From positions 806,001 to 870,000 of the forward strand of contig NZ_CP081958.1 in assembly GCF_019823105.1 (NCBI RefSeq): 64,000 nt of DNA. The letters run 5' to 3'. Position 1 is the stretch's first letter; each line of letters begins with the position of its first letter. The stretch comes from Halobaculum magnesiiphilum (GTDB lineage Archaea > Halobacteriota > Halobacteria > Halobacteriales > Haloferacaceae). The position numbers and the translations under genes are program-made. A model generated the notes under the pieces. That model made no database searches, was not told where the DNA came from, and saw nothing but the letters and a program-made list of their open reading frames with translations. Positions 1 through 64,000 of this stretch are shown here, piece after piece.

Positions 1-391
1 GCAGGTCGTCGACCGCGGACTCGACCTCCTCGTGTTCGTCGCTGAAACTGAACGCGCTCCGGGTCTTGCCCCGTTCCGAGAGCACCGCCGTCCGGAGGTT
101 CTCGCGGACGGTCATCTCCTCGAAGACGTGGACGACCTGGAAGCTCCGGACGAGCCCCTCGTGGACCCGCTCGTCGGGCCGGAGTCCGCCGATGTCGGTT
201 CCGTCGAGGACGACGCTGCCCGAGTCCGGGGAGAGCAGCCCCGTCAGGAGGTTCACCAGCGTCGTCTTCCCAGCGCCGTTCGGGCCGACGATGAACACCA
301 TCTCGCCGTCCTCGCGGCCGAACTCCACGGTGACGTCGTCCGTCGCGACCAGCTTTCCGAATCGTTTGGTTAGGTTGCGTGCTTCGAGCAT
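1..391 (-). CDS. livG: Branched-chain amino acid type ABC transporter ATP-binding protein (partial, 3' end outside window)
   Basis: Only the N-terminal 130 residues are present because the gene runs off the left edge. It starts at the ATG at 391, three bases after the permease stop codon, so it is the distal gene of the operon here. A Walker A loop (GPNGAGKTT, residues 36-44) and a Q-loop region (RSFQVVHVFEEMTV) with the LivG-type RTAVLSE stretch are visible. The protein would power import through the two adjacent permeases at the cytoplasmic face. The signature motif and Walker B are not in the window. The family assignment is firm from the neighbours; the exact substrate is not shown. Confidence 0.9.
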   Translation of the reverse strand, partial: MLEARNLTKRFGKLVATDDVTVEFGREDGEMVFIVGPNGAGKTTLVNLLTGLLSPDSGSVVLDGTDIGGLRPDERVHEGLVRSFQVVHVFEEMTVRENLRTAVLSERGKTRSAFSFSDEHEEVESAVDDL

Positions 392-394
392 CGG

Positions 395-1600
395 TCAGTT
401 CACCCCGAACAGGAGGATCCGCAGGTTCTCTCCCGCGCGATACGCGGCTGCGACGGCGGCGTCTCCAGCCCCCCGAAGCCACGTCCCGGCAAGCGACGGG
501 TCCGCCGCGAGCCGCCCGAGGCGCTCGCGGAACGGGCTCCCGCGCTTCAGCGACCCGACGATGCCGCGCGGGAAGCCGAACACGAGCGCGACGAGCACGA
601 CGCCGGTCAGGGCGTCGAAGTAGCTCGTCACGTCGCGGCCCACGTCCTGCAGGAACACGAGGACGATGCCGCCGACGAGCGGCCCGACGAGCGTCTGGAA
701 CCCGCCGAGGATCGCCATGAACAGGATGTCGCCCGAGCGCAGGAAATACAGCGTCGACTCCGGCCGGACGTGCTGTTGGACGAGCCCGTACATGCCGCCG
801 GCGAGCCCGCCGTACACCCCCGAGAGGACGAACGCGGCGAACACGTACCGCCGGACCGGGATCCCGATGAACCGCGCGCGTGTCCGGTTCTGCCCGATGG
901 CGTCGAGCGCGTTGCCGAACGGGGAGTTGATCACCCGCCACATCACGAGCAGCCCGACCACCACGACCAGCACGGTCAGGTAGTAGACGATGACGCTGTA
1001 CGCCTCCGAGCCGAACTCGACGCCGAACAGCAGCGCCTGGTTCGCCTCGCCGGGACGCACCGAGAGCCCGTCGCTGGAGCCGAAGTACCCCTGCCCGATG
1101 ACGACCGCGTACAGCAACTGGCCGAACGCGAGCGTCAGCAGCGAGAAGTACAGTCCGGTGTGGCGAAGCGAGAGGTAGCCGACGACGCCGGCCATCAGCG
1201 TCCCGAACAGGGTCGCCCCCGCCAGCAACAGCAGCATGCTGGTCACGTCGAAGTGAGTCGCCAGTATCGCTGCGGCGTACGCGCCGGTCCCGAAGAAGGC
1301 CGCGTGGCCGAACGAGACGAGCCGCGTGTGTCGCAACAGGAGGTTCAGCCCGACCGCCGCCAGCCCGAACAGGGCGCCCTGATGGACGACCTGAAGCTGC
1401 AGTAGCGGCGACAGCGTCGCGAGGTCGGGCACCGCGACGAACAGGATCACACCGAGCAGTCCGAGCGCCGCCCGCCGCGGCGGCAGCTCCAGCCCGCGCG
1501 TGACGCGGACGTACCGATCCCCGTCGCGGGTGACGATCCCGGGGAGCCGTCCCTCGCGGGACGCTGACCCGCCGTCCGCAGCGGTTCCGTCGTCGCTCAC
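395..1600 (-). CDS. livM: Branched-chain amino acid type ABC transporter permease (LivM)
   Basis: A 401-residue polytopic membrane protein with a hydrophilic N-terminal tail of about 45 residues and then 8 to 10 hydrophobic segments. It carries the LivM-type signature around residues 75-105 (LFGLAAVGLNLLLRHTRL followed by SFGHAAFFGTGAYAA). The start is a GTG at 1600 that overlaps the upstream livH stop codon (GTGA), which points to translational coupling. It forms the membrane channel with LivH and is energised by the ATPase that follows. The C-terminal tail after about residue 350 is hydrophilic. Urea or short amides are alternative substrates for this family. Confidence 0.92.
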   Translation of the reverse strand: MSDDGTAADGGSASREGRLPGIVTRDGDRYVRVTRGLELPPRRAALGLLGVILFVAVPDLATLSPLLQLQVVHQGALFGLAAVGLNLLLRHTRLVSFGHAAFFGTGAYAAAILATHFDVTSMLLLLAGATLFGTLMAGVVGYLSLRHTGLYFSLLTLAFGQLLYAVVIGQGYFGSSDGLSVRPGEANQALLFGVEFGSEAYSVIVYYLTVLVVVVGLLVMWRVINSPFGNALDAIGQNRTRARFIGIPVRRYVFAAFVLSGVYGGLAGGMYGLVQQHVRPESTLYFLRSGDILFMAILGGFQTLVGPLVGGIVLVFLQDVGRDVTSYFDALTGVVLVALVFGFPRGIVGSLKRGSPFRERLGRLAADPSLAGTWLRGAGDAAVAAAYRAGENLRILLFGVN

Positions 1601-2538
1601 GCCGTCTCACCCCAGGTTCCGAACAGTCCGTCGGGCTTGACGAGCAGGACGAGGATCATGATCGCGAACGGCGCCGCAAGCTCCGCGGGCGGGTACTGCC
1701 AGACGGCCCACCGGCTGAGGACGCCGACGAGCAACGCGGCGACGAACGCCCCGCGGAGGCTGCCCAGCCCGCCGATGACGATGACGACGAACGACAGCAC
1801 CAGCGGGTTCGCCCCCATGGCGAGGTTCGCGGTGCTCTGCGGGAGCGCGATGGCGCCGGCGAAGCCGGCGAGGAACGCGCCGAGCGCGAACACCAGCGTG
1901 AACGTCCGGTCGGTGCTGACGCCGATGGCGGTCGCCATCTCCCGGTCGATCGCGGTCGCGCGGATGAGCCGTCCGGTCTTCGTCCGGTCGAAGAACCAGA
2001 ACAGCCCCGCGACGACGACCGCGCCGACGCCGATGATGACGAGCTTGTATGTCGGGAAGTTGAGGCCGACCAGCTCTGCCACCGGGATCCGGTTGATACC
2101 GCTGTAGACGGACTGCACGCGAACCGGCGTCGGCCCCCAGATGAGTTTGTTCAGGTCCTTGATAATCAACAGGAGCCCGAACGTGAACACGAGCTGGTAC
2201 ACCTCGTCGCGGCCGTACAGCCGTCTGAGGAACACCGCCTCTATGGCCGCCCCGAGCGGAACGACCGCGAGCGCGGCGAGCACGGCCGCCCCCAGCGACA
2301 CCGCGAGGAACAGCGCGAGCCCGCCGGCCCCCGAGGGGGGCGCGATCGCACCCGTGACGTAGCCGAACACGGAGAAGGCGACGTACGCGCCGAACGCGAA
2401 CAGCTCCCCGTGCGCGAGGTTCAACACGTCGAGGATCCCCAGGATGACGGTCAGCCCCGAGGCGATGAGGAACAGGATAAATCCGTACTGGACCCCGTTG
2501 AGCGTGTGGACGAGCAGGTTCGAGAGGTCTACTGGCAT
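1597..2538 (-). CDS. livH: Branched-chain amino acid type ABC transporter permease (LivH)
   Basis: A 313-residue integral membrane protein with the LivH hallmark near the N-terminus (LDVLNLAHGELFAFGAY, residues about 36-52) and a conserved C-terminal half rich in small residues (FLAGFAGAIALPQ, IVIGGLGSLRGAF). It has about eight membrane spans and the usual family length. It starts at ATG 2538 and ends in a four-base overlap with livM. The gene lies 67 bases downstream of the binding-protein gene and belongs to the same minus-strand transcription unit. Confidence 0.93.
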   Translation of the reverse strand: MPVDLSNLLVHTLNGVQYGFILFLIASGLTVILGILDVLNLAHGELFAFGAYVAFSVFGYVTGAIAPPSGAGGLALFLAVSLGAAVLAALAVVPLGAAIEAVFLRRLYGRDEVYQLVFTFGLLLIIKDLNKLIWGPTPVRVQSVYSGINRIPVAELVGLNFPTYKLVIIGVGAVVVAGLFWFFDRTKTGRLIRATAIDREMATAIGVSTDRTFTLVFALGAFLAGFAGAIALPQSTANLAMGANPLVLSFVVIVIGGLGSLRGAFVAALLVGVLSRWAVWQYPPAELAAPFAIMILVLLVKPDGLFGTWGETA

Positions 2539-2605
2539 GTGTTGTCGTGTGGTGGTCGCGTGCTGCGGTCGTGGACGCGCGTCCCCGCTGCGACCGTCGT
2601 TCGGG

Positions 2606-3943
2606 TCACCAACTGTTCACCCACTCCTCGGCGGTCGTTCCCTCCGGCGGCGACACCTCCTGGGGCGCGTAGGCGTTCACGTCCGACAGCACCGCGGCGC
2701 CGACGTCCTCGGACCACTCCATGCGCCCGGAGAAGGCGTTCGACTTCCCCTGATGGCCCGTCCCCATGACGTGGTAGCCGGCGGGCGTGTAGAACCCGTG
2801 GCCCTCCAGCGAGCGCGCGATCTGGTCCTGACTCGGCCAGCCGCCGATGACGTCGACCAGCTTCGCGGTCGCGGTCGCCCACGCGGTGACGGCGCCGTAC
2901 CCGCTCATGAAGTGGGCCGTCGGGACGATGTCCCACTCCTCGCGCGCATCCGAGAAGGTGTCCCCGTTGGGCGCCCAGCGCGAACGGTTCGGGAAGTCCC
3001 AGTACCAGTTGCGCGACCCGGAGACGGCCTCGGCAGCCTCGACGACGTCCCGTTCGAGCTCGTCGACGGCGCTGTAGAGGACGGTGCCGACCAGCTGCGT
3101 GTTGTCGAACATGTCGTTGGCCGCCGCCTGGTTCATCATCGTCGTCACGTCGCCGCCCCACTGGCTGGAGAACGTCACGTCCGGCTCGACGTTGTTGATC
3201 TCGGTGATGTGGGTCGACATGTCCGTCGCGCCCAGGTCCGGGAACCCCTCGTACACCGACTCGACGCCGCCGTCGACCAGCTTGTTCATCGCGAGCTCGA
3301 AGAACTTCCACTCGTCCTGTCCGAACGCGTAGTTCGGGTTGATGCCCGCGATGGTGTCGATGTTCTCCGCGCCGATCCGCGAGACGGCCTCGCGGGCGGC
3401 CGTGACACACTCCATGACGTCGTAGTTCTGGAACCGGAACGAGTAGGTCGGGTTGTCGACGGTCTCCTCGTACAGCGTCGTGACGGTTCCGTCGGTGGAG
3501 ACGTTCACCACGCCCTGCGACTCGACCTCCGGGGCCAACGCCGCGTGCCCGCCGCTGGAGATCGGGCCGAAGGTGACCTCCTTGCCCTCGTCCACGAACT
3601 GCGTGTAGTTCTCGATGTGGGCGTCGGCCTCGTGAACGGTCTCCAGCTGCATCTCCCGCCCGGCGATGCCGCCGGCGTCGTTGATCCGCTGCACGGCGAG
3701 TTCGGCGCCGTACTGCGCCTGCAGCCCGAGAACCGCGGCGGCTCCCTCGGTGAACGTCTGTAGCCCGGCCTGGATCGGTTCGTCCGGGACGTCCGTGTCG
3801 TCGGCCTGGGCCTGGGTCCCGGAGTCACCCAGCAACGTACTACATCCCGCCAACGCGGCCGCAACGGCCGTTCCGCCGGTCGCGGCGAGCATCGTTCGTC
3901 GGTTCATTCCCCCGTCTTCGTCCGTCGGTGTGTCCTGAGTCAT
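2606..3943 (-). CDS. ABC transporter substrate-binding lipoprotein, LivK/amide type
   Basis: A 445-residue extracellular solute-binding protein of the Leu/Ile/Val-binding (periplasmic binding protein type 1) fold. The N-terminus has a twin-arginine motif (MNRRTM) followed by a hydrophobic stretch and a lipobox (LAGC), so it is probably Tat-exported and lipid-anchored as in many haloarchaeal binding proteins. I chose ATG 3943 (MTQDTPTDED); the ATG at 3907 directly at the Arg pair is an alternative. The mature part has LivK-like features (INDAGGIAGREM, ATDMSTHITEIN). It is the first gene of the operon. The substrate cannot be read from the sequence; branched-chain amino acids, amides and urea are all possible. 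Confidence 0.88.
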   Translation of the reverse strand: MTQDTPTDEDGGMNRRTMLAATGGTAVAAALAGCSTLLGDSGTQAQADDTDVPDEPIQAGLQTFTEGAAAVLGLQAQYGAELAVQRINDAGGIAGREMQLETVHEADAHIENYTQFVDEGKEVTFGPISSGGHAALAPEVESQGVVNVSTDGTVTTLYEETVDNPTYSFRFQNYDVMECVTAAREAVSRIGAENIDTIAGINPNYAFGQDEWKFFELAMNKLVDGGVESVYEGFPDLGATDMSTHITEINNVEPDVTFSSQWGGDVTTMMNQAAANDMFDNTQLVGTVLYSAVDELERDVVEAAEAVSGSRNWYWDFPNRSRWAPNGDTFSDAREEWDIVPTAHFMSGYGAVTAWATATAKLVDVIGGWPSQDQIARSLEGHGFYTPAGYHVMGTGHQGKSNAFSGRMEWSEDVGAAVLSDVNAYAPQEVSPPEGTTAEEWVNSW

Positions 3944-4250
3944 CCTTCGAAGTCCCCGTGACGAGCCCGACGCTGGCGCGCGACCGCACCGCTTCCCGGC
4001 GTCGCGACGGCACTTACTGTCACGATCGATGACGACGGTGCCGACGGCCGAATAACCGGAGGTTGACGTGTAAACGGACGCCGTGTCGGACGGTCGCGGC
4101 CGGCATGCTCGCGCACCCCGCAGCGGACGGTGCAGTCGCCCTTCCGACGGACGAGCGATCGGCCGACGCGACGGCCACGATCGTCGCCGCCGGCCGCCTC
4201 CCACCGGAAGAACAGGTGATCGAACTCGAGACCGTTCGGCTCTCCTCCCG
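3944..4250. other. Intergenic region of 307 bases between the livK-type gene and the acyl-CoA ligase gene
   Basis: Both flanking genes are on the minus strand, so this holds the promoter of the transporter operon. A weak AT-richer patch (cacttactg, about 4011-4019) sits roughly 70 bases upstream of the first gene and could be its TATA box with a short leader. A 63-codon plus-strand frame at 4063-4254 shows no recognisable protein and I do not call it a gene. Confidence 0.5.
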
Positions 4251-6263
4251 CTAGCTCGCCTCTTCCAGCGCCTCCAGCGCCTCGGGGTTCTCCATCGACG
4301 AGAGGTCGCCGGGGTCCTCGCCCTCGTACACCGACGCGACCGCGCGGCGGATGATCTTCCCCGACTGCGTCTTGGGGAACTCCTCGACGAACAGGATCTC
4401 GCGGGGGCGGAACGGCTTGCCGTGCTCCTCGCCGACGAGCGCGCGAAGCCCCTCGCGCAGCTCGTCGTCCGGCTCGACGCCCGGTTCGAGCACGACGTAG
4501 GTGACGACGGCCGTGCCGGTCGTCTCGTCGTCGACGCCGACGGCGACCGCCTGGTTGACGGCGTCGTGGTCGATGAGCACGCCCTCGATCTCGGCAGGGC
4601 CGACCTTCCGGCCGGCGACGTTGAGCGTGTCGTCGGCGCGGCCGTGGAGGAACCAGAAGCCGTCCTCGTCCTGCTGGGCCCAGTCGCCGTGGTTCCACAG
4701 CGGCGGCTCGGTGAACGTCGACCAGTACTCCTCCAGGTAGCGCTCGTCGCCCGACCAGAGGCTCTTCGTCATCGAGGGACAGGAGTCGCGCGCGACGAGG
4801 TAGCCGCGCTCGTGGGTGTCGGCGATGCTCTCGCCGGCCTCGTCGACGATGTCGATGTCCATGCCCAGCCCGGGGCCGCCGAGGGTGCACGGCTTCAGCG
4901 GCTGGTCCGGCATCGGCATGAGGAAACAGCCGCAGATCTCCGTGCCGCCGGAGATGTTGACGATCGGGATCTCGCCGTTCCCGACGTGCTCGTAGAACCA
5001 CAGCCACGACTCGGGGTCCCACGGCTCGCCCGTCGACCCGAGGATCCGGAGGCTGGAGAGGTCGTGGCCCTCGACGTGGTCGTCGCCGTGCTTGCGCAGC
5101 GCGCGGATCGCCGTCGGCGAGATGCCGAACTGCGTCACGTCGTGGCGGTCGATCGTCTCCCAGAAGCGGTCCGGACCGGGGTGATCGGGCGCCCCTTCGT
5201 ACATCAGGATCGTCCCGCCGAAGGTGTGGTTGCCGATGAGCGTCCACGGCCCCATCATCCAGCCGATGTCCGACACCCACCAGAACACGTCGTCGGGCTT
5301 CTGATCGAACCCGAAGTGGATCTCCTTGGCGCACTGCAGCTGCACGCCCGCGTGGGTGTGGACGATCCCCTTCGGCGTCCCCGTCGTCCCGGAGGAGTAC
5401 AGCAGCATCGACTCCTGGTCGCTGGGGAGCGACTTCGTCTCGTACTCGGAGGACTGCTTGGCGACAGCGTCCGCCCACCACTCGTCGCGGCCGTCGTCCC
5501 ACGGGATGTCGATCTCGGACCCCTCGTCGCTGGCGCCCAATCGGTCGTACACGACAACGTCCTCGACGTGGCCGACCTCCTCGATCGCCTCGTCGGCGGT
5601 GTCCTTCAGGAGCACCTCGCTGCCACGGCGGTAGAAGCCGTCGCCGGTGAACAGCACCGAGCACTCGGAGTCGTCGATCCGCGTCGCCGTCGCGTCGACG
5701 CCGAACCCGGAGAAGATCGGCACCGCGATGGCGCCGACCTTGAAGCAGCCGTAGAGGATGCTCATGACCTCCGGCACCATCGCCATGTAGAGGCCGACGG
5801 TGTCGCCGGTTTCGACCCCACGCGACTCCAGATAGTTTGCGACGCGATCGCTCTGCTCGTGGAGGTCGCCGAAGGTCACCTCGCGCACGTCGCCGGGTTC
5901 CCCCTCCCAGACGCACGCCACGTCGTCGCGGGCGTCGCCGGCGGCGTGGCGGTCGACGACGTTGTGCGCGACGTTGATCTCGCCGCCGGGGTACCAGTCG
6001 GAGAACTGCGGCCCGTCGGTGTCGTCGCGCACCGAGTCGTACTCCTCGTAGAAGTCGATGTCGAGGTACTCGACCAGCTCGTCCCAGAACCAGTCGACGC
6101 CCGACGCGGGTTCTCCCTCCAGCTCGGTGGTGGTACGCTCGATCAGCTCCTCGTAGTCGTCGATGCCGTACTCGCGCATGAACGCGCGGACGTTCGTCGC
6201 CTCGGCGAACGCCTCCTCGGGCTCGTGGACGATCTCGTCCGTGTCGACCTCCGTCGGGGCCAT
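4251..6263 (-). CDS. AMP-forming acyl-CoA synthetase (acetyl-CoA synthetase-like)
   Basis: A 670-residue ANL-superfamily ligase that adenylates a short carboxylic acid and transfers it to CoA. Motifs in order: an ACS-type N-terminal cap (about 50-110), the phosphate loop YSSGTTGTPKG (289-299), the tryptophan-rich SDIGWMMGPW segment (331-340), GGTE (439-442), the hinge motif GRADDTLNVAG, and KTQSGKIIRR (631-640) with the catalytic lysine near the C-terminus. The last 30 residues are acidic. It is transcribed divergently from a short-chain fatty acid transporter, which suggests that imported acids are activated here. Acetate, propionate or butyrate cannot be told apart from the sequence. Confidence 0.9.
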   Translation of the reverse strand: MAPTEVDTDEIVHEPEEAFAEATNVRAFMREYGIDDYEELIERTTTELEGEPASGVDWFWDELVEYLDIDFYEEYDSVRDDTDGPQFSDWYPGGEINVAHNVVDRHAAGDARDDVACVWEGEPGDVREVTFGDLHEQSDRVANYLESRGVETGDTVGLYMAMVPEVMSILYGCFKVGAIAVPIFSGFGVDATATRIDDSECSVLFTGDGFYRRGSEVLLKDTADEAIEEVGHVEDVVVYDRLGASDEGSEIDIPWDDGRDEWWADAVAKQSSEYETKSLPSDQESMLLYSSGTTGTPKGIVHTHAGVQLQCAKEIHFGFDQKPDDVFWWVSDIGWMMGPWTLIGNHTFGGTILMYEGAPDHPGPDRFWETIDRHDVTQFGISPTAIRALRKHGDDHVEGHDLSSLRILGSTGEPWDPESWLWFYEHVGNGEIPIVNISGGTEICGCFLMPMPDQPLKPCTLGGPGLGMDIDIVDEAGESIADTHERGYLVARDSCPSMTKSLWSGDERYLEEYWSTFTEPPLWNHGDWAQQDEDGFWFLHGRADDTLNVAGRKVGPAEIEGVLIDHDAVNQAVAVGVDDETTGTAVVTYVVLEPGVEPDDELREGLRALVGEEHGKPFRPREILFVEEFPKTQSGKIIRRAVASVYEGEDPGDLSSMENPEALEALEEAS

Positions 6264-6287
6264 GTCGTCGGACGGTTCTCCCGTGGG

Positions 6288-6296
6288 GTAAGTATG
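6288..6296 (-). promoter_or_regulatory. TATA-like box of the acyl-CoA ligase gene
   Basis: On the minus strand this reads CATACTTAC, centred about 29 bases before the ATG at 6263, which fits leaderless transcription. Confidence 0.6.
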
Positions 6297-6366
6297 TTTG
6301 CCGGTGGCTCGCGCCGTCCCGTGTCGGCTCGCGTCGGCGGACGCGTCCGGCGTCCGTCTGACGGGG

Positions 6367-6374
6367 CTTTATCC
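6367..6374 (+). promoter_or_regulatory. TATA-like box of the short-chain fatty acid transporter gene
   Basis: The sequence CTTTATCC is centred about 28 bases before ATG 6399. It supports that start over longer in-frame extensions and sits about 80 bases from the divergent box of the ligase gene. Confidence 0.65.
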
Positions 6375-6398
6375 GACCCGCTGTGCCTCTCCCGCTGT

Positions 6399-7784
6399 AT
6401 GTCAACACGTGGCGGTGGCACGGTCGTACAGCGATTCGGACGCAGGCTGGCGGGGACCGTGGAGCGGTGGATGCCGAGCCCGTTCCTGTTCGCGATCCTG
6501 TTGAGCTACGCCGTGTTCCTCGGGGGCGTCCTGTTGGAGGGCGAGGGACCGGCCGCGATGGTGGGCCACTGGTACGGCGGCTTCTGGGCGCTGCTCACCT
6601 TCGGGATGCAGATGGTGCTCATCCTCGTGACCGGATACGCCATCGCGTATCACCCGCGCGTGCAGAACCTGATCGGGCGACTCGCCGGGGTGACCGACTC
6701 CGGCGCCGGCGCGGTCGTGCTCGTCGGCGTCGTCGCGATGGTCGCCTCGTGGATCCAGTGGGGGATGGGCCTCATCGTCGGCGCCGTCCTCGCCCGCGAG
6801 GTCGGCCGCCAGGCGTACCAGCGCGGCGTCAAGGTCCACTACCCCCTGTTGTGTATCGCGGGCTACATGGGCCTCGGGCTGACGTGGCACTGGGGACTGG
6901 CCGGGTCGGCGCCGCTGCTCATCAACACGCCCGGGAACGTGTTCATCGAGCAGGGCGTGCTCGACGGGCTCGTGCCCATCTCCCAGACGGTGTTCTCGTC
7001 GTACTCGCTCACGCTGACGGTGCTCGCCATCGTCTACGCGTCGCTGGCGCTGTACCTGCTCGCGCCCGACCCCGAGAACGCCGAGGGGATCGACGAGTAC
7101 GTCGACGAGGCCGAACTGGAGGACTCGGTGGACGCCTCCGGGCCGGACATCGACTCGCCCGCGGACGCCGTCGACCAGAGCCGCCTCGTGGGCGGGCTGA
7201 TCGCGTTCGCCGGCGTCGCCTTCTCGGTGTGGACGTTCGCGAACGAGGGGCTGAACGCCTTGAACCTCAACGTCGTCAACTTCGCGTTCATGTTCGTCGG
7301 CCTGCTGCTGTTCACGCGGCCGCGCGCCTATCAGGAGCAGTTCTACGACGCCGTCACCGCCACCGGCGGCATCATCCTCCAGTTCCCGTTCTACGCGGGG
7401 ATCATCGGGATGATGAACGGCTCGGGGCTCACCGACACGCTCGCGAACGCGCTCGTGAGCGTCGCGACGCCGACGACGTTCCCCGCCATCGCGTGGATCA
7501 CCGCCGGCTTCATCAACCTCTTCGTCCCCTCCGGGGGCGGCGAGTGGACGGTCGTCGGCCCGACGGTCGTCGCGGCCGCACAGGAGCTGGGCGTCCCGGT
7601 CGGCAAGGCGACGGTCGCGTACGCCGTCGGCGACGCGCACACGAACCTGTTCCAGCCGTTCTGGGCGCTGCCGCTTTTGGGCATCACCGGGATGCGCGCG
7701 CGCGACATCTTCGGCTACGGGATGGCGATGCTGCTGCTGCTCATCCCGTTCCTGGCGCTCGCGCTCACGTTCGTTCCGTACTGA
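6399..7784 (+). CDS. Short-chain fatty acid transporter family protein (AtoE-like)
   Basis: A 461-residue polytopic membrane protein of the short-chain fatty acid transporter family (AtoE type; AtoE itself is about 440 residues). Family-like stretches include MPSPFLFAILLSYAVF near the N-terminus, WHWGLAGSAPLLINTPGN in the middle and FVPSGGGEWTVVGP toward the C-terminus. An acidic loop of about 45 residues near residue 230 separates the two hydrophobic halves. The start is fixed by the TATA box 28 bases upstream. It is divergent from an acyl-CoA ligase, consistent with uptake followed by activation, although this pairing is inference. Confidence 0.88.
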   Translation: MSTRGGGTVVQRFGRRLAGTVERWMPSPFLFAILLSYAVFLGGVLLEGEGPAAMVGHWYGGFWALLTFGMQMVLILVTGYAIAYHPRVQNLIGRLAGVTDSGAGAVVLVGVVAMVASWIQWGMGLIVGAVLAREVGRQAYQRGVKVHYPLLCIAGYMGLGLTWHWGLAGSAPLLINTPGNVFIEQGVLDGLVPISQTVFSSYSLTLTVLAIVYASLALYLLAPDPENAEGIDEYVDEAELEDSVDASGPDIDSPADAVDQSRLVGGLIAFAGVAFSVWTFANEGLNALNLNVVNFAFMFVGLLLFTRPRAYQEQFYDAVTATGGIILQFPFYAGIIGMMNGSGLTDTLANALVSVATPTTFPAIAWITAGFINLFVPSGGGEWTVVGPTVVAAAQELGVPVGKATVAYAVGDAHTNLFQPFWALPLLGITGMRARDIFGYGMAMLLLLIPFLALALTFVPY

Positions 7785-7870
7785 AGCGAACTGCACGCGC
7801 TCGACTCCCGTCCGTTTTTCGTCGCCGTCCCCGCGGCAAGAGCGAAGTGACATCGGCGAGATCCGCAGGT

Positions 7871-8668
7871 ATGAGCGACGACACAGCCGCCGCCTTCGAT
7901 CCCGCCACCGCCTTCGATCTCTCCGACCGCGTCGCCGTCGTCACCGGCGGCACCCGCGGCATCGGCCGGGCGATCGCGCTCGGCCTGGCGAACGCCGGCG
8001 CCGACGTGGTGCCGACGAGCCGAACGGCGGAGAACGTGGAAGACGCCGTCTCGGCGGTCGAGTCCCGCGGCGTCGACTCGCTGGCGCACCCGACCGACGT
8101 GACCGACGCGGACGCGGTGACGGACCTGATGGCGGCCGTCGAGGCCGACCTCGGCGGCCCGGACATCGTCGTCAACAACGCCGGCGTCAGCGTCGACGGC
8201 GCGCTCGGCCCGCCGGAGGCGACGACCGAGGACGACACCGAGTTCCTGCTCGACGTGAACCTCCGTGGCGCGTTCCGCTGTGCCCGTGCGGCCGCCGACT
8301 CCCTGCGCGCGAGCGACGGCGGGAGCCTGATCAACGTCGCCTCCGTCGCCGGGCTGGTCGGCATCCCGCGCCAGCACCCCTACGTCGCCTCGAAACACGG
8401 GCTCGTCGGGATCACGAAGTCGATGGCGCTCGACTGGGCGCCCGAGGTCCGCGTCAACGCCGTCGCGCCCGGCTACGTCCTCACCGACATGACCGCGGGG
8501 ATCGAGGGGGACGAACAGCTGATGGCGTCCATCCGCGACCGAACCCCCCTCTCGCGGTTCGCGGAGACCGCCGAGATCGCCGGGCCGGTCGTGTTCCTCG
8601 CGAGCGACGCCGCAAGCTACGTGACGGGCGCGTGTCTGTCGGTCGACGGCGGCTGGACGGCGCGGTGA
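7871..8668 (+). CDS. SDR family oxidoreductase (FabG-like)
   Basis: A 265-residue classical short-chain dehydrogenase/reductase. It has the cofactor loop TGGTRGIG (25-32), the NNAG motif, the catalytic serine in NVASVAG, and YVASK as the YxxxK pair, then APGYVLTDM after the active site and the C-terminal SYVTGACLSVDGG typical of FabG-like enzymes. It would reduce a 3-oxo group or oxidise a hydroxyl with NAD(P)H. The gene follows the fatty acid transporter by 86 bases; a role in 3-oxoacyl-CoA or polyhydroxyalkanoate metabolism is possible but unproven, since this family is very broad. Confidence 0.88.
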   Translation: MSDDTAAAFDPATAFDLSDRVAVVTGGTRGIGRAIALGLANAGADVVPTSRTAENVEDAVSAVESRGVDSLAHPTDVTDADAVTDLMAAVEADLGGPDIVVNNAGVSVDGALGPPEATTEDDTEFLLDVNLRGAFRCARAAADSLRASDGGSLINVASVAGLVGIPRQHPYVASKHGLVGITKSMALDWAPEVRVNAVAPGYVLTDMTAGIEGDEQLMASIRDRTPLSRFAETAEIAGPVVFLASDAASYVTGACLSVDGGWTAR

Positions 8669-8767
8669 CGCGACCGAAGCGTACCCCAACACTCCCGTCG
8701 CCGCGCCGCACCTGCCGCCGTCGGATCCTCCACAAACGGTAACACACGGGACCGCGTAGCCTCCGGT

Positions 8768-9355
8768 ATGTACGTCCGCGACGCCAAGAACCGGGACGAG
8801 GCGTGGCTGCTCGATCACATCGAGGAGATGGGGCTCGACGAGCGGTCGTTCCGGTCGCGCGATTACGTGATCGCGGTCGAGGAGGGGTCGAACACCCGCG
8901 CCGGGTTCGGCCGCCTGCGGGTCCACAAGACCGACGACGGCGACTTCGTCGAGTTGACCGGGATCGGCGTCCTCGAGTCCTGGCGCGGGCAGGGGATCGG
9001 CGCGCACGTCGTCGAGCGGCTGATCGAGAAGGCCGGCGACCAGGAGTTCGAGGAGGTCTACTGCTTCACGCCGACGGCGACGTACCTCGAACAGTTCGGC
9101 TTCGAGACACTCGACGACGACGAGGTCCCCGACGCGCTCGCCGACCGGCTCGAACAGGTCCGCTCCGACGAGGGCGAGGACGCGGCGCCGCTGCGGCTCG
9201 ATCGCGAGGAGTTCGTGCTGCCCGAGCGGTTCCGCGAGCGGTTCAAGGCCGCCTCCGCCGACGGGGCCGCCGCGGAGCCGGAGGTGACCGAGACCGCCGA
9301 GGACTTCGGCATCGACCCCGACGAGGCGACCTACAAATACGACACCGGAGGATAA
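8768..9355 (+). CDS. GNAT family N-acetyltransferase
   Basis: A 195-residue protein whose N-terminal 125 residues form a GNAT acetyl-CoA-binding fold: VELTGIGVLESWRGQGIGAH contains the pyrophosphate-binding loop RGQGIG, followed by the YLEQFGFE segment common to GNATs. The C-terminal 70 residues are acidic and carry FRERFKAAS and ATYKYDTGG stretches of unknown role. The substrate cannot be read; small-molecule or protein N-acetylation is possible. It stands alone between a plus-strand SDR gene and a convergent small membrane protein gene. Confidence 0.82.
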   Translation: MYVRDAKNRDEAWLLDHIEEMGLDERSFRSRDYVIAVEEGSNTRAGFGRLRVHKTDDGDFVELTGIGVLESWRGQGIGAHVVERLIEKAGDQEFEEVYCFTPTATYLEQFGFETLDDDEVPDALADRLEQVRSDEGEDAAPLRLDREEFVLPERFRERFKAASADGAAAEPEVTETAEDFGIDPDEATYKYDTGG

Positions 9356-9393
9356 CGGCGGGCCTCAACGGGGATCGGACCCGCTCCCGGCGA

Positions 9394-9657
9394 TCAGGTC
9401 CGGCCTTCGAGGAAGTCAGTCGAGAACACGAGGTACGCGAGCACCGAACAGAACAGGATCGGCGGGAGGATCGCGAAGCCCCACAGCGGGTCGATCCCCC
9501 AGATCAACAGGAGCACCACGTCCCCCAGGCCGATCGCGAGGAACGGCAGCACCGCGAGGACCGCCCAGAACCGCCCGCGGCCGTCGTCCTCGTCGGCGTC
9601 GGGCTCGTCGGGGCCGAACTCGCTCGACTCGCCGCCGTCGCGGGCGCTCGTCGCCAT
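9394..9657 (-). CDS. Small two-helix membrane protein, conserved hypothetical
   Basis: An 87-residue protein with an acidic N-terminal tail of about 32 residues followed by two hydrophobic segments (FWAVLAVLPFLAIGLGDVV and FAILPPILFCSVLAYLVF). I take ATG 9657 as the start because a TATA-like box (CTTTTG on the minus strand, near 9684-9690) lies about 29 bases before it. The function is unknown. The composition and start context make it a credible gene rather than a shadow frame. Confidence 0.7.
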   Translation of the reverse strand: MATSARDGGESSEFGPDEPDADEDDGRGRFWAVLAVLPFLAIGLGDVVLLLIWGIDPLWGFAILPPILFCSVLAYLVFSTDFLEGRT

Positions 9658-9707
9658 ACTCGGAGTGGGTGCCGCGATCACAAAAGGTCCGCGTTCGGCC
9701 GCTCGGC

Positions 9708-10094
9708 CTACCGCACCGCGTCGTCGTCGAACCGCGAGGCGACCGTCACGAGGCCGAACAGCGCGGCAAGCACGACGGCCGACAGCGCCGCGCCGTACAC
9801 CGCGACGGCCGCCGGGGTTCCCGGGACGGTGACCACGCCGAACATCGCGACCGAACCGACGGCGTTGTTCGCGGCGACGACGTAGCCCGCGGCGGCCGCG
9901 AACAGCGTCACGGCCGCGGCCGCGCCGAGGAGGTACGGCCGCCCCGACGCCTCGACGGCGCTCGCTTCCCCCTCGATCAGGATCTCCCGGTCGCCGACTC
10001 GGTCGTCGCTGGCTCGGTCGTCGCCGGATCGGTCGTCGCCGGATCGGTCGTCGCCGCCGTCCTCGACGCCGTCGGTGGCCGCTCGGTCGCTCAC
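9708..10094 (-). CDS. Hypothetical membrane protein with Asp/Ser-rich repeat tail
   Basis: A 128-residue protein starting with GTG at 10094. The first 50 residues are hydrophilic and contain a short tandem repeat (DDRSG-like, encoded by 15-base units at about 9996-10055). Two or three membrane spans follow (YLLGAAAAVTLFAAAAGYVV, VAVYGAALSAVVLAALFGLV). No family is recognised. It sits between another small membrane protein and the divergent cytidine deaminase gene; CGCCTTGACG about 26 bases before the GTG on the minus strand is a possible weak promoter. Confidence 0.68.
   Translation of the reverse strand: MSDRAATDGVEDGGDDRSGDDRSGDDRASDDRVGDREILIEGEASAVEASGRPYLLGAAAAVTLFAAAAGYVVAANNAVGSVAMFGVVTVPGTPAAVAVYGAALSAVVLAALFGLVTVASRFDDDAVR
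9996..10055 (-). repeat. 15-base tandem repeat inside a membrane protein gene
   Basis: About four copies of a 15-base unit (GGATCGGTCGTCGCC and close variants) encode the DDRSG/DDRAS/DDRVG repeats of the hypothetical membrane protein's cytoplasmic or external tail. The exact multiple of three keeps the frame. Confidence 0.8.
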
Positions 10095-10154
10095 GGCCGC
10101 GCTTGGGTCGCCGGCGTCAAGGCGCTGTCGGGTGCGACGCGCGACGACACACGG

Positions 10155-10160
10155 TTAAGT
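10155..10160 (+). promoter_or_regulatory. TATA-like box of cdd
   Basis: TTAAGT is centred 27 bases before ATG 10184 and supports a leaderless cytidine deaminase transcript. Confidence 0.65.
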
Positions 10161-10183
10161 ACGCGGGGGCGGTCGACTCGGGT

Positions 10184-10624
10184 ATGACGGACGACTCCGG
10201 CGACCCCGCCGACGATCCGCTGGTCGCGGCCGCCCGCGACGCCTTCGCCGACGCGTACGTTCCCTACTCCGAGTACCCGGTCGGCGCGGCGCTTCGAACC
10301 GCGGACGGCACGGTGTTCGTGGGCTGCAACATCGAGAACGCCAACTACTCCAACTCCCTGCACGCCGAGGAGGTCGCGATCGCGGAGGCGGTGAAGGGGG
10401 GCCACACCGAGTTCGACCGCCTCGCGGTCGCCTCCGCCGCCGCCGACGGCGTCACCCCCTGCGGGATGTGCCGCCAGACGCTCGCGGAGTTTTGCGACGC
10501 CGACATGGAGGTCGTCTGCGACGAGGGCGACGGCGTCACGACGTACACGCTGGGAGAGCTGCTGCCGGACACGATCAGCCTCGAAACGCTCACCGACGCC
10601 GCGGAACGCCGCCGGCAACGGTAG
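10184..10624 (+). CDS. cdd: Cytidine deaminase
   Basis: A 146-residue homotetrameric-type cytidine deaminase that converts cytidine or deoxycytidine to uridine in pyrimidine salvage. The zinc site is intact: the HAEE motif with the catalytic glutamate and the PCGMCRQ motif with two cysteines. The N-terminal PYSEYPVGAA and GCNIENANYSNS stretches form the substrate site. The length matches the family. The ATG at 10184 is set by the TATA box. The gene converges on sod. Confidence 0.95.
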   Translation: MTDDSGDPADDPLVAAARDAFADAYVPYSEYPVGAALRTADGTVFVGCNIENANYSNSLHAEEVAIAEAVKGGHTEFDRLAVASAAADGVTPCGMCRQTLAEFCDADMEVVCDEGDGVTTYTLGELLPDTISLETLTDAAERRRQR

Positions 10625-10830
10625 CGCTACGGTCGCGAAGTCGACGACTCGAACGGGTCACGAGCACTGGCGAACGACGGAACCGCGGAGACGAGGTGAG
10701 ATGAGGCGGGACGGCGGCCGCGACGACGGGCCGTGCCCACGGTCGCGTCGTCGCGTGGCCGGATTCGGGTCGTCCGGACGAGGGATGGGAGTCGTCGCGT
10801 CCCGACGGCGGCGCGCCGCTCGAACGCGAC

Positions 10831-11430
10831 TTACTCGAAGAGCTGGACGGCCTGTTCGTAGCGGGTCGAGGGTTCCTCCCAGTCGACGACTTCGAAGAAG
10901 GCGCTGATGAAGTCGCCGCGGGCGGGGCCGTAGTCGTAGTAGTAGGAGTGCTCCCACACGTCCAGCGCGAGGATCGGGTGGCCGCCCCAGATCGCACCCT
11001 GGTCGTGCTTGTCCACGACCACGTTGCGCAGCTGGTTCGAGAACGTGTCGTACACGAGCAGGGCCCACCCGCTGGCGTTGCCGGCGGCGGCCTCGAACTC
11101 GCCCTTCCACGCATCGTAGCTGCCGAAGTCCTCGGCGATCCGGTCGGCGAGCGCGCCCGACGGCTCGTCGCCGCCCTCCGGGGACATGTTCTGCCAGAAC
11201 AGGTCGTGCAGAATGTGGCCCGAGGAGTTGTGGGTCACGTTCCGAATGGCACCGGGCGAGGAGCCGAACTCGCCAGCCTCGCGGTTCTCCTCGAGCGTTT
11301 CTTCAGCCGAGTTCCAGCCGTTGACGTACCCCTGGTGATGGGTGTCGTGATGCCACGTCAGCACCTGCTCGGAAATGTGGGGTTCCAGCGCGTCGTAGTC
11401 GTACGGCAACGGATCGAGTTCGTAGCTCAT
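10831..11430 (-). CDS. sod: Superoxide dismutase, Fe/Mn family
   Basis: A 199-residue Fe/Mn-type superoxide dismutase that converts superoxide to peroxide and oxygen in the cytoplasm. Metal ligands are recognisable: the histidine in LTWHHDTHHQGYVNG, the HILHDLFWQ histidine region, and the C-terminal DVWEHSYYYDYG motif (Asp and His ligands). It is full length. Metal preference (Mn in most haloarchaea) is from family knowledge, not visible here. Confidence 0.95.
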   Translation of the reverse strand: MSYELDPLPYDYDALEPHISEQVLTWHHDTHHQGYVNGWNSAEETLEENREAGEFGSSPGAIRNVTHNSSGHILHDLFWQNMSPEGGDEPSGALADRIAEDFGSYDAWKGEFEAAAGNASGWALLVYDTFSNQLRNVVVDKHDQGAIWGGHPILALDVWEHSYYYDYGPARGDFISAFFEVVDWEEPSTRYEQAVQLFE

Positions 11431-11456
11431 GTGCGTTCCACCGTACGGCCCTCCGG

Positions 11457-11464
11457 CAAAAGAG
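11457..11464 (-). promoter_or_regulatory. TATA-like box of sod
   Basis: The minus-strand sequence CTCTTTTG is centred about 30 bases upstream of the sod ATG at 11430, consistent with a leaderless message. Confidence 0.55.
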
Positions 11465-11515
11465 CGTTCCCTGAATCCGCTTTACGTAGCTATCCCGACA
11501 TGAGTTCGCGGGCGC

Positions 11516-12292
11516 TTACAGCACGTAGGGACCGCGCTGGCGGATCGGCTCGCCGTGCGGTTCGCCGGCGACGCAGACGACGCGGAACGCCGCGTCGTCG
11601 CCGGCAGGGGAGGGGTCCGGATCGTCGGGGAGGAACTCCACGGCTCGGCCGCCCTCGACCGGAAGCACGTCGCCGACGCCGAACGCGTCGCCGTCGGCGG
11701 TTCCCTCGCCCGCGACCCCGAAGGCGAAGCCCGTCCAGCCCTCGGGGACCGTCCAGGTCCACGCGCCGTCGACGCGGGCGTCGAGGTACTCCAGTTGCGT
11801 GTGGAGGTCGATCGGGGAGCCCTCGCCGACGACGGTGGTCACGGTCGCGCCGTCAGCCTCCGCTGTCGGGAGGTCCGCGGCGTCGGCGTCGACGTAGTCC
11901 GCGTCGATCTCCTTCCTCTCGCGGGGGAGATTCACCCACAGTTGGAGCCCGTTGCAGGCGCTCCCGTCGGCCGGAAACTCGGAGTGACGGATGCCGCCGC
12001 CGGTCGTGATCCGCATGGCGTCGCCCTCGCGGGCGGTGTGTGACACGCCCAGGGAGTCCTCGTGTTCCATCCCGCCCTCGAGCATGTACGAGACGATCTC
12101 GAACCCGCGGTGCGGGTGCATCGGGAACCCCGCGTCGGGGTCGATGGAGAACCGCTCGAACAGGACGAACGGGTCGCGGTGGGTCGGGTGCGGCTCCGTG
12201 GGGAACGCGCGCGTCGCGTTCACGCCGGTGCCGTGGCGGACCCGCCCGCCGGGTATCGGCCCGGCGCGGTCGGCTCGCTCGGGATCGGTCAT
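11516..12292 (-). CDS. Pirin family protein
   Basis: A 258-residue bicupin of the pirin family. The N-terminal metal-binding cupin has the characteristic FPMHPHRGFEIVSYMLEG with the clustered histidines, followed by HEDSLG, GGGIRHSEF and LQLWVNLP, all pirin hallmarks. Some pirins are quercetin dioxygenases and others are redox-sensing cofactors; the sequence does not decide. ATG 12292 is preceded by GGAGG about ten bases upstream and by a TATA-like CGTTATCCCC 43 bases upstream, so this message may carry a short leader. Confidence 0.9.
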   Translation of the reverse strand: MTDPERADRAGPIPGGRVRHGTGVNATRAFPTEPHPTHRDPFVLFERFSIDPDAGFPMHPHRGFEIVSYMLEGGMEHEDSLGVSHTAREGDAMRITTGGGIRHSEFPADGSACNGLQLWVNLPRERKEIDADYVDADAADLPTAEADGATVTTVVGEGSPIDLHTQLEYLDARVDGAWTWTVPEGWTGFAFGVAGEGTADGDAFGVGDVLPVEGGRAVEFLPDDPDPSPAGDDAAFRVVCVAGEPHGEPIRQRGPYVL

Positions 12293-12502
12293 CGGCTGGT
12301 CGCCTCCATGTCGAGGTCGAGTCGACCGACGGGGATAACGCCCGCGTCGCCGGAAAGTCGCCGCCCGTCGACGATCGAACGTCGGACGCGTCGGGATCCC
12401 CCTAAACTGCCGATATCGGTGGGCTACCTGGCACGTACGTGGACTGTGCGCGTCCGAGAGCGAGACCGTTATCCCCGGTGACGCGTAGCTCAGCCCACGA
12501 GA

Positions 12503-13123
12503 ATGAGTCGCGACGACCCGATCGCCGCCGCGATCCTGTCGGAGTCGGCGTACGAGCGGACACGATACCGGGAGTTCGGCTGGTTCAATCAGTCGCTCAC
12601 GCGGAAACTCACGATCCAGAGCTACCTCCTGCACCTGCTCGCCGCGGTGCTCCCGGTGTTGGCGATGCTGCCCGGGGAGATCCGTACGGCGTATCTCGGC
12701 GAACCCCTCGCCGACGCCGCGCCGGCGGTCGGCGTCGCGGCTCTCGCGGCCGCCGGCGTCGTCGCCGTCGGCGGCGCCGGACTGATCGCCGTGGCGCTGT
12801 TCCTGCTCGCCCGCGGCGACAGCCTCGACGACGAGACCGCGCGGGCCGTGCGCTCCGTCGAGCGCGTCTGTTCGATGACCGGCCTGGTGACCGGCGGGGT
12901 CGCGACCCTCGCGGTGTACTCGCTCGCGCTCATTGGGTTCGGGGGGATCGAGGCGGTGCGGGCGTGGACCGCCGCCGGCGGCGGCAACCCGTACGCGCCC
13001 ACCGGGGTCCACCTCCCGCTCGCGACCGTCGCGGTCGCGGTGTTGGGACTCGGCGTCGGGCTGCGCGTCGCGGCGGCGTACCTCCGGTCGCGCGGCGTCG
13101 GCGACCCCGCGCGGGCGTCATAA
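12503..13123 (+). CDS. Conserved hypothetical membrane protein, about five spans
   Basis: A 206-residue protein with a soluble N-terminal 45 residues and about five hydrophobic segments spread through the rest, ending in a basic tail. No family motif is recognised. GTTATCC at 12468-12474 lies about 32 bases before the ATG and can serve as its promoter. It is divergent from the pirin gene and converges on the sugar ABC operon 19 bases later. Confidence 0.72.
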   Translation: MSRDDPIAAAILSESAYERTRYREFGWFNQSLTRKLTIQSYLLHLLAAVLPVLAMLPGEIRTAYLGEPLADAAPAVGVAALAAAGVVAVGGAGLIAVALFLLARGDSLDDETARAVRSVERVCSMTGLVTGGVATLAVYSLALIGFGGIEAVRAWTAAGGGNPYAPTGVHLPLATVAVAVLGLGVGLRVAAAYLRSRGVGDPARAS

Positions 13124-13142
13124 AAGGGGCGACGACCGGCCG

Positions 13143-14288
13143 TCAGATCCGCGGTTCGGCGTCGGCGGCGTCCTCCAGCGAGCGGTTGTGCAGCGCGTCG
13201 CCGTTGGTCGTGTCGAACAGGTGAACCGCGTCCGACGGGAACCGCGCGACGACCGACTCGCCGGCGTCGATGCGGCGCATCCCGCCCACGGTCGCGACGA
13301 ACGTGTCGCTCATCTCCTCGTCGAAGCCGAGGTAGACGGCGTTCTCGTTGCCCATCGGCTCGACGACGTCGACAACCGTGTCGAACTCGTCGTCGCCCGC
13401 GGAGCCGGCAGACGCGACCTCGACGTCCTCCGGACGGATGCCGAGGGTCACGCCGTCGGCACCCTCGACGGCCTCGCGCATGGCGGCCGTCAGCGGGTAC
13501 TCGAAGGCGTCGGCGACCAGCCGGTCGCCCTCGACGGTCGCATCGAAGAAGTTCATCGACGGCTCGCCGATGAACCCCGCGACGAAGCGGTTCGCCGGGC
13601 GGTGATAACACTCCAGGGGCGTACCGGCCTGCTGAAGCTCGCCGCCGTCGAGGATCGCGATCCGGTCGCCCATCGTCATCGCCTCCGTCTGGTCGTGGGT
13701 GACGTAGACGGTCGTGGTGTCGAGGTCCTCCTGGATACGCTGGAGCTCCGTGCGCATCTGCGAGCGGAGCTTGGCGTCGAGGTTCGACAGCGGCTCGTCC
13801 ATCAGGAACACCTCGGGCTCGCGGACGATCGCCCGTCCGAGCGCGACGCGCTGCTGTTGGCCGCCGGACAGCTCCGACGGCTTGCGGTCGAGCAGGTCCG
13901 GGATGTCGAGCAGGTCCGCGGCGTTCTCGACGCGCTCGTCGATCTCCGCGTCGGCCATGTCGGTGGACTCCTCCAGCCCGAAGGCCATGTTCTCCCGGGT
14001 GGTCATGTGCGGGTACAGCGCGTACGACTGGAACACCATCGCGATGTCCCGGTCCTGCGGCTTCTGGTCCACGATGGATCGACCGCCGAGACGGATGTCG
14101 CCGCTGGTGACCGTCTCCAGCCCGGCGACCATCCGCAGCGTCGTCGACTTCCCGCAGCCGGACGGCCCGACGAGGACGAGGAACTCCCCGTCCTCGATGT
14201 CGACCGTCACGTCGTCGACGGCGACGATGTCGGAGCCGTCGTCGTCCGTGAACACCTTCCGTACGTCGTCGAGTTCGAGTTGTGCCAT
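13143..14288 (-). CDS. Sugar ABC transporter ATP-binding protein (MalK/UgpC family)
   Basis: A 381-residue ATPase of the CUT1 family. Walker A GPSGCGKST (41-49), Q-loop FQSYALYPHMT, signature LSGGQQQR, Walker B VFLMDEPLSNLD and the H-loop VTHDQTEAMT are all present. The C-terminal 140 residues form a TOBE-type regulatory domain with LGIRPEDVEV. It would energise the two permeases encoded upstream. The gene is separated from them by 247 bases, so it may have extra transcription or processing. The substrate class is sugar by family. Confidence 0.93.
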   Translation of the reverse strand: MAQLELDDVRKVFTDDDGSDIVAVDDVTVDIEDGEFLVLVGPSGCGKSTTLRMVAGLETVTSGDIRLGGRSIVDQKPQDRDIAMVFQSYALYPHMTTRENMAFGLEESTDMADAEIDERVENAADLLDIPDLLDRKPSELSGGQQQRVALGRAIVREPEVFLMDEPLSNLDAKLRSQMRTELQRIQEDLDTTTVYVTHDQTEAMTMGDRIAILDGGELQQAGTPLECYHRPANRFVAGFIGEPSMNFFDATVEGDRLVADAFEYPLTAAMREAVEGADGVTLGIRPEDVEVASAGSAGDDEFDTVVDVVEPMGNENAVYLGFDEEMSDTFVATVGGMRRIDAGESVVARFPSDAVHLFDTTNGDALHNRSLEDAADAEPRI

Positions 14289-14535
14289 TGTCAGAGTCCC
14301 CCGTGTGACCCGCGATCGCGGGTCGGTCGGTCGTGATCGGTCGATCCGACGGCGGCCACCGTCGGTGTTGCGGTCGCGGTGCGCTCCGGCGCCCCGGCGG
14401 GCCGGGTGCACGGTCGCGAGGTGACGCGCGGTGTCGCGGCGTTCGGTGCCGCGGTCTCACTGCGTTCGACCGCGCTCGCGGGTCGCTGTGCTCCCCGCTC
14501 GCTTCGAGGCACTCGCTCCGCTCGTGCCTCGCACC

Positions 14536-15507
14536 TCACGTCGCCACCCCCTCGGCGAACTCCTCGCCGAACATGATGTACACGATGAGCGTCGGCAGCG
14601 CGGCGATGAACGCCCCGGCCATCCGGAGCGCGAAGTCCTGTCCCTCCATCGACTCCCCGAGCCCCGCGAGGATGAGCACGACCGGGGCGGCCGGGCTCGA
14701 CTCGGTGGACACGAGGATGAGCGCGAACAGGAGGTCGTTCCAGATCTGCGTGAACTGGTAGATGAGCACGACCGCGAACATCGGCGTCGAGATCGGGAAG
14801 ACGATCCGACGGTACACCCGACGGAACGTCGCGCCGTCGAGGCGCGCGGCCTCGATCATCTCCTCGCTCACGTTCCGGTAGTACGACCGGAACAGCACCA
14901 TGCAGATCGGGATGCCGTACGCGACGTGGGTGATCGTCAGCTCGACCAGCCCGACGTACGACTGCGGAACCCCGAGCAGCCACAGCGGCGTCAACAGCTC
15001 CGCAAGCGGCATCGCGCCCCAGAACTGCGAGAGGGGCACGAGCACCGCCTGGTACGGGATGAAGATCCCGGCGACGAGCATCGCCAACACCGGCGCCTTG
15101 TAGCGGGCCCGCCAGTCGGCCTGCGTCAGGCCGTAGGCGGCGAAGCTGCCCAGCAGCGCGGAGATGACCGTCGCGGGCACCGCATACAGCGCGCTGTTGA
15201 CCATGCCGCGGCCCAGCGCCGCCAGCGCGGTCTGCCACTTCTCCAGGGTGAAGAACCGCGGCGGCGGCGGCGCGAACGGCAGCGTCGAGCTGACCCCGCC
15301 GGGGTTCGTCTTGAACGCGGTGACGAGCCCGGATTCGATCGGCGTCAGGAAGAACACCGTCATGCCGACGATCGCGGCGTACAGCGCCACGCGGTAGCCG
15401 TCGACCCCCGCGAGGTCGTCGCGGATCCGGTCGGCGACGCCGTCGGTCATGTCGGCCGCGTCCGTCGAGTCCGTCGAGTCCGGTTCGTCGAGTTGTGCGT
15501 CGCTCAT
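14536..15507 (-). CDS. Sugar ABC transporter permease (MalG/MsmG-like)
   Basis: A 323-residue CUT1 permease with an acidic N-terminal tail of about 35 residues and six membrane spans. The EAA loop that contacts the ATPase is visible as EEMIEAARLDGATFRRVYRR IVFP in the C-terminal half. It starts at ATG 15507, overlapping the stop of the partner permease by four bases (ATGA), which indicates translational coupling. It pairs with the MalF-like protein to form the channel. Confidence 0.92.
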   Translation of the reverse strand: MSDAQLDEPDSTDSTDAADMTDGVADRIRDDLAGVDGYRVALYAAIVGMTVFFLTPIESGLVTAFKTNPGGVSSTLPFAPPPPRFFTLEKWQTALAALGRGMVNSALYAVPATVISALLGSFAAYGLTQADWRARYKAPVLAMLVAGIFIPYQAVLVPLSQFWGAMPLAELLTPLWLLGVPQSYVGLVELTITHVAYGIPICMVLFRSYYRNVSEEMIEAARLDGATFRRVYRRIVFPISTPMFAVVLIYQFTQIWNDLLFALILVSTESSPAAPVVLILAGLGESMEGQDFALRMAGAFIAALPTLIVYIMFGEEFAEGVAT

Positions 15508-16520
15508 AGGTTCCCCTGCTTGTACTCGTAGTAGAGGTACGGGCCGATGATCGACAGCGCCATCAGGAAGAGGATGATCGCGATCGCCGACGCGTACGCC
15601 CAGTTGTTCGTGCTGTACGCCTCGCGCACCATCTTGGTCGCGAGGATGTCCGCCCCGTTGGGCGGCCGGTAGCCGCTGACCAGCGAGTACAGGAAGTCGA
15701 ACGCCTTCAGCGCGAACACCATCAGGACGATGGCGGCGCTGATCGTCGACCCCTTGAGCTGCGGGATGATGACCCGCCAGTACATCTTCAGCGTCGACGC
15801 GCCGTCGACGCGGGCGGCCTCGTAGTGTTCGGTCGGGATCGCGCGCAGTCCGGCGAGGTACACGACCATCGTGTACCCCGAGAACTGCCACACGAGCGCG
15901 AACACCACCGCCCACAGGACGAGCGAGGAGTTCCCGATCCAGGAGATCGGGCCGATCCCCACCGTTCCGAGGGCGATGTTGACGACGCCGTTGTTGTAGT
16001 TGTACATCCACAGCCAGAACTGCGCCGTCACGACGAACGAGAGGCTCATCGGCAACAGGTAGATCGTCCGGAACGTGTTCTCGAACCGGATGTTCCGGTC
16101 GATGAGGATCGCCAGCACCAGCCCCACGGCGAGGGCGACGGTGGTGAACGCGACGACCAACAGGAAGGTGTTGACCGTCGCGTCGATGACGCCCGAGTCG
16201 TTGGCCGCCCGGACGTACATCTCGAAGTCGAGATCGGAGTAGTCCGGGCCGACGAACCCCTCGTAGTCCGTCAGCGAGATGACGAAGTTCCACGCGATGG
16301 CGCCGTAGACGAACAGCCCGACGAGCAGGAACGGCGGCAGCCAGAACGGCGCGGACTCGGTGAAGTCCTCGCCGAACCGCTCGTTGAGCCGGTCGACGAC
16401 CCCGCCGGCCTCGCCCGTGGCGGTGCCGCCGTCGGTCACGACCGTGTCGTCACTCTCCCCGGTGGCGCCGAACACGGCGTGCCGGAGCCTGGATCGAGTC
16501 CTCGAAAGAAAGTCGCGCAT
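15504..16520 (-). CDS. Sugar ABC transporter permease (MalF/MsmF-like)
   Basis: A 338-residue CUT1 permease with a long soluble N-terminal region (about 70 residues) before the first of six membrane spans. The EAA loop reads EHYEAARVDGASTLKMYWRV. It lies nine bases after the binding-protein gene and overlaps the next permease gene by four bases, so binding protein and both permeases form one operon. Confidence 0.92.
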   Translation of the reverse strand: MRDFLSRTRSRLRHAVFGATGESDDTVVTDGGTATGEAGGVVDRLNERFGEDFTESAPFWLPPFLLVGLFVYGAIAWNFVISLTDYEGFVGPDYSDLDFEMYVRAANDSGVIDATVNTFLLVVAFTTVALAVGLVLAILIDRNIRFENTFRTIYLLPMSLSFVVTAQFWLWMYNYNNGVVNIALGTVGIGPISWIGNSSLVLWAVVFALVWQFSGYTMVVYLAGLRAIPTEHYEAARVDGASTLKMYWRVIIPQLKGSTISAAIVLMVFALKAFDFLYSLVSGYRPPNGADILATKMVREAYSTNNWAYASAIAIILFLMALSIIGPYLYYEYKQGNL

Positions 16521-16529
16521 GTGCTGCGC

Positions 16530-17816
16530 TCAGTTGGAGACGGCGTCGACGAAGCCCTGTGTGGCGGCGTCGACGTTGTAGGGCCCGGAGAACTCGCTGG
16601 AGACCACGTCGTTGAGCGAGGAGCGTGTCTCCGCGGAGATCCCGAGACCGTGCTGGATGTTCGGCGGTCGCCGATCGGCGTTGGCGAAGTCCTCCGCCGT
16701 CTGTTGCAGGTACGGGCCGAACTCGGACATGTCGACGTCCGTCCGCGTCGGGATCGATCCCTTGAACTGGTTGAACGCGATCTGTGCGGCCTCGCCGCCG
16801 ACGAACTCGAGCCACGTCCGCGTGTTCTCGGGCGTCGGGTTGTTCGACGGGTACAGGAACGAGTCGAAGTGGAGGGTGTACATGCCCTCCGTGCCGGGGA
16901 ACGTCTTGAATCCCCAGTCGGACTCGTACTCGAAGTCCTCGGCGTTGCGGTAGGCGCCCGCCGCCCAGTTACCCTGATGGATGAACGCGGCGTTGCCCTC
17001 GATGATGTTCTGGTTGGACTCCGTCAGCCCGATCGAGGCGGCGTCCTCGTTGATGTAGTTCTCGAAAATCGTCGCCATCGACTCGAAGGCGCTCCGGACG
17101 GCGTCCTCCGAGGGGCTCCCCTCGACGAAGTTCATGTACTCGTCGTAGCCGGCCTGTCCGAGCAGCACCGCCCCGAAGAACTGCGTCGTCGTCCACGTGC
17201 CGCTGGCGCCGTGGGTCATGGGGACGGCGTCGGTCTCGCTGGCGACCGTCTCCATCGCGTCGATCAACGCGGAGACGCTGTTCAGCGAGGACGGGTCGAC
17301 GCCCGCTTCCTCGACGACCGAGGTGTTGTAGAACAGGCAGTTCAGGCGGTGAGAGCCCAGCGGGACGGCACGGAACGCGCCGTCGTACTGGTGGAGGTCC
17401 ACCGCCTCCTGCACGTGACTGTCGGTGAAGCCGGCCTCCTCCCAGAGGTCGGAGATGTCGCCGAGCACGCCCTCGTAGCGCGCGAGGTTGGGGCCCGGCC
17501 AGTTCGCGAACGAACTCGGCGGGTTGTCGTTCTGCAGCCGGTTGGCGACGACGGCGTCCAGGTTCTGGTTGCCGCCCCCGCCGATGGGGTTCATGTCCAG
17601 TTCCGTGTCCGGATACTCCTCGTTGAACGCCTCCTCGAGCGCCTCGGCGGCCGTCGCACCGTCGCCGCCGGTCCAGCCGTGCAGCACCTCGACGGGACCG
17701 CCGCCCCCGCCGCCGCCGATGCCCGCACAGCCCGCCAGTCCGACCATGCCGGCCGCCCCGAGGCCGCCGGCGCCTTTCAGTACGTCTCGTCGGTTGAGTT
17801 CCGTGTCCTTCATCAT
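16530..17816 (-). CDS. Sugar ABC transporter substrate-binding lipoprotein
   Basis: A 428-residue extracellular solute-binding protein of the family-1 sugar type. The N-terminus is a Tat signal (NRRDVLKGAGG) with a lipobox (LAGC) followed by a glycine-rich linker, so it should be exported folded and lipid-anchored. The body has WTGGDGATAAEALEEAFN and NPTPENTRTWLEFV stretches usual in this family. It is the first gene of the operon. The sugar is not identifiable; haloarchaeal relatives have been linked to glucose uptake, which is only a family-level hint. Confidence 0.9.
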   Translation of the reverse strand: MMKDTELNRRDVLKGAGGLGAAGMVGLAGCAGIGGGGGGGPVEVLHGWTGGDGATAAEALEEAFNEEYPDTELDMNPIGGGGNQNLDAVVANRLQNDNPPSSFANWPGPNLARYEGVLGDISDLWEEAGFTDSHVQEAVDLHQYDGAFRAVPLGSHRLNCLFYNTSVVEEAGVDPSSLNSVSALIDAMETVASETDAVPMTHGASGTWTTTQFFGAVLLGQAGYDEYMNFVEGSPSEDAVRSAFESMATIFENYINEDAASIGLTESNQNIIEGNAAFIHQGNWAAGAYRNAEDFEYESDWGFKTFPGTEGMYTLHFDSFLYPSNNPTPENTRTWLEFVGGEAAQIAFNQFKGSIPTRTDVDMSEFGPYLQQTAEDFANADRRPPNIQHGLGISAETRSSLNDVVSSEFSGPYNVDAATQGFVDAVSN

Positions 17817-17820
17817 CGTT

Positions 17821-17825
17821 CCTCC
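17821..17825 (-). promoter_or_regulatory. Shine-Dalgarno-like site before the sugar-binding protein gene
   Basis: The minus-strand sequence GGAGG ends four bases before ATG 17816 and seven before the second ATG at 17813. Together with a TATA box 48 bases upstream it indicates a leadered message, unlike most genes in this window. Confidence 0.5.
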
Positions 17826-17861
17826 GTGCGTGGAGTCATCTCACGATTCTGGTAGCGGGTA

Positions 17862-17867
17862 CTTAAG
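17862..17867 (-). promoter_or_regulatory. TATA-like box of the sugar ABC operon
   Basis: CTTAAG on the minus strand with purine-rich sequence just upstream lies about 48 bases before the start codon, giving an expected leader of roughly 20 bases. The flanking 17868-17920 stretch is the most AT-rich in the area. Confidence 0.5.
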
Positions 17868-18005
17868 GCTTGCCGATATTTACTCCCGTCCGAATGAAAA
17901 TATGGTACAACGGGCGTTGTACCTCCCGATCTCGGGGGATCCGTCGGGACGACGGTGGCGATGTGCCGACGGCGACGAAGGGGCGAATCCGGCCGACAGC
18001 CGCGG

Positions 18006-20402
18006 TCAGTCGTCCGTCCCGTCCGTCGACGCGTCCGGAACCGGCTCGTCGGTTCCGGCGAGCGCGTTCAGCAGGGTGACGGCTTCGGGCTTCGAGAGCG
18101 GCTCGTTCGCGTTGCCGCAGTGGGGCGACTGGACGCAGGCGGGACAGCCGTCGGCGCAGTCGCAGGCGGCGATCAGCCGCGCCGTCCGCGCGAGCAGGCG
18201 GTCGGCCTCGCGGTACGACTCCCGCGTCAGCCCCACGCCGCCGGGGTAGCCGTCGTAGATGAACACGGTCGACTGGCCGGTGTGGGGGTGAAACGGGGTC
18301 GAGACGCCGCCGATGTCCGCGCGGTCGCACAGGAGATCCAGCGGCATGAGCGAGATCGAGCCGTGTTCGGCGGCGTGGATCCCCCCGTTGAACCCCGCGT
18401 CGCCGCGCCCGGCCTCGGCCGCTACTTCTCGCATCTCCCCCTCCACGTCCGCGGGGACGGTGTAGTACAGCGCCCGCGTCCGCAACTCCGTCTCCGGGAG
18501 CTCCAGCGCCTCCGAGCCGATCGTCTCGCCCGTGGAGCCGTCTTTGCGCTCGAAGCCGGTGATCTGCTCGGTCACGGTCACGTCCGCGAACCGGACCTCG
18601 GTGTCCTCGCGCGCGCCGAGCGGTCGCGACCGCAGGTCCTCGTTGACGACCACGTCCTTGTCGGTCAGCACCCGGGTGTAGTAGTCGGCCCACGTGGGTC
18701 GGAGTCGGGCCACGTCGCGGTCGAGGTCAAGCTCGTCGACCTCGTAGGTCTGGCCCTGGTGGTGGTAGACGGCGCCCGGATGGGCGTCGCGCAGGGCGTC
18801 GCCGAACGACAGCGACGCGATCACGTCGTCCGTGCGGGCGTCCATGAGGTCGATCTCGCGGTCGTCGATCGTCCGGAGGCTCATCGAGTGCTGGGCGCTC
18901 CCCGGGCCGTCGTACGCCCAGCGCGGCCCACGGGAGGTGTCCATCAGTTCCAGCGTTCCGTCCGCCTCCAGCGACTCGACGACCGACACGAAGGAGTCGC
19001 CGAAGTGGGACGCGTCCTCGGGCCGGAGCCAGTTCTCGTCGGCGGCGCTGGCGACGTGGCTCGGCAGCAACTCGCCGTTCTCGGGGTCGATCATCGCGCG
19101 CTCGGGGTCGCCCTCGAACAGATCATCGGGGTTCGTCATGAGGTACTGGTCGAGTTGGTCCTCGCCGCCGACCATGACCACGAGCGCGTCGTCGGTGCCG
19201 CGGCCGGCGCGGCCCGCCTGCTGGAACGCCGACATCCGGGTTCCGGGGTAGCCGTCGAGGATCACGGCGTCGAGACCGCCCACGTCGACGCCGAGTTCGA
19301 GCGCGTTCGTCGACCACACGCCGGCAACCTCGCCCGAGTGCAGCCCCGACTCGATCTCCCGGCGGCGCTCGTTCGTCAGGCTCGCCTGGTACGCCTCGAC
19401 CCGTCCGGCGAGGTCGTGCTCGCCCCGCTGGCGCAGTTCCTTCGCCGAGTCGCTGGCGTAGCGCTCGGCCGTCTGGCGCGCCCGCGTGAACACGAGCGTC
19501 TGGAGCCCCTCCTGCACCAGATCGCAGAAGAGCCGTTTCGTCTCGGTGTGACTCGACCGCCGGCGCCCGGACTGCTGATCCGCCTGACGGCCCTCGTACT
19601 CCGGCGGGTTCCACAGCAGCCAGTGGCGCGGCCCGCGGGCGGAGGCGTCCTCGTCGACGAGCGTGAAGCCGGACTCGGGACGCGCGGTCACCCGCGCTGC
19701 GTGCTCGACGGGGTTGCCGATGGTCGCCGAGCAGCAGACGAACTGCGGGTCGGCGCCGTAGCGCTCGCAGATCCGGTTCAGCCGCCGCATGACGAGCGCG
19801 ACGTGGCTGCCGAACACGCCGCGATAGCCGTGTACCTCGTCGATGACCACGGTTTCGAGCGATCCGAAGAACCACTCCCAGTGCTTGTACGCCCACGGGA
19901 GCAGCCCGTAGTGGAGCATGTCGGGGTTCGAGAGGAGAACCGTCGGCTGTCGGTCGCGCACGTCGCGCTTTTCGGACTTCGACAGGCGGCCGGTGTACTG
20001 GTCGACGGAGACGCGCGAGCCGAACCCCAGTCCGTGCGCCAGCCCCGAGAGCGTCTCCTCCTGATCGGCGATGAGCGCGTTCTGCGGCGCGAGATACAGC
20101 GTCCGGCCGCCGTGGTCCATCGCGCGCTCGAAGGCGGGGACGGTGTACGCGAGCGACTTCCCGCTGGCGGTCCGGGTGGCGAGCACCACGTCGTCGCCGT
20201 CGCGGACGGCCTCGACCGCCCGCGCCTGATGGTCGTACAGCGAGTCGATCCCCTCGTCTGCGAGCGCGCTCGCGAGCCGCGGCTCTAGGTCCACGTCGGC
20301 GAGGGCGGCCTCACGGCCGGGAAGCGTCCGCCGGTCCGCGATCTGCCCCTCGTAGTACGGGCGTGATCGGAGCCACTCGACGGTGTCGTCCACGGTGATC
20401 AC
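18006..20402 (-). CDS. DEAD/DEAH-box helicase with DUF1998 zinc domain (MrfA/YprA-like)
   Basis: A 798-residue superfamily 2 helicase starting at GTG 20402. Motif I is ATRTASGKS (75-83), motif II is DEVH (188-191), and CSATI and QQAGRAGRG mark motifs III and VI. The C-terminus is a DUF1998-type region with a cysteine cluster (C747, C749, C753, C756, C762) that in MrfA relatives binds zinc. Bacillus MrfA is a 3'-5' helicase in excision of mitomycin lesions; the archaeal role is inferred only from homology. Its neighbours are an Mrr-like protein 18 bases upstream and the divergent alkyl-repair gene ogt. Confidence 0.9.
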   Translation of the reverse strand: MITVDDTVEWLRSRPYYEGQIADRRTLPGREAALADVDLEPRLASALADEGIDSLYDHQARAVEAVRDGDDVVLATRTASGKSLAYTVPAFERAMDHGGRTLYLAPQNALIADQEETLSGLAHGLGFGSRVSVDQYTGRLSKSEKRDVRDRQPTVLLSNPDMLHYGLLPWAYKHWEWFFGSLETVVIDEVHGYRGVFGSHVALVMRRLNRICERYGADPQFVCCSATIGNPVEHAARVTARPESGFTLVDEDASARGPRHWLLWNPPEYEGRQADQQSGRRRSSHTETKRLFCDLVQEGLQTLVFTRARQTAERYASDSAKELRQRGEHDLAGRVEAYQASLTNERRREIESGLHSGEVAGVWSTNALELGVDVGGLDAVILDGYPGTRMSAFQQAGRAGRGTDDALVVMVGGEDQLDQYLMTNPDDLFEGDPERAMIDPENGELLPSHVASAADENWLRPEDASHFGDSFVSVVESLEADGTLELMDTSRGPRWAYDGPGSAQHSMSLRTIDDREIDLMDARTDDVIASLSFGDALRDAHPGAVYHHQGQTYEVDELDLDRDVARLRPTWADYYTRVLTDKDVVVNEDLRSRPLGAREDTEVRFADVTVTEQITGFERKDGSTGETIGSEALELPETELRTRALYYTVPADVEGEMREVAAEAGRGDAGFNGGIHAAEHGSISLMPLDLLCDRADIGGVSTPFHPHTGQSTVFIYDGYPGGVGLTRESYREADRLLARTARLIAACDCADGCPACVQSPHCGNANEPLSKPEAVTLLNALAGTDEPVPDASTDGTDD

Positions 20403-20420
20403 GGGTAGGGGCTGGCGCGC

Positions 20421-20891
20421 TTACCGGTTGCGGTCGTCGCCGTCGCCGTCCTCGTCGTCGACGGCGGACGGGAGCGCGACGCCCGCGTCGCGGGCCAGCG
20501 CGACGAGCCCGACGCCGTCGTACACGTCGACCGGCGCGGACCGGGCACGGTCGACCGCGTCCGGCTCGACCTTGTCGACGGTCGCGAGCACGGCGAAGGA
20601 AAGGCCCCGTTCGGCCGCGAGGGTCGCGAACTCCTCGACGTCGGCCTCGGTCACGGGAGTGCGGCGAAGGGCGACGACCGCCCGCTCGGGCGGGGCGTCC
20701 GACCGCTCGCGAACGAGCGACAGCTCGACGGTCCCGTCGGGGGTCACGGGCGCGACCGTTGCCTCGAACGCCGGCCAGATCCCGCCCAGTCGCTCGGCGA
20801 AGGCGGCGAACTCTCCGTCCGGGAGCGCGGCGAGTCGATCGGCCGGGTGGCGCACGTTCCGGGGTACGGTCCCCCCGGCGAAAAACCGCAT
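20421..20891 (-). CDS. Conserved hypothetical protein with possible degenerate Mrr-like domain
   Basis: A 156-residue acidic protein starting at ATG 20891 and ending 18 bases before the helicase start, so likely co-transcribed with it. The segment from about residue 75 (AVVALRR, EEFATLAAERGLSFAVLATV, VDVYDGVGLVALA) follows the spacing of Mrr-type restriction endonuclease domains (core strand, then helix, then Rossmann-like strands). However, the QxK catalytic pair expected in the core strand is replaced by ALRR, so nuclease activity is doubtful. The fold assignment is my reading of pattern and is tentative. Confidence 0.6.
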   Translation of the reverse strand: MRFFAGGTVPRNVRHPADRLAALPDGEFAAFAERLGGIWPAFEATVAPVTPDGTVELSLVRERSDAPPERAVVALRRTPVTEADVEEFATLAAERGLSFAVLATVDKVEPDAVDRARSAPVDVYDGVGLVALARDAGVALPSAVDDEDGDGDDRNR

Positions 20892-21044
20892 CGGTCCCGG
20901 CTCGTCTCCTCCCGATTCGCCCCGTCCGGTTCCGTGTCCCCGTCCCGAGCGACGACGAGTTCCCGGCCGCCCTCGTCGTGACTCGGCGCTCGTCGCTCCC
21001 CGTGTCGCCGCCGGGTTGATTACCTCACGGTCGTCACCCTTCGT

Positions 21045-21539
21045 ATGGACCCGACGGCGAAGCGGGCGGAATACGACGACCCGGTGACGGTCGCGGTCCC
21101 CGGCGGCCGGCTCACGCTCGACGCGTCGTACGTCGACGGCGAGGCGGATGAGATCAGGCGGCAGGCGCGCGAGTACCGCGAGGGAACCCGGACGGCGTTC
21201 GACCTCGACGTTCGGTATCCCGACGGCTTCACCGGCCGGGTGATGGGCGCGATGGCGGCGATCCCGTACGGCGAGACGCGGACCTACGGCGACCTCGCCG
21301 ACGACCTCGACAACGCGCCCCAGCCGGTCGGCGCCGCCTGCGGGCGCAACCCGGTCCCGCTCGTCGTCCCGTGCCACCGCGTCGTCGCCGCCGACGGGCT
21401 CGGCGGCTTCTCCGCGGACGGCGGCCCCGAACTCAAGCGCCACCTGCTCGATCACGAGCGCAGCGACTCCGTGCAGGTCACCCTCGGCGACGCCGACACC
21501 GATGTCGACGGCGGTGGCGACGCGGACGCACAGCCGTGA
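21045..21539 (+). CDS. ogt: Methylated-DNA--[protein]-cysteine S-methyltransferase
   Basis: A 164-residue alkyltransferase that removes O6-alkyl groups from guanine by suicidal transfer to a cysteine. The active site PCHR is present with C110, preceded by the recognition-helix region GAACGRNPVP and the YGDLA motif. The last 25 residues are an acidic tail. TTGATTACC near 21015-21023 is about 26 bases upstream and fits a leaderless start. Its stop overlaps the start of the next gene (GTGA), so the two are translationally coupled. Confidence 0.93.
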   Translation: MDPTAKRAEYDDPVTVAVPGGRLTLDASYVDGEADEIRRQAREYREGTRTAFDLDVRYPDGFTGRVMGAMAAIPYGETRTYGDLADDLDNAPQPVGAACGRNPVPLVVPCHRVVAADGLGGFSADGGPELKRHLLDHERSDSVQVTLGDADTDVDGGGDADAQP

Positions 21540-22018
21540 GCGACGCCGGTACCTACACGCTGGTGTTCGCCGTTCCCGAGGCGATCGCCGTCGAGGTCGG
21601 CGCGCTCGGCGTCCGGGAGCTTCCCGCTGGGGCGTACGCCTACACGGGGAGCGCGCTCGGCGCCGGCGGCTTCTCGCGCATCGACCGCCACCGCCGGGTC
21701 GCCGCCGGCGAGCACGACGTGCGCCACTGGCACGTCGACTACCTCGGCGCCCACGACGCCGTCTCGCTGGCGACGGTCGAGCGCCTCGGCGGCGGCCGCG
21801 ACGAGGAGTGCCGCCTCGCGCGGGCGGTCGCGACCGGGGCACCGGACGGCGACCCGGTCCCCGGCTTCGGCGCCTCCGACTGCGACTGCCCGTCCCACCT
21901 CGCGCGGTTCGACGCCGTCGCGGCCGCGGAAGAAGCGGTGGCGACAGCGTACGACGAGCTTCGGGAGGTCGAGGAAGCCGATGAGAACCGTGCATCCGAC
22001 GCGTCGAACGCGCGCTGA
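21536..22018 (+). CDS. DUF123 (GIY-YIG-like) domain protein
   Basis: A 160-residue protein starting at GTG 21536 inside the ogt stop. It has the DUF123 pattern: YAYTGSALGAGG, RIDRHRR, HWHVDYL, the ECRLA cysteine and the SDCDCPSHL motif near residue 120. DUF123 occurs alone or fused to archaeal endonuclease III and resembles GIY-YIG nucleases. Coupling to ogt supports a role in DNA repair, but no activity is established that I can name. The C-terminal 30 residues are an acidic tail. Confidence 0.82.
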   Translation: MSDAGTYTLVFAVPEAIAVEVGALGVRELPAGAYAYTGSALGAGGFSRIDRHRRVAAGEHDVRHWHVDYLGAHDAVSLATVERLGGGRDEECRLARAVATGAPDGDPVPGFGASDCDCPSHLARFDAVAAAEEAVATAYDELREVEEADENRASDASNAR

Positions 22019-22025
22019 CGGAGCG

Positions 22026-22031
22026 CTTTTG
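22026..22031 (+). promoter_or_regulatory. TATA-like box of the class I/II aminotransferase gene
   Basis: CTTTTG is centred about 26 bases before ATG 22055, just after the preceding stop codon. Confidence 0.5.
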
Positions 22032-22054
22032 GGTGCGGCCCCGAACCCGGCGGT

Positions 22055-23251
22055 ATGTTCCCGCCGCTCGCGTACCTGCAGTGGATCGAGGGGCGTCCGG
22101 CCGCAGCCGAGCACGATCTCGGATCCAGCGACCTCCGGCGCCTGCCCGCCGGTGACCCCGACGACCCCGTTCCGCCCCGACTACGCGGGCGTTCCGCTCC
22201 CGAGTACGACCGATCGCTGCGCGAGCGCGTCGCCGCCGAGTACGGGGTCGACGAGGCGAACGTGCTGCTCACCGCGGGGGCGACCCACGGCGGCTTCCTC
22301 GCGTCCGCGACCGCGGCGGCCCTCGCCCGCGAGCGCGACGGCGGACGCGACGGCGACGCCGCCGCGAGCGCCTCCTTCCACGCCGGCGGAGCCGACGGCC
22401 CCCGCCCGTGGGCGCTCGTCGAGGAACCGGGCTACGAACCGCTGGTCGAAACGCCGCGCGGGATCGGCAGCCGGGTCGCACGCTTTCGCCGGCCCGGACC
22501 GGCGTACGACCTCGATCCCGAGCGCGTCGCGGCGGCGGCAGCCGACCTCGCGGGGCCGCTCGCGCACGTCACGGTCACCAACCGGCACAACCCGACGGGC
22601 GCCCTGACCGACCGCGCGACGCTCGCGGCGACCGCCGAGGTCGCCGCCGACCGCGGCGGCTTCCTACTCGTCGACGAGGTGTACGCGCCCTACACCGTCG
22701 GCGCGGACGGCGAGGGACGCAGTGACGAGACAGCTGCAATCGGCGGCGCCTTCGGCGGCCCGACTGGCGCCGGGCTGCCGGCCACCGTCACGGTCGGCTC
22801 GCTCACGAAGTTTCACGGGCTGGGCGGGCTCCGCGTCGGCTGGATCACCGGCCCCCAGGCGTTCGTCGAGCGCGCGCGGCTGGTGGAACACCACGTCCCC
22901 GCGCTCGCCGCGCCGAGCGTCGCGCTCGCGCGCCGCTTCTTCGCCCACCGCGACGACCTCGTCGGCGACGCTCGCGAGCACTGCCGCCGGAACCACGAGC
23001 TGCTCGCGGCGTTCCTCGACGGTCGCGACGACCTCGCCGGATCCGTCGAACCGGGGTCGCCGTTCGCGTACCTCGAACACGAGCGGGTCGACGGCGACGC
23101 GGTGAGCGAGGCGGCATGGGACGCCGGCATGCTCGTCGTCCCCGGGCGCTTCTTCGGGCTGGACGACGGCGTCCGCGTCTCGCTGGGACGGGCGCCCGAC
23201 GACTGTGCGGCGGCGCTCGAGGCGTTCGGCCGGGTTCTTGACGGACTCTGA
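22055..23251 (+). CDS. Pyridoxal phosphate aminotransferase, class I/II
   Basis: A 398-residue fold-type I aminotransferase. The PLP lysine is K252 in GSLTKFHGLGGLRVGW, the cofactor aspartate lies in LLVDEVYAPY (D207), the NP motif is NRHNPTG (179-180), and the substrate-binding arginine is in RVSLGRAPDD. A low-complexity Gly/Asp/Ala insert occupies about residues 93-115. The amino donor cannot be read. It is transcribed separately from the repair genes before it, from its own TATA-like box. Confidence 0.88.
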   Translation: MFPPLAYLQWIEGRPAAAEHDLGSSDLRRLPAGDPDDPVPPRLRGRSAPEYDRSLRERVAAEYGVDEANVLLTAGATHGGFLASATAAALARERDGGRDGDAAASASFHAGGADGPRPWALVEEPGYEPLVETPRGIGSRVARFRRPGPAYDLDPERVAAAAADLAGPLAHVTVTNRHNPTGALTDRATLAATAEVAADRGGFLLVDEVYAPYTVGADGEGRSDETAAIGGAFGGPTGAGLPATVTVGSLTKFHGLGGLRVGWITGPQAFVERARLVEHHVPALAAPSVALARRFFAHRDDLVGDAREHCRRNHELLAAFLDGRDDLAGSVEPGSPFAYLEHERVDGDAVSEAAWDAGMLVVPGRFFGLDDGVRVSLGRAPDDCAAALEAFGRVLDGL

Positions 23252-23422
23252 GGCCCCGTCGCGTCATCGTGCCGTCATGGCTTCGTCTGACGGATGTTTT
23301 TGTGACCACAAGTCAACGAACTGTCGCAAGGAAGTCGCCGGAGTGCGAGTCCGCGACGCGGCGGGAGATCCGCCGTGTCGACGATGTCGCATCTCACAGG
23401 CGGCCCGGACCATGACCTTACG

Positions 23423-23722
23423 ATGACACGGACATCAACGACCGAAGAGGCTGAAATCGACGACCGCGACACGACCGATCCCGCCGGGGACGGCTCTCCA
23501 GTCTCGGCGGTCATCGGCGCCGTCGCCGCGGTCGAGAACGTCGACCCCGTGGAACTGAACACGACTCTCCAGGGTGCCGTCGACGCCGACGCGCTCGCGT
23601 CGCTCGCGCGTCACGAGGGGAGCGAGTGGCGTCTGGAGTTCCCCCTCGGCGACCACGAGGTCGCCGTCGAGGGTGGCGGAACCGTCGTCGTCGACGACCG
23701 CGTCTTCTCGAACCAGTTTTGA
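23423..23722 (+). CDS. HalOD1 output-domain protein
   Basis: A 99-residue acidic protein matching the haloarchaeal HalOD1 output domain: VIGAVAAVENVDPVEL, LQGAVDADALASLA and the paired strands EWRLEFPLGDHEVAV and GTVVVDDRVF. In haloarchaea this domain is found alone or after response-regulator receivers and is thought to be an output module. I chose the ATG at 23423; the in-frame ATG at 23375 adds 16 residues and neither has a clear TATA box. No kinase or receiver lies nearby. Confidence 0.8.
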   Translation: MTRTSTTEEAEIDDRDTTDPAGDGSPVSAVIGAVAAVENVDPVELNTTLQGAVDADALASLARHEGSEWRLEFPLGDHEVAVEGGGTVVVDDRVFSNQF

Positions 23723-23791
23723 GCGCGGCGCGACGCGCTCGACCGCAGCCACGGCAGCCCGCGCTCCTCCCGCGGGGCCGACCCGTCCGTG

Positions 23792-23980
23792 CTACTCCTC
23801 GTCGCCGCGATACCCGCGTCCGAACGAGTAGCCCGCGACGATCGCGAACACGGCGAACAGCCCGAGGAGGAACCCCACGGCACGGTCCGCGAACGGGACG
23901 CCGTCGAGCGAACCAGTGACGTACAGCGCGGCGAGGACGGTGAAAAAGCCGAACAGCGGGAGGGCGGTGAGTCGGTTCAT
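23792..23980 (-). CDS. Small membrane protein, two spans
   Basis: A 62-residue protein with two hydrophobic helices (LFGFFTVLAALYV and VGFLLGLFAVFAIVAGYSFG) and a short charged C-terminus. It starts at ATG 23980 and has haloarchaeal codon use. The function is unknown; it is likely a conserved small membrane protein because the frame is clean and the adjacent stretches are otherwise empty. Confidence 0.6.
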   Translation of the reverse strand: MNRLTALPLFGFFTVLAALYVTGSLDGVPFADRAVGFLLGLFAVFAIVAGYSFGRGYRGDEE

Positions 23981-24056
23981 ACCGACGGCTGGGTACGATC
24001 CCTGTTAACAGTATCGCGGCGACGGGGAATCCCGGCGGCGTCGCCCGGGACGGTGA

Positions 24057-27000
24057 TCACCGGAGCGCCTCGGCGACCTTCTCGACCGGATGCGGCGGGT
24101 CGCCGTCGGCGTCGTCCCGTTCGGCGAGCTGCGACCGGCAGGAGGCGCCGGGCGCGGTGACCGCCTCGCCGGGGCTGTCGTCGACCTGGTCGAAGAGGAT
24201 GGACGCGATGGACCTGCTCATCGAGTGGTGTTCGGCCTCGTAGCCGAAGCTTCCGGCCATCCCGCAGCAGGTGGAGTCCAGCGGGTCGACCTCGTAGCCG
24301 GCGCGCCGGAGCACGCCGACCGCGTGGTGGTCCTTCTTCGTCGCCTTCTGGTGGCAGTGCCCGTGGTACGTGAGCGACCCCTCCCCCGCCAGATCCATCG
24401 ACTCGTCGAGCCGGAAGGCGTCGACGTACTCCAGCACGCCGTAGCTGTTGGCGGCGACGTTGGCGGCGGCCGCCGAGTCGTGGAGGTCGAGGAGATCCGA
24501 CTGGAGCATCACGGCCTCACTGGGCTCGACGACGACCACGTCGCGGCCGGCGTCGACGCGGGGGGCCAGATCCTCGACTGCGGCGGCGGTGCGCTCGCGC
24601 GCCGTGTCGAGAAAGCCCATGCTGTGTGCCGGCCGGCCGGTGTCCTCCACGTTCGCGAGTTCGACGCGGACGCCCGCCGCTTCGAGCACCCGGACCGCAG
24701 CCTTCCCGGCGTCTGGATGGTTGTAGTTGGTGTACGTGTCGGGGACGAGCACGGCGACACGTTCTGCGTCCGCCTCTGCGACTGCCGGGCCGCCCCGGGA
24801 CTCGAACCAGTCGCGCAGCGTCGTCCGGTGGAACTCCGGGAGGTCGCGCTCGGCGGCGATCCCGAGGAGCTTCTCCCCCAGAAATCCCGAGCCCGGGAGC
24901 CTCGTCGCCCAGTTCGACACCGGCGCCAGCGCCGACCCGACCCGCGAGAGGAGGTTGACGTTCGCGAACAGGCGGTCGCGGAGGCTCGGGCCCTCGCGCT
25001 CGTGGCGCTCGTGGACGACCTCGGCCTTCAGCTTCGCCATGTCGACGCCGCTGGGGCAGTTGCGCTTACACCCCTTGCAGCCGACACACAGGTCCATCAC
25101 CTCGCTCGTGAACTCCTCGGAGAACGGGTCCTCGGGCAGATCGCCCGACATCGCCCCGCGCAGGAGGTTCGCGCGGCCGCGGGTGCTCTGGATCTCCTCG
25201 TCGGCCGCACGGAAGGTGGGGCACATCACGCCGCCGGTCGTCGACTGCCCGCCGCGACAGCCGCCGCAGCCGTGACACAGCTCCGTCATCCCCTGAAAGC
25301 CGTTCTCGTTGTCCCAGTTCAGCTCCGGCTCGAACCCCGCGTCGAAGGCGTACTCGGGGTCGAACCGGAGGTGCTCGGTGAGACTGTGATCGCCACAGAC
25401 GTTCCCGGGGTTCAGGAGCCAATCCGGATCGAAGGCGGTCTTGAGGTCGCGGAAGGTCGACCAGAGGTCGTCGCCGTACAGCTTCCGGTTCCACTGGGTC
25501 CGGGCGCGACCGTCGCCGTGCTCGCCCGAGACGCTGCCGCCGTACTTCACGACCAGGTCGCTGGCGCCGTCGGCGATGCGCTCGAACTGGTCGAGTCCCT
25601 CGACCGTCTTGGTGTCGACCAGCGGCCGGATGTGGAGCACGCCGGGGCCCGCGTGGGCGTAGAAGGACGCGAACGTCCCGACCTCCTCCAGCAGCGCCTG
25701 GAAGTCGGCGGCGTAGTCCGCGAGGTGCTCCGGCGGCACCGCGCAGTCCTCGATGAACGACATGTGCTTGGCGTCGGACGTGCGGCTGAGGAGGATCGGC
25801 ATCCCCGCCTTGCGCATCTTCCAGAACGTCGCGCGGCGCTCGGGGTCGTGCGCCTCCAGCGCGTGCGTTGCGAACACCTCGTCCCCGGCGTCGACGCGGT
25901 CCTCGCTCGCCTCGCCCTCCGTGTCGACCCCGGGGCAGCGGTCGGCGACCAGGTCGGCGACCTTCCGTCGTCCGTCCTCGTCGCTGTCGGCGTAGAACTC
26001 CACGAGCAGCGTCGAGTCGGTGCCCTCGGGGAGCAGCCCGACGACGTCGCCGAACTCGGCCGTCTCCCGCGCGAGATCGAGGAACGTGTCGTCCATCACC
26101 TCGACGGCGGCGGGGGCGTGGTCGAGGATCCGCGCCACGTCCTCCATCGCGTCCAGCAGCGAGTCGTAGGTGAGCATCGCGACCGCCTTCGTCTCGGGCA
26201 CCTCCACCAGCGAAACGGTCGCCTCGGTGACGATCCCGAGCGTCCCCTCGCTGCCGCACATGAGCCGCGCGAGGTTCACCGTCCCCGGCTGGCCGGGCTC
26301 GTCGGCGCCGACGCCCTGCCCGCCCCACTCCCCCCGCGCCTCCTCGACGAGCACGTCGAGGTTGTACCCCGAGACGTTGCGCTTCATGTCCGGGTAGCGC
26401 GCGGTCACCTCCTCGCTCTCCTCGTCGATGACCCGGACGAGTTCGGCGTAGATCCGCTCCAGCAACTCCCCGTCGGGGTCGGCCGCCTCGCGCATCGTCG
26501 CCACCTCGATCTCGCCGAACGTCTCGACGGAGCCGTCGGCGAGGACGACCTCGCAGGACTCGACGTACGCGTCGGTCTTGCCGTACTTCAGCGAGTGCGA
26601 CCCGGTGGAGTTGTTGCCGATCGCGCCGCCGATCGCGGACTTGTCGCGCCACGCCGGATCCGGCGCGAACTTCAGGCCGTGCGGGGCGGCCGCCTCGTTG
26701 AGCTCCTCGACGATGCAGCCGGCGTCGACGGTCGCCTCGCGCGCGTCGGGGTCGAGATCGCGGATCTCGTCCATGTACTTCGTGAAATCGAGGACGACGG
26801 CCTCGTTCACCGCCTGGCCGGCCAGCGACGTGCCGCCGCCGCGGGGGAGCACCGGGATCTCCCGCTCGGCGCAGTACGCCATCACGGCGGCCACGTCGTC
26901 GGTGGACCGCGGGAGGACGACGCCGATGGGGGTCTGCTGGTACGCGGAGGCGTCCGTCGCGTACAGCTGTCTGGAGTACGTGTCGAAGCGAACGTCGCCC

Positions 27001-27122
27001 TCCACGAGTTCCTCCAGGTCGTCCACGAGTCCCGGTCGGGCCACGTCCTCGGAGACGTAGTCGTAGTCGGCGTCGGTCAGGTCCGGCCCGCCGTCGGGCG
27101 GGGACGGGAGATCGGAAGACAT
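24057..27122 (-). CDS. FAD-linked oxidase fused to GlpC-like Fe-S/CCG module (D-lactate/glycolate dehydrogenase type)
   Basis: A 1021-residue cytoplasmic or membrane-associated oxidoreductase. Residues about 60-200 are an FAD-binding-4 domain (PRGGGTSLAGQ at 93-103), 240-570 an FAD-oxidase C domain ending in GEHGDG (533-538), 616-690 two iron-sulphur binding cysteine groups (C616, C619, C622, C634 and C679, C682, C685, C689), and 790-1000 a CCG domain (GHCHQK, CCGMAG at 952-957). This is the layout of respiratory 2-hydroxy acid dehydrogenases passing electrons to the quinone pool. ATG 27122 is preferred over 27152 because the TATA-like box overlaps the latter. Its C-terminal third is paralogous to the LutB-A protein encoded divergently. 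Confidence 0.9.
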   Translation of the reverse strand: MSSDLPSPPDGGPDLTDADYDYVSEDVARPGLVDDLEELVEGDVRFDTYSRQLYATDASAYQQTPIGVVLPRSTDDVAAVMAYCAEREIPVLPRGGGTSLAGQAVNEAVVLDFTKYMDEIRDLDPDAREATVDAGCIVEELNEAAAPHGLKFAPDPAWRDKSAIGGAIGNNSTGSHSLKYGKTDAYVESCEVVLADGSVETFGEIEVATMREAADPDGELLERIYAELVRVIDEESEEVTARYPDMKRNVSGYNLDVLVEEARGEWGGQGVGADEPGQPGTVNLARLMCGSEGTLGIVTEATVSLVEVPETKAVAMLTYDSLLDAMEDVARILDHAPAAVEVMDDTFLDLARETAEFGDVVGLLPEGTDSTLLVEFYADSDEDGRRKVADLVADRCPGVDTEGEASEDRVDAGDEVFATHALEAHDPERRATFWKMRKAGMPILLSRTSDAKHMSFIEDCAVPPEHLADYAADFQALLEEVGTFASFYAHAGPGVLHIRPLVDTKTVEGLDQFERIADGASDLVVKYGGSVSGEHGDGRARTQWNRKLYGDDLWSTFRDLKTAFDPDWLLNPGNVCGDHSLTEHLRFDPEYAFDAGFEPELNWDNENGFQGMTELCHGCGGCRGGQSTTGGVMCPTFRAADEEIQSTRGRANLLRGAMSGDLPEDPFSEEFTSEVMDLCVGCKGCKRNCPSGVDMAKLKAEVVHERHEREGPSLRDRLFANVNLLSRVGSALAPVSNWATRLPGSGFLGEKLLGIAAERDLPEFHRTTLRDWFESRGGPAVAEADAERVAVLVPDTYTNYNHPDAGKAAVRVLEAAGVRVELANVEDTGRPAHSMGFLDTARERTAAAVEDLAPRVDAGRDVVVVEPSEAVMLQSDLLDLHDSAAAANVAANSYGVLEYVDAFRLDESMDLAGEGSLTYHGHCHQKATKKDHHAVGVLRRAGYEVDPLDSTCCGMAGSFGYEAEHHSMSRSIASILFDQVDDSPGEAVTAPGASCRSQLAERDDADGDPPHPVEKVAEALR

Positions 27123-27150
27123 CGAACGGATCGTGGTGGACGTGGGAGTC

Positions 27151-27158
27151 ACATAAGC
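27151..27158 (-). promoter_or_regulatory. TATA-like box of the FAD/Fe-S oxidoreductase gene
   Basis: GGCTTATG on the minus strand lies about 32 bases before ATG 27122 and overlaps an upstream in-frame ATG, arguing against the longer reading. Confidence 0.5.
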
Positions 27159-27206
27159 CCGCGGGGAGCCGGCGAATGCGGCGTCGATGCCAGCCCCGCG
27201 CCCCGG

Positions 27207-28028
27207 TCACCCGGGCTCGTAGGCGAGCCCGAACTCCTCGCGGGCGACCACGTCCCAGGACGCGGGTGCGACCGGCTCCGACGTCTCCTCGCCCCGCTCG
27301 AACCGGACGAGTTCGTCGGGCCGAAGCTTCAGATGGCCGTCCGTGGTCGCCCGCGACACCACCGGGTCGCCGGTGAACGGAGACTCCGGGGCGGCCGTGA
27401 GGTACTCGCAGGCGGCCGCGTAGAAGGAGCATTCGCGGGCGACGGTCCTGAAGCGATAGCGGACGGTCCACTCCTCGTCCCCGATCCGACGGTACTCCGT
27501 CCGGTAGTCGGCGTCCGGGCGCTCGCTCTCGCGCACGCGCCACGACACGCCGGCCTCGTCGGTCAGGTGTTCGCCCGACAGCGGCGTCGGACGGCGCATC
27601 GTCGGCACGCCCATCCCCACGTCGGCGACGACCGGCGTCGCCGCGTCGGGGAGCGAGACGAGCGTCGTCTGGTGGTTCGCCGGCGGGTGGCCGGGGTCGT
27701 CGGCGCCGTCGGCGACGCGCGCGGCTACCCGCGTCACGTCGAAGCCCACCGCGGAGAGCAGCGTCCGGAACAGCTCGTTCAGCTCGTAGCAGAAGCCGCC
27801 GCGGCCGTCCCCGCGGTCGACGATCTTCCCGTACAGCGCGTCCGGATGTCGGTCCACGCCCTCCGCGTCGTCCGCGCGGTGCGGGTGGCCGGCGACCGAG
27901 AGCGTCTCGAACGGGACCGACCGGACGTGCGCTCGCTGGAGCCGGCGGAGCCCCTCGCGGTCGACCGAGACCGTCGCGGGGTCGACGCCGATACGGGCGA
28001 GATGGCGCGTCGTGCGCTCGGTGTCCAT
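27207..28028 (-). CDS. Arylamine N-acetyltransferase family protein
   Basis: A 273-residue NAT fold enzyme that uses acetyl-CoA (or another acyl-CoA) to acylate arylamines or hydrazines. The catalytic triad is complete: C80 in RGGFCYELN, H119 in NHQTTLV and D136 in ADVGMG. The N-terminal VPFETLSV and the C-terminal barrel region are as usual for the family. It is transcribed from its own TATA-like box (near 28055) and lies between the two halves of the lactate-oxidation locus. NATs are uncommon in archaea as far as I know, so acquisition from bacteria is possible but not shown. Confidence 0.9.
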   Translation of the reverse strand: MDTERTTRHLARIGVDPATVSVDREGLRRLQRAHVRSVPFETLSVAGHPHRADDAEGVDRHPDALYGKIVDRGDGRGGFCYELNELFRTLLSAVGFDVTRVAARVADGADDPGHPPANHQTTLVSLPDAATPVVADVGMGVPTMRRPTPLSGEHLTDEAGVSWRVRESERPDADYRTEYRRIGDEEWTVRYRFRTVARECSFYAAACEYLTAAPESPFTGDPVVSRATTDGHLKLRPDELVRFERGEETSEPVAPASWDVVAREEFGLAYEPG

Positions 28029-28051
28029 GGCGGTGCGACGGCGCCCGGCGG

Positions 28052-28059
28052 CAAAAGCC
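28052..28059 (-). promoter_or_regulatory. TATA-like box of the N-acetyltransferase gene
   Basis: GGCTTTTG on the minus strand is centred about 27 bases upstream of ATG 28028. Confidence 0.55.
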
Positions 28060-28152
28060 GTCCCTGAAGCGCGTTTCAGTCGGCGGATGCGACCCGGACG
28101 GCGGTCCCGACACAACAACAGCCAAGGGAACCCGGTACGGTACGAAGTCACA

Positions 28153-28659
28153 ATGAGCTCGGACACGCTCTCGGCGTTCGTCGCCGGCGCCGAGGACCAC
28201 CACGCGAGCGTCCACCGGTCCGCGCCCGACGCGGTCGCGGGGACCGTCGCCGACCTGATCGACCCGCCGGCGGTCGGGGTCCGGCTCCCGGACGAGCTCG
28301 ACCTCCCCGAGGGCGTCGCGACAGATCCGACGCCTGCGGAGCTTGACGCCGCGAACACGGGGATCAGCGCCGCACGCCTCGCGATCGCGGACTACGGGAC
28401 GGTCGTGCTGGAGTCCGACGCCGCCGGCAGCGAGGCGGTCTCGCTGTTCCCCGAGCGTCACGTCGCGGTGGTGCGCGCTGGCGACGTGGTCCCAGGGATG
28501 CGCGAGGCGATGGCAGCCCTCGGCGACCGCCTCCGCGACGGCGCGAGCGAGGTGCTCGCGACGGGGCCATCCGCGACCGCCGACATGGGTGACCTCGTGA
28601 TCGGCGCGCACGGACCCAGGGACGTCGAGATCGTCCTCGTGGAGGACCGCGATGAGTAA
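28153..28659 (+). CDS. LUD-domain protein (LutC-like)
   Basis: A 168-residue LUD (lactate utilisation) domain protein of LutC type. Recognisable family stretches are ISAARLAIADYGTVVLES, the AVVRAGDVVPGM strand and GPSATADMGDLVIGAHGP with the conserved GPS/T-ADIE-like region. In Bacillus the LutABC complex oxidises L-lactate to pyruvate. The gene overlaps the following LutB-A gene by eight bases, so both are made from one message. It is divergent from the N-acetyltransferase gene. Confidence 0.88.
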   Translation: MSSDTLSAFVAGAEDHHASVHRSAPDAVAGTVADLIDPPAVGVRLPDELDLPEGVATDPTPAELDAANTGISAARLAIADYGTVVLESDAAGSEAVSLFPERHVAVVRAGDVVPGMREAMAALGDRLRDGASEVLATGPSATADMGDLVIGAHGPRDVEIVLVEDRDE

Positions 28660-30997
28660 GCCCGACTCGCGCGCCGAGACGGCCGCCCGGATCCGCCACC
28701 TGCTGGAGACGGAGGGCGACGCCGTCGCCGAGAACACGCGCGGGTTCAACCGCGGGCGCCACGAGGCGGTCCGGGAGCTGGAGGACTACGAGGCGCTGAA
28801 GTCGGAGGCGCGGGCGATCAAGGAGGACGCGATCGAGCGGCTGCCCGAGTTGATCGACGACCTCCGCGAGGCGGTCGAGGCGAACGGCGGCCGCGTGTAC
28901 GTCGCCGACGACGCCGCGGACGCGAACGCGTACGTTCGCGAGGTGGTCGACGGGGGTACCGTCGTCAAGAGCAAGTCGATGACGACCGAGGAGCTGGAGT
29001 TGAACGAGGCACTGGAGGCCGACGGCGCGGCCGTCACCGAGACGGACCTGGGCGAGTGGGTGCTCCAGTTGGCCGACGAGGCGCCGAGCCACATCGTCGG
29101 CCCCGCGATCCACAAATCGCGCGAGGGCATCGCCGACCTGTTCGCCGAGACGTTCGACCTCGCGGGCGAGGACCGTCCAGAGACCGCCGAGGAGCTGACC
29201 CGGTTCGCCCGCGAGCGGCTCCTCCGGGACATCCGCGAGGCCGACGTGGGCGTCACGGGCGCGAACTTCCTCGCCGCGGACTCGGGGACGATGGCGCTGG
29301 TCACCAGCGAAGGCAACGCCAGAAAGACCGCCGTCGTCCCCGACACGCACGTCGCCGTCGCGGGCGTCGAGAAGGTGATCCCGACCGTCGAGGACCTCGC
29401 GCCGTTCGTCGAGCTCATCGGTCGCTCGGGGACGGGCCAGGACATCACCTCCTACGTCTCGCTGCTCACGCCGCCGGTGGCGTCGCCCCCGGTCGACTTC
29501 TCGGACCTGGAGTCCCCGATCGCGGCCTCGGGGACCGCCGCCGGCGACGGCGCGACCGAGGCCCACCCCGACAGAGAGTTCCACCTCGTGCTCGTCGACA
29601 ACGGCCGGCTGGCGATGCGCGAGGACGACGACCTCCGGGAGACGCTGTACTGCATCCGCTGTGGCGCCTGCTCGAACTCGTGCGGCAACTTCCAGTCGGT
29701 CGGGGGCCACGCCTTCGGCGGCGAGACGTACTCCGGCGGCATCGCCACCGGCTGGGAGGCCGGCGTCGAGGGGCTCGACACGGCCGCCGAGTTCAACGAC
29801 CTCTGTACCGGCTGCTCGCGCTGTGTGCCGGCGTGCCCCGTGAAGATCGACATCCCGTGGATCAACACCGTCGTCCGTGACCGGATCAACCGCGGCGGCG
29901 ACCCAGGAAGGTTCGACCCGCTCGTCGAAGGACTCACCCCCGACGACGAAACCGGAGGCCTGGACCCATCGAAACGCCTGTTCGGGAACTTCGACGCCCT
30001 GGCGAAGCTGGGAAGCGCGACGGCGCCGCTGTCGAACTGGGGGGCGAGCCTCGGGCCGGTGCGCGCGGCGATGGACCGCTGGCTCGGGATCGCCCCCGAG
30101 CGCGACCTGCCGACGTTCGAGCGCGAGACGCTCGTCGACTGGTTCGAGTCGCGGGGCGGCCCCCGCGTGAGCGAGGGGATGGCGCGTCGGGAGGCCGTCG
30201 TCTACCCCGACACCTACACGAACCACGTCGCCGTCGACCGCGGGAAGGCGGCCGTCCGAACCCTCGAAGCGCTCGGCGTCCGCGTGCACGTCCCGGCGTC
30301 GACCGCCGTCGCGAGCGGCCGCGCGCCGCTGTCGCAGGGGATGGTCGAGACGGCCCGCGGGAAGGCCGAGCGCTGTCGCAACGCGCTGCTCGCGGAGATC
30401 GACGCCGGCCGCGACGTGGTCGTGATCGAGCCGAGCGACCTGGCGGCGTTCGAGCGCGAGTACGAACGGCTGCTCCCGGAGGCGGACGCGACGGCGCTGG
30501 CGGACGGTTGTTATGAGGTGCTGGAGTACGTGTACGGCCTGCTGGAGAACGGGGCGGATCCGGCCGGCCTCACCGCGGCCGGAGACAGCAACGCGACCGG
30601 CGGCGACGACGACAACGGCGATTGCGACGACCGCGACATCGACGACGACCGCGACCGCGACGACGGCGACGGCATCACGGTCGCGTACCACGCCCACTGC
30701 CAGCAGCGGACGCTGGATCTGGAGGCCCACACCGTCGCGGTGCTGGAGCGCCTCGGCTACGACGTGACCACCTCCGAGACGGAGTGTTGCGGGATGGCCG
30801 GCAGCTTCGGCTACAAGTCGGCGTACTACGAGCTGTCGATGGACGTGGGCGAGCCGCTGGCCGAGCAGTTCTGCGACGCCGACCGGGTGCTCGCCTCGGG
30901 GACCTCCTGCTGTGAGCAACTGGACGCGCTGCTCGGGCCGTCGACCGAAGGGTCGACGGAGCATCCGATCGAGGCGATCTCGCCGCCCGAGGGGTAG
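28652..30997 (+). CDS. LutB-LutA-like fusion: LUD domain, two Fe-S clusters and CCG domains
   Basis: A 781-residue fusion. Residues about 30-290 are a LUD domain (LutB N-terminus), 334-395 two cysteine groups for iron-sulphur clusters (C334, C337, C340, C344 and C385, C388, C391, C395), and 510-760 CCG/LutA-like modules (AHCQQ, ECCGMAG at 711-717, SCC near 752). LutB is normally about 470 residues and LutA is separate, so this looks like a natural LutB-LutA fusion. An Asp-rich, low-complexity insert occupies residues 643-674. It should work with LutC as an L-lactate oxidising complex. Confidence 0.88.
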   Translation: MSKPDSRAETAARIRHLLETEGDAVAENTRGFNRGRHEAVRELEDYEALKSEARAIKEDAIERLPELIDDLREAVEANGGRVYVADDAADANAYVREVVDGGTVVKSKSMTTEELELNEALEADGAAVTETDLGEWVLQLADEAPSHIVGPAIHKSREGIADLFAETFDLAGEDRPETAEELTRFARERLLRDIREADVGVTGANFLAADSGTMALVTSEGNARKTAVVPDTHVAVAGVEKVIPTVEDLAPFVELIGRSGTGQDITSYVSLLTPPVASPPVDFSDLESPIAASGTAAGDGATEAHPDREFHLVLVDNGRLAMREDDDLRETLYCIRCGACSNSCGNFQSVGGHAFGGETYSGGIATGWEAGVEGLDTAAEFNDLCTGCSRCVPACPVKIDIPWINTVVRDRINRGGDPGRFDPLVEGLTPDDETGGLDPSKRLFGNFDALAKLGSATAPLSNWGASLGPVRAAMDRWLGIAPERDLPTFERETLVDWFESRGGPRVSEGMARREAVVYPDTYTNHVAVDRGKAAVRTLEALGVRVHVPASTAVASGRAPLSQGMVETARGKAERCRNALLAEIDAGRDVVVIEPSDLAAFEREYERLLPEADATALADGCYEVLEYVYGLLENGADPAGLTAAGDSNATGGDDDNGDCDDRDIDDDRDRDDGDGITVAYHAHCQQRTLDLEAHTVAVLERLGYDVTTSETECCGMAGSFGYKSAYYELSMDVGEPLAEQFCDADRVLASGTSCCEQLDALLGPSTEGSTEHPIEAISPPEG

Positions 30998-31042
30998 CCG
31001 TCGCCCGAGGGGTAGCCGTCGCCCGCGCGGTAGCCGCCGCCC
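30989..31042. repeat. 18-base tandem repeat at the 3' end of the LutB-A gene
   Basis: Two exact copies of GAGGGGTAGCCGTCGCCC followed by a degenerate third. The first copy contains the stop codon TAG of the gene, so the repeat spans the end of the coding region and the start of the spacer. Confidence 0.85.
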
Positions 31043-31142
31043 GTGCGAAGTCGCGGCGCGACCCTCGCTGCGGTGTCCCCTCGCCAGGACCGGGAACGGG
31101 CGTCCGCCCAACGTCTGACGCGTGTAAGCCCGCGAGGAACGA

Positions 31143-31150
31143 TTTTAAGA
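31143..31150 (+). promoter_or_regulatory. TATA-like box of the PRC-barrel gene
   Basis: TTTTAAGA is centred 27 bases before ATG 31174, a strong leaderless promoter by haloarchaeal standards. Confidence 0.7.
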
Positions 31151-31173
31151 CCCGCCCCGCCGATCTGCGGGAC

Positions 31174-31467
31174 ATGAACGCAGACGCGGCGCCACAGGAG
31201 ATCACGACTCTCGTGGGGAGGGAGGTCTACTCCAACAACGGCGTGTTCGTGGGGGAAGTCGAGGACGTGCGCCTCGACCTGGATTCGGAGGCCGTCACCG
31301 GGCTCGCGCTGTCGCAACTCAGCGACGAGCTGTTCGCCACCCGGGTCGATCCCGGAAAGGGCGTGATGATCCCGTACCGGTGGGTGCGTGCCGTCGGCGA
31401 CGTGATCCTCATCAACGACACCATCGAGCGCCTCAAGGACGAGAACAACGAGGAAGCGGTCGCGTAA
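31174..31467 (+). CDS. PRC-barrel domain protein
   Basis: A 97-residue small beta-barrel protein. The PRC-barrel pattern is clear: LVGREVYSNNGVFVGEVEDVRLDL followed by VTGLALSQ and the VMIPYRWVRAVGDVILI strands. Stand-alone archaeal PRC-barrel proteins have been linked to RNA metabolism and to cell-division scaffolds; the sequence does not say which applies here. It ends 13 bases before the convergent DHH gene stop. Confidence 0.88.
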   Translation: MNADAAPQEITTLVGREVYSNNGVFVGEVEDVRLDLDSEAVTGLALSQLSDELFATRVDPGKGVMIPYRWVRAVGDVILINDTIERLKDENNEEAVA

Positions 31468-31480
31468 CGACCGGGAGCAG

Positions 31481-32953
31481 TCAGGAGCCGTTGGTCGACT
31501 CGCCGGACCCGGACCCGGTGGAACTCTCGACGCCCATCGCGTCGAACAGCTTCTTTCGGACCGCCTCCTCCGAGAGCGACAGCAGCGTGTCTCGGTTGGA
31601 CTCGGTCGTCTCGATCCCGGTGAACAGGCCAAGCGGGATCTCGGCGGTGCCCTGTTTCGCGTGGCCGACCGCCTCGCCCACGTCGGAGAAGCCGTCGCGG
31701 AGGACGTTGCCGATGTTGATGCGGATGTCCTTCGAGCGCGCGGCGAGGGTGATCGTGTCGTCGACGATGCCGAACACTGCCGAGGTGGTGATCCCCTCCA
31801 GGTTGAGCAGCTGTTGGGCCGCCTGCGCGAGCGCCTCGCGGTCGCGGACGAAGCCGGCGTTGGAGATGAGGTGGCTGCCCTGGACCTCGCGGTTCTGAAT
31901 GGCCTCCGCGAGCACGTCCAGCGTCTCCGGGCTCATGCTCGGCGATTCCACGTCCTCAAGCGTGTCGTGGTTGGCGAACGGGTGGAGGTACGCCGCGGCC
32001 GTCAGGTCCGCGGGCGTCGTGTCGCGCTTGAAGTCGACCGTCTCCGCGCGGATGCCGTACAGCAGCGCGGTCGCGACCGTCTCGCTGGGGGAGAGGTCGA
32101 ACTCCTGGAGGTACTTCGTGAGGATCGTCGAGGTGGAGGAGACGTTCTTGCGGATGTCGGTGAACGTCGCGTCGATGGCCGTCTCGGGCTCGTCGTGGTC
32201 GATGTAGATGTCGACCTCGGCGTCGATCTCGTTGCCGCCGCTCTCGGCGTAGTCGACGAGCGCGAGCGCGCCGTATTCCGAGAGCGGCCGTGTCTCGTCG
32301 CGGGCGTGGAGGTCGATCCCGAGCGTGTTGACGAACGCCCGGTTCTCCTGGTGGCCGATCTCGCCGTCGTAGAGTATCTCGGCCTCGATGTCGTACTCGG
32401 CGGCGATCGCCGCGAGCGCGACCGCGGCGGCGATGGAGTCGGGGTCGGGGTTGTCGTGGGCCAGCACCGCGAGCGTTCCGTCCGTGTCCCGGAGGATGTC
32501 CGCGAGCTGGCGGGCCTTGTACTCCAGCTCGCCGGACTCGAGCGAGCGGATCGCGGAGTCGGCGATGACCGTCGAGGGGTTGATCACCACGTCCGCGCCC
32601 AGGTCGGCGAGTTCGTCCTCACTGACGGGGTCGGAGGCGCGGACGACGACGTACTGGTCGCCGCCGCGCTCGCGGATGGCGCGGACGGCGTCCTTGTTGG
32701 CGTCGACGTCCGACGAGAGGATGAGGATCACGTCGCGGTCGGCGACCGCCTCGACCACGCCGTCCTCGGAGATGTCCTGCTGTTGGGCGTTCAGGTCCTG
32801 ATCGCGCAGGGCCTCAACGCGGGACTCGTCCTTGTCCAGGATCAGCACGTCCTTCTCCTCGGCGGTCAAGGCGTCGGCCACCGCGTGCCCGACGCTCCCG
32901 CACCCGAGAATGGCGTACGTCGACATCGACGAGACGGTGACCCCGGTGCTCAT
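31481..32953 (-). CDS. DHH family phosphoesterase with N-terminal TrkA-N (RCK) domain
   Basis: A 490-residue protein: a Rossmann-type TrkA-N/RCK domain (residues about 10-130, with ILGCGSVGHAVADAL), a DHH catalytic domain (HDNPDPDSIAAAVAL and the IDHDEPE motif where the family usually reads DHH), and a DHHA1-like C-terminal domain (GSHLISNAGF, DIRINIGNVLRDGF). The start ATG 32953 is supported by a TATA box 29 bases upstream; ATG 32926 is possible. DHH-DHHA1 enzymes degrade small nucleotides including c-di-AMP; the RCK part may sense NAD or another ligand. DacZ lies about 10 kb away. The substrate is inference. Confidence 0.88.
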   Translation of the reverse strand: MSTGVTVSSMSTYAILGCGSVGHAVADALTAEEKDVLILDKDESRVEALRDQDLNAQQQDISEDGVVEAVADRDVILILSSDVDANKDAVRAIRERGGDQYVVVRASDPVSEDELADLGADVVINPSTVIADSAIRSLESGELEYKARQLADILRDTDGTLAVLAHDNPDPDSIAAAVALAAIAAEYDIEAEILYDGEIGHQENRAFVNTLGIDLHARDETRPLSEYGALALVDYAESGGNEIDAEVDIYIDHDEPETAIDATFTDIRKNVSSTSTILTKYLQEFDLSPSETVATALLYGIRAETVDFKRDTTPADLTAAAYLHPFANHDTLEDVESPSMSPETLDVLAEAIQNREVQGSHLISNAGFVRDREALAQAAQQLLNLEGITTSAVFGIVDDTITLAARSKDIRINIGNVLRDGFSDVGEAVGHAKQGTAEIPLGLFTGIETTESNRDTLLSLSEEAVRKKLFDAMGVESSTGSGSGESTNGS

Positions 32954-32979
32954 GTGGAGCGGAATCGGGACGGACGGCA

Positions 32980-32985
32980 CTTAAG
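32980..32985 (-). promoter_or_regulatory. TATA-like box of the RCK-DHH gene
   Basis: CTTAAG, centred about 29 bases upstream of ATG 32953, supports that start codon over the internal ATG 27 bases further in. Confidence 0.6.
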
Positions 32986-33028
32986 CGGTGATGTTCGCCC
33001 CCGCGACGCCGTCGGTGAAACGGAAGGC

Positions 33029-33035
33029 CTTTTAG
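33029..33035 (+). promoter_or_regulatory. TATA-like box of tRNA-Lys
   Basis: CTTTTAG lies 30 bases before the mature 5' end of the tRNA gene. Confidence 0.55.
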
Positions 33036-33061
33036 CGTACCCTCGCATCCTCGAAACGCAA

Positions 33062-33135
33062 GGGCTTGTAGCTCAGTCAGGGAGAGCGACGGACTCTTAA
33101 TCCGTCGGTCGGGGGTTCAACTCCCTCCAAGCCCG
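33062..33135 (+). tRNA. tRNA-Lys (anticodon CTT)
   Basis: A 74-base cloverleaf. The acceptor stem pairs GGGCTTG with CAAGCCC, the D stem is GCTC/GAGC, and the anticodon stem ACGGA/TCCGT encloses loop CTCTTAA with anticodon CTT. The T arm is GGGGG-TTCAACT-CCCTC with one G-T pair. The discriminator base is G; CCA is not encoded. A TTTT tract follows directly (33137-33140) and a small hairpin (GAACGGT...ACCGTTC) further on. The 3' part from the T arm is duplicated 160 bases downstream. Confidence 0.95.
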
Positions 33136-33158
33136 CTTTTCGAGGCGCACTGTGACGA
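33114..33158 (+). repeat. att-like direct repeat, copy 1 (tRNA-Lys 3' end plus flank)
   Basis: Forty-five bases from the T arm of tRNA-Lys through its acceptor end and 23 bases beyond. The same sequence recurs at 33274-33319 with one extra G before the T tract. Duplicated tRNA 3' ends are the usual footprint of integrase-driven insertion. Confidence 0.85.
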
Positions 33159-33273
33159 GAACGGTGAGCGGAGCGAACCGTTCGAGGAACCGCGCCGACT
33201 ACCGGTCGTCCGAGGGAGTTGAAGCAGGGAGGTCGCGCGCAGGCGAGCGGAGTGAGCGTGCACGTCCGACAGT
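33159..33273. other. Spacer between tRNA-Lys repeats, no gene
   Basis: About 115 bases with a short hairpin near the left end and, at 33211-33222, an inverted 12-base copy of the T-arm sequence (GAGGGAGTTGAA). No open frame is convincing. If the repeats mark an element, its content has been lost. Confidence 0.5.
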
Positions 33274-33319
33274 GGTTCAACTCCCTCCAAGCCCGCGTTT
33301 TCGAGGCGCACTGTGACGA
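33274..33319 (+). repeat. att-like direct repeat, copy 2 (tRNA-Lys 3' fragment)
   Basis: Forty-six bases matching copy 1 except for one inserted G. It ends exactly where the stop codon of the PPOX gene (33320-33322 on the minus strand) begins, so the repeat edge and the gene end coincide. Confidence 0.85.
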
Positions 33320-33763
33320 TCAAAACGCCGTCAACGTCGCGCTCGCAACGTCGACTCTGAGGAGTCCCTGGCTCGATACCTCGCCGTCGCCCTCATTGTC
33401 GCCCCCCTCTGCACCCGACTCGTCCGCTTCGGTGTCGGCGTGCATCGCGTACGTCTCCGCGAGGCGGCGCTCGACCCACGCGGCGCGCTCGGGGTCGTCC
33501 ACCCGCGCCGCGGTCCCGAGGAGGGTCGCCTGCCAGTCGACGGTGCCGGCGCGGTCGGCCGACTCGATCGACAGCGCGACCCGGGGGTTTCGGTCGATGT
33601 TCTCCAGCTTCCGCCCGCCGGTGAACAGCCACACCGCGTCCGCGTCGTCGTCGAGGACGAACCACACGGGCGCGACGTGCGGACGGTCGTCGACGGCGGT
33701 CGCGAGGTGGGCCGACAGCGCGAGTCCGTCGAGGTGGTCCCGGAGCGCAGAGAGGGAATCCAT
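33320..33763 (-). CDS. Pyridoxamine 5'-phosphate oxidase-like (PPOX, flavin-binding split barrel) protein
   Basis: A 147-residue PPOX-fold protein with the usual pattern: HLATAVDDRPHVAPVWFVLDDD for strands 1-3, FTGGRKLENIDRNPRVALSIE for the flavin-contacting region and GTVDWQATLLGTAARVDDPE. Such small proteins bind FMN or F420 and reduce diverse substrates. An acidic, Gly-rich stretch interrupts the C-terminal part. The start is ATG 33763. Its last codon abuts the second tRNA-derived repeat, so the C-terminus may have been altered by the same event. Confidence 0.83.
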   Translation of the reverse strand: MDSLSALRDHLDGLALSAHLATAVDDRPHVAPVWFVLDDDADAVWLFTGGRKLENIDRNPRVALSIESADRAGTVDWQATLLGTAARVDDPERAAWVERRLAETYAMHADTEADESGAEGGDNEGDGEVSSQGLLRVDVASATLTAF

Positions 33764-33816
33764 ACCCGACGGACGCGTCGCTGGCGGGTATCGGTTGCTC
33801 CCGTTCCAGCGGGGCG

Positions 33817-34260
33817 CTACTCGTCGGGGTCGGCCGCCAGCGCCGCCGAGCGGAGCGACTCGCCGCGCTCGGTTTCGACCGTCAGGTCCGGAACGGGCGT
33901 CGGCCTCCGGTCCTCGTCGAGCGCGACGAAGACGAACGTGGCCTCGGTGGTCAACTCGCGTTCGCCCGTCTCCGGCGTCTCGCGGAACGCTCGGAGGCGG
34001 ACGCGGATCGAGGTTCGCCCGGTCTCGTACGCGTACGACTCGATGACGCAGGTGTCGCCGCGGGGGATCGGGCGGTCGAAGTCGAGCCGGTCGATGCTGG
34101 CGGTGACACAGGGGTGGCCCGCCAGGCGCATCGCCGACATCGCGCCGACCTCGTCCATCCACTTCGCGACGTTGCCGCCGTGGGCGGTGTCGTAGTTGTT
34201 CGTGTCGTCCGGCTGGACGCGCTCGCGGTTCTCGATGTACGTCTCGATGAGGGTGACCAT
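33817..34260 (-). CDS. Acyl-CoA thioesterase, hotdog fold
   Basis: A 147-residue hotdog protein of the acyl-CoA hydrolase (YciA/BFIT-like) family: NYDTAHGGNVAKWMDEVGAM carries the catalytic aspartate-type helix region, then RLDFDRPIPRGDTCVIESYAYETGRTSIRV and ATFVFVALDEDRRP. It would hydrolyse acyl-CoA to free acid and CoA. CGGTTTCTTC about 28 bases before ATG 34260 is a plausible TATA box. The preferred chain length is unknown. Confidence 0.88.
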   Translation of the reverse strand: MVTLIETYIENRERVQPDDTNNYDTAHGGNVAKWMDEVGAMSAMRLAGHPCVTASIDRLDFDRPIPRGDTCVIESYAYETGRTSIRVRLRAFRETPETGERELTTEATFVFVALDEDRRPTPVPDLTVETERGESLRSAALAADPDE

Positions 34261-34426
34261 GCCCGGCGTTCGCGGCGGGGCGGGAAGAAACCGGGCCGGG
34301 ACGACCGACGAGCGCCGACTCGTGGGTGGCGACTCGCTGGGGCCGACTTCCGGATGCCGGGTCGCGGATGCCGGCAGAACGGTCGCGCTTCGACGGTCAT
34401 TTCACCGGCGCCGCGAAGCCGGAGAC

Positions 34427-35683
34427 GTGACTGACGCCTCCGTATCGCGACTCCAGTTCTGGACGCTGTATCTCTCGCGGTTCGCCGGCGGCTTCGGGAG
34501 CATCGCGCTCATCATCGTCCTCCCGAAGATCGCGACCGACCTCGGCATCGACGGCGTCGCGTTCGGGCTGTTGTACACCGCGTTCACGCTCGCGCAGACC
34601 GCCGCAGTCGTTCCGATCGCGTGGGCCGGCGACCGCTACGACAAGCGGATCGTGCTCCTCGGCACCCTCGCGGTCGGGGTCGCTACGTACGGCGCGTTCA
34701 GCGTCGTCACCGACAACGCGGGGCTGCTCGCCGTCCGAGCGATGCAGGGCATCGTCTTCACCGGGATGGGCCTCATGACGCTGGGGCTCGTCGGGCAACT
34801 CGCCACGAGGGGAACCCGCGCGAGCAGGATCGGCCGCGCCAACGCCGCCTCGTTCGCGGCGTCGATCGTCGGCGGACTCTCGGCGGGCGGGCTCTACGAC
34901 TACTTCGACGGGTCGCGAGAACTGTTCCTCATCATCACCGGGTTGTACGTGATCACGTTCCTCGCGACTGCGCTGTTGCTCTCGGCCGACGAGACCCGCG
35001 TCGAGGGGTTCCCGTTCACCGATCTCGCGCTCAACCGCCGGATCCTCACGCTGACCTCCTTCCGGGCACAGTACTCCGTCGCGGTTACGCTCGTCCGCAA
35101 CTGGATACCCGTGTTCGCCGGCTACGCGGCCGCCAGCGGTGGATTGGCGATGCCCGCGTTCGCGGTCTCGGTGATCACGGTCTCCGAGAAGTTCACGAAC
35201 ATGCTGTTGCAGCCGTACACCGGCCGCCTCTCGGACGCCAGCGGCCGCGCGCTGTTCGTCTTCGCCGGCGGCGGCGCCTACGGACTCGTCGCGGTGGTAG
35301 TCCCGTTCACGCCGGCCCTCGGCGAGGCGCTCGGGCTCCCATCGACGCTGCCGTTCCTCGGCGCCGTCTCCGCCGCGTTCCTGCCGCTGTTGCTGTTGAA
35401 CGCGGGGCTCGGGATCGCCGACAGCTTCCGCGAGCCCGCGAGCATGGCGCTGTTCGCCGACGAGGGGAGCGACGGCGACGGTGTCGCCTCCAGCTTCGGG
35501 ATCCGGGAGCTCGTGTGGCGCCCCGGGTCGGTGATCGGCCCGGTTGCGGCCGGGTGGCTGATGGGAACCGTCGGCATGGAGTGGGTGTTCTTCGTCGGCG
35601 GCGGGTTCGCTGTGCTCGGAGCGCTCACCTTCCTCGGCGTCCTCAGACGGTATCACGGAGCGAGCGCCCTCACCGAGTGGTGA
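34427..35683 (+). CDS. MFS transporter
   Basis: A 418-residue major facilitator superfamily carrier with about twelve membrane spans. The loop 2-3 signature reads AWAGDRYDKRIVLLG, and ETRVEGFPFTDLALNRR marks the central cytoplasmic loop. I take the GTG at 34427 (TDASVSRLQF) because CATTTCA about 27 bases upstream resembles a weak TATA box and the frame before it lacks hydrophobic content. The transported compound is unknown. It is divergent from the thioesterase gene. Confidence 0.86.
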   Translation: MTDASVSRLQFWTLYLSRFAGGFGSIALIIVLPKIATDLGIDGVAFGLLYTAFTLAQTAAVVPIAWAGDRYDKRIVLLGTLAVGVATYGAFSVVTDNAGLLAVRAMQGIVFTGMGLMTLGLVGQLATRGTRASRIGRANAASFAASIVGGLSAGGLYDYFDGSRELFLIITGLYVITFLATALLLSADETRVEGFPFTDLALNRRILTLTSFRAQYSVAVTLVRNWIPVFAGYAAASGGLAMPAFAVSVITVSEKFTNMLLQPYTGRLSDASGRALFVFAGGGAYGLVAVVVPFTPALGEALGLPSTLPFLGAVSAAFLPLLLLNAGLGIADSFREPASMALFADEGSDGDGVASSFGIRELVWRPGSVIGPVAAGWLMGTVGMEWVFFVGGGFAVLGALTFLGVLRRYHGASALTEW

Positions 35684-35730
35684 GAGGGAACGCCCGCGAG
35701 ACCGGTCCCGACCGTCGCCGCCCGCGTCGG

Positions 35731-36237
35731 TCACGCGATCGGTTCGCCGGCTTCGTCGACCGGCGTCTTCACGACCAACACCGGCCGGTCGCTCGCGCGG
35801 ACGACGCGCTCGGTGACGCTGCCGACGAGCGTTCGATACTCGTCGGGGCGTCGCTGGCTGCCCGCCACGATCAGGTCGGCGTCGATCTCGTCGGCGACCT
35901 CCAGGATCGTCTCGTCGGGCGTGCCGTGCCGGAGGTGGGTTTCGACGGCGACGCCCGCGCCGGTGCCCCGGTCGCGAACGTCGGCGAGCGTCTCCTCGCC
36001 GAGGTCCTCGAAGCCGTACTCGGGCCCTTCGTGCCCGTCGACGTACTCGTCGCCGGGGTAGGTGGTGATGGCGGCCTCGTCGACGACGAACAGCGCGTGC
36101 AGCGTCGCCTCCCGGTCGACCGCGATGTCGAGGTCGTCCAGCAGCCGGGCGCGGTCGGCCGCCAGATCCAGCGCGTGGTCGGTCGCGTTGATCGACGCGA
36201 CCCCGCCGTTCGTCGCCAGCAGGATGTCCTCGTACAT
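35731..36237 (-). CDS. Universal stress protein (UspA family)
   Basis: A 168-residue UspA fold protein. The N-terminal strand MYEDILLATNGG and the C-terminal nucleotide-binding pattern ADLIVAGSQRRPDEYRTLVGSVTERVVR, close to G-2x-G-9x-G(S/T), are present, so it may bind ATP. A TATA-like tract (CTTTTTTC on the minus strand, about 36266-36273) lies roughly 31 bases upstream. It is convergent with the MFS gene. A second UspA gene lies at 61925. Confidence 0.9.
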   Translation of the reverse strand: MYEDILLATNGGVASINATDHALDLAADRARLLDDLDIAVDREATLHALFVVDEAAITTYPGDEYVDGHEGPEYGFEDLGEETLADVRDRGTGAGVAVETHLRHGTPDETILEVADEIDADLIVAGSQRRPDEYRTLVGSVTERVVRASDRPVLVVKTPVDEAGEPIA

Positions 36238-36349
36238 GACGGGCTCGTGTTGGTACGCCGAGGAGAAAAAAGCGGACGACCGTTCCCCGTCGCCGGGGGC
36301 GACCGAACGCGGGAGTGATCGAACGCCGGCGTCGACGCGGACGTCGACC

Positions 36350-36577
36350 CTACGCGAACAGTTCGGTCAGTTCCAACAGGACGCCGGGGATCACCGCCAG
36401 GAGCACCCCGACCGCGATCAGGATCGCGGGCAGCCACAGCAACCCGGACTGCGTGAACAGCCACAGCCCGACACCCGCGAGCGCCAGCAGGATACCTATC
36501 ACTCTGAACAGCCAGACGACTGCCCCCTCCAGTTCCGAGTCCGCTACGACCTCCGCGGCCTCGAGTACCTCGTCCAT
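36350..36577 (-). CDS. Small membrane protein, two spans, conserved hypothetical
   Basis: A 75-residue protein: an acidic N-terminus, then two hydrophobic helices (VVWLFRVIGILLALAGVGLWLF and LLWLPAILIAVGVLLAVIPGVLL) and a short acidic end. It has haloarchaeal composition and a clear ATG at 36577. The function is unknown. No neighbour on the same strand is close enough to suggest an operon. Confidence 0.65.
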   Translation of the reverse strand: MDEVLEAAEVVADSELEGAVVWLFRVIGILLALAGVGLWLFTQSGLLWLPAILIAVGVLLAVIPGVLLELTELFA

Positions 36578-36705
36578 GCGGCCGGCTGTTGGCGCCGCCG
36601 GCCACTTGGATTTGGTGGCCTCCCGACGACAGAATCCGCGGTTCGTCGGTCCAGCCGCGACGGTGACGGACAGCCGTAACGGTGACCGACGCCCGTGATG
36701 TGGTC

Positions 36706-37908
36706 TTACAGCCGTGACGCCGTCGCCTCGACGCCCGCGCCGACAGCCACATCGGCGCCGTGTTCGGCGAGCGTCTGCCCGAGCGACGATACGAGCAGCG
36801 ATACGTTCGCGGGGCGCGCGGAGTGGCCCATACAGCCGATCCGGAAGATCTCCCCCTCGAGATCGCCGAGCCCGGAGGCGATCTCAAGGTCGTACCCCTC
36901 CAGCAGGTCCGCGATGACAGCGCCGTCGTCCACGCCGTCGGGCACCCGAACCGCGTTGAGGCTCGGCAGCCAGTACTCGTCGGCGGCGTTCATCTCCAGC
37001 CCCATCGCCTCGACGCCGGCCTTCAGCGCGCCCGCGGTCTTCCGGTGGCGCGCCCAGCGCGACTCGATCCCCTCCTCGGCGACGAGGCGCAGCGCCTCCC
37101 GCAGCGCGTAGACGTTCGTGATCGGCGCCGTGTGGTGATACGCGCGCTCCTCGCCCCAGTACCCCTCGAGCAGCGAGAGGTCGAGGTACCACGACCGGGC
37201 GGGCTCCTCGCGCCCGAGGACCTTGTCCATCGCGCGGTCGTTCAGGGTGAGCGGCGAGGCACCCGGCGGGCACGAGAGGCACTTCTGTGGCCCGGAGTAG
37301 GCGGCGTCGACATCCCACTCGTCGACCTCCAGGGGAACGCCTCCCAGCGACGTGACGCAGTCGGCGATCACGTACGCGTCGTGGGCGTGGGCGATGCTCG
37401 TCAGCTCGGGCACGTCGGGCTGGCGGACGCCCGTCGACGTTTCGGCGTGGACGAAGCCGAACACGTCCGGCTGATGCTCGTCGAAGGCCGCCTGCACGTC
37501 GACGGGGTCCAGCGGCTCGCCCCACGGCGCGTCGACCTCGACCACGTCGCCGCCGGCGCGGCGCGCCATCTCGGCCATCCGGCCGCCGAAGTAGCCGTTC
37601 GTCGGGACGAGCATCGTCTCGCCCGGCTCGACGAGGTTGCCGATGGCGGCCTCCATCGACGCCGACCCCGTGCCCGAGACGGGGATCGTCCACTGGTTGT
37701 CGGTGCGGAAGGCGTACCGGAGCAGCTCCTGCGTCTCGTCCATGATCTCGATGAACGACGGGTCGAGGTGCCCGACGAGCGGCGTGCTCATCGCGCGAAG
37801 GACCCGCGGGTGTACGTCGCTCGGGCCGGGGCCCATGAGGGTTCGGTCCGGCGGTGTCAGCTCGCCGACCTCGGGGGCCTCGGTCTCGTCGAGTTCGGGC
37901 TGGTGCAT
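36706..37908 (-). CDS. Alanine--glyoxylate / serine--pyruvate type aminotransferase
   Basis: A 400-residue class V PLP aminotransferase. The N-terminal MGPGPSDVHPRVLRAM and VGHLDPSFIEIMDET are typical of the family, VIADCVTSLGGVPLEVDEW contains the cofactor aspartate, and the PLP lysine lies in YSGPQKCLSCPPG. It would interconvert glyoxylate, alanine, serine or hydroxypyruvate. ATG 37908 is preferred over the upstream TTG at 37935 because an AT-richer box (AACCTTTGG) sits about 28 bases before it. It is divergent from nop5. Confidence 0.9.
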   Translation of the reverse strand: MHQPELDETEAPEVGELTPPDRTLMGPGPSDVHPRVLRAMSTPLVGHLDPSFIEIMDETQELLRYAFRTDNQWTIPVSGTGSASMEAAIGNLVEPGETMLVPTNGYFGGRMAEMARRAGGDVVEVDAPWGEPLDPVDVQAAFDEHQPDVFGFVHAETSTGVRQPDVPELTSIAHAHDAYVIADCVTSLGGVPLEVDEWDVDAAYSGPQKCLSCPPGASPLTLNDRAMDKVLGREEPARSWYLDLSLLEGYWGEERAYHHTAPITNVYALREALRLVAEEGIESRWARHRKTAGALKAGVEAMGLEMNAADEYWLPSLNAVRVPDGVDDGAVIADLLEGYDLEIASGLGDLEGEIFRIGCMGHSARPANVSLLVSSLGQTLAEHGADVAVGAGVEATASRL

Positions 37909-38048
37909 GTCCGCGTGGTTCTCCGGAGCGGCCAAAGGTTACTCGGTTCGTATCTCCCGAAACCGGGGAAATCGGTTCCGCGACCCGTCGGCCGAGGAGG
38001 TCGGCCGCGGAGACAACGCTCATGAACCGCCGCCGGAAACGGACGTGC

Positions 38049-38921
38049 ATGACTACCGACGACGCCGCGGGCGTCGACGCCGCCTCCAGGACGTGGTTCG
38101 CCGCCGGCGACGACGAGTCGCCGCCCGACCGCGTCCGCGACGGCGACGCCGACGCGCCGGCCGACTGGCCGGCGCTCGCCGTCGAGACCGGCTTCGCCGC
38201 CGACGAGGACGACTACTACGCGAAGCTTCGCGAGGCGACCGTCGAGGCGGCCCGCGCCGAGGTCGACGAGCGCGAGCGGGCCGACGACCGCCAGCTGCTC
38301 CACGCGGTGCGCGCGATGGACGACGCCGACCGCGTCGCGAACGAGCTCGCCGAACGCGTCTCCGAGTGGGCGGGCACGCTGTTCCCGGACGCCGGAACCG
38401 GCGTCGACGGCTGCCGGGAGATCGCCGAGCGCGACCCGGACGGTCCGGCCGAGGAGCGCGTCGTCTCGCTGGCGACCCGCGTGGCCGACCTCGACCGCGA
38501 GGCCGACGAGTTGGAGGCGTTCATCGAGTCGCGGGCGCCGGTGGCCGCCCCGAACCTCGCCGCGCTCGCGGGGCCGGTACTTGCCGCCCGGCTCATTTCG
38601 CTGGCCGGCGGACTGGAGACGCTCGCGAAGAAGCCGTCCGGGACGTTGCAGGTGCTCGGCGCCGAGGACGCGCTGTTCGCGCACCTTCGCGGCCACGGCT
38701 CCTCGCCGAAACACGGCGTCATCTACACCCACGAGTACGTCCGCGGAACCCGCCCCGAGGACCGCGGCTCCGCGTCGCGGGCGCTCGCGGGGAAGCTGAC
38801 GATCGCCGCCCGGATCGACCACTACTCGGGTGACTACCGCCCGGAGCTGGAGGCGGAGCTGGACGAGCGGATGCGGACGATCCGCGCCCGCGCCGCCGAC
38901 GACGGCGGTGATTCGGAATGA
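38049..38921 (+). CDS. nop5: Nop5/Nop56-type box C/D sRNP core protein
   Basis: A 290-residue protein with a coiled-coil middle (residues about 60-160, rich in Glu/Arg) and a C-terminal Nop domain: NLAALAGPVLAARLISLAGGLE, KKPSGTLQVLGAEDALFAHL, PKHGVIYTHEYVRGT and the ALAGKLTIAARIDHYSG end. It bridges L7Ae-bound guide RNA to fibrillarin for rRNA and tRNA 2'-O-methylation. It lacks the lysine-rich eukaryotic tail, as archaeal versions do. The stop overlaps the start of flpA by four bases (ATGA). Confidence 0.93.
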   Translation: MTTDDAAGVDAASRTWFAAGDDESPPDRVRDGDADAPADWPALAVETGFAADEDDYYAKLREATVEAARAEVDERERADDRQLLHAVRAMDDADRVANELAERVSEWAGTLFPDAGTGVDGCREIAERDPDGPAEERVVSLATRVADLDREADELEAFIESRAPVAAPNLAALAGPVLAARLISLAGGLETLAKKPSGTLQVLGAEDALFAHLRGHGSSPKHGVIYTHEYVRGTRPEDRGSASRALAGKLTIAARIDHYSGDYRPELEAELDERMRTIRARAADDGGDSE

Positions 38922-39562
38922 CCGACCCCGACGCGTCGCTTCCGGCGGGTGTGGACCGCCGCGAGTTCGACGGCCGAGACCGGCTTGCGACGCGCGGGGA
39001 GCCGGTGTACGGCGAACCCACAGACGGCGAGTGGCGTGCGTGGGACGCCGGGCGCTCGAAGCTCGGCGGGATGCTCGAACTCGGAATGGACACCGGGCTC
39101 TCGGGCGGCGAAACGGTGCTGTATCTCGGCGCCGCCAACGGCACCACCGTCAGCCACGTCGCCGACTTCGCCGGGCCGACGTACGCGGTCGAGTTCTCGC
39201 CGCGTCCCGTGCGGGACCTGCTCGACGCCTGCGAGCCGCGGGCCAACCTCTTCCCGCTACTCAAGGACGCCCGCCGCCCCGAGACGTACGCCCACGTCGT
39301 CGAGGCGGACTGCGACGTGCTCGTGCAGGACGTTGCGACCCGCGGCCAGGCCGACGTGGCCGTTCACAATCGGCGGTTCCTCGCCGATGACGGCCGACTC
39401 CTGTTGGCCGTCAAGGCGCGCTCGGAGGACGTGGCCGCCGCTCCCGACGCCGTGTTCGAGGAGGTGCTCGCGGACCTTGAGTCAGCCTACGAGGTGCTGG
39501 AGACACGACGACTCGACCGGTTCCACGAGGACCACCTCGGCGTCGTCGCGACGCCTCGGTAG
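38918..39562 (+). CDS. flpA: Fibrillarin-like rRNA/tRNA 2'-O-methyltransferase
   Basis: A 214-residue SAM-dependent methyltransferase, the catalytic subunit of box C/D sRNPs. The SAM-binding loop is [18 protein letters not shown], and the catalytic KDAR/K...D arrangement appears as [27 protein letters not shown] and [11 protein letters not shown]. It is translated from an overlap with nop5, matching the physical partnership of the two proteins. Confidence 0.94.
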
Positions 39563-39623
39563 CGGGAACGCACTCGCTGGCGCTGATTGCTCGGCCGCGC
39601 GTCGGCGCGGCTACGCGGACTGT

Positions 39624-39703
39624 GCGTCCGGCCCCGCCGGGCGGCCGGACGCCGGAGCGTCCGGTGAGCGGTGGTCGCGTCATCGGACTTGAACCTTCGT
39701 CGG
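39624..39703 (+). promoter_or_regulatory. Composite hairpin-plus-box element upstream of gshA
   Basis: A perfect 10-base stem (39624-39633 with 39643-39652, nine-base loop) is followed 16 bases later by a box (39669-39703) whose first 18 bases recur exactly in the minus-strand element at 45391-45487. Order and spacing agree in both places and each sits 60-85 bases before a start codon. Its function is unknown; see findings. Confidence 0.55.
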
Positions 39704-39732
39704 AGCGCCACGTTCGGGGGCCGGTTTCCCGA

Positions 39733-39740
39733 GATATATA
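39733..39740 (+). promoter_or_regulatory. TATA box of gshA
   Basis: GATATATA is the strongest TATA match in the window, centred about 29 bases before ATG 39766. Confidence 0.75.
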
Positions 39741-39765
39741 CCACCGCACGCCGAAGCCGTCGCCG

Positions 39766-40878
39766 ATGGACACGGGTTCGGCGGCGGCGTTCGAGCGGAT
39801 GGGCACGCTTGGAGTCGAGGAGGAGTTCTTCGTCGTCGACGGCGACGGGCGTCCGACCTCGGGCAGCGACCGGCTCGTCTACGGGGACCGCGAACCGCCC
39901 GAGCCGCTCGGGGGACGGATCGACCACGAGCTGTTCAAGTTCGTCGTCGAGACCCAGACGCCGCTCATCGAGGACCCCGGATCCGTTCGCGATCACGTCG
40001 TCGCCGTCAGGGAGGCGCTCGTCGAGCACGCGGAGTCGTACGACCTGCAGATCGCCGGCGCCGGACTCCACCCGGCCGCCGTCTGGCGCGAACTCGACCA
40101 CGCCGAGAAGCCCCGCTATCGGTCGCAGTTGGACCGGATCCAGTACCCCCAACACCGAAACACGACCGCGGGCCTGCACGTCCACGTCGGCGTCGACGAC
40201 GCGGACAAGGCGACGTGGATCGCCAACGAGATCCGGTGGTTCCTCCCGCCGCTGTTGGCGTTGTCGGCGAACTCGCCGTTCTGGAACGGCTACGACACCG
40301 GGCTCGAGTCCGCGCGGGCGACGGTGTTCGAGAACCTCCCGAACACCGGGATCCCGGGCCGGTTCGAGAACTTCGCCGCCTTCGACGAGTTCGAACGGCG
40401 GATGGTGGAGCACGGCTCCATCGAGGACCGCGGCGAGCTCTGGTTCGAGGTGCGCCCGCACACGGGCCACGGCACCGTCGAGGTGCGCACCCCCGACGGG
40501 CAGTCGAACCCGGACGTCGTCTGCGCGTTCGTAGAGTACGTCCACGCGCTCGTGGTCGACCTGGCGGAACGGTACGAGGACGAGGTCGAGCCCGAATCCT
40601 CGGCAGGGTCGGATGGGGGGCTTCGACGCGAACTCCTCGACGAGAACAAGTGGCGCGCGATCCGGCACGGCCGCGACGCGTCGTTCGTCGACCGCGACGG
40701 CGACTCGCAGGTCGACCTGGCGGGCGTCGTCGACCGCGAGAGCGACCGGCTCGGCGTCGAGGGGCTTCGATACCTCCTCGACCGGGAGTCCGGGGCGTCG
40801 AGACAGCGGCGCATCCGCGAGCGCGAGGGGCTCGACGGACTGTGTCGCGACCTGCTGATCGACGAGCACGACGCGTAG
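39766..40878 (+). CDS. gshA: Glutamate--cysteine ligase, GCS2 family
   Basis: A 370-residue enzyme that joins glutamate and cysteine; haloarchaea use gamma-glutamylcysteine as their main small thiol. GCS2 hallmarks are [11 protein letters not shown] near the N-terminus, the histidine-containing [40 protein letters not shown] and [10 protein letters not shown]. The start ATG 39766 is fixed by the TATA box. No glutathione synthase follows, as expected for haloarchaea. An HTH regulator gene lies 80 bases downstream and may be related in control. Confidence 0.93.
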
Positions 40879-40958
40879 GCGTGGCGAACGCGGGTGCGTT
40901 CGCTCCCGACCGGTTCGCCCGCCGACGGGGTTTTCCCTGCGGAGTTCTGACCGCCGAA

Positions 40959-41495
40959 ATGGGACACATGGCAACCGACGAGGCCCCCGATGACGGCGAC
41001 GAGGCGGACGGCGCCGACGACGAGGACGCCCCGCGAACGGAGCTTCGCGAGGCCGCACAGCGCCTCGAATCGGGCGCGGCGGACGTCGCCGACGGCTTCG
41101 ACGAGCGCATCGTCGACCTGTTGGCGTGGCTGCTGGACACCGAGACGCGGGCCCGGATCTACGTGTTCCTCCGCGAGCAACCCGGGTCCACGAGCGAGGA
41201 GGTCGCCGACGGCACCGGGCTGTACCCCAGCACCGTTCGCGAGGCGCTCGCGGAGTTGCACGACGAGGAGACGGTCACCCGGACGAAGCGGGAGTCCGCC
41301 GGCGCGGGAAACAACCCCTACGAGTACGAGGCGATCGATCCCGCCGCGCTCGTCGAGGGCGCGGTCGGGCAGGTGCAGGACCAGCTGAACGCCGTGTTCA
41401 CGCTCGACTCGCGACTCTCGGGCGACGCGGAGTCGGCGGACGCGACCGACGAACCGGTCCGGATCTCGGTCGAGACAGAACGGGACGACGGGTAA
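40959..41495 (+). CDS. Helix-turn-helix transcriptional regulator
   Basis: A 178-residue acidic protein with a winged-helix region from about residue 60: TRARIYVFLREQPGSTSEEVADGTGLYPSTVREALAELHDEE, followed by a wing with Lys/Arg (VTRTKRES). This resembles TrmB/ArsR-like haloarchaeal regulators. No ligand domain is recognised in the C-terminal third. The start may be ATG 40959 or the in-frame ATG 40968; TTTT at 40931-40934 is about 26 bases upstream of the first. Confidence 0.82.
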   Translation: MGHMATDEAPDDGDEADGADDEDAPRTELREAAQRLESGAADVADGFDERIVDLLAWLLDTETRARIYVFLREQPGSTSEEVADGTGLYPSTVREALAELHDEETVTRTKRESAGAGNNPYEYEAIDPAALVEGAVGQVQDQLNAVFTLDSRLSGDAESADATDEPVRISVETERDDG

Positions 41496-41500
41496 CGTCG

Positions 41501-41507
41501 CTTTTAG
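41501..41507 (+). promoter_or_regulatory. TATA-like box of coaD
   Basis: CTTTTAG is centred about 28 bases before ATG 41532, just after the preceding stop codon. Confidence 0.55.
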
Positions 41508-41531
41508 GTGTCGGGGCATCCACGGCCGGGT

Positions 41532-42032
41532 ATGAACGTCGCGCTGGGCGGGACATTCGACCCGGTCCACGACGGCCACCGCGCGCTATTCGAGCGCGCG
41601 TTCGAGCTCGGGGACCTCACCGTCGGCCTCACCTCCGACGAGCTGGCCCCGAAGACACGTCACACGGACCGCTACGTCCGCCCGTTCGCCGAGCGAAAGC
41701 GCGACCTCGACGACGAACTCGCGCCGCTCGCGGCCGAACACGACCGCGAGTACGAGATCCGCGAGCTCACGAAGCCGACCGGGATCGCCGTCGAGCCGGG
41801 CTTCGACGCGCTGATCGTCTCCCCGGAGACGCAGTCGGGGGCCGAGCGCGTCAACGAGATCCGCGAGCAGAAGGGGCTGCCGAGCCTCCGGATCGAGATC
41901 GTCGATCACGTGCCCGCCGAGGACGGCGACCGGATCTCCTCGACCCGGATCGTCCGCGGCGAGATCGACCGCCACGGGAACCTCACGCCCGAGCGCGAGG
42001 GTCGCGGGACCGAACCGCCGGACGCGGAGTGA
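41532..42032 (+). CDS. coaD: Archaeal pantetheine-phosphate adenylyltransferase
   Basis: A 166-residue nucleotidyltransferase that makes dephospho-CoA from 4'-phosphopantetheine and ATP. The N-terminal GGTFDPVHDGH gives the HxGH motif (H13, H16) and the C-terminal ISSTRI is the second active-site motif. The family stretch PFAERKRDLDDEL is present. The length fits the archaeal PPAT family. A small membrane protein gene follows seven bases later and is probably on the same message. Confidence 0.92.
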   Translation: MNVALGGTFDPVHDGHRALFERAFELGDLTVGLTSDELAPKTRHTDRYVRPFAERKRDLDDELAPLAAEHDREYEIRELTKPTGIAVEPGFDALIVSPETQSGAERVNEIREQKGLPSLRIEIVDHVPAEDGDRISSTRIVRGEIDRHGNLTPEREGRGTEPPDAE

Positions 42033-42039
42033 CGGGGCG

Positions 42040-42267
42040 ATGCCCGATGTCGACGCCGCGGTCGACTGGCTGACCCGGCGCTCGCGGGCGACGCAGCTGA
42101 TCCTCGTCGGCCTCGTCGCGCTGCTGCTCGGCTATCAGGCGATCCGGTTCGGCGGGCGGGACCCGGGAAGCGAACTCGCATACGTGGGCGGCGCGCTGTT
42201 TCTCCTCGGGCAACTGGTCGGCTTCACGGGGCTAGCGTTGCTCGCGTATCGACTGCTCACGGAGTAG
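42040..42267 (+). CDS. Small membrane protein downstream of coaD
   Basis: A 75-residue protein with two hydrophobic helices (LILVGLVALLLGYQAI and YVGGALFLLGQLVGFTGLALLAY) and an N-terminus with several basic residues. It begins seven bases after the coaD stop and so is likely co-transcribed. No family is recognised and no link to CoA is evident. Confidence 0.68.
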   Translation: MPDVDAAVDWLTRRSRATQLILVGLVALLLGYQAIRFGGRDPGSELAYVGGALFLLGQLVGFTGLALLAYRLLTE

Positions 42268-42310
42268 CCGGACACGCATCGCCACCCGCGCGAAGGAGAG
42301 CCCTACGTTC

Positions 42311-42646
42311 CTACCACGACGGCGGGCGGAAGCCGGCGTCCTCCAGCACGCCCTTCCAGTGCTGCTGAACCGAGAGACGGGTCACGTCCATCGCGTCGGC
42401 GACGGCGGTCTGCGGGCGCTCGTCGCCGGCGATGAGCGCGCCGGCGTACAGTGCGGCCGCGGCCATCGCGGGCTTCGACCGGTCCTCCTCGGGGACGGCC
42501 GAGAGGAACATGTCGGTCGCGTTCGAACGGGCCTCCGCGGACAGCTCCAGCGACTCGGCGGCCCGGTGGAGCCGCGAGAGCCACTCCTCGTGTTCCACCT
42601 CGTCGCTGGCGCGGTACACGCTGACGGGTTCGGGGTGGGCGGACAT
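42311..42646 (-). CDS. Single cyclin-repeat protein related to transcription factor TFB
   Basis: A 111-residue protein that matches one cyclin-fold repeat of TFB/TFIIB: LSRLHRAAESLELSAEARSNATDMF for the first helices and MAAAALYAGALIAGDERPQTAVADAMDVTRLSVQQHWKGVLE for the last three. It lacks the N-terminal zinc ribbon and the second repeat, so it cannot act as a full TFB. The promoter is shared with the divergent tRNA-Leu gene (TATA at 42670-42678, 28 bases before ATG 42646). A regulatory or accessory role in initiation is inference. Confidence 0.82.
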   Translation of the reverse strand: MSAHPEPVSVYRASDEVEHEEWLSRLHRAAESLELSAEARSNATDMFLSAVPEEDRSKPAMAAAALYAGALIAGDERPQTAVADAMDVTRLSVQQHWKGVLEDAGFRPPSW

Positions 42647-42669
42647 AAATCGTCGCCCGGGTCCGACAG

Positions 42670-42678
42670 CTACTTACG
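42670..42678. promoter_or_regulatory. Shared TATA region between the TFB-like gene and tRNA-Leu
   Basis: CTACTTACG is centred 28 bases from the minus-strand ATG at 42646 and 29 bases from the tRNA 5' end at 42703. Both distances are standard, so one site may serve both directions. Confidence 0.55.
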
Positions 42679-42702
42679 GCGATTCGGGATACTGTGTGGC
42701 GA

Positions 42703-42787
42703 GCGCGGGTAGCCAAGCCAGGCCAACGGCGCAGCGCTTAGGACGCTGTCCTGTAGAGGTCCGCCGGTTCGAATCCGGTCCCGCGCA
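42703..42787 (+). tRNA. tRNA-Leu (anticodon TAG)
   Basis: An 85-base type II tRNA. The acceptor stem GCGCGGG pairs with CCCGCGC, the D arm is GCC...GGC, and anticodon stem CAGCG/CGCTG encloses CTTAGGA with anticodon TAG. A long variable arm (around TCCTGTAGAGGT) follows and the T arm is CCGG-TTCGAAT-CCGG. The discriminator is A; CCA is not encoded. There is no intron. A series of imperfect hairpins follows at 42791-42880. Confidence 0.95.
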
Positions 42788-42790
42788 GTG

Positions 42791-42815
42791 CGAGGTCGAA
42801 CGAAGTGAGACCTCG
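42791..42815 (+). terminator. Hairpin downstream of tRNA-Leu
   Basis: A perfect seven-base stem (CGAGGTC with GACCTCG, 11-base loop) starts three bases after the tRNA 3' end, followed by weaker repeats of the same loop motif. It may help processing or termination; no T tract follows, so the role is uncertain. Confidence 0.35.
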
Positions 42816-42943
42816 ACGGGCGAACGGGGAACGTAGTGACCCGTGAGCTGTGAGGAGCGAAGCGACGAACGAGCAGGCACGGATACGAACCCTGGGAGTC
42901 GTCGACCTCCGAACGCAAGACGGCCGCATGACGCTGCCGAAAC

Positions 42944-42950
42944 CGATATG
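42944..42950 (+). promoter_or_regulatory. TATA-like box of dacZ
   Basis: CGATATG is centred about 28 bases before ATG 42975 and contains the upstream in-frame ATG 42948, which argues that translation starts at 42975. Confidence 0.55.
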
Positions 42951-42974
42951 AACGCGCCCCGAAACGTTCACACA

Positions 42975-43787
42975 ATGACTTCCTCGGCCGACCTCCTCGC
43001 CGACCTCGTCGCGGACGTCGACGGGGTGTTCCTCTTCGCACCGACCGGATCGACGTACGAGGACTACCGCGAAGTCGACGGGGAGCCGGCCGTCGTCGTC
43101 GCGCCGGAGAACGACCACGACGCCGAGCGCTACGTGGAGCTTCCGCTGGAGTTCGACAACGTGCGCGACCGGATCCGCTTCGGCGTCGAGGGCGCGATGG
43201 ATCAGGGATACTGCGCGGAGGGCGACGTGGTCGCGTGCGCCGTCGGCGTGTTCGACGACCCGATCGACGGCGTGATCCGTACGTCCGTCACCGAGTCGAT
43301 GCACTCCGGGATCTACGACCTCTTCGCCAACTCCCGCGCGGACCCCGCGGTCGTGCGCGATGTGTTCGACGTGGCGATCGAGCTCGGGAAGAAGGGCCAG
43401 AAAGGCAAGCCCGTCGGCGCGCTGTTCGTCGTCGGCGACGCGGGCAAGGTGATGAACAAGTCCCGGCCGCTGAGCTACAACCCCTTCGAGAAGAGCCACG
43501 TCCACGTCGGCGACCCCATCGTGAACGTGATGTTAAAGGAGTTCTCGCGGCTCGACGGCGCGTTCGTCATCAGCGACTCCGGGAAGATCGTCTCGGCGTA
43601 CCGCTACCTCGAACCGGGAGCCGAGGGCGTCGACATCCCGAAGGGGCTGGGCGCGCGACACATGGCCGGCGGCGCCATCACGCGCGACACGAACGCGATC
43701 GCCATCGTGCTCTCGGAGTCGGATGGGCTCGTCCGTGCGTTCAAGGGCGGGCGGCTCGTCCTCGAACTCGATCCGGAGGAGTACTGA
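42975..43787 (+). CDS. dacZ: Diadenylate cyclase DacZ
   Basis: A 270-residue archaeal diadenylate cyclase that condenses two ATP into c-di-AMP. The DAC domain occupies the C-terminal half: DGA at 194-196 and GARHMAG at 226-232, the archaeal form of the bacterial RHR motif, then AIAIVLSESDGLV. The N-terminal 150 residues form the domain seen in DacZ proteins (QGYCAEGDVVACAVG). c-di-AMP controls osmotic balance in haloarchaea. The gene is followed after three bases by a mechanosensitive channel gene, so both are probably co-expressed. Confidence 0.92.
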   Translation: MTSSADLLADLVADVDGVFLFAPTGSTYEDYREVDGEPAVVVAPENDHDAERYVELPLEFDNVRDRIRFGVEGAMDQGYCAEGDVVACAVGVFDDPIDGVIRTSVTESMHSGIYDLFANSRADPAVVRDVFDVAIELGKKGQKGKPVGALFVVGDAGKVMNKSRPLSYNPFEKSHVHVGDPIVNVMLKEFSRLDGAFVISDSGKIVSAYRYLEPGAEGVDIPKGLGARHMAGGAITRDTNAIAIVLSESDGLVRAFKGGRLVLELDPEEY

Positions 43788-43790
43788 CGC

Positions 43791-44669
43791 ATGATCGACC
43801 CACGTTTCACCCCGTCCGTCGAGCCTGGGCCGTCGACCGCGCCGAGCGCGCTCGACACCGTCTCGCCCGCTTCCCCGCCGGTACAATCCGCGGGGGAGGC
43901 GATCCGAACCGCACTGATGAGTCTCCCGGCGCGCCTGTGGCTGGCGCTCGGCGTGGTCGTGCTCGCCGCGTTACTCGGCTACCTCGTCGTTCGCGTGAAC
44001 CGCCGGATCCTCGTCGGCGCCGGCGTCCCCGAGACGATCGAGGGGACGGCGTTCGAACGGACCGCCCGCGAGTTCGGCACCTCGACGGTCTCGCTGGTCG
44101 CGAACCTCTCGGGGTACTTCATCTTCATCCTCGGGCTCATCGTCGCGCTCACCATCGCCCGGGTGGAGTACATCGCCGCCTTCTGGAACCGAACCGCCGG
44201 CTTCCTTCCGTCGCTGTTTCTCGCGATCCTCGTGCTCATCGTCGGCCTCGTCGTCGGCGACAAGGTCGAACTGCTGATCAACGACCGCCTGCGCGGGATA
44301 AAGCTCCCCCAGGCGGGGATCGTTCCGTCCGTCGCCAAGTGGTCGGTGGTGTTCATCGCGGTGCTCGTCGCGCTCGGACAGATCGGCGTCGACACCGCCG
44401 CGCTGGTGGTCCTGCTCGCGACGTACGGCTTCGCTCTCGTGCTGTTCGGCGGGCTCGCCTTCCGCGACCTGCTGGCGTCGGGCGCGGCCGGCTTCTATCT
44501 CCTGCTCGAACAGCCGTACAGCATCGGCGACCGCGTCCGCATCGGCGACACCGACGGCGTCGTCCAGGAGGTGAACGTGTTCGTCACGCACGTGGAAAGC
44601 GACGGCGCTGAGTACGTCGTGCCGAACCGACATGCGTTCACCGAGGGCGTCGTCCGGATCCGCGAGTAG
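43791..44669 (+). CDS. MscS family mechanosensitive ion channel
   Basis: A 292-residue channel. Hydrophobic segments start near residue 45 (LWLALGVVVLAALLGYLVV), 100 (LVANLSGYFIFILGLIVAL) and 135, and the pore-lining helix with small residues is TYGFALVLFGGLAFRDLLASGAAG. The beta domain reads YSIGDRVRIGDTDGVVQEVNVFVTHVE and ends in YVVPNRHAF. It lacks a long C-terminal cytoplasmic cage, so it is a short MscS. Location directly after dacZ ties it to osmotic stress control. Confidence 0.9.
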   Translation: MIDPRFTPSVEPGPSTAPSALDTVSPASPPVQSAGEAIRTALMSLPARLWLALGVVVLAALLGYLVVRVNRRILVGAGVPETIEGTAFERTAREFGTSTVSLVANLSGYFIFILGLIVALTIARVEYIAAFWNRTAGFLPSLFLAILVLIVGLVVGDKVELLINDRLRGIKLPQAGIVPSVAKWSVVFIAVLVALGQIGVDTAALVVLLATYGFALVLFGGLAFRDLLASGAAGFYLLLEQPYSIGDRVRIGDTDGVVQEVNVFVTHVESDGAEYVVPNRHAFTEGVVRIRE

Positions 44670-44687
44670 AACGACCGGGTCGTCGTC

Positions 44688-45308
44688 TCAGCTCTCGTTC
44701 TCGTCGCCGTCACGCTCGTCCTCGTCACGCTCGACCGGCTCGGCCGGCACGCCCGCGACCGTCGCCCCCGGCGGCACGTCGTCGGCGACGAGCGAGTTCG
44801 CCGCGACCTGCGCGTCCTCGCCGATGCGGACGCCGGGAAGCACGGTCACCTTCGCGCCCAGCATCGCCCGGTCGCCGACGACCACGTCGCCGAGACGGTA
44901 CTCGTCCTGCAGGAACTCGTGACACAGCAGCACCGAGTCGTAGCCGACGATGGCGTCCTCGCCGAGGGTGATCCGCTCGGGCCAGAACACGTCCGGTGTC
45001 GCCTCCAGCCCCCACGAGACCCCCGCCCCGACGGTCGCGCCGAGGCGACGCAAGAGCCAACTCTTCAGCCGGAGGCTCGGGGAGACCCGGATAATCCAGA
45101 TCGCGAGGTAGTTGAGCGCGACCCTCACCGGGGATTTCGCGTCGGTCCAGTGGCGCAGGGAGTTGCGTCCGCCGGGCGTCGGGTGGCGCTCCAGTCGGTC
45201 GTAGCGCGCCGGGCGTTCGTTCCCGTCCCCGCCGATGTCGCCGCCAGCGTCGCCAGCGTCGTCGCCGGGGTCGCCTCCCCCGCCATCGACCTCGTCGTCG
45301 GTGCTCAC
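44688..45308 (-). CDS. Left-handed beta-helix acyltransferase (WbbJ/maltose acetyltransferase-like)
   Basis: A 206-residue protein with hexapeptide repeats: ITLGEDAIVGYDSVLL, VVVGDRAMLGAKVTVLPGVRIGEDAQVAANSLV and a typical end (VPPGATVAGVPAEPV). The first 30 residues are a Gly/Asp-rich tail and the next segment (ALNYLAIWIIRVSPSLRL) is amphipathic. It would O-acetylate a sugar or similar. I chose GTG 45308; no ATG is available nearby. A hairpin-box element like that before gshA lies 83 bases upstream. Confidence 0.8.
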   Translation of the reverse strand: MSTDDEVDGGGGDPGDDAGDAGGDIGGDGNERPARYDRLERHPTPGGRNSLRHWTDAKSPVRVALNYLAIWIIRVSPSLRLKSWLLRRLGATVGAGVSWGLEATPDVFWPERITLGEDAIVGYDSVLLCHEFLQDEYRLGDVVVGDRAMLGAKVTVLPGVRIGEDAQVAANSLVADDVPPGATVAGVPAEPVERDEDERDGDENES

Positions 45309-45592
45309 AGGGCGACCGTCGTGACCGTCGATAATCAATCTCGTGCGTTCGAGGACGTGTGTTCGTGACCGATCGAAACAGGGGCGACAGCCGGACGAGG
45401 GTTCTTCACCGATGACGCGACCACCGTCGCCGTGCGGTGACTCACGCCTCGGACCGCGTCGCGAAACCGTGACGCGAGCGGTCCGAGCCGGTCGCGGTCG
45501 CGTCACGTGTTCGCCATCATTCGTCCGTCAGCGGCGCGTCCTCGGGGATGTCTCCCGACTGAGTCGGCGGCGGAGACGCGTCGATAGCCGCG
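45309..45592. other. Intergenic region of 284 bases, no gene seen
   Basis: It lies between two minus-strand genes (acyltransferase and purD). It holds the second copy of the hairpin-box element at 45391-45487. No open frame is convincing on either strand. Confidence 0.6.
45391..45487 (-). promoter_or_regulatory. Composite hairpin-plus-box element upstream of the acyltransferase gene
   Basis: Read on the minus strand: a long hairpin (outer stem 45448-45457 with 45478-45487, inner stem GCGTC/GACGC) followed 21 bases later by a box at 45391-45426 that shares 18 exact bases with the gshA element and a further similar 17. Same order and near-equal spacing as at 39624-39703. Confidence 0.55.
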
Positions 45593-46879
45593 CTACTCGC
45601 CGCGCAACTCGGCCATGTGGTCGATCCGGGACTGCACCAGCTCCGCCGTGCCGATGTCGTGGCGGACGTGGAACCCCTCGTCGACCATCGACAGCGCCGC
45701 CTCCGCATCTGCCTCCGCGTCGGCGATGGAGTCGCCGAGGCCGACGACCGCGAACGAGCGCGAGGTCGTGGTGAACAGGCCGTCCTCGCGCTGATCGACG
45801 CTCGCGTAGAACAGGAGCGCGTCGCCGACGCTGGACTCGTCCACCTCGATCCGCGCGCCGGCATCGGGCTCGACCGGGTAGCCCGCGGGCACGGCGTATT
45901 TGCAGACGGTCGCCTCGCCGGAGAACGCCAGCTCCGGGAGCGACTCGCCGTCGCGGGCGGCGGTGAGTACCTCGAGGAACGGCGTCTCCAGTACCGGCAG
46001 CGTGTTCATCGCCTCGGGGTCGCCGAAACGAGCGTTGAACTCGACGACCTTCGGACCATCCACGCCGAGCATGAACTGGCCGTACAGCACGCCCTTGTAC
46101 TCGGGGAGGGCGTCGACGACTGCCTCGATGATCTCGACGGCGTCGTCGTAGTCATCGTCGGTCATGAACGGGAGCGTCAGGTCGGTGTCTGTGTAGCTTC
46201 CCATCCCGCCGGTGTTGGGGCCCTCGTCGCCCTCGTAGGCGCGCTTGTGGTCCTGGACCGCGGGCGTGGTTCGCACCTCGCCGTTCGCGACGAACGCCTG
46301 GACGGTGAACTCCTCGCCGACGAGGCGCTCCTCTATCACCCACTCGTCCCACTCTGCGTCGAGGATGTACTCGACCGCCGCGTCGGTCGTAAGCTGGTCG
46401 CCGGTCACCCGGACGCCCTTGCCGCCGGTGAGGCCGACGGGCTTGACCGCCACGTCGCCGTCGTACTCGGCGACGTAGTCGGCGGCCGCCTCCGCCGAGT
46501 CGAACGTCTCGAAGTCGGGGTTGCCCGGGATGTCGTTGTCCGCCATGAACCGGCGCTGGAACGCCTTGTCCGTCTCGATTCGGGCCTCCTCGGCGCGCGG
46601 ACCGAACGTGTAGACGCCGGCGTCGTCGAGCGCGTCGGCGACGCCCGCCTCCAGCGCCGACTCGGGGCCGATGACCGCCAGGTCCGCGTCGACCCGCTCT
46701 GCGTAGTCGACGATCGCATCGGCGTCCCGCTCGCCGATCTGTTCGAACCCGTCCGCGAGCGACGCGATACCGGGGTTTCGATTGCCGGCGCAAGCGTACA
46801 GCGAGGCGTCGCCGGCGACCGCGCGGGCGATGGCGTGTTCGCGCCCGCCCCCGCCGACGAGGAGCACTGTCTCGGACAT
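45593..46879 (-). CDS. purD: Phosphoribosylamine--glycine ligase
   Basis: A 428-residue ATP-grasp enzyme for the second step of purine synthesis, joining phosphoribosylamine and glycine. N-terminal VLLVGGGGREHAIARA, the AVIGPESALEAGVADAL segment, the ATP-grasp core VKPVGLTGGKGV, GPNTGGMGSY and VEFNARFGDPE are all diagnostic. The length fits the family. ATG 46879 has a TATA box 28 bases upstream. The gene is monocistronic. Confidence 0.95.
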   Translation of the reverse strand: MSETVLLVGGGGREHAIARAVAGDASLYACAGNRNPGIASLADGFEQIGERDADAIVDYAERVDADLAVIGPESALEAGVADALDDAGVYTFGPRAEEARIETDKAFQRRFMADNDIPGNPDFETFDSAEAAADYVAEYDGDVAVKPVGLTGGKGVRVTGDQLTTDAAVEYILDAEWDEWVIEERLVGEEFTVQAFVANGEVRTTPAVQDHKRAYEGDEGPNTGGMGSYTDTDLTLPFMTDDDYDDAVEIIEAVVDALPEYKGVLYGQFMLGVDGPKVVEFNARFGDPEAMNTLPVLETPFLEVLTAARDGESLPELAFSGEATVCKYAVPAGYPVEPDAGARIEVDESSVGDALLFYASVDQREDGLFTTTSRSFAVVGLGDSIADAEADAEAALSMVDEGFHVRHDIGTAELVQSRIDHMAELRGE

Positions 46880-46904
46880 GGTCGAGTCGAAACTGCACGG
46901 GCGT

Positions 46905-46910
46905 GTAAAC
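46905..46910 (-). promoter_or_regulatory. TATA-like box of purD
   Basis: GTTTAC on the minus strand, centred about 28 bases before ATG 46879. Confidence 0.55.
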
Positions 46911-46993
46911 CTTACTCTCTGTGAGGGCGAGAGTGTGCGCGTTCGTGCATTCGAACCCGCGGTACGGGCGGCCGACGACCCGCGGCCGCCCCG

Positions 46994-47000
46994 CTTATCC
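46994..47000 (+). promoter_or_regulatory. TATA-like box of the DUF255 gene
   Basis: CTTATCC is centred 27 bases before ATG 47024. Confidence 0.6.
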
Positions 47001-47023
47001 GTCCCGCCGCCGACCGACCGGCA

Positions 47024-49207
47024 ATGAGCGATCCGACGGCGCGAAACCGGCTGGACGAGGAAGCCAGCCCGTACCTGCGCCAACACGCGGACAATCCGGT
47101 CCACTGGCAGCCGTGGGACGACGACGCGCTCGCGGCGGCCCGCGAGCGCGACGTGCCGGTCTTCCTGTCGGTGGGCTACGCCGCGTGTCACTGGTGTCAC
47201 GTCATGGAGGAGGAATCGTTCGAGGACGAGGCCGTCGCGGACGTGCTCAACGACGAGTTCGTCCCGGTGAAGGTCGACCGCGAGGAGCGACCCGACCTGG
47301 ACCGGGTGTACCAGACCGTGAACCAGCTCGTCAACGGCCGCGGCGGCTGGCCGCTCTCGGTGTGGCTCACGCCCGAAGGGAAGCCGTTCTACGTCGGGAC
47401 GTACTTCCCCCGTGACGGCCGCCAGGGGATGCCCGGCTTCCTGGAGGTGTGTCGCAACATCGCCGACTCCTGGAACGACCCCGACCAGCGCGCGGACATG
47501 GAGGAACGCGCCGAGCAGTGGACGGCCGCCGCCCGCGACGAGTTGGAGTCGACCGGGGACTCGTCCGGCGGGAGCGTGGGCGACGACGGCGCCGCGGCCG
47601 GCGGCGGTCCGCCCGACGCGGACGTCCTCTCTGACGCCGTCACCGCCGCGCTCCGCAGCGCGGATCGCGAGCACGGCGGCTTCGGCAGACAGGGCCCGAA
47701 GTTCCCGCAGGTCGGCCGGATCGACCTCCTCATGCAGGCGTACGCGCGCAGCGGCCGCGAGGAACCGCTGAACGTCGCCGTCGAGACGCTCGACGCGATG
47801 GCCGACGGCGGGCTGTACGACCAGGTCGGCGGCGGCTTCCACCGCTACTGCACCGACCGCGAGTGGGTCGTCCCCCACTTCGAGAAGATGCTGTACGACA
47901 ACGCCGAGTTGGCGCGCGTGTTCCTCGACGCCCACCGCCTGCTCGGCCGCCCGAAGTACGCCACCGTCGGTCAGGAGACGCTCGCGTTCCTCGACCGCGA
48001 ACTCGCCCACCCTGAGGGCGGCTTCTACGGCACCCTGGACGCCGACTCCGGCGAGGGAGAAGGCGAGTACTACGTCTGGACGCCCGACTCCGTCGCTGAG
48101 GCGCTCGCGAACGCCGACCACGAGTTCGAAGACGACGACGTGGACCTGGTGTGTGACCGCTTCGGCGTCGACTCGGCGGGGAACTTCGAGGGCGGGACGA
48201 CCGTGCTCACCCGCGCGACCCCGGTCCCCGACCTCGCGGACGAGTACGACCTCTCCGTTGAGACGGTTCGCGAGCGGCTGATGCACGCGCGGACGGCGCT
48301 GTTCGACCACCGCGAGTCGACCCGCGAGCGCCCGCCGCGCGACGAGAAGGTGCTCGCGGGGTGGAACGGCCTCGCTATCTCGGCGTTCGCCGCCGGCGCG
48401 CGCACGCTCGACGCCGGATACGCCGACCGTGGCGCCGAGGCGCTCGGGTTCGTCCGCGAGCACCTCTGGGACGGCGACCGACTCAGTCGGCGCTACATCG
48501 AGCGCGACGGCGACGCCGTCGGCGAGGGCGAGGTGAAGGGGAACGGCTACCTCGAGGACTACGCGTACCTCGGCCGGGCGGCCCTCGATCTGTACGGCGT
48601 CACGGGCGACGTGGACCACCTCGGGTTCGCGCTGGATCTGGGTCGAACGATCGTCGAGGCGTTCTACGACGCCGACGACGGCACCGTCTACTCGACGCCG
48701 AACGACGCCGAGGACCTCGTGGTTCGCCCGCAGGAGCCGACCGACGCGTCGACGCCCTCCAGCCTCGGGGTGGCGACGCGGCTCCTGCTCGACCTCGATC
48801 TCTTCGCGCCCGACGAGGAGTTCGACCCCGTCGCCCGCGAGGTGCTCGCGACCCACGCGGACGGCGTGACGGCCTCGCCGCTGGAGCACGTCACGCTGGC
48901 GCTCGCGGCCGCGCGCGCCGAGAGCGGCCCCTTCGAACTCACCCTCGCGTGCGAGGAGGTTCCCGCCGAGTGGCGCGACACGCTCGCGAGCCGCTACCTC
49001 CCCGGCGTCGTGATCGCCCCCCGTCCGCCGACCGCGGACGGCGTCGCCGACTGGGCCGACGACCTCGGGCTCGCGGAGGTCCCCCCGATCTGGCGCGACC
49101 GGGACGCGCGCGACGGGACGGCGACAGCGTACGCCTGCCGCGACTTCACCTGCTCGCCGCCGAACCACGACCTCCGCGCGGCGCTGGAGTGGGCCGCCGG
49201 GGAGTGA
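47024..49207 (+). CDS. DUF255 thioredoxin-domain protein (YyaL/SPATA20 family)
   Basis: A 727-residue protein with an N-terminal thioredoxin-like domain carrying CHWCH (C55, C58) in the conserved SVGYAACHWCHVMEEESF, then GWPLSVWLTPEGKPFYVGTYFP. The C-terminal 500 residues form the alpha/alpha toroid of the N-acylglucosamine 2-epimerase type (GGLYDQVGGGFHRY, EKMLYDNAEL, DEKVLAGWNGLAI, KGNGYLEDYA). The molecular function is not settled in any domain of life. An Ala/Gly/Asp low-complexity loop occurs near residue 180. The length matches the family. Confidence 0.92.
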   Translation: MSDPTARNRLDEEASPYLRQHADNPVHWQPWDDDALAAARERDVPVFLSVGYAACHWCHVMEEESFEDEAVADVLNDEFVPVKVDREERPDLDRVYQTVNQLVNGRGGWPLSVWLTPEGKPFYVGTYFPRDGRQGMPGFLEVCRNIADSWNDPDQRADMEERAEQWTAAARDELESTGDSSGGSVGDDGAAAGGGPPDADVLSDAVTAALRSADREHGGFGRQGPKFPQVGRIDLLMQAYARSGREEPLNVAVETLDAMADGGLYDQVGGGFHRYCTDREWVVPHFEKMLYDNAELARVFLDAHRLLGRPKYATVGQETLAFLDRELAHPEGGFYGTLDADSGEGEGEYYVWTPDSVAEALANADHEFEDDDVDLVCDRFGVDSAGNFEGGTTVLTRATPVPDLADEYDLSVETVRERLMHARTALFDHRESTRERPPRDEKVLAGWNGLAISAFAAGARTLDAGYADRGAEALGFVREHLWDGDRLSRRYIERDGDAVGEGEVKGNGYLEDYAYLGRAALDLYGVTGDVDHLGFALDLGRTIVEAFYDADDGTVYSTPNDAEDLVVRPQEPTDASTPSSLGVATRLLLDLDLFAPDEEFDPVAREVLATHADGVTASPLEHVTLALAAARAESGPFELTLACEEVPAEWRDTLASRYLPGVVIAPRPPTADGVADWADDLGLAEVPPIWRDRDARDGTATAYACRDFTCSPPNHDLRAALEWAAGE

Positions 49208-49316
49208 TGCGCCGGCGGTCCGGAGTCGCGCGGGTCCCCGCCGGCGGCCACGTCGCTTCCGCGGTCGGCGACGCGCGGAGCGTAACCGCTTTGCCCGGCG
49301 GCGGCGACGCGGAGGT

Positions 49317-49772
49317 ATGACCACGGTCTGTCTCGTCGGCGACCCCGAGGCCGACCTGCGCTACGAGCTGCTCTCGCGGGAGACGGCGCGGGAGGCGCTC
49401 GCGACGTACGACCTCCGCTCCCCGTTCGAGAACTCGCTCGCGCTCGACACCGTCAGCCTCGGCGCCGCGGTGTCGCTGTGCAACGACCTCAACTGGTATC
49501 TCGTCCGGTTCGTCGACGAGGTGCTGATCAGGGAGCCGTCGATCACCGACGAGGAGTGGCTCTCGCGGACGCTGGCGACGGCCGTCCGCAACGACGCCGT
49601 CCGCCGCGAGGAGACAGACCGGTTTCTGAAGCTGTACGGGCTCGAGGACGGCCGGCTCGTCGAACCGATGTATCTCGCGCGCAGCGACGACGCCGAGCTG
49701 CCGGAGTACGACCTGCGCGACGTGGACGAGACGGTCGGCGTGCGCGTGACGCGCGAGGAGTTCGAGAACTGA
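49317..49772 (+). CDS. Conserved haloarchaeal protein of unknown function
   Basis: A 151-residue acidic cytoplasmic protein starting MTTVCLVGDPEADLRYELLSRE. It looks like an alpha/beta fold with a probable first strand at residues 3-8 and no membrane segment. CGCTTTGCC near 49288 is about 26 bases upstream. I recognise no catalytic motif. It follows the DUF255 gene by 109 bases and converges on the cysteine synthase gene, whose stop is 30 bases away. Confidence 0.75.
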   Translation: MTTVCLVGDPEADLRYELLSRETAREALATYDLRSPFENSLALDTVSLGAAVSLCNDLNWYLVRFVDEVLIREPSITDEEWLSRTLATAVRNDAVRREETDRFLKLYGLEDGRLVEPMYLARSDDAELPEYDLRDVDETVGVRVTREEFEN

Positions 49773-49802
49773 GCCCACAACCGGACGATCCGCCGCTGAC
49801 CC

Positions 49803-50774
49803 TCAGTCGAACAATCCGGTCGACATGTACCGCTCCCCGGAGTCCCAGAACACGGTGAGCACCAGGGGGTCGTCGCCGGCGACGCCGACGCGGTCGTCCG
49901 AGCGCGGATCCCACCCCTCGACAGCAACGTCGCGATAGCCGGGGTCGTCGCCGGCGACGAACGCCTCGGCCACGTCGCGGGCGCGGAGGTTCGAGCCGCC
50001 CGAGGACTGCCCGACGAGGATCCCCTCCTCGCGGGCGAGTCGTCGGCACTCGGCCTCGGCCTCGTCGAGTCCGACGGTGAGCACGCCGTCGAGCAGACCC
50101 CTGTCGAGGTTCGGGCTGACGAACCCCGGACCCATCCCCTGAAACGAGTCGGTCTCGGGCTCGCGACCAGACAGCACCGCCGAGTCTTCGGGCTCGACGG
50201 CGACCACGTCCATCCCCGGGAACGCCTCACGCAGGCGGCGGCCGATCCCCGTGATCGTCCCGCCGGTGCCGACCCCGGCGACAAGCGCGTCCGGCTCGCG
50301 TCCGTCGAGCTGCTCGAGGATCTCGATGCCGGTCGTCTCGTAGTGCGCCTCGGGATTGGCGCCGTTCTCGAACTGCCGGAGCTGGACCATCCCCTCGGCC
50401 TCCAGCTCGTCGGCGCGGTCCTTCGCGGCGTCGATACCGCCGTCGACGAGCTCCAAGTCGGCGCCGTAGGCGGCCATGATCCGCCGTCGTTCCTCGCTTT
50501 TCGAGGCCGGCATCACGACGGTCACGTCGTACCCCTTCGCGGCGCCGACCATCGCGATGCCGATGCCCGTGTTCCCCGATGTCGGCTCCACGAGCGTGTC
50601 GCCCGGCTCGAGGGTTCCCTCGGCCTCCGCGCGCTCGATCATCCGCTTCGCCGGGCGATCCTTCGCCGAGCCGCCGGGGTTTCGCGACTCGAGCTTGGCC
50701 GCCACGGTCGCGCCCGGCGGCGAATCCACCCGGACCAGCGGGGAGCCGATTGTGTCGAGTACCGAATCGTCCAT
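49803..50774 (-). CDS. Cysteine synthase family PLP enzyme
   Basis: A 323-residue fold-type II PLP enzyme. The PLP lysine is K38 in NPGGSAKDRPA, the phosphate of the substrate is held by PTSGNTGIGIA, and GVGTGGTITGIGRRL is the cofactor phosphate loop. It has the tail of an O-acetylserine or O-phosphoserine sulfhydrylase and lacks CBS domains. It would make cysteine, the precursor used by GshA in this window. GCATTTACGC about 26 bases upstream of ATG 50774 is a promoter candidate. CysK and CysM types cannot be separated here. Confidence 0.9.
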   Translation of the reverse strand: MDDSVLDTIGSPLVRVDSPPGATVAAKLESRNPGGSAKDRPAKRMIERAEAEGTLEPGDTLVEPTSGNTGIGIAMVGAAKGYDVTVVMPASKSEERRRIMAAYGADLELVDGGIDAAKDRADELEAEGMVQLRQFENGANPEAHYETTGIEILEQLDGREPDALVAGVGTGGTITGIGRRLREAFPGMDVVAVEPEDSAVLSGREPETDSFQGMGPGFVSPNLDRGLLDGVLTVGLDEAEAECRRLAREEGILVGQSSGGSNLRARDVAEAFVAGDDPGYRDVAVEGWDPRSDDRVGVAGDDPLVLTVFWDSGERYMSTGLFD

Positions 50775-50912
50775 GCCCCCGCTACTCGCGTCAGGCGTAA
50801 ATGCTCCCGAGTCGGCGGCAAGCCCTCGGGCGATCCTCGCGCACGAACGCGCGGCCGGCTTACCGGAGGAACGACCCGGCGACCGCACGCCGGATCTGCC
50901 GGCGGCGCCGCG

Positions 50913-50919
50913 CTTAACC
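50913..50919 (+). promoter_or_regulatory. TATA-like box of the thioredoxin-family gene
   Basis: CTTAACC is centred 27 bases before ATG 50943. Confidence 0.6.
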
Positions 50920-50942
50920 CGGCGTGTGCCCCAGAGACGACC

Positions 50943-51314
50943 ATGAGTACGACGCTTTCGACGATGGACCCCGACGGCGGCGCCGATATCGACCCGGACG
51001 TGGCCGCCGCGCTCGGCGCCGACGGGCTGACGTACAAGGTGTGGGGCGGCGACTGGTGTCCCGACTGCACTGGGCAGCTCCCGGCGTTCGCGGCCGCGCT
51101 CGACGCCGCCGGGGTCCCGGCCGACCGCATCGAGCAGTACCCAGTCGAGAAGGTCGACGGCGAGAAGCAGGGCCCGGGTATGGACGAGTACAGCGTCGAG
51201 TACATCCCGACGGTGATCGTCTTCGACGCCGAGGGCGAGGAACTCACCCGGTTCGTCGAGTCGGCCGACACGGACATCGCGACGTTCCTCGCCCGCGAAC
51301 TCGCGGCCGACTGA
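50943..51314 (+). CDS. Thioredoxin-family protein with WCPDC active site
   Basis: A 123-residue thioredoxin fold with redox motif C39-P-D-C42 in GGDWCPDCTGQLPAF, instead of the usual CGPC. The cis-proline loop is VEYIPTVIVFDAEGEEL. WCPDC is typical of thioredoxin-like proteins of the TMX/NrdH-like fringe rather than the main thioredoxins, so its reductase partner is uncertain. It is divergent from the cysteine synthase gene, which fits a thiol context. Confidence 0.86.
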   Translation: MSTTLSTMDPDGGADIDPDVAAALGADGLTYKVWGGDWCPDCTGQLPAFAAALDAAGVPADRIEQYPVEKVDGEKQGPGMDEYSVEYIPTVIVFDAEGEELTRFVESADTDIATFLARELAAD

Positions 51315-51491
51315 GATCACGACGGTCGGAGTCCCTCGGCGCCGAACCTTCGTATCGGAAAACGACACCAGCCACCGCGTGGTCTGACGACGACCGCGCG
51401 ACGGAGGGAGAAACTCCCGGCGACGCCGCCGCGCGCGACGACTGTCGCCGGGTGTCAGCCAAACTCGACGGGGTGTGAGCGACGGCGTCGG

Positions 51492-52706
51492 TCAGAACGT
51501 CGTGATCTCGCCGTCGATGACGCGCCGGGTCACGTCGGTGACGTTCGCGAGGCGCTCGTCGATGATCGCGGTCGCCTCCTCCTCGATGTCGGCGACGGCG
51601 ACGCTCTCCTCGGTGACGACCTGCGCGTCGGCGACGTGGGGCTGGTCGATGGGGCGGCCGATCTGCGAGAGCAGGCGGACCTGCAGGTCGCGGATGCCGT
51701 CGACCTCCTCGACGACGGCCTCCGCGATGTCCGTCGAGAGGAGGTTGTAGATCTTCCCGATGTGGTTGACGGGGTTCTTGCCGGAGGTCGCCTCCATGCT
51801 CATCGGTCGGTTCGGGGTGATGAGCCCGTTCGCTCGGTTGCCGCGGCCGACGGAGCCATCGTCGCCCTGCTCGGCGGAGGTGCCGGTCGTCGTGAGGTAG
51901 ATGGATCCCTCCTCGAGGTCGTCGGCGGTGTTCACCTCGACGTGCACTTCGCGGTCGGTGTGCTCCTCGGCGAGCCCGGTGACGAACGCCTCGACGCGCT
52001 CGGTCGCCTCGCGGTACTCGTCGATGTCGTCGATGTAGGCGTCGACCATCGCGGCCGCGACGGTGATGTCGATCGTGTCGCCCTCGCGCTTGCCCATGAT
52101 CTTGATGTCCTGTCCGATCTCCGGGTGGTCGGCGCCGTACGCGCCGTTCAGCTCGCGCTCGGCCTCCAGGACGATCCGCTCGGTTTCGGTGAGCGGCGCG
52201 TGGCCGACGCCGAAGGAGGTGTCGTTCGCCATCGGCACCTGCGCGCCGTCCTCGCCGAAGACGTCCTGGAGGTCGCCCGACCCCTCGCCGAGCTTCACGT
52301 CGACGACGATGTCGGTTCCGACCTCCAGCTCCGGCAGCGCCTCTCGGAGGTACGCGCGGGCGGATTCGAGCGCGACGCGGCCGACGGGCAGCGTCAGCTC
52401 CCGGCCGTCGTCGGTCTCGTACTCCTTCGTCGCGCGGCCGACGATGAGGACGTAGATCGGGTCGACCACCTCGCCGCCGCCGTAGGAGGGCGCCGCGTTG
52501 CCGGCGACCAACTGCGTCTCGTCGGTGTTGTAGTGGAGCACGTGGCCGACGCGGTCGAGATACAGCTGCGAGAGGCCGCGCGAGACCGCCTCCGCGATGC
52601 CGTCGCAGATCGAGTCGGGATGACCGATCCCCTTTCGCTCGACGATCTCTACCTCCTGGTCCTCGACCGCCCGCCGGTCGAGTTCGGAGACCTGAATGTT
52701 CCTCAT
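51492..52706 (-). CDS. mat: Archaeal S-adenosylmethionine synthetase
   Basis: A 404-residue methionine adenosyltransferase of the archaeal type, which is unrelated in sequence length and motifs to the bacterial MetK. Diagnostic stretches are [21 protein letters not shown] near the N-terminus, [27 protein letters not shown] and [35 protein letters not shown]. It makes SAM for the methyltransferases in this window. A TATA box (GTTATAC) lies 30 bases upstream of ATG 52706. Confidence 0.95.
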
Positions 52707-52732
52707 TGGTCGGTCGGAGGATTCCGGCCGCA

Positions 52733-52739
52733 GTATAAC
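52733..52739 (-). promoter_or_regulatory. TATA box of mat
   Basis: GTTATAC on the minus strand, centred about 30 bases upstream of ATG 52706. Confidence 0.6.
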
Positions 52740-52766
52740 TTGCGGAAAGAGTTCGTGTGTGAGGGA

Positions 52767-53351
52767 TTACTCCGGGGTATCGTTTGGCATATCTTGCGAC
52801 CGAAGTAGCAGTCCGAGGTACGAGGTCCGGATCTGATCGTCGGGATCGAGCCCCAGATCGCGGAGGACCACGTAGGCCCCCTCGCGAGCCGACTCGATCT
52901 CCGGTTCGACGGCCTCGCGCTCGACCTCGACGAACTCGCCGACGCCGGCCACGTTGTCGAGCGTGACGGTGTAGCCGTCGAGCTCGAAGAACTCGCGGTC
53001 CTTCTCGACGGTCGCCGCCGGCGAGAAGCCGAGCCCGCCGAGGATACCCTCGGCCGCGTCGCCGTCGGCGACGGCCGTCTCGAACTCCTCGCGCGTCTTC
53101 GATTCGGCCTCGACGAGCGGCCCCTTGTAGGTGACCTTCGTCGCGGCGCCTCCGCCGTCGTCGTTCGCGCCGCCGGCGACGGTTTCGCGCCTGATCCGGA
53201 GCGCCTCGTCCGTCTCGGCGAAGTCGCGGTGGGGCGCGTCGTAGTAGGTGTCGACCTGTCGAACGCGCCGGGTCCCGGTCGCGTCGAGGTCGGCGAGCCG
53301 ATCGCGAACGGCGTCGAGATCGGCTCGGACCTTCACCTCAACTTCGTACAT
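52767..53351 (-). CDS. CYTH domain protein (class IV adenylate cyclase CyaB/thiamine triphosphatase-like)
   Basis: A 194-residue CYTH tunnel-fold protein. The ExExK motif is at residues 3-7 (YEVEVKVR), followed by QVDTYYDAPHRDFAETDEALRIRR, the TYKGPLVEAESKTREEFE strand and a FVEVERE motif. Members hydrolyse or cyclise nucleoside or organic triphosphates; archaeal roles are open. It is the first gene of the MAT direction and lies 60 bases before mat. CACCCTTTTGC about 29 bases upstream of ATG 53351 may be its promoter. Confidence 0.9.
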   Translation of the reverse strand: MYEVEVKVRADLDAVRDRLADLDATGTRRVRQVDTYYDAPHRDFAETDEALRIRRETVAGGANDDGGGAATKVTYKGPLVEAESKTREEFETAVADGDAAEGILGGLGFSPAATVEKDREFFELDGYTVTLDNVAGVGEFVEVEREAVEPEIESAREGAYVVLRDLGLDPDDQIRTSYLGLLLRSQDMPNDTPE

Positions 53352-53470
53352 GCGACGCCGGTAGGTACGGCCGAGCAAAAGGGTGGCGCGTCCGCCACGT
53401 CGCCCTCGGCGGATCGCGGGCCGATCCCGCCGTCGTCTCGGAGTTCGGGCGTCCGGCCGAAACGTGACTG

Positions 53471-53476
53471 TTAAGA
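53471..53476 (+). promoter_or_regulatory. TATA-like box of the FKBP gene
   Basis: TTAAGA is centred 27 bases before ATG 53500. Confidence 0.65.
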
Positions 53477-53499
53477 AGCGCACGAGCGACGGTGCGCAC

Positions 53500-54513
53500 A
53501 TGAGCGAAGAAGAGCAGGCCGAGGCGGCGGAAGCCGCCGACGCCGGCGATGAGGCGAGCGAGGACGCGGTCGACACCGACGAGTCCGACGACGGGATCCA
53601 GAACGGGGACTTCCTCCGGCTGGACTACACCGTTCGCACGGTCCCCGGCGAGGACGAGGACGAGGGCCGCGTGGTCGACACGACCCACAAGGAGGTCGCC
53701 GAGGAGGCCGGCATCGACGACGACGAGTACGACTTCTCCCCGCGCATCATCGTCGTCGGCGAGGGCCACGTGTTCGCCTCCGTCGACGAGGACCTGCTCG
53801 GCCGCGAGGTCGGCGACTCCAACGTCGTGACCGTGCCCGCCGACGAGGCGTTCGGCGAGTTCGACCCCGACGACGTGCGCACCGTCAGCGCCGAGAAGAT
53901 CCCGGAGGACGACCGCTACCCCGGCGCGCAGGTCACCATCGACGGCGACCAGGGCTACGTCGAGACGGTCATCGGCGGGCGCTCGCGCGTCGACTTCAAC
54001 CACCCGCTCGCGGGCGACGACCTCGAGTACGACTACGAGATCCTCGAGCTCGTCGACGACGACGAGGAGAAGGCCGCCGGCCTCATCGGCATGTACCTCC
54101 AGGAGACCCCCGAGGTCCGCATCGAGGAGGAGTCCGTCGAGGAGGAGGTCACCGTCGAGGCCCACGAGGACGAGGAGACCGGCGAGGTCGACCGCGAGAC
54201 CGAGATCCAGGAGGTCGACAAGCGCACGCTGTACATCGAGGCGACGCCGATGATGCAGATGAACCAGCAGTGGATGTTCTCGAAGCAGCAGATCGCCCAG
54301 GACATCATGGGCCGCCTCGACCTCGACCGCGTCGTCGTCGAGGAGGTCATCGACGGCTCCGGCGGCATGATGGGCGGTATGGGCGGCATGATGGGCGGTA
54401 TGGGCGGTATGGGCGGCGGCGACGTCGAGGAGGCGCTCGACGACGTCGACATGGACGACATGGACGTCGACGCCGACGAGCTCGTCGAGGAGCTCGAGGA
54501 CGCCGAGGAGTAA
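53500..54513 (+). CDS. FKBP-type peptidyl-prolyl isomerase with GGM-rich tail
   Basis: A 337-residue SlyD-like FKBP: acidic N-terminus (30 residues), a split FKBP domain with insert-in-flap (FLRLDYTVRTV, EGHVFASVDEDLLGREVGD, EAFGEFDPDDVRTV, then VDFNHPLAGDDLEYDYEILEL), and a long C-terminal half. This ends with a Gly-Met repeat (about residues 286-307) and a strongly acidic tail. It should catalyse proline isomerisation and act as a folding chaperone. Most archaeal long FKBPs stop near residue 240-260, so the last 80 residues are extra. The GGM repeat is like that at the C-terminus of chaperonins. Confidence 0.9.
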   Translation: MSEEEQAEAAEAADAGDEASEDAVDTDESDDGIQNGDFLRLDYTVRTVPGEDEDEGRVVDTTHKEVAEEAGIDDDEYDFSPRIIVVGEGHVFASVDEDLLGREVGDSNVVTVPADEAFGEFDPDDVRTVSAEKIPEDDRYPGAQVTIDGDQGYVETVIGGRSRVDFNHPLAGDDLEYDYEILELVDDDEEKAAGLIGMYLQETPEVRIEEESVEEEVTVEAHEDEETGEVDRETEIQEVDKRTLYIEATPMMQMNQQWMFSKQQIAQDIMGRLDLDRVVVEEVIDGSGGMMGGMGGMMGGMGGMGGGDVEEALDDVDMDDMDVDADELVEELEDAEE

Positions 54514-54588
54514 CCCGCTCGCGCGTTCGCCGGCGGTCGCGCCCCCGAACCGACACCGATTACTTCCGGTTCACCGTTCCACCGATAG

Positions 54589-54849
54589 ATGGATCTCAGC
54601 GACGCGCGCGAGGACCTCGCCGTCGCCGGCGCGGCGGCCCTGGGGGCGGTCGTGCTGACGGTCGGACTGGACCTGTTCGGGGGCGTCGCGGTGTCGACCC
54701 CAGCGAGGGTCGCCCCGCTGGTCGTCTACTTCGCGTACCTGTTCACCCGCAAGGGCGGACCGTACGCCTCGTTCGACACCCCGCGCAACTGGACCGCGCT
54801 GGTGGTCGCCGTCACCGTCGCGGCCGGCGCCTACGCGGTCGCGACGTGA
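54589..54849 (+). CDS. Small membrane protein, three spans, conserved hypothetical
   Basis: An 86-residue protein with three hydrophobic segments (AVAGAAALGAVVLTVGLDLF, RVAPLVVYFAYLF, ALVVAVTVAAGAYAVA) linked by a charged loop (TRKGGPYASFDTPRNWT). GATTACTT at about 54558-54565 sits 27 bases before the ATG. No family is recognised. Confidence 0.66.
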   Translation: MDLSDAREDLAVAGAAALGAVVLTVGLDLFGGVAVSTPARVAPLVVYFAYLFTRKGGPYASFDTPRNWTALVVAVTVAAGAYAVAT

Positions 54850-54896
54850 CCCCGTCGCCGGCGCGCGAGCGCTCGCACGCGTCCCCAGCCGCGGGG

Positions 54897-54902
54897 CTTA
54901 AC
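54897..54902 (+). promoter_or_regulatory. TATA-like box of the YlbF-family gene
   Basis: CTTAAC is centred about 27 bases before ATG 54926. Confidence 0.6.
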
Positions 54903-54925
54903 AGCGGGCGATACCAAGGCGGGCT

Positions 54926-55327
54926 ATGAGCATCGAGACCGACGCGCCCGAGGCGGCCGCGGCCGACGACTCGGTCGAAGCCCTCGCGACGGAGTTGGGC
55001 GACGCCATCGCGGACTCGCCCGCGTACCGCCGCTTCGAGGAGGCGAAGGCGGCCGTCCAGAACGACGAGGAGGCGCAGGCGCGTATCTCCGAGTTCGAAC
55101 AGCTCCGCCAGGAGTTCGCGATGGCCAAGCAGGCGGGGCAGGCCGACCAGGAGACGATGGAGAAGGTGCAGGCCGCACAACAGGAGCTCCACTCGCTGCC
55201 GGTGATGCGGGAGTACGTCGAGGCGCAGGACGAACTGGAGGACCGGCTCGAAGCGCTGAACCGGGCGATCTCCGACCCGCTGGCGGTCGACTTCGGCGGC
55301 AAGGCCGGCGGCTGCTGTCACGACTGA
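54926..55327 (+). CDS. YlbF/YmcA family protein
   Basis: A 133-residue helical protein of the YlbF/YmcA (DUF964) family: ALATELGDAIADSPAYRRFEEAKAAVQNDEEAQARISEFEQLRQEF, then a second helix pair to residue 120. In Bacillus, YlbF and YmcA with YaaT control RNase Y and carry iron-sulphur clusters. This copy ends in GGKAGGCCHD, leaving two adjacent cysteines that could bind a metal or cluster. RNase Y is not known in haloarchaea, so the partner is open. Confidence 0.85.
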   Translation: MSIETDAPEAAAADDSVEALATELGDAIADSPAYRRFEEAKAAVQNDEEAQARISEFEQLRQEFAMAKQAGQADQETMEKVQAAQQELHSLPVMREYVEAQDELEDRLEALNRAISDPLAVDFGGKAGGCCHD

Positions 55328-55396
55328 GGCGGCGACTCCTGCCACGACTACTTTCTCACCGTGTGGCGGCCTACCCTGCTCTGCCCCACGAACGCG

Positions 55397-55404
55397 AGTA
55401 TTGA
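55397..55404 (+). promoter_or_regulatory. TATA-like box of the ParA-like ATPase gene
   Basis: AGTATTGA is centred 29 bases before ATG 55430. Confidence 0.55.
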
Positions 55405-55429
55405 AACCCGATAGCGACCCAGCCGCCCC

Positions 55430-56134
55430 ATGCTCGCGGTCACCGGCGGCAAGGGCGGAACGGGGAAGACGACGACGGCGCTCGGCCTGGCTCGGGCGTT
55501 CGGAGCCGACGGAACGGAGACGGTCGTCGTCGACGCCGACTGGGACCTGCCGGATCTGGGCGCGATCGCCGGGGTTGAACGCAGGATCGCGTACCTCGAC
55601 GGCGACGCCGCTCGATCGCCCCTGGCGGCCGCGGTCCCCGACGCCGAGGGAGCGAACGTTCGGGTCCTCCCGGCGCCGACGGCCCCACGCGAGCGGGACG
55701 TTCGGAAGTCGTTGCGGCGGATCTCCGCGGCGACACCCGAGGCGACGCAGGCGATCGTCGACTGCTCCGCGGGCGCCGCCGCGGACGCGGTCGCGCCCCT
55801 TCGGGTCGCCGAGCGAGCGATACTCGTGACGGAGGCGTGCGCGCCCGCGCTGCGCGACGCCGCGAAGATCGCCGCGGTGGCCCGACGACTGGGGACGCCG
55901 GTCGTCGGCGCCGTCGTGACCCGCTCGACCGTCGTTCCGCCGGGCGTGGCCGACCTCCTCGGCTGCCCGGTCCTCGCGCGGGTGCCGAGCGCGTCGTCCC
56001 CGACCGCCCGGAACGAAAACACGAACGGGTCCGATCCCGTGCTCGGGGACGAGCGGGTCGCCGGGGCGTACGAGCGGGCCGCGGACGCACTGACACCGGC
56101 GGATCCGGACGATCCCGTTCCGACACGGGCGTGA
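55430..56134 (+). CDS. ParA/MinD-like P-loop ATPase
   Basis: A 234-residue SIMIBI-class ATPase starting directly with its deviant Walker A loop GGKGGTGKTT (6-15, signature K8 and K13). Walker A' is VVDADWDLPDLG and Walker B IVDCSAG. It is small and lacks the membrane-targeting helix of MinD, and its C-terminal third is Ala/Asp-rich. Such proteins place cargo or assemble dimers on ATP binding. The next gene, a RecA-like protein, begins 37 bases after the stop and has its own TATA-like sequence. Confidence 0.87.
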   Translation: MLAVTGGKGGTGKTTTALGLARAFGADGTETVVVDADWDLPDLGAIAGVERRIAYLDGDAARSPLAAAVPDAEGANVRVLPAPTAPRERDVRKSLRRISAATPEATQAIVDCSAGAAADAVAPLRVAERAILVTEACAPALRDAAKIAAVARRLGTPVVGAVVTRSTVVPPGVADLLGCPVLARVPSASSPTARNENTNGSDPVLGDERVAGAYERAADALTPADPDDPVPTRA

Positions 56135-56171
56135 GAAACGGTTATGTCGCGTCGGACCGTCACCGGATCGC

Positions 56172-56798
56172 ATGGCGGATCGCCTCCCGACCGGGATCGA
56201 CGTGCTCGACCGTCGGTTCGACGGCGGGATCCCGGCCGGGAGCATCGTGCTGTTCTCGGCGGACCCGGCGAGCCAGTCTGAGCTGCTGTTGTACGAGCTC
56301 ACGGCCGCGCGCGGGACGCTGTACCTCACGACGCTGCGCTCGGATCAGGCGGTGTCGGACGCGCTCGATCGGACGAAATCCCGGGTGGGAACGCCGACCG
56401 TCCGCGACATCGGCGGCGACGCGCCGCTGGACGCGGCCAACCGGCTCGTCAGCGCGCTCCCGGAGAACGCGAACCTCATCGTCGACGTGGCCGACCCGCT
56501 GGAGCGGGCCGACCGCTCGCGATACCGGCGCTTCCTCACGGAGCTGCAGACGGCGATGGTCAACACCGAGAGCGTCGCCTTCCTCCACGCGATGAAGCGC
56601 GACGACGAGCCGAAGAACCGCGCGATGACCGAACACGTCGCCGACGTGGTGTGGGACCTCGACACCCAGGTGCGCGGCTCGGACGTCGTCAACAAGCTCG
56701 CCGTCCCGAAGTTCCGCGGCGGCCGCGCGCTCGACGAGACGGTGAAGCTGAAGCTGGAGGAGCAGGTCGCCATCGACACCTCCCGCGACATCGCGTAA
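56172..56798 (+). CDS. RecA/KaiC-like (RAD55-type) protein with Walker A lost
   Basis: A 208-residue RecA-superfamily protein. The N-terminal PTGIDVLDRRFDGGIPAGSIVLF aligns with KaiC-like starts, but where GxxxxGKT should follow it reads SADPASQSE (29-37), so nucleotide phosphate binding is likely lost. Walker B-like LIVDVADPLE and AFLHAMKRDDE are kept, as is the HVADVVWDLD C-terminal strand. GTTATGTC about 28 bases upstream is a promoter candidate. It probably acts as a non-catalytic partner of the ParA-like ATPase; this is inference. Confidence 0.82.
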   Translation: MADRLPTGIDVLDRRFDGGIPAGSIVLFSADPASQSELLLYELTAARGTLYLTTLRSDQAVSDALDRTKSRVGTPTVRDIGGDAPLDAANRLVSALPENANLIVDVADPLERADRSRYRRFLTELQTAMVNTESVAFLHAMKRDDEPKNRAMTEHVADVVWDLDTQVRGSDVVNKLAVPKFRGGRALDETVKLKLEEQVAIDTSRDIA

Positions 56799-56846
56799 TC
56801 GTCGCGTACCGGTTCGGTTTTCCTTCCGGCGCGCCCGCTCGCGGGT

Positions 56847-57866
56847 ATGGTCTCGCTTTTCCCCGCGATCGCGCTCGCGGTCGTCGGCACCGCCGTCGTC
56901 TGGATCGCCGGCGGCCGGCTCGAATCCGCGAGCGAACGGCTCGGCGTCCATTACGGGCTCCCCGCCGTCGTACAGGGCGCCGTCATCGCCGCCATCGGCT
57001 CGTCGTTCCCGGAGCTGATGAGCGTCGTCCTCGCGGTGTTGCTGCACGGGAACTTCGACCTCGGCGTCGGCGCGATCGTCGGATCGGCCGTGTTCAACAT
57101 CCTCGTTATCCCCGGCTGGAGCGCCCTCCGCGGGCGGGGACTGCGGGCCGACCGCGACGTGGTGTACAAGGAGACGCAGTTCTACATGCTCGCGATCGCC
57201 GTGCTGCTGCTCACGTTCTCGCTGGGCGTGATATACGCCCCGCAACCATCGACGAACGGGCTCACGTCGACGCTCACGCGGCCGCTGGCGTTGATCCCGC
57301 TCGGGCTGTACGCGGTGTACCTCTTCATCCAGTCGCAGGACGTGTCCGACTTCGAGGCGCCGGAGGTGAACGACGTGAACCCCGTCCGCCAGTGGCTCCT
57401 GCTGGCGGGGTCGCTCGTCGCCATCCTCGTCGGCGTCGAGGCGCTCGTGCAGGCGGCGCTCTCGCTGGAGACCGCCCTCGGCGTGCCGTCGACTATCTGG
57501 GGGCTGACCGTCGTCGCTGCGGGGACGAGCCTGCCGGACACGGTCGTGTCGGTGCGGGCCGCGGAGGCCGGTCGGGGGCCGACGAGCCTCGCGAACGTCC
57601 TCGGGAGCAACACCTTCGACCTGCTCGTCGCCGTCCCCGCGGGCGTCATGCTGGTTCCAGGGGGCTCCGTCACGGTCGACTTCGGCACCGCGGTCCCGAT
57701 GGTGGGCTTTCTCACCGTCGCGACGCTCGGCTTCCTCGTCGTCACGCGGACCGACCTCGAACTCGACCGGTCCGAGGCGGTGTCGCTGCTCGGGCTGTAC
57801 GTCGTCTTCCTGATCTGGATGGTGCTGGAGACGCTCGGGGTGACGGCGCTGGTGCCGGGCGTGTGA
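56847..57866 (+). CDS. CaCA family Na+/Ca2+ exchanger-like transporter
   Basis: A 339-residue cation/calcium exchanger with two inverted repeats. The alpha-1 motif is IGSSFPELMSVVLA with GAIVGSAVFNILVI, and alpha-2 is AAGTSLPDTVVSVRAAEAGRGPTSLANVLGSNTFDLLVAVP; both keep the family acidic residue (E and D). It has about ten spans. Calcium or sodium exchange across the membrane is expected. It follows the RecA-like gene by 48 bases and converges with the PhzF gene two bases beyond its stop. Confidence 0.9.
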   Translation: MVSLFPAIALAVVGTAVVWIAGGRLESASERLGVHYGLPAVVQGAVIAAIGSSFPELMSVVLAVLLHGNFDLGVGAIVGSAVFNILVIPGWSALRGRGLRADRDVVYKETQFYMLAIAVLLLTFSLGVIYAPQPSTNGLTSTLTRPLALIPLGLYAVYLFIQSQDVSDFEAPEVNDVNPVRQWLLLAGSLVAILVGVEALVQAALSLETALGVPSTIWGLTVVAAGTSLPDTVVSVRAAEAGRGPTSLANVLGSNTFDLLVAVPAGVMLVPGGSVTVDFGTAVPMVGFLTVATLGFLVVTRTDLELDRSEAVSLLGLYVVFLIWMVLETLGVTALVPGV

Positions 57867-57868
57867 GC

Positions 57869-58864
57869 CTACAGCAGCTGCCCCTCCGCGATCGGGACGA
57901 CCGATCCCCCGACCTCGACACGGGGGTCGCCGTCCGCGTCGCGCTCGGCGCGCAGGTGCAGCCGCGAGGGACGGCCCAGCTCGTACCCCTGCTCGACCGT
58001 CGCGGCGACCGGTCCGTCGCCGAGGTACCCCCGTTCGAGAAGCCACCCGGCGAGACAGCCCGCGGCCGATCCGGTCGCCGGGTCCTCCGGAACGCCGGCC
58101 CAGTCGGCGAACACGCGGGCGTGGAGGTCGCCGCCGTCGACGCCGCCGCGGGCGAACGCGAGGACGTTGTGCCCGCCGTACTCGTCGATGAACTCGCCGT
58201 AGGCCGGTTCGGTCGTGCTCGCGTGCTCGACCGCATCGAGCGAGGCGAGCGGGACCACGAGCGTCGGAAGTCCAGTCGAGATGGCCTGTACGGGGTACTC
58301 ATCGTCGATATCGGCGGGTTCGAGCCCGAGCACGTCGGCGGCGACCTCGCCGGGAACCGGTTCGCCGAACTCCGGCGGGATCTGGCACATCCAGTACTCC
58401 TCGCGGGCGTCGTCGCCGGCGGGGTCGGCGCCGTGGTCGCCGTGGTCGCCGCCCCCGTTATCGCCCTCCCCGTCCTCGCCGCCCTCGACCCACACGTCGA
58501 TCGGACCGACGCCGAGATCGAGGGTGAGGCGGTCGGTCGAGCCGTCGCCGACCAGTTCCCGCAACACTGCCGCGGTGCCGAGCGTCGGATGGCCGGCGAA
58601 GGGGATCTCCTCGGCCGGATCGAAGATCCGCACGTCGCGGCCGGCGTCGGTCGGCCCGCCGACGAACGTACACTCCGAGAAGTTCGTCTCGCGGGTGAGC
58701 GCGAGCGCCTCGTCGGCGTCGACGTCGGCGGCGTCGTGGAACACGGCGAGCTGGTTGCCGGTGAATCGCTCGTCGCCGCGGGTGAACACGTCCACAACGT
58801 GGAACGTTTTTCCACGGGAGGACGGCGTCCCGCCGTCGACCGAGTGGAACCGGTGGCCGGTCAT
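57869..58864 (-). CDS. PhzF family isomerase-like protein
   Basis: A 331-residue PhzF fold protein. Family motifs are FHVVDVFTRGDERFTGNQLAVF at the N-terminus with the NQLAV region, ETNFSECTFV with the catalytic glutamate, FAGHPTLGTAAVL and VFADWAGVPEDPATGSAAGCLAGWL. A Gly/Asp/His low-complexity loop lies near residue 140. Activity is epimerase- or isomerase-like on amino-acid-derived rings but unknown here. I chose ATG 58864 over 58897 because CCCTTACC is 25 bases upstream of the former. Confidence 0.88.
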   Translation of the reverse strand: MTGHRFHSVDGGTPSSRGKTFHVVDVFTRGDERFTGNQLAVFHDAADVDADEALALTRETNFSECTFVGGPTDAGRDVRIFDPAEEIPFAGHPTLGTAAVLRELVGDGSTDRLTLDLGVGPIDVWVEGGEDGEGDNGGGDHGDHGADPAGDDAREEYWMCQIPPEFGEPVPGEVAADVLGLEPADIDDEYPVQAISTGLPTLVVPLASLDAVEHASTTEPAYGEFIDEYGGHNVLAFARGGVDGGDLHARVFADWAGVPEDPATGSAAGCLAGWLLERGYLGDGPVAATVEQGYELGRPSRLHLRAERDADGDPRVEVGGSVVPIAEGQLL

Positions 58865-58944
58865 GTCGACGACTGCGGCGCGGAGCGGTAAGGGCATATC
58901 GGCGGCGTGACAGCCGTTCTCGCGCGGCTTCCCGGAGCGCGCCG

Positions 58945-58950
58945 CTTAAC
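58945..58950 (+). promoter_or_regulatory. TATA-like box of dph2
   Basis: CTTAAC is centred about 28 bases before ATG 58976. Confidence 0.6.
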
Positions 58951-58975
58951 CGGCTCCGGTAGTTATCGGGGTGCA

Positions 58976-60013
58976 ATGAGCCAGCGGAGCGAGGGCGACC
59001 TCACCAAGACGGGGATGTCGCTCAAACACGACCGCGAGTGGGACTACGAACTCGACCGCATCGTCGAGGCGGTCGAGGAGCGCGACGCCGACAAGGTCGG
59101 CCTCCAGTTCCCCGAGGGGCTGAAGCGCCGCGCGCCCGCGGTCGCCGACGACCTCCGGGAGCTGACCGAGGACGTGACGTACCTCATCTCGGGGCAGCCC
59201 TGCTACGGCGCCTGCGACCTCGACACCTACCTGATGCGCCGGTGTGACGTGTTCGTCCACTTCGGCCACTCGCCGATGAAGGAGTCGGACAAGATCATCT
59301 ACGTCCCCCTCTTCTCCAACGTCGACCCCTTCCCCATCATGGAGGAGTCGCTGGCGAAACTGGAGGATCCGGAGGACGACCCCGACGTGGGCCTGGTCAC
59401 CACCGCCCAGCACATGAACCTCTTCGGCGACATGGTGGACTGGCTGGAGGAGCGCGGCTACGAGGTCCACACCCGCCGCGGCGACGACCGCCTCACCCAC
59501 GAGGGGCAGGTGCTCGGCTGCAACTACGCCAGCGCCGACATCGACGCCGAGCAGGTGCTGTACGTCGGCGGCGGCAAGTTCCACCCCCTCGGCCTGGCGA
59601 TGGAACACCCCGACAAGACGGTCGTCATCGGCGACCCCGTCAACAACGTCGTGACGGTCGCCGACACCGAGAAGTTCCTCAAGCAGCGCTACGGCGCGGT
59701 CCACCGCGCGATGGACGCCGACACCTTCGGCGTCATCTTCTGTACGAAGATCGGACAGGGGCGCTGGGACCAGGCCGAGGAGATCGTCGAGAACAACGAC
59801 AACGCCCACCTCATCACGATGGACGAGGTGACGCCCGACCGCCTCCGCAACTTCGACTTCGACGCGTTCGTCAACACGGGCTGCCCGCGGATCACCACCG
59901 ACGACGGGCCGCGGTTCCACAAGCCGATGCTCACCCCCGGCGAGTACGAGATCGCCGTCGGGAACAAGCCGCTCGAGGACCTGGAGTTCGACACCTTCCA
60001 CGGCACCTGGTAG
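58976..60013 (+). CDS. dph2: Diphthamide biosynthesis enzyme Dph2
   Basis: A 345-residue radical SAM-like enzyme that transfers the 3-amino-3-carboxypropyl group of SAM to the EF-2 histidine, the first step of diphthamide. The three cluster cysteines are in place: C80 in QPCYGACD, C182 in LGCNYAS and C303 in TGCPR. The N-terminal GLQFPEGLKRRAP and the VGDPVNNVV-like segments are family features. SAM comes from the mat gene product. It is single and leaderless. Confidence 0.95.
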   Translation: MSQRSEGDLTKTGMSLKHDREWDYELDRIVEAVEERDADKVGLQFPEGLKRRAPAVADDLRELTEDVTYLISGQPCYGACDLDTYLMRRCDVFVHFGHSPMKESDKIIYVPLFSNVDPFPIMEESLAKLEDPEDDPDVGLVTTAQHMNLFGDMVDWLEERGYEVHTRRGDDRLTHEGQVLGCNYASADIDAEQVLYVGGGKFHPLGLAMEHPDKTVVIGDPVNNVVTVADTEKFLKQRYGAVHRAMDADTFGVIFCTKIGQGRWDQAEEIVENNDNAHLITMDEVTPDRLRNFDFDAFVNTGCPRITTDDGPRFHKPMLTPGEYEIAVGNKPLEDLEFDTFHGTW

Positions 60014-60113
60014 TCGAACGCAGCCACCCGTTGTCGTCCTTCACCGCGCCCCGTCGGATCGGCGGAGGCGGCGGATCACAAGCTATTCATCGCGGGCGGT
60101 GCCTTCGCCGACG

Positions 60114-60674
60114 ATGCCCTCCACACGCACGGCAGGCAGAGCCGTCGGCGCGCTGGCGGCGCTCGCGTTCGTCGGCGTCGCCGCCGCCCAGTACAGCGAT
60201 CCCCGCGCGTCCCTCGATCTGACGACCCGGATCGGCGTCCAGTTCGCAGTCGGGTTCGTGATCAACCTCCTCCTCGGCGGCGCGTTGGTCGCGTTGAGCC
60301 CGGGGTACGCGGACGACAAGCTCGACCAGTTCTCCTCGGACCCGGGCGAGACGATCGTCTGGGGCCTCATCGTCGGTATCGGGGTCCCGATCGTGCTGGT
60401 GATCCTCGCGTTCACGATCATCGGACTCGTGATCACCATCCCCGGGATCCTGATCCTCGCGGGGGTCGGGATCGTCGGGTCGGCGGTGATGGTTGTGGTC
60501 GTCGGCGACGTCGTCACCGACGGCGGAGCCGGCGGTACGACCGTCCTGGTGGGCGCGCTCGTTCTCGCGCTGCTCACCGCGATCCCGTTCGTCGGCGGAC
60601 TGATCAACTGGCTGGTCGGCCTACCCGGTATCGGGATGGTCGGCCACGACCTCTATCGAGGCTGGAAAAACTGA
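60114..60674 (+). CDS. Membrane protein of unknown function
   Basis: A 186-residue protein with a signal-like N-terminal helix (AVGALAALAFVGVAAA) and four to five further hydrophobic segments (VQFAVGFVINLLLGGALVAL, IVWGLIVGIGVPIVLVILAF, GLVITIPGILILAGVGIVG, VLVGALVLALLTAIPFV). The ending GMVGHDLYRGWKN is short and charged. I prefer ATG 60114 over the GTG at 60099 because GCTATTCAT at about 60082-60090 is 27-29 bases upstream. No family is recognised. Confidence 0.72.
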   Translation: MPSTRTAGRAVGALAALAFVGVAAAQYSDPRASLDLTTRIGVQFAVGFVINLLLGGALVALSPGYADDKLDQFSSDPGETIVWGLIVGIGVPIVLVILAFTIIGLVITIPGILILAGVGIVGSAVMVVVVGDVVTDGGAGGTTVLVGALVLALLTAIPFVGGLINWLVGLPGIGMVGHDLYRGWKN

Positions 60675-61012
60675 GACCGCACCCGTCGTGACGGGGAGGT
60701 CGACGGGGCGATCCGACCGTCCGCCGGTCAGTTCGCCCGGATCCCGAACGTCTGTGCGTCGACGAGGTCGACGCACTCCGCGATGTTGTCGCGCATCGCC
60801 GCGAACTCCAGCGTCCGATGAACGCTCGTTTCCATGTCCCCCATGTCGGTATTCTGTGCCATATGCTTTCGGGGCATGGTACCACGGGTGATAGTTATCC
60901 GGCCGCTTCCGCCGGTTACCCGGTCCCAACCGGGCCGGCGGGGGAGTTCCACCCGCCCCTCGGGCGGGTCCGAGGCGACAGACCTTACCGCTCATGCTCG
61001 GAAGCGACGGCC
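60675..61012. other. Intergenic region of 338 bases with a possible small ORF
   Basis: It contains the small minus-strand frame at 60728-60862 and the promoter of the UlaG-like gene (GACCTTACC around 60981-60989, 27 bases before ATG 61013). The rest shows nothing recognisable. Confidence 0.5.
60728..60862 (-). CDS. Possible small protein of 44 residues
   Basis: A frame beginning MAQNTDMGDMETSVHRTLE and ending QTFGIRAN. The ATG at 60862 has a TATA-like GGATAACT about 33 bases upstream; ATG 60877 adds five residues. The composition (acidic, balanced codon use, no low complexity) looks like a gene rather than a shadow, and no gene lies opposite. No family is recognised. Confidence 0.45.
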   Translation of the reverse strand: MAQNTDMGDMETSVHRTLEFAAMRDNIAECVDLVDAQTFGIRAN

Positions 61013-61864
61013 ATGAGCGACGCGAGCGACCCGCAGATCACGTCCGACTGGGGCGACTGGCTCCCGCGAACGATCGAGGCCGCCGAACCCGACGGCGTCG
61101 CCGTCTGGTACCTCGGCTGCAACGGCTTCGTCCTGAAGGGTGCAGACGAGACGAGCCTCTGGATCGACCCGTACGTCGGCCTCGGCGACCCGCCGCGCAC
61201 GGTCCGGATGATCCCGGTCCCGTTCGACCCCCACGACGTGTACGACGCCGACGCGGTGTTGGCGACCCACGAGCACACCGACCACACGCACGGGCCCTCG
61301 CAGGCGCCGATCCTCGCGAACTCAGGGGCCGACTTCTACGCCGCCGACGACTCCCTCGCCGTCACTGACGAGGAGCGCTGGACCGACAACTGGGACGTCG
61401 ACGACGACCAACTGGTCGAGATCGAGGAGGGCGACTCGTTCTCCGTCGGCGGCTTCGAGGTCGACGTGGTCCGGGTCAGCGACGCCGACGCGACCCACCC
61501 GGTCGGCTACGTGGTCCGGTACGGCGACGTGACCGTCTTCCACGGGGGCGACACCAAACCCCACGACGGCTTCGCCGACCTCGGCGCCGAGTACGACATC
61601 GATCTGGCGGTCGTCGCGTTCGGATCCGTCGGCCGCGTCCCGGACAAGCGGACCCGCGAGCCCCAGCGCACGCGCTGGTACTGCGACGAGAACCAGGCCG
61701 TCGAGGTCGCGGAGGCGCTGCGGGCCGACCGCATGCTCCCGAGCCACTGGGATATGTGGAAGGGGCTGACTGCCGACCCGACCGCGCTCCACGAGCACGT
61801 TCGTGGCTTCGAGTACCCCGAGCGCCTCGACATCGTGGAGGTCGGCGACCGGATCGATCTCTGA
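61013..61864 (+). CDS. UlaG-like MBL fold metal-dependent hydrolase
   Basis: A 283-residue metallo-beta-lactamase fold protein. The metal motif is THEHTDHTHG (H86, H88, D90, H91), preceded by the GCNGFVLKG and SLWIDPYVGLGDPPR stretches of the L-ascorbate-6-phosphate lactonase (UlaG) family, and followed by VFHGGDTKPHDGF and the histidine in LPSHWDMWKG. A lactonase, phosphodiesterase or similar ester hydrolase is likely; the haloarchaeal substrate is unknown. It is leaderless. Confidence 0.88.
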   Translation: MSDASDPQITSDWGDWLPRTIEAAEPDGVAVWYLGCNGFVLKGADETSLWIDPYVGLGDPPRTVRMIPVPFDPHDVYDADAVLATHEHTDHTHGPSQAPILANSGADFYAADDSLAVTDEERWTDNWDVDDDQLVEIEEGDSFSVGGFEVDVVRVSDADATHPVGYVVRYGDVTVFHGGDTKPHDGFADLGAEYDIDLAVVAFGSVGRVPDKRTREPQRTRWYCDENQAVEVAEALRADRMLPSHWDMWKGLTADPTALHEHVRGFEYPERLDIVEVGDRIDL

Positions 61865-61895
61865 GGAGGGACGAACTCCCCCGAACCCTCAGGAT

Positions 61896-61903
61896 TTTTT
61901 ATC
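61896..61903 (+). promoter_or_regulatory. TATA box of the second uspA-like gene
   Basis: TTTTTATC is centred 26 bases before ATG 61925. Confidence 0.7.
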
Positions 61904-61924
61904 CCCTCGCGACAGTCCATCGGT

Positions 61925-62371
61925 ATGGACCACGCGCTCGCAGTCGTCGGGCCGACCGAGACCGCAAAGACGCTGACCCGCGAGGCGGGCGAGCTCGCCG
62001 CCGGCGTCGACGCCGACCTCACGCTGTTGCACGTCGCCGACGAGGACGAATACGACGAACAGCGCAAGCAGCTCGCGGAGGTCACCCGCGGCGACTCCAC
62101 CTACAGCGTCGGGCAGGCGGTCGAGGGCGCGCGGGCGTACGCCGCCGACATCGGTCGCGAGGTGCTGGAGGACGTGGACATCGACTACGAGGCGGTGGGA
62201 ACGGTCGGCGACCGCGCCGAGACCGTCCTCTCGGAGGCGCGCAAGCGCGGCTGCGACCACGTCTTCATCGCCGGACGAAAGCGCTCGCCGACCGGCAAGG
62301 CGCTGTTCGGCGACGACACCCAGCGCATCATCCTCGACGCGGAGAAGCCGGTCACCGTCGTGACCGAGTAG
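61925..62371 (+). CDS. Universal stress protein (UspA family)
   Basis: A 148-residue UspA fold. The N-terminal strand MDHALAVVGPTETAKTLTREA lacks the usual hydrophobic start pattern but the C-terminal nucleotide-binding motif HVFIAGRKRSPTGKALFGDDTQRIILDAEKPVTVV is clear. The middle region TYSVGQAVEGARAYAADIGREVLEDVDIDYEAVGTVGD is typical. It is 31-35% similar by eye to the other UspA of the window only at motif level. Confidence 0.9.
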   Translation: MDHALAVVGPTETAKTLTREAGELAAGVDADLTLLHVADEDEYDEQRKQLAEVTRGDSTYSVGQAVEGARAYAADIGREVLEDVDIDYEAVGTVGDRAETVLSEARKRGCDHVFIAGRKRSPTGKALFGDDTQRIILDAEKPVTVVTE

Positions 62372-62474
62372 TCGACGGCCGTCGCGGCGACGGATCCGGT
62401 GACCGATCCGGCGACCATCCGGTCCGCTATGCGTCGGCCTCGCGGCCTGTCGATGCGATAATCGGCCCGGTGAC

Positions 62475-62483
62475 TTTTTATAC
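62475..62483 (+). promoter_or_regulatory. TATA box of the coiled-coil protein gene
   Basis: TTTTTATAC is centred 26 bases before ATG 62505 and fixes that start. Confidence 0.75.
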
Positions 62484-62504
62484 TGTACTCGGCTCGATGT
62501 ATCC

Positions 62505-64000
62505 ATGAGCCAGGGGCCCGATGTCACGGACGCCGTCACCGTCGAGGAGGACGGCGTCACCGTCGAGAAGCGTTTCACCGCCGACGAGTTCCCCGTCCCC
62601 GCGATCGAGTTCACCCTCCGCTCGGACCGCGAGGACGCCACGGAGTTCCGCATCGTCGACGAGATCCCCGAGGACTTCCCGATGGATCGGATCGGCTTCC
62701 ATCCGGAGTACGAATCGGAGCACTGGACGGCGTATCAGGACCACCGGGTCGAGTACCGACGCCGGCTCGACCCCGGCGAGGAGGTGACGACCGTCTACGG
62801 TATCCGCACCGACGACCCCGACGACGGCGCCCGCTTCCTCGGCGAGCCGGCGGTCACGGAGGTGTCCGAGGACGACGACCCCGTCGGCGACGTCGCCGAC
62901 GTGATCGGCGACGACTCCTCGCAGGCGGTTCGCGACGTGCTCGCAGGGGGCGACGGCGCCGACGCCGCCGCCGATGAGACAGATGTCGACGACGCGTCCG
63001 ACGGGCTCGACCTCGCCGGCGCGGAGGCGGACCTGGGCGCCGAGGAGGCGACCGATCCCCTCGCTGAGGGGGCGGATGACCCGCTCGCTGAGGGGACCGA
63101 TGACCCGCTCGCTGAGGGGACCGATGACCCGCTCGCGGAGGACGCGAGCGACGACGACATCGCCCCGACGGACGAGCGGACGGACGAGGAGTCCGCCGAC
63201 GACTTCCTCGACGACCTCTCGGACGACGAGGGGACCGACGAAGAGTCGGATGTGGACGAAGTCGGGGCCGAGGTCGCCGACGCGGAGGCGGCGGACGCAG
63301 CCGACGACGAACCGGAGCCGGCCGACGACGAGCCCGATGCAGTGCTCGATCTGGACGGCGACGCCGACGACGCGGACGCCGTGAGCGACGACCTCGGAGC
63401 GCCCGAACCCGAGGACGAGGCCGCCGACGCCGACACCGAGACCGGCGGAGACGCGGGCGCTGCCGCAGCCGGGGGCGTCGCCGCCGGCGGGGTCGCGGCC
63501 GCGCTCGCCGAGGAGCTTCGCGCAGGGACCGTCTCCGAGGAGGACCGGGAGGTGCTCAAGGAGGAGCTCGAACTCGATCACTCCACGAGCGTCGACGCGC
63601 GCATCTCCCGGCTCCAGTCGAAAGTCGAGGACATGGCGGCGTACTCGAACGCGCTGGAGGAGTTCATCGACGAGAACGGCCTCGCCAGCGAGTGGATGGA
63701 CGGCCTGCAGGCCGACCTGGACGACCTGACCGCCGAGATCGCCGAGACGCGCGAGGAGGTCGCCGACGCGGCCGACGAGCGCGCATCGCTCCGCGAGGAG
63801 GTCGAGACGGCCACCGAGGACGCACGCGACGCGAGCGAGCGGGCCGCCGCCGTCGACGAGGAGGTCGACGACCTCCGTGGCGACGTGGGCGACCTCCGCG
63901 GCGACGTCGACGACCTCCGGACCGACGTGGACGACCTTGGCGAGGAGATCGCCGACAGCACCGACTCGCTGGAGGCGTCGATCGACGAGGTGCGCGCCGA
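62505..64000 (+). CDS. Large acidic protein with N-terminal beta domain and C-terminal coiled coil (partial)
   Basis: At least 498 residues; the gene runs off the right edge. Residues 1-120 form a beta-rich domain (VTVEEDGVTVEKRFTADEFPVPAIEFTLRS, ...RRLDPGEEVTTVYGIRT). Residues about 130-340 are extremely acidic low complexity with an octapeptide repeat (DPLAEGTD). From about 350 (REVLKEELELDHSTSVDARISRLQSKVEDM) a coiled coil begins with heptad-like repeats (VDDLRGDVGDLRGDVDDL). Haloarchaea carry related proteins of unknown role. It may be a structural or cytoskeleton-like protein; I cannot assign a function. Confidence 0.78.
   Translation, partial: MSQGPDVTDAVTVEEDGVTVEKRFTADEFPVPAIEFTLRSDREDATEFRIVDEIPEDFPMDRIGFHPEYESEHWTAYQDHRVEYRRRLDPGEEVTTVYGIRTDDPDDGARFLGEPAVTEVSEDDDPVGDVADVIGDDSSQAVRDVLAGGDGADAAADETDVDDASDGLDLAGAEADLGAEEATDPLAEGADDPLAEGTDDPLAEGTDDPLAEDASDDDIAPTDERTDEESADDFLDDLSDDEGTDEESDVDEVGAEVADAEAADAADDEPEPADDEPDAVLDLDGDADDADAVSDDLGAPEPEDEAADADTETGGDAGAAAAGGVAAGGVAAALAEELRAGTVSEEDREVLKEELELDHSTSVDARISRLQSKVEDMAAYSNALEEFIDENGLASEWMDGLQADLDDLTAEIAETREEVADAADERASLREEVETATEDARDASERAAAVDEEVDDLRGDVGDLRGDVDDLRTDVDDLGEEIADSTDSLEASIDEVRA
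63051..63143 (+). repeat. 24-base tandem repeat inside the acidic coiled-coil gene
   Basis: Four copies of a unit like ACCGATGACCCGCTCGCTGA plus GGGG (first copy 21 bases), encoding TDDPLAEG repeats. The unit is a multiple of three, so the frame is kept and copy number could vary. Confidence 0.85.

Follow-up and report, generated by a model that had tools for sequence, protein, structure and literature searches.

A repeat-and-hairpin unit behind tRNA-Lys(CTT) of Halobaculum magnesiiphilum and its possible place in a family of tRNA-tail arrays in Halobacteria

Introduction

In archaea and bacteria, mobile DNA lands mainly in the regions 3' of tRNA genes, where partial tRNAs are routinely taken for prophage scars. 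Partial tRNAs have been described as integration remnants (PMC9897764, PMC3119063). In Haloquadratum walsbyi, DNA between short direct repeats is lost, partial tRNA duplications included, a behaviour similar to that of the arrays reported here (PMC3119063). The partial tRNAs of that species are prophage-linked, whereas the present arrays are self-similar and class-wide. Integrons are another system of reference. The part of the IntegronFinder survey considered here, which included 47 haloarchaea, reports none in archaea (PMC7923331), and archaeal integrons were found in nine phyla of metagenome-assembled genomes, with Halobacteria unmentioned (PMC9668308).

The window is a stretch of 64,000 nucleotides from the chromosome of H. 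magnesiiphilum (contig NZ_CP081958.1, positions 806,001 to 870,000). The 3' end of its tRNA-Lys(CTT) gene is repeated a short distance downstream, a layout first described as an att-like pair. With about even confidence, we regard the locus as one unit of a class-wide repeat-and-hairpin family, for which the name tRNA-tail array is used.

Organization of the tRNA-Lys(CTT) locus

The gene spans 33062-33136 according to ARAGORN and 33062-33135 according to Infernal. The elements that follow it are listed in Table 1.

Table 1. Features of the tRNA-Lys(CTT) locus and of a related remnant in the window
Feature	Position	Strand	Source
tRNA-Lys(CTT) gene, array parent	33062..33135	+	Infernal; ARAGORN
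T block of the gene, G52-G53 and T loop to discriminator base, GGTTCAACTCCCTCCAAGCCCG	33114..33135	+	identity profile, 63 copies
H1 spacer: U-rich trailer, then hairpin	33136..33211	+	fold
rcT, inverted copy of T loop and T stem, GAGGGAGTTGAA	33212..33223	-	repeat search
Core of the GCAGGGAGGTCG...CGTCCGACAGTGG family; forms hairpin H2 with rcT and T copy	33224..33275	+	
Second T block, same sequence as T block of the gene	33274..33295	+	
Repeated H1 start, one base inserted (33297), ending abruptly at the stop codon of the neighbour	33296..33319	+	
PNPOx-family gene, longest ORF, outside the array	33320..34162	-	
Degenerate remnant 3' of tRNA-Leu(TAG)	42788..42920	+	

The direct repeat was correctly identified in the preliminary description: the 22 last bases of the tRNA gene and 23 bases of its flank (33114-33158) recur at 33274-33319 with one base added (33297). 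The two copies are offset by 160 bp and separated by 115 nt (33159-33273). The second one stops at 33319, adjoining the stop codon (33320-33322, minus strand) of the gene then named PPOX, which is of the PNPOx family and whose real start is probably further inside the longest ORF. An inverted T-arm copy reported in the spacer is also real, with 12 of 12 bases identical, but it lies at 33212-33223, one base to the right of the position given before (33211-33222).

The H1 hairpin pairs GAACGGT (33159-33165) with ACCGTTC (33177-33183), nested within a second stem of GGCGC (33144-33148) and GCGCC (33192-33196). Its fold is alone not significant (z -0.94), and comparable hairpins are present at other tRNAs. 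H2 (33209-33297) has z -3.04 when folded as RNA and z -1.99 as DNA, and its core belongs to a family found in 24 genera. The remnant behind tRNA-Leu(TAG) contains H1-like hairpins, a decayed rcT (about 42878-42890) and the truncated core start CCCTGGGAGTCG.

A common plan behind many tRNA genes

Copies of the own 3' end of each tRNA, defined by at least 17 of 21 identical bases, were counted around the 43 chromosomal tRNAs of the window's genome (G000) and 42 tRNAs of G017, a 2.1-Mb genome from another family. In G000 such copies occur downstream of 18 tRNAs and upstream of none, while 22 tRNAs of G017 have 44 copies, in tandem runs of up to five. Chance is excluded because the ends of foreign tRNAs match only 3.5% of downstream flanks (71 of 2019 pairings, mostly between near-identical isoacceptors), against own ends at 18 of 43 tRNAs. 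Within the genus, the tRNA-Lys(TTT), Ser, Leu, Val, Arg and Met genes share the array plan, each with its own sequences.

The borders of the copied segment are sharp. Across 63 copies, identity to the tRNA stays at the background of about 0.25 through position 51, rises to 0.86-0.94 at G52-G53, is 0.9-1.0 from the T loop along the acceptor strand through the discriminator base, and falls to about 0.5 beyond it. A copy thus opens at G52-G53|T54, the border of the T loop, and closes with the discriminator base. The inverted copy covers T54 to about C62 only.

The order within a unit is the T loop-to-3' end of the host tRNA, H1, the inverted T loop, the core and again the T loop-to-3' end. H1 is a variable hairpin 5' of the inverted copy. 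The core, situated between the inverted and the direct copy, is 26-68 nt long (median 43), precedes almost every direct copy and pairs with it via the inverted T loop to form H2. It is purine-rich on the tRNA strand in 139 of 147 distinct cases. Several families of cores are found, each folding with characteristic internal loops. Many cores end in a GNA triloop, GA-xy-GNA-x'y'-GA, where xy and x'y' are complementary in 51 of 73 cases (GC/GC, AC/GT, GT/AC). The sequence d(GCGNAGC) is a DNA mini-hairpin of unusual stability, and is taken here as a lead only.

Two loci (L101, L106) feature a tandem pair of tRNA-Asp(GTC) genes, about 125 bp apart, 5' of a unit. Arrays and entire tRNA genes may undergo duplication together.

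Shared cores and covariation of the hairpin

A search with one 43-nt core, allowing up to three mismatches, found it in 60 genomes of 24 genera, with no match in the control. It lies 3' of eight tRNA types: Arg-CCT (17 loci), Lys-CTT (5), Leu-TAG (2), Arg-TCT, Arg-TCG, Ser-TGA, Val-CAC and Val-TAC. Its orientation relative to the tRNA is the same at all 29 loci having an ARAGORN tRNA. In G017, identical cores follow different tRNAs while the T arms are local to each tRNA. Behind tRNA-Arg(CCT) the core is nearly invariant across families and H1 is unalignable; this conservation points to selection rather than to free mobility. Units with a foreign tRNA 3' end are rare, which also counts against mobility since site-specific jumping would be expected to produce them.

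The proposed H2 pairs hold in 95.7% of the cells of an alignment of 34 distinct copies of this core. Both sides are altered in 22 cells, against 7.2 expected from shuffles; none of 500 shuffles reaches 22, and slid structures used as control give at most 4 cells. Covariation at columns 3-59, 4-58 and 6-56 is not built in, because the search pattern left those columns free.

The repeat had alternatively been ascribed to a tiny element or a tandem duplication. This came nearer to what is observed, as units are gained and lost in a modular way and tandem copies exist. A simple local duplication is nevertheless insufficient, because of the inverted T-loop copy, the covarying hairpin and the presence of one core at different tRNA genes. 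In its full form this explanation holds that the tRNA 3' end was simply duplicated in tandem on the spot and that replication template switching gave the inverted repeats as a by-product. It could account for the identical tandem units of some arrays (Gly-GCC and Ser-TGA of G017), and hairpin-templated correction could keep the arms matched. It has to accommodate the same cores in one orientation at different tRNAs of 24 genera and a distribution nearly restricted to Halobacteria (see below), and is considered quite improbable.

The same data bear on a role at the RNA level, which is the main rival to the recombining-module reading developed below. On this view the precursor tRNA would end in a structured 3' trailer made of H1 and H2, and selection would act on the RNA, either for termination or 3' processing or because it serves as a small RNA. 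The fixed orientation of arrays relative to the tRNA, the RNA fold of H2, the covariation of its arms, the near-invariant core behind tRNA-Arg(CCT) and the arrest of the copies exactly at the mature 3' end are all in its favour. Yet the T-stem mismatches are nearly equally G.T (39) and A.C (28), with no clear bias to pairing in the tRNA sense; half of the tRNAs have no unit and the unit number ranges from 0 to 5; a scan of the window region gave no terminator-like site; and Rfam models had no match outside the tRNA. We consider a trailer function rather unlikely.

Distribution

The signature GGATTYGAA-N(28-58)-TTCRAATCC was searched across genomes; it captures one T-loop type, so that a zero count does not mean absence. 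It is present in 365 of 391 Halobacteria genomes and in 82 of 86 genera, at up to 22 places per genome, while the reversed pattern used as control gave none. In the same phylum outside Halobacteria it occurs in 2 of 204 genomes. A genome with a signature count of zero (G381) was matched in the core search. A tRNA gene is present at 29 of 30 sampled signature loci. At L102 the tRNA does not match the hairpin of the locus, and L098 lies on the distal side of an integrated element.

Carriage by viruses was considered and rejected: 101 pattern matches were found in viral contigs, and the G+C-rich ones fetched are unlike haloarchaeal units. Matches in the plasmid and phage collections searched were limited to the tRNA itself. 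Four G+C-rich viral or prophage contigs (L142, L157, L170 and L173) have long near-perfect palindromes with T-loop outer ends, GGATTTGAAC...GTTCAAATCC, followed by ATG(A/C)C; their cores are unrelated to those of haloarchaeal units.

Turnover of units between relatives

Comparison of the tRNA-Lys(CTT) locus in related haloarchaea had been proposed as a check of att function. Among 11 genomes of the genus, the locus has no unit in G002, G009 and G010, a decayed or partial unit in G007 and G008, one unit in the window's genome, G001, G003, G004 and G005, and two units in G006, the sister of the window's genome (support 100/100). The number of units thus varies from 0 to 2, and a full element or any larger insert is never found.

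Indels of at least 15 nt were counted between G000 and G006 within 400 nt on each side of 39 orthologous tRNA loci. They are present downstream of 24 loci and upstream of one. The difference amounts to exactly one unit at Lys-CTT (149 nt, the window locus), at Met/Ile-CAT (195 nt) and at Leu-GAG, where a 79-nt unit of G006 has no counterpart in the window's genome. At Gly-TCC the window's genome has a fused H1. The points of gain or loss lie in repeated sequence, namely the T block, rcT or H1. For Lys-CTT, Tyr and Leu-TAA, the extra unit is joined within the repeated inverted T loop; in the filled and empty pairs of Leu-GAG and Met/Ile-CAT the T block alone is repeated. The second spacer of G006 is carried by G001 and G007 as well, which suggests an old two-unit array behind tRNA-Lys(CTT). 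With two units, or the spacer of the second, present in relatives, the array behind the window's tRNA-Lys(CTT) has probably shrunk to a single unit. Many of the unit differences between genomes may be losses.

At Ala-CGC, Ala-GGC, Arg-CCG, Phe, iMet, Leu-TAG, Thr-TGT and Trp, the downstream flanks of G000 and G006 are unalignable over 450 nt while the upstream flanks are near-identical. Larger strain-specific insertions are a possible cause.

Integrases and integrated elements

The preliminary description saw no integrase gene, and indeed PF00589 is absent from the window, the nearest match being about 46 kb from tRNA-Lys(CTT). One of its readings, that an element inserted by a tyrosine integrase was excised leaving both att sites, fared less well. 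The T loop-to-3' end block is a standard integration target (review PMC8371274), and one integrase element does adjoin a tRNA-Val array in G170 (see below). The proposal is opposed by the lack of any element at tRNA-Lys(CTT) in the 11 genomes and by the identical architecture found 3' of about half of all tRNA genes, and it leaves the inverted T loop unexplained. A search for partners in the window's own genome gave no further tRNA 3' end copy beside integrases in the stretches fetched. An att pair is very improbable here.

The G170 element is 10.4 kb long (L308:8109-18607, corresponding to G170 C1:44108-54606) and lies between tRNA-Val(CAC) and its array. It codes for a tyrosine integrase, an Eco57I-type methylase and a 619-aa protein without Pfam match, and is a candidate defence island. 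A copy of the T block serves as its right att, with H1 and H2 behind it. A relative of its integrase (83%) is found near tRNA-Val(CAC) of Halorarius halobius ZY10. Integrases do use the same T loop-to-3' end block as arrays. The idea that units are the attachment arms of integrase elements was discarded: the G170 and Halorarius halobius elements are related and neither has an inverted T loop or rcT-core arm at its right att.

Arrays might instead act as decoys or landing sites, maintained because integrative elements that insert there spare the tRNA gene. This would fit the correspondence between their T blocks and the usual att block, and the one integrase element found next to an array; but class III elements regenerate the tRNA anyway, and in the checked stretches of the window's genome no integrase is paired with an array. 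Such a role appears improbable.

Several additional, probably virus-borne tRNA genes are clustered at 722-724 kb of contig C1 of the window's genome (L077); integrase genes lie at C1:705-707 kb, about 16 kb from them.

A putative recombining module

The combination of copies specific to their own tRNA, shared cores, a covarying hairpin, differences of exactly one unit and a near class-restricted distribution is the basis for reading the units as a so far undescribed hairpin module that recombines and is tied to the 3' ends of tRNAs, a proposal drawn from sequence comparison to which we give about as much belief as doubt. Units would be non-autonomous DNA modules that multiply, shrink and swap cores by recombination. 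Exchange would occur at the T block and rcT, either by homologous recombination or via a tyrosine recombinase, and the folded hairpin might be the recognised feature or might keep the two arms matched.

A stronger version, built on the analogy with attC, is that arrays could be a new kind of gene-less, mobile or self-propagating hairpin DNA that uses the tRNA T loop as a folded recombination site, evolved separately from integrons and spread class-wide. The module would carry the 3' end of its host tRNA, so that the tRNA gene would stay intact. We consider this version unlikely.

If the array reading is true, most short-range tRNA repeats of haloarchaea would be misread as prophage scars. Arrays provide a class-wide, countable and fast-changing system to test arm complementarity, core exchange and unit turnover, with Haloferax volcanii, for instance, as genetic model.

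Comparison with known systems

Open full-text literature on tRNA repeats, att sites, trailers and integrons in archaea and haloarchaea does not describe these arrays. They are provisionally considered new, closed-access work being outside the search.

Arrays share with class III tRNA attL/attR sites a direct repeat that begins at the T loop and reaches the 3' end of the tRNA. Unlike those sites, they have no intervening element, occur in many tandem copies and behind about half of the tRNAs, and possess a structured core and an inverted T loop. An integrase element between the copies, as expected of class III sites, was found neither in the 11 genomes of the genus nor through the integrases of the window's own genome.

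The sites of integron attC/CALIN arrays have the consensus R boxes RYYYAAC and GTTRRRY. Like them, tRNA-tail arrays display hairpins with conserved ends and variable sequence, in single orientation and at several sites; each is a fold-back site whose structure is kept while its sequence varies. The unit ends GGNNTYGAA and GGTTCRANNCC are those of the tRNA T loop instead of R boxes. As regards IntI and gene cassettes, no genes are present in any array unit read, and the window's genome has matches to the integrase model PF00589.

MITEs and REP-type palindromic repeats resemble array units in being short, non-coding, dispersed and hairpin-forming. The terminal inverted repeats of arrays, however, are not identical in all copies as in MITEs: their terminal arms match each local tRNA, and their site is fixed at tRNA 3' ends. 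As for a target-site duplication, none was seen, the filled and empty pairs at Leu-GAG and Met/Ile-CAT showing a repeat of the T block only.
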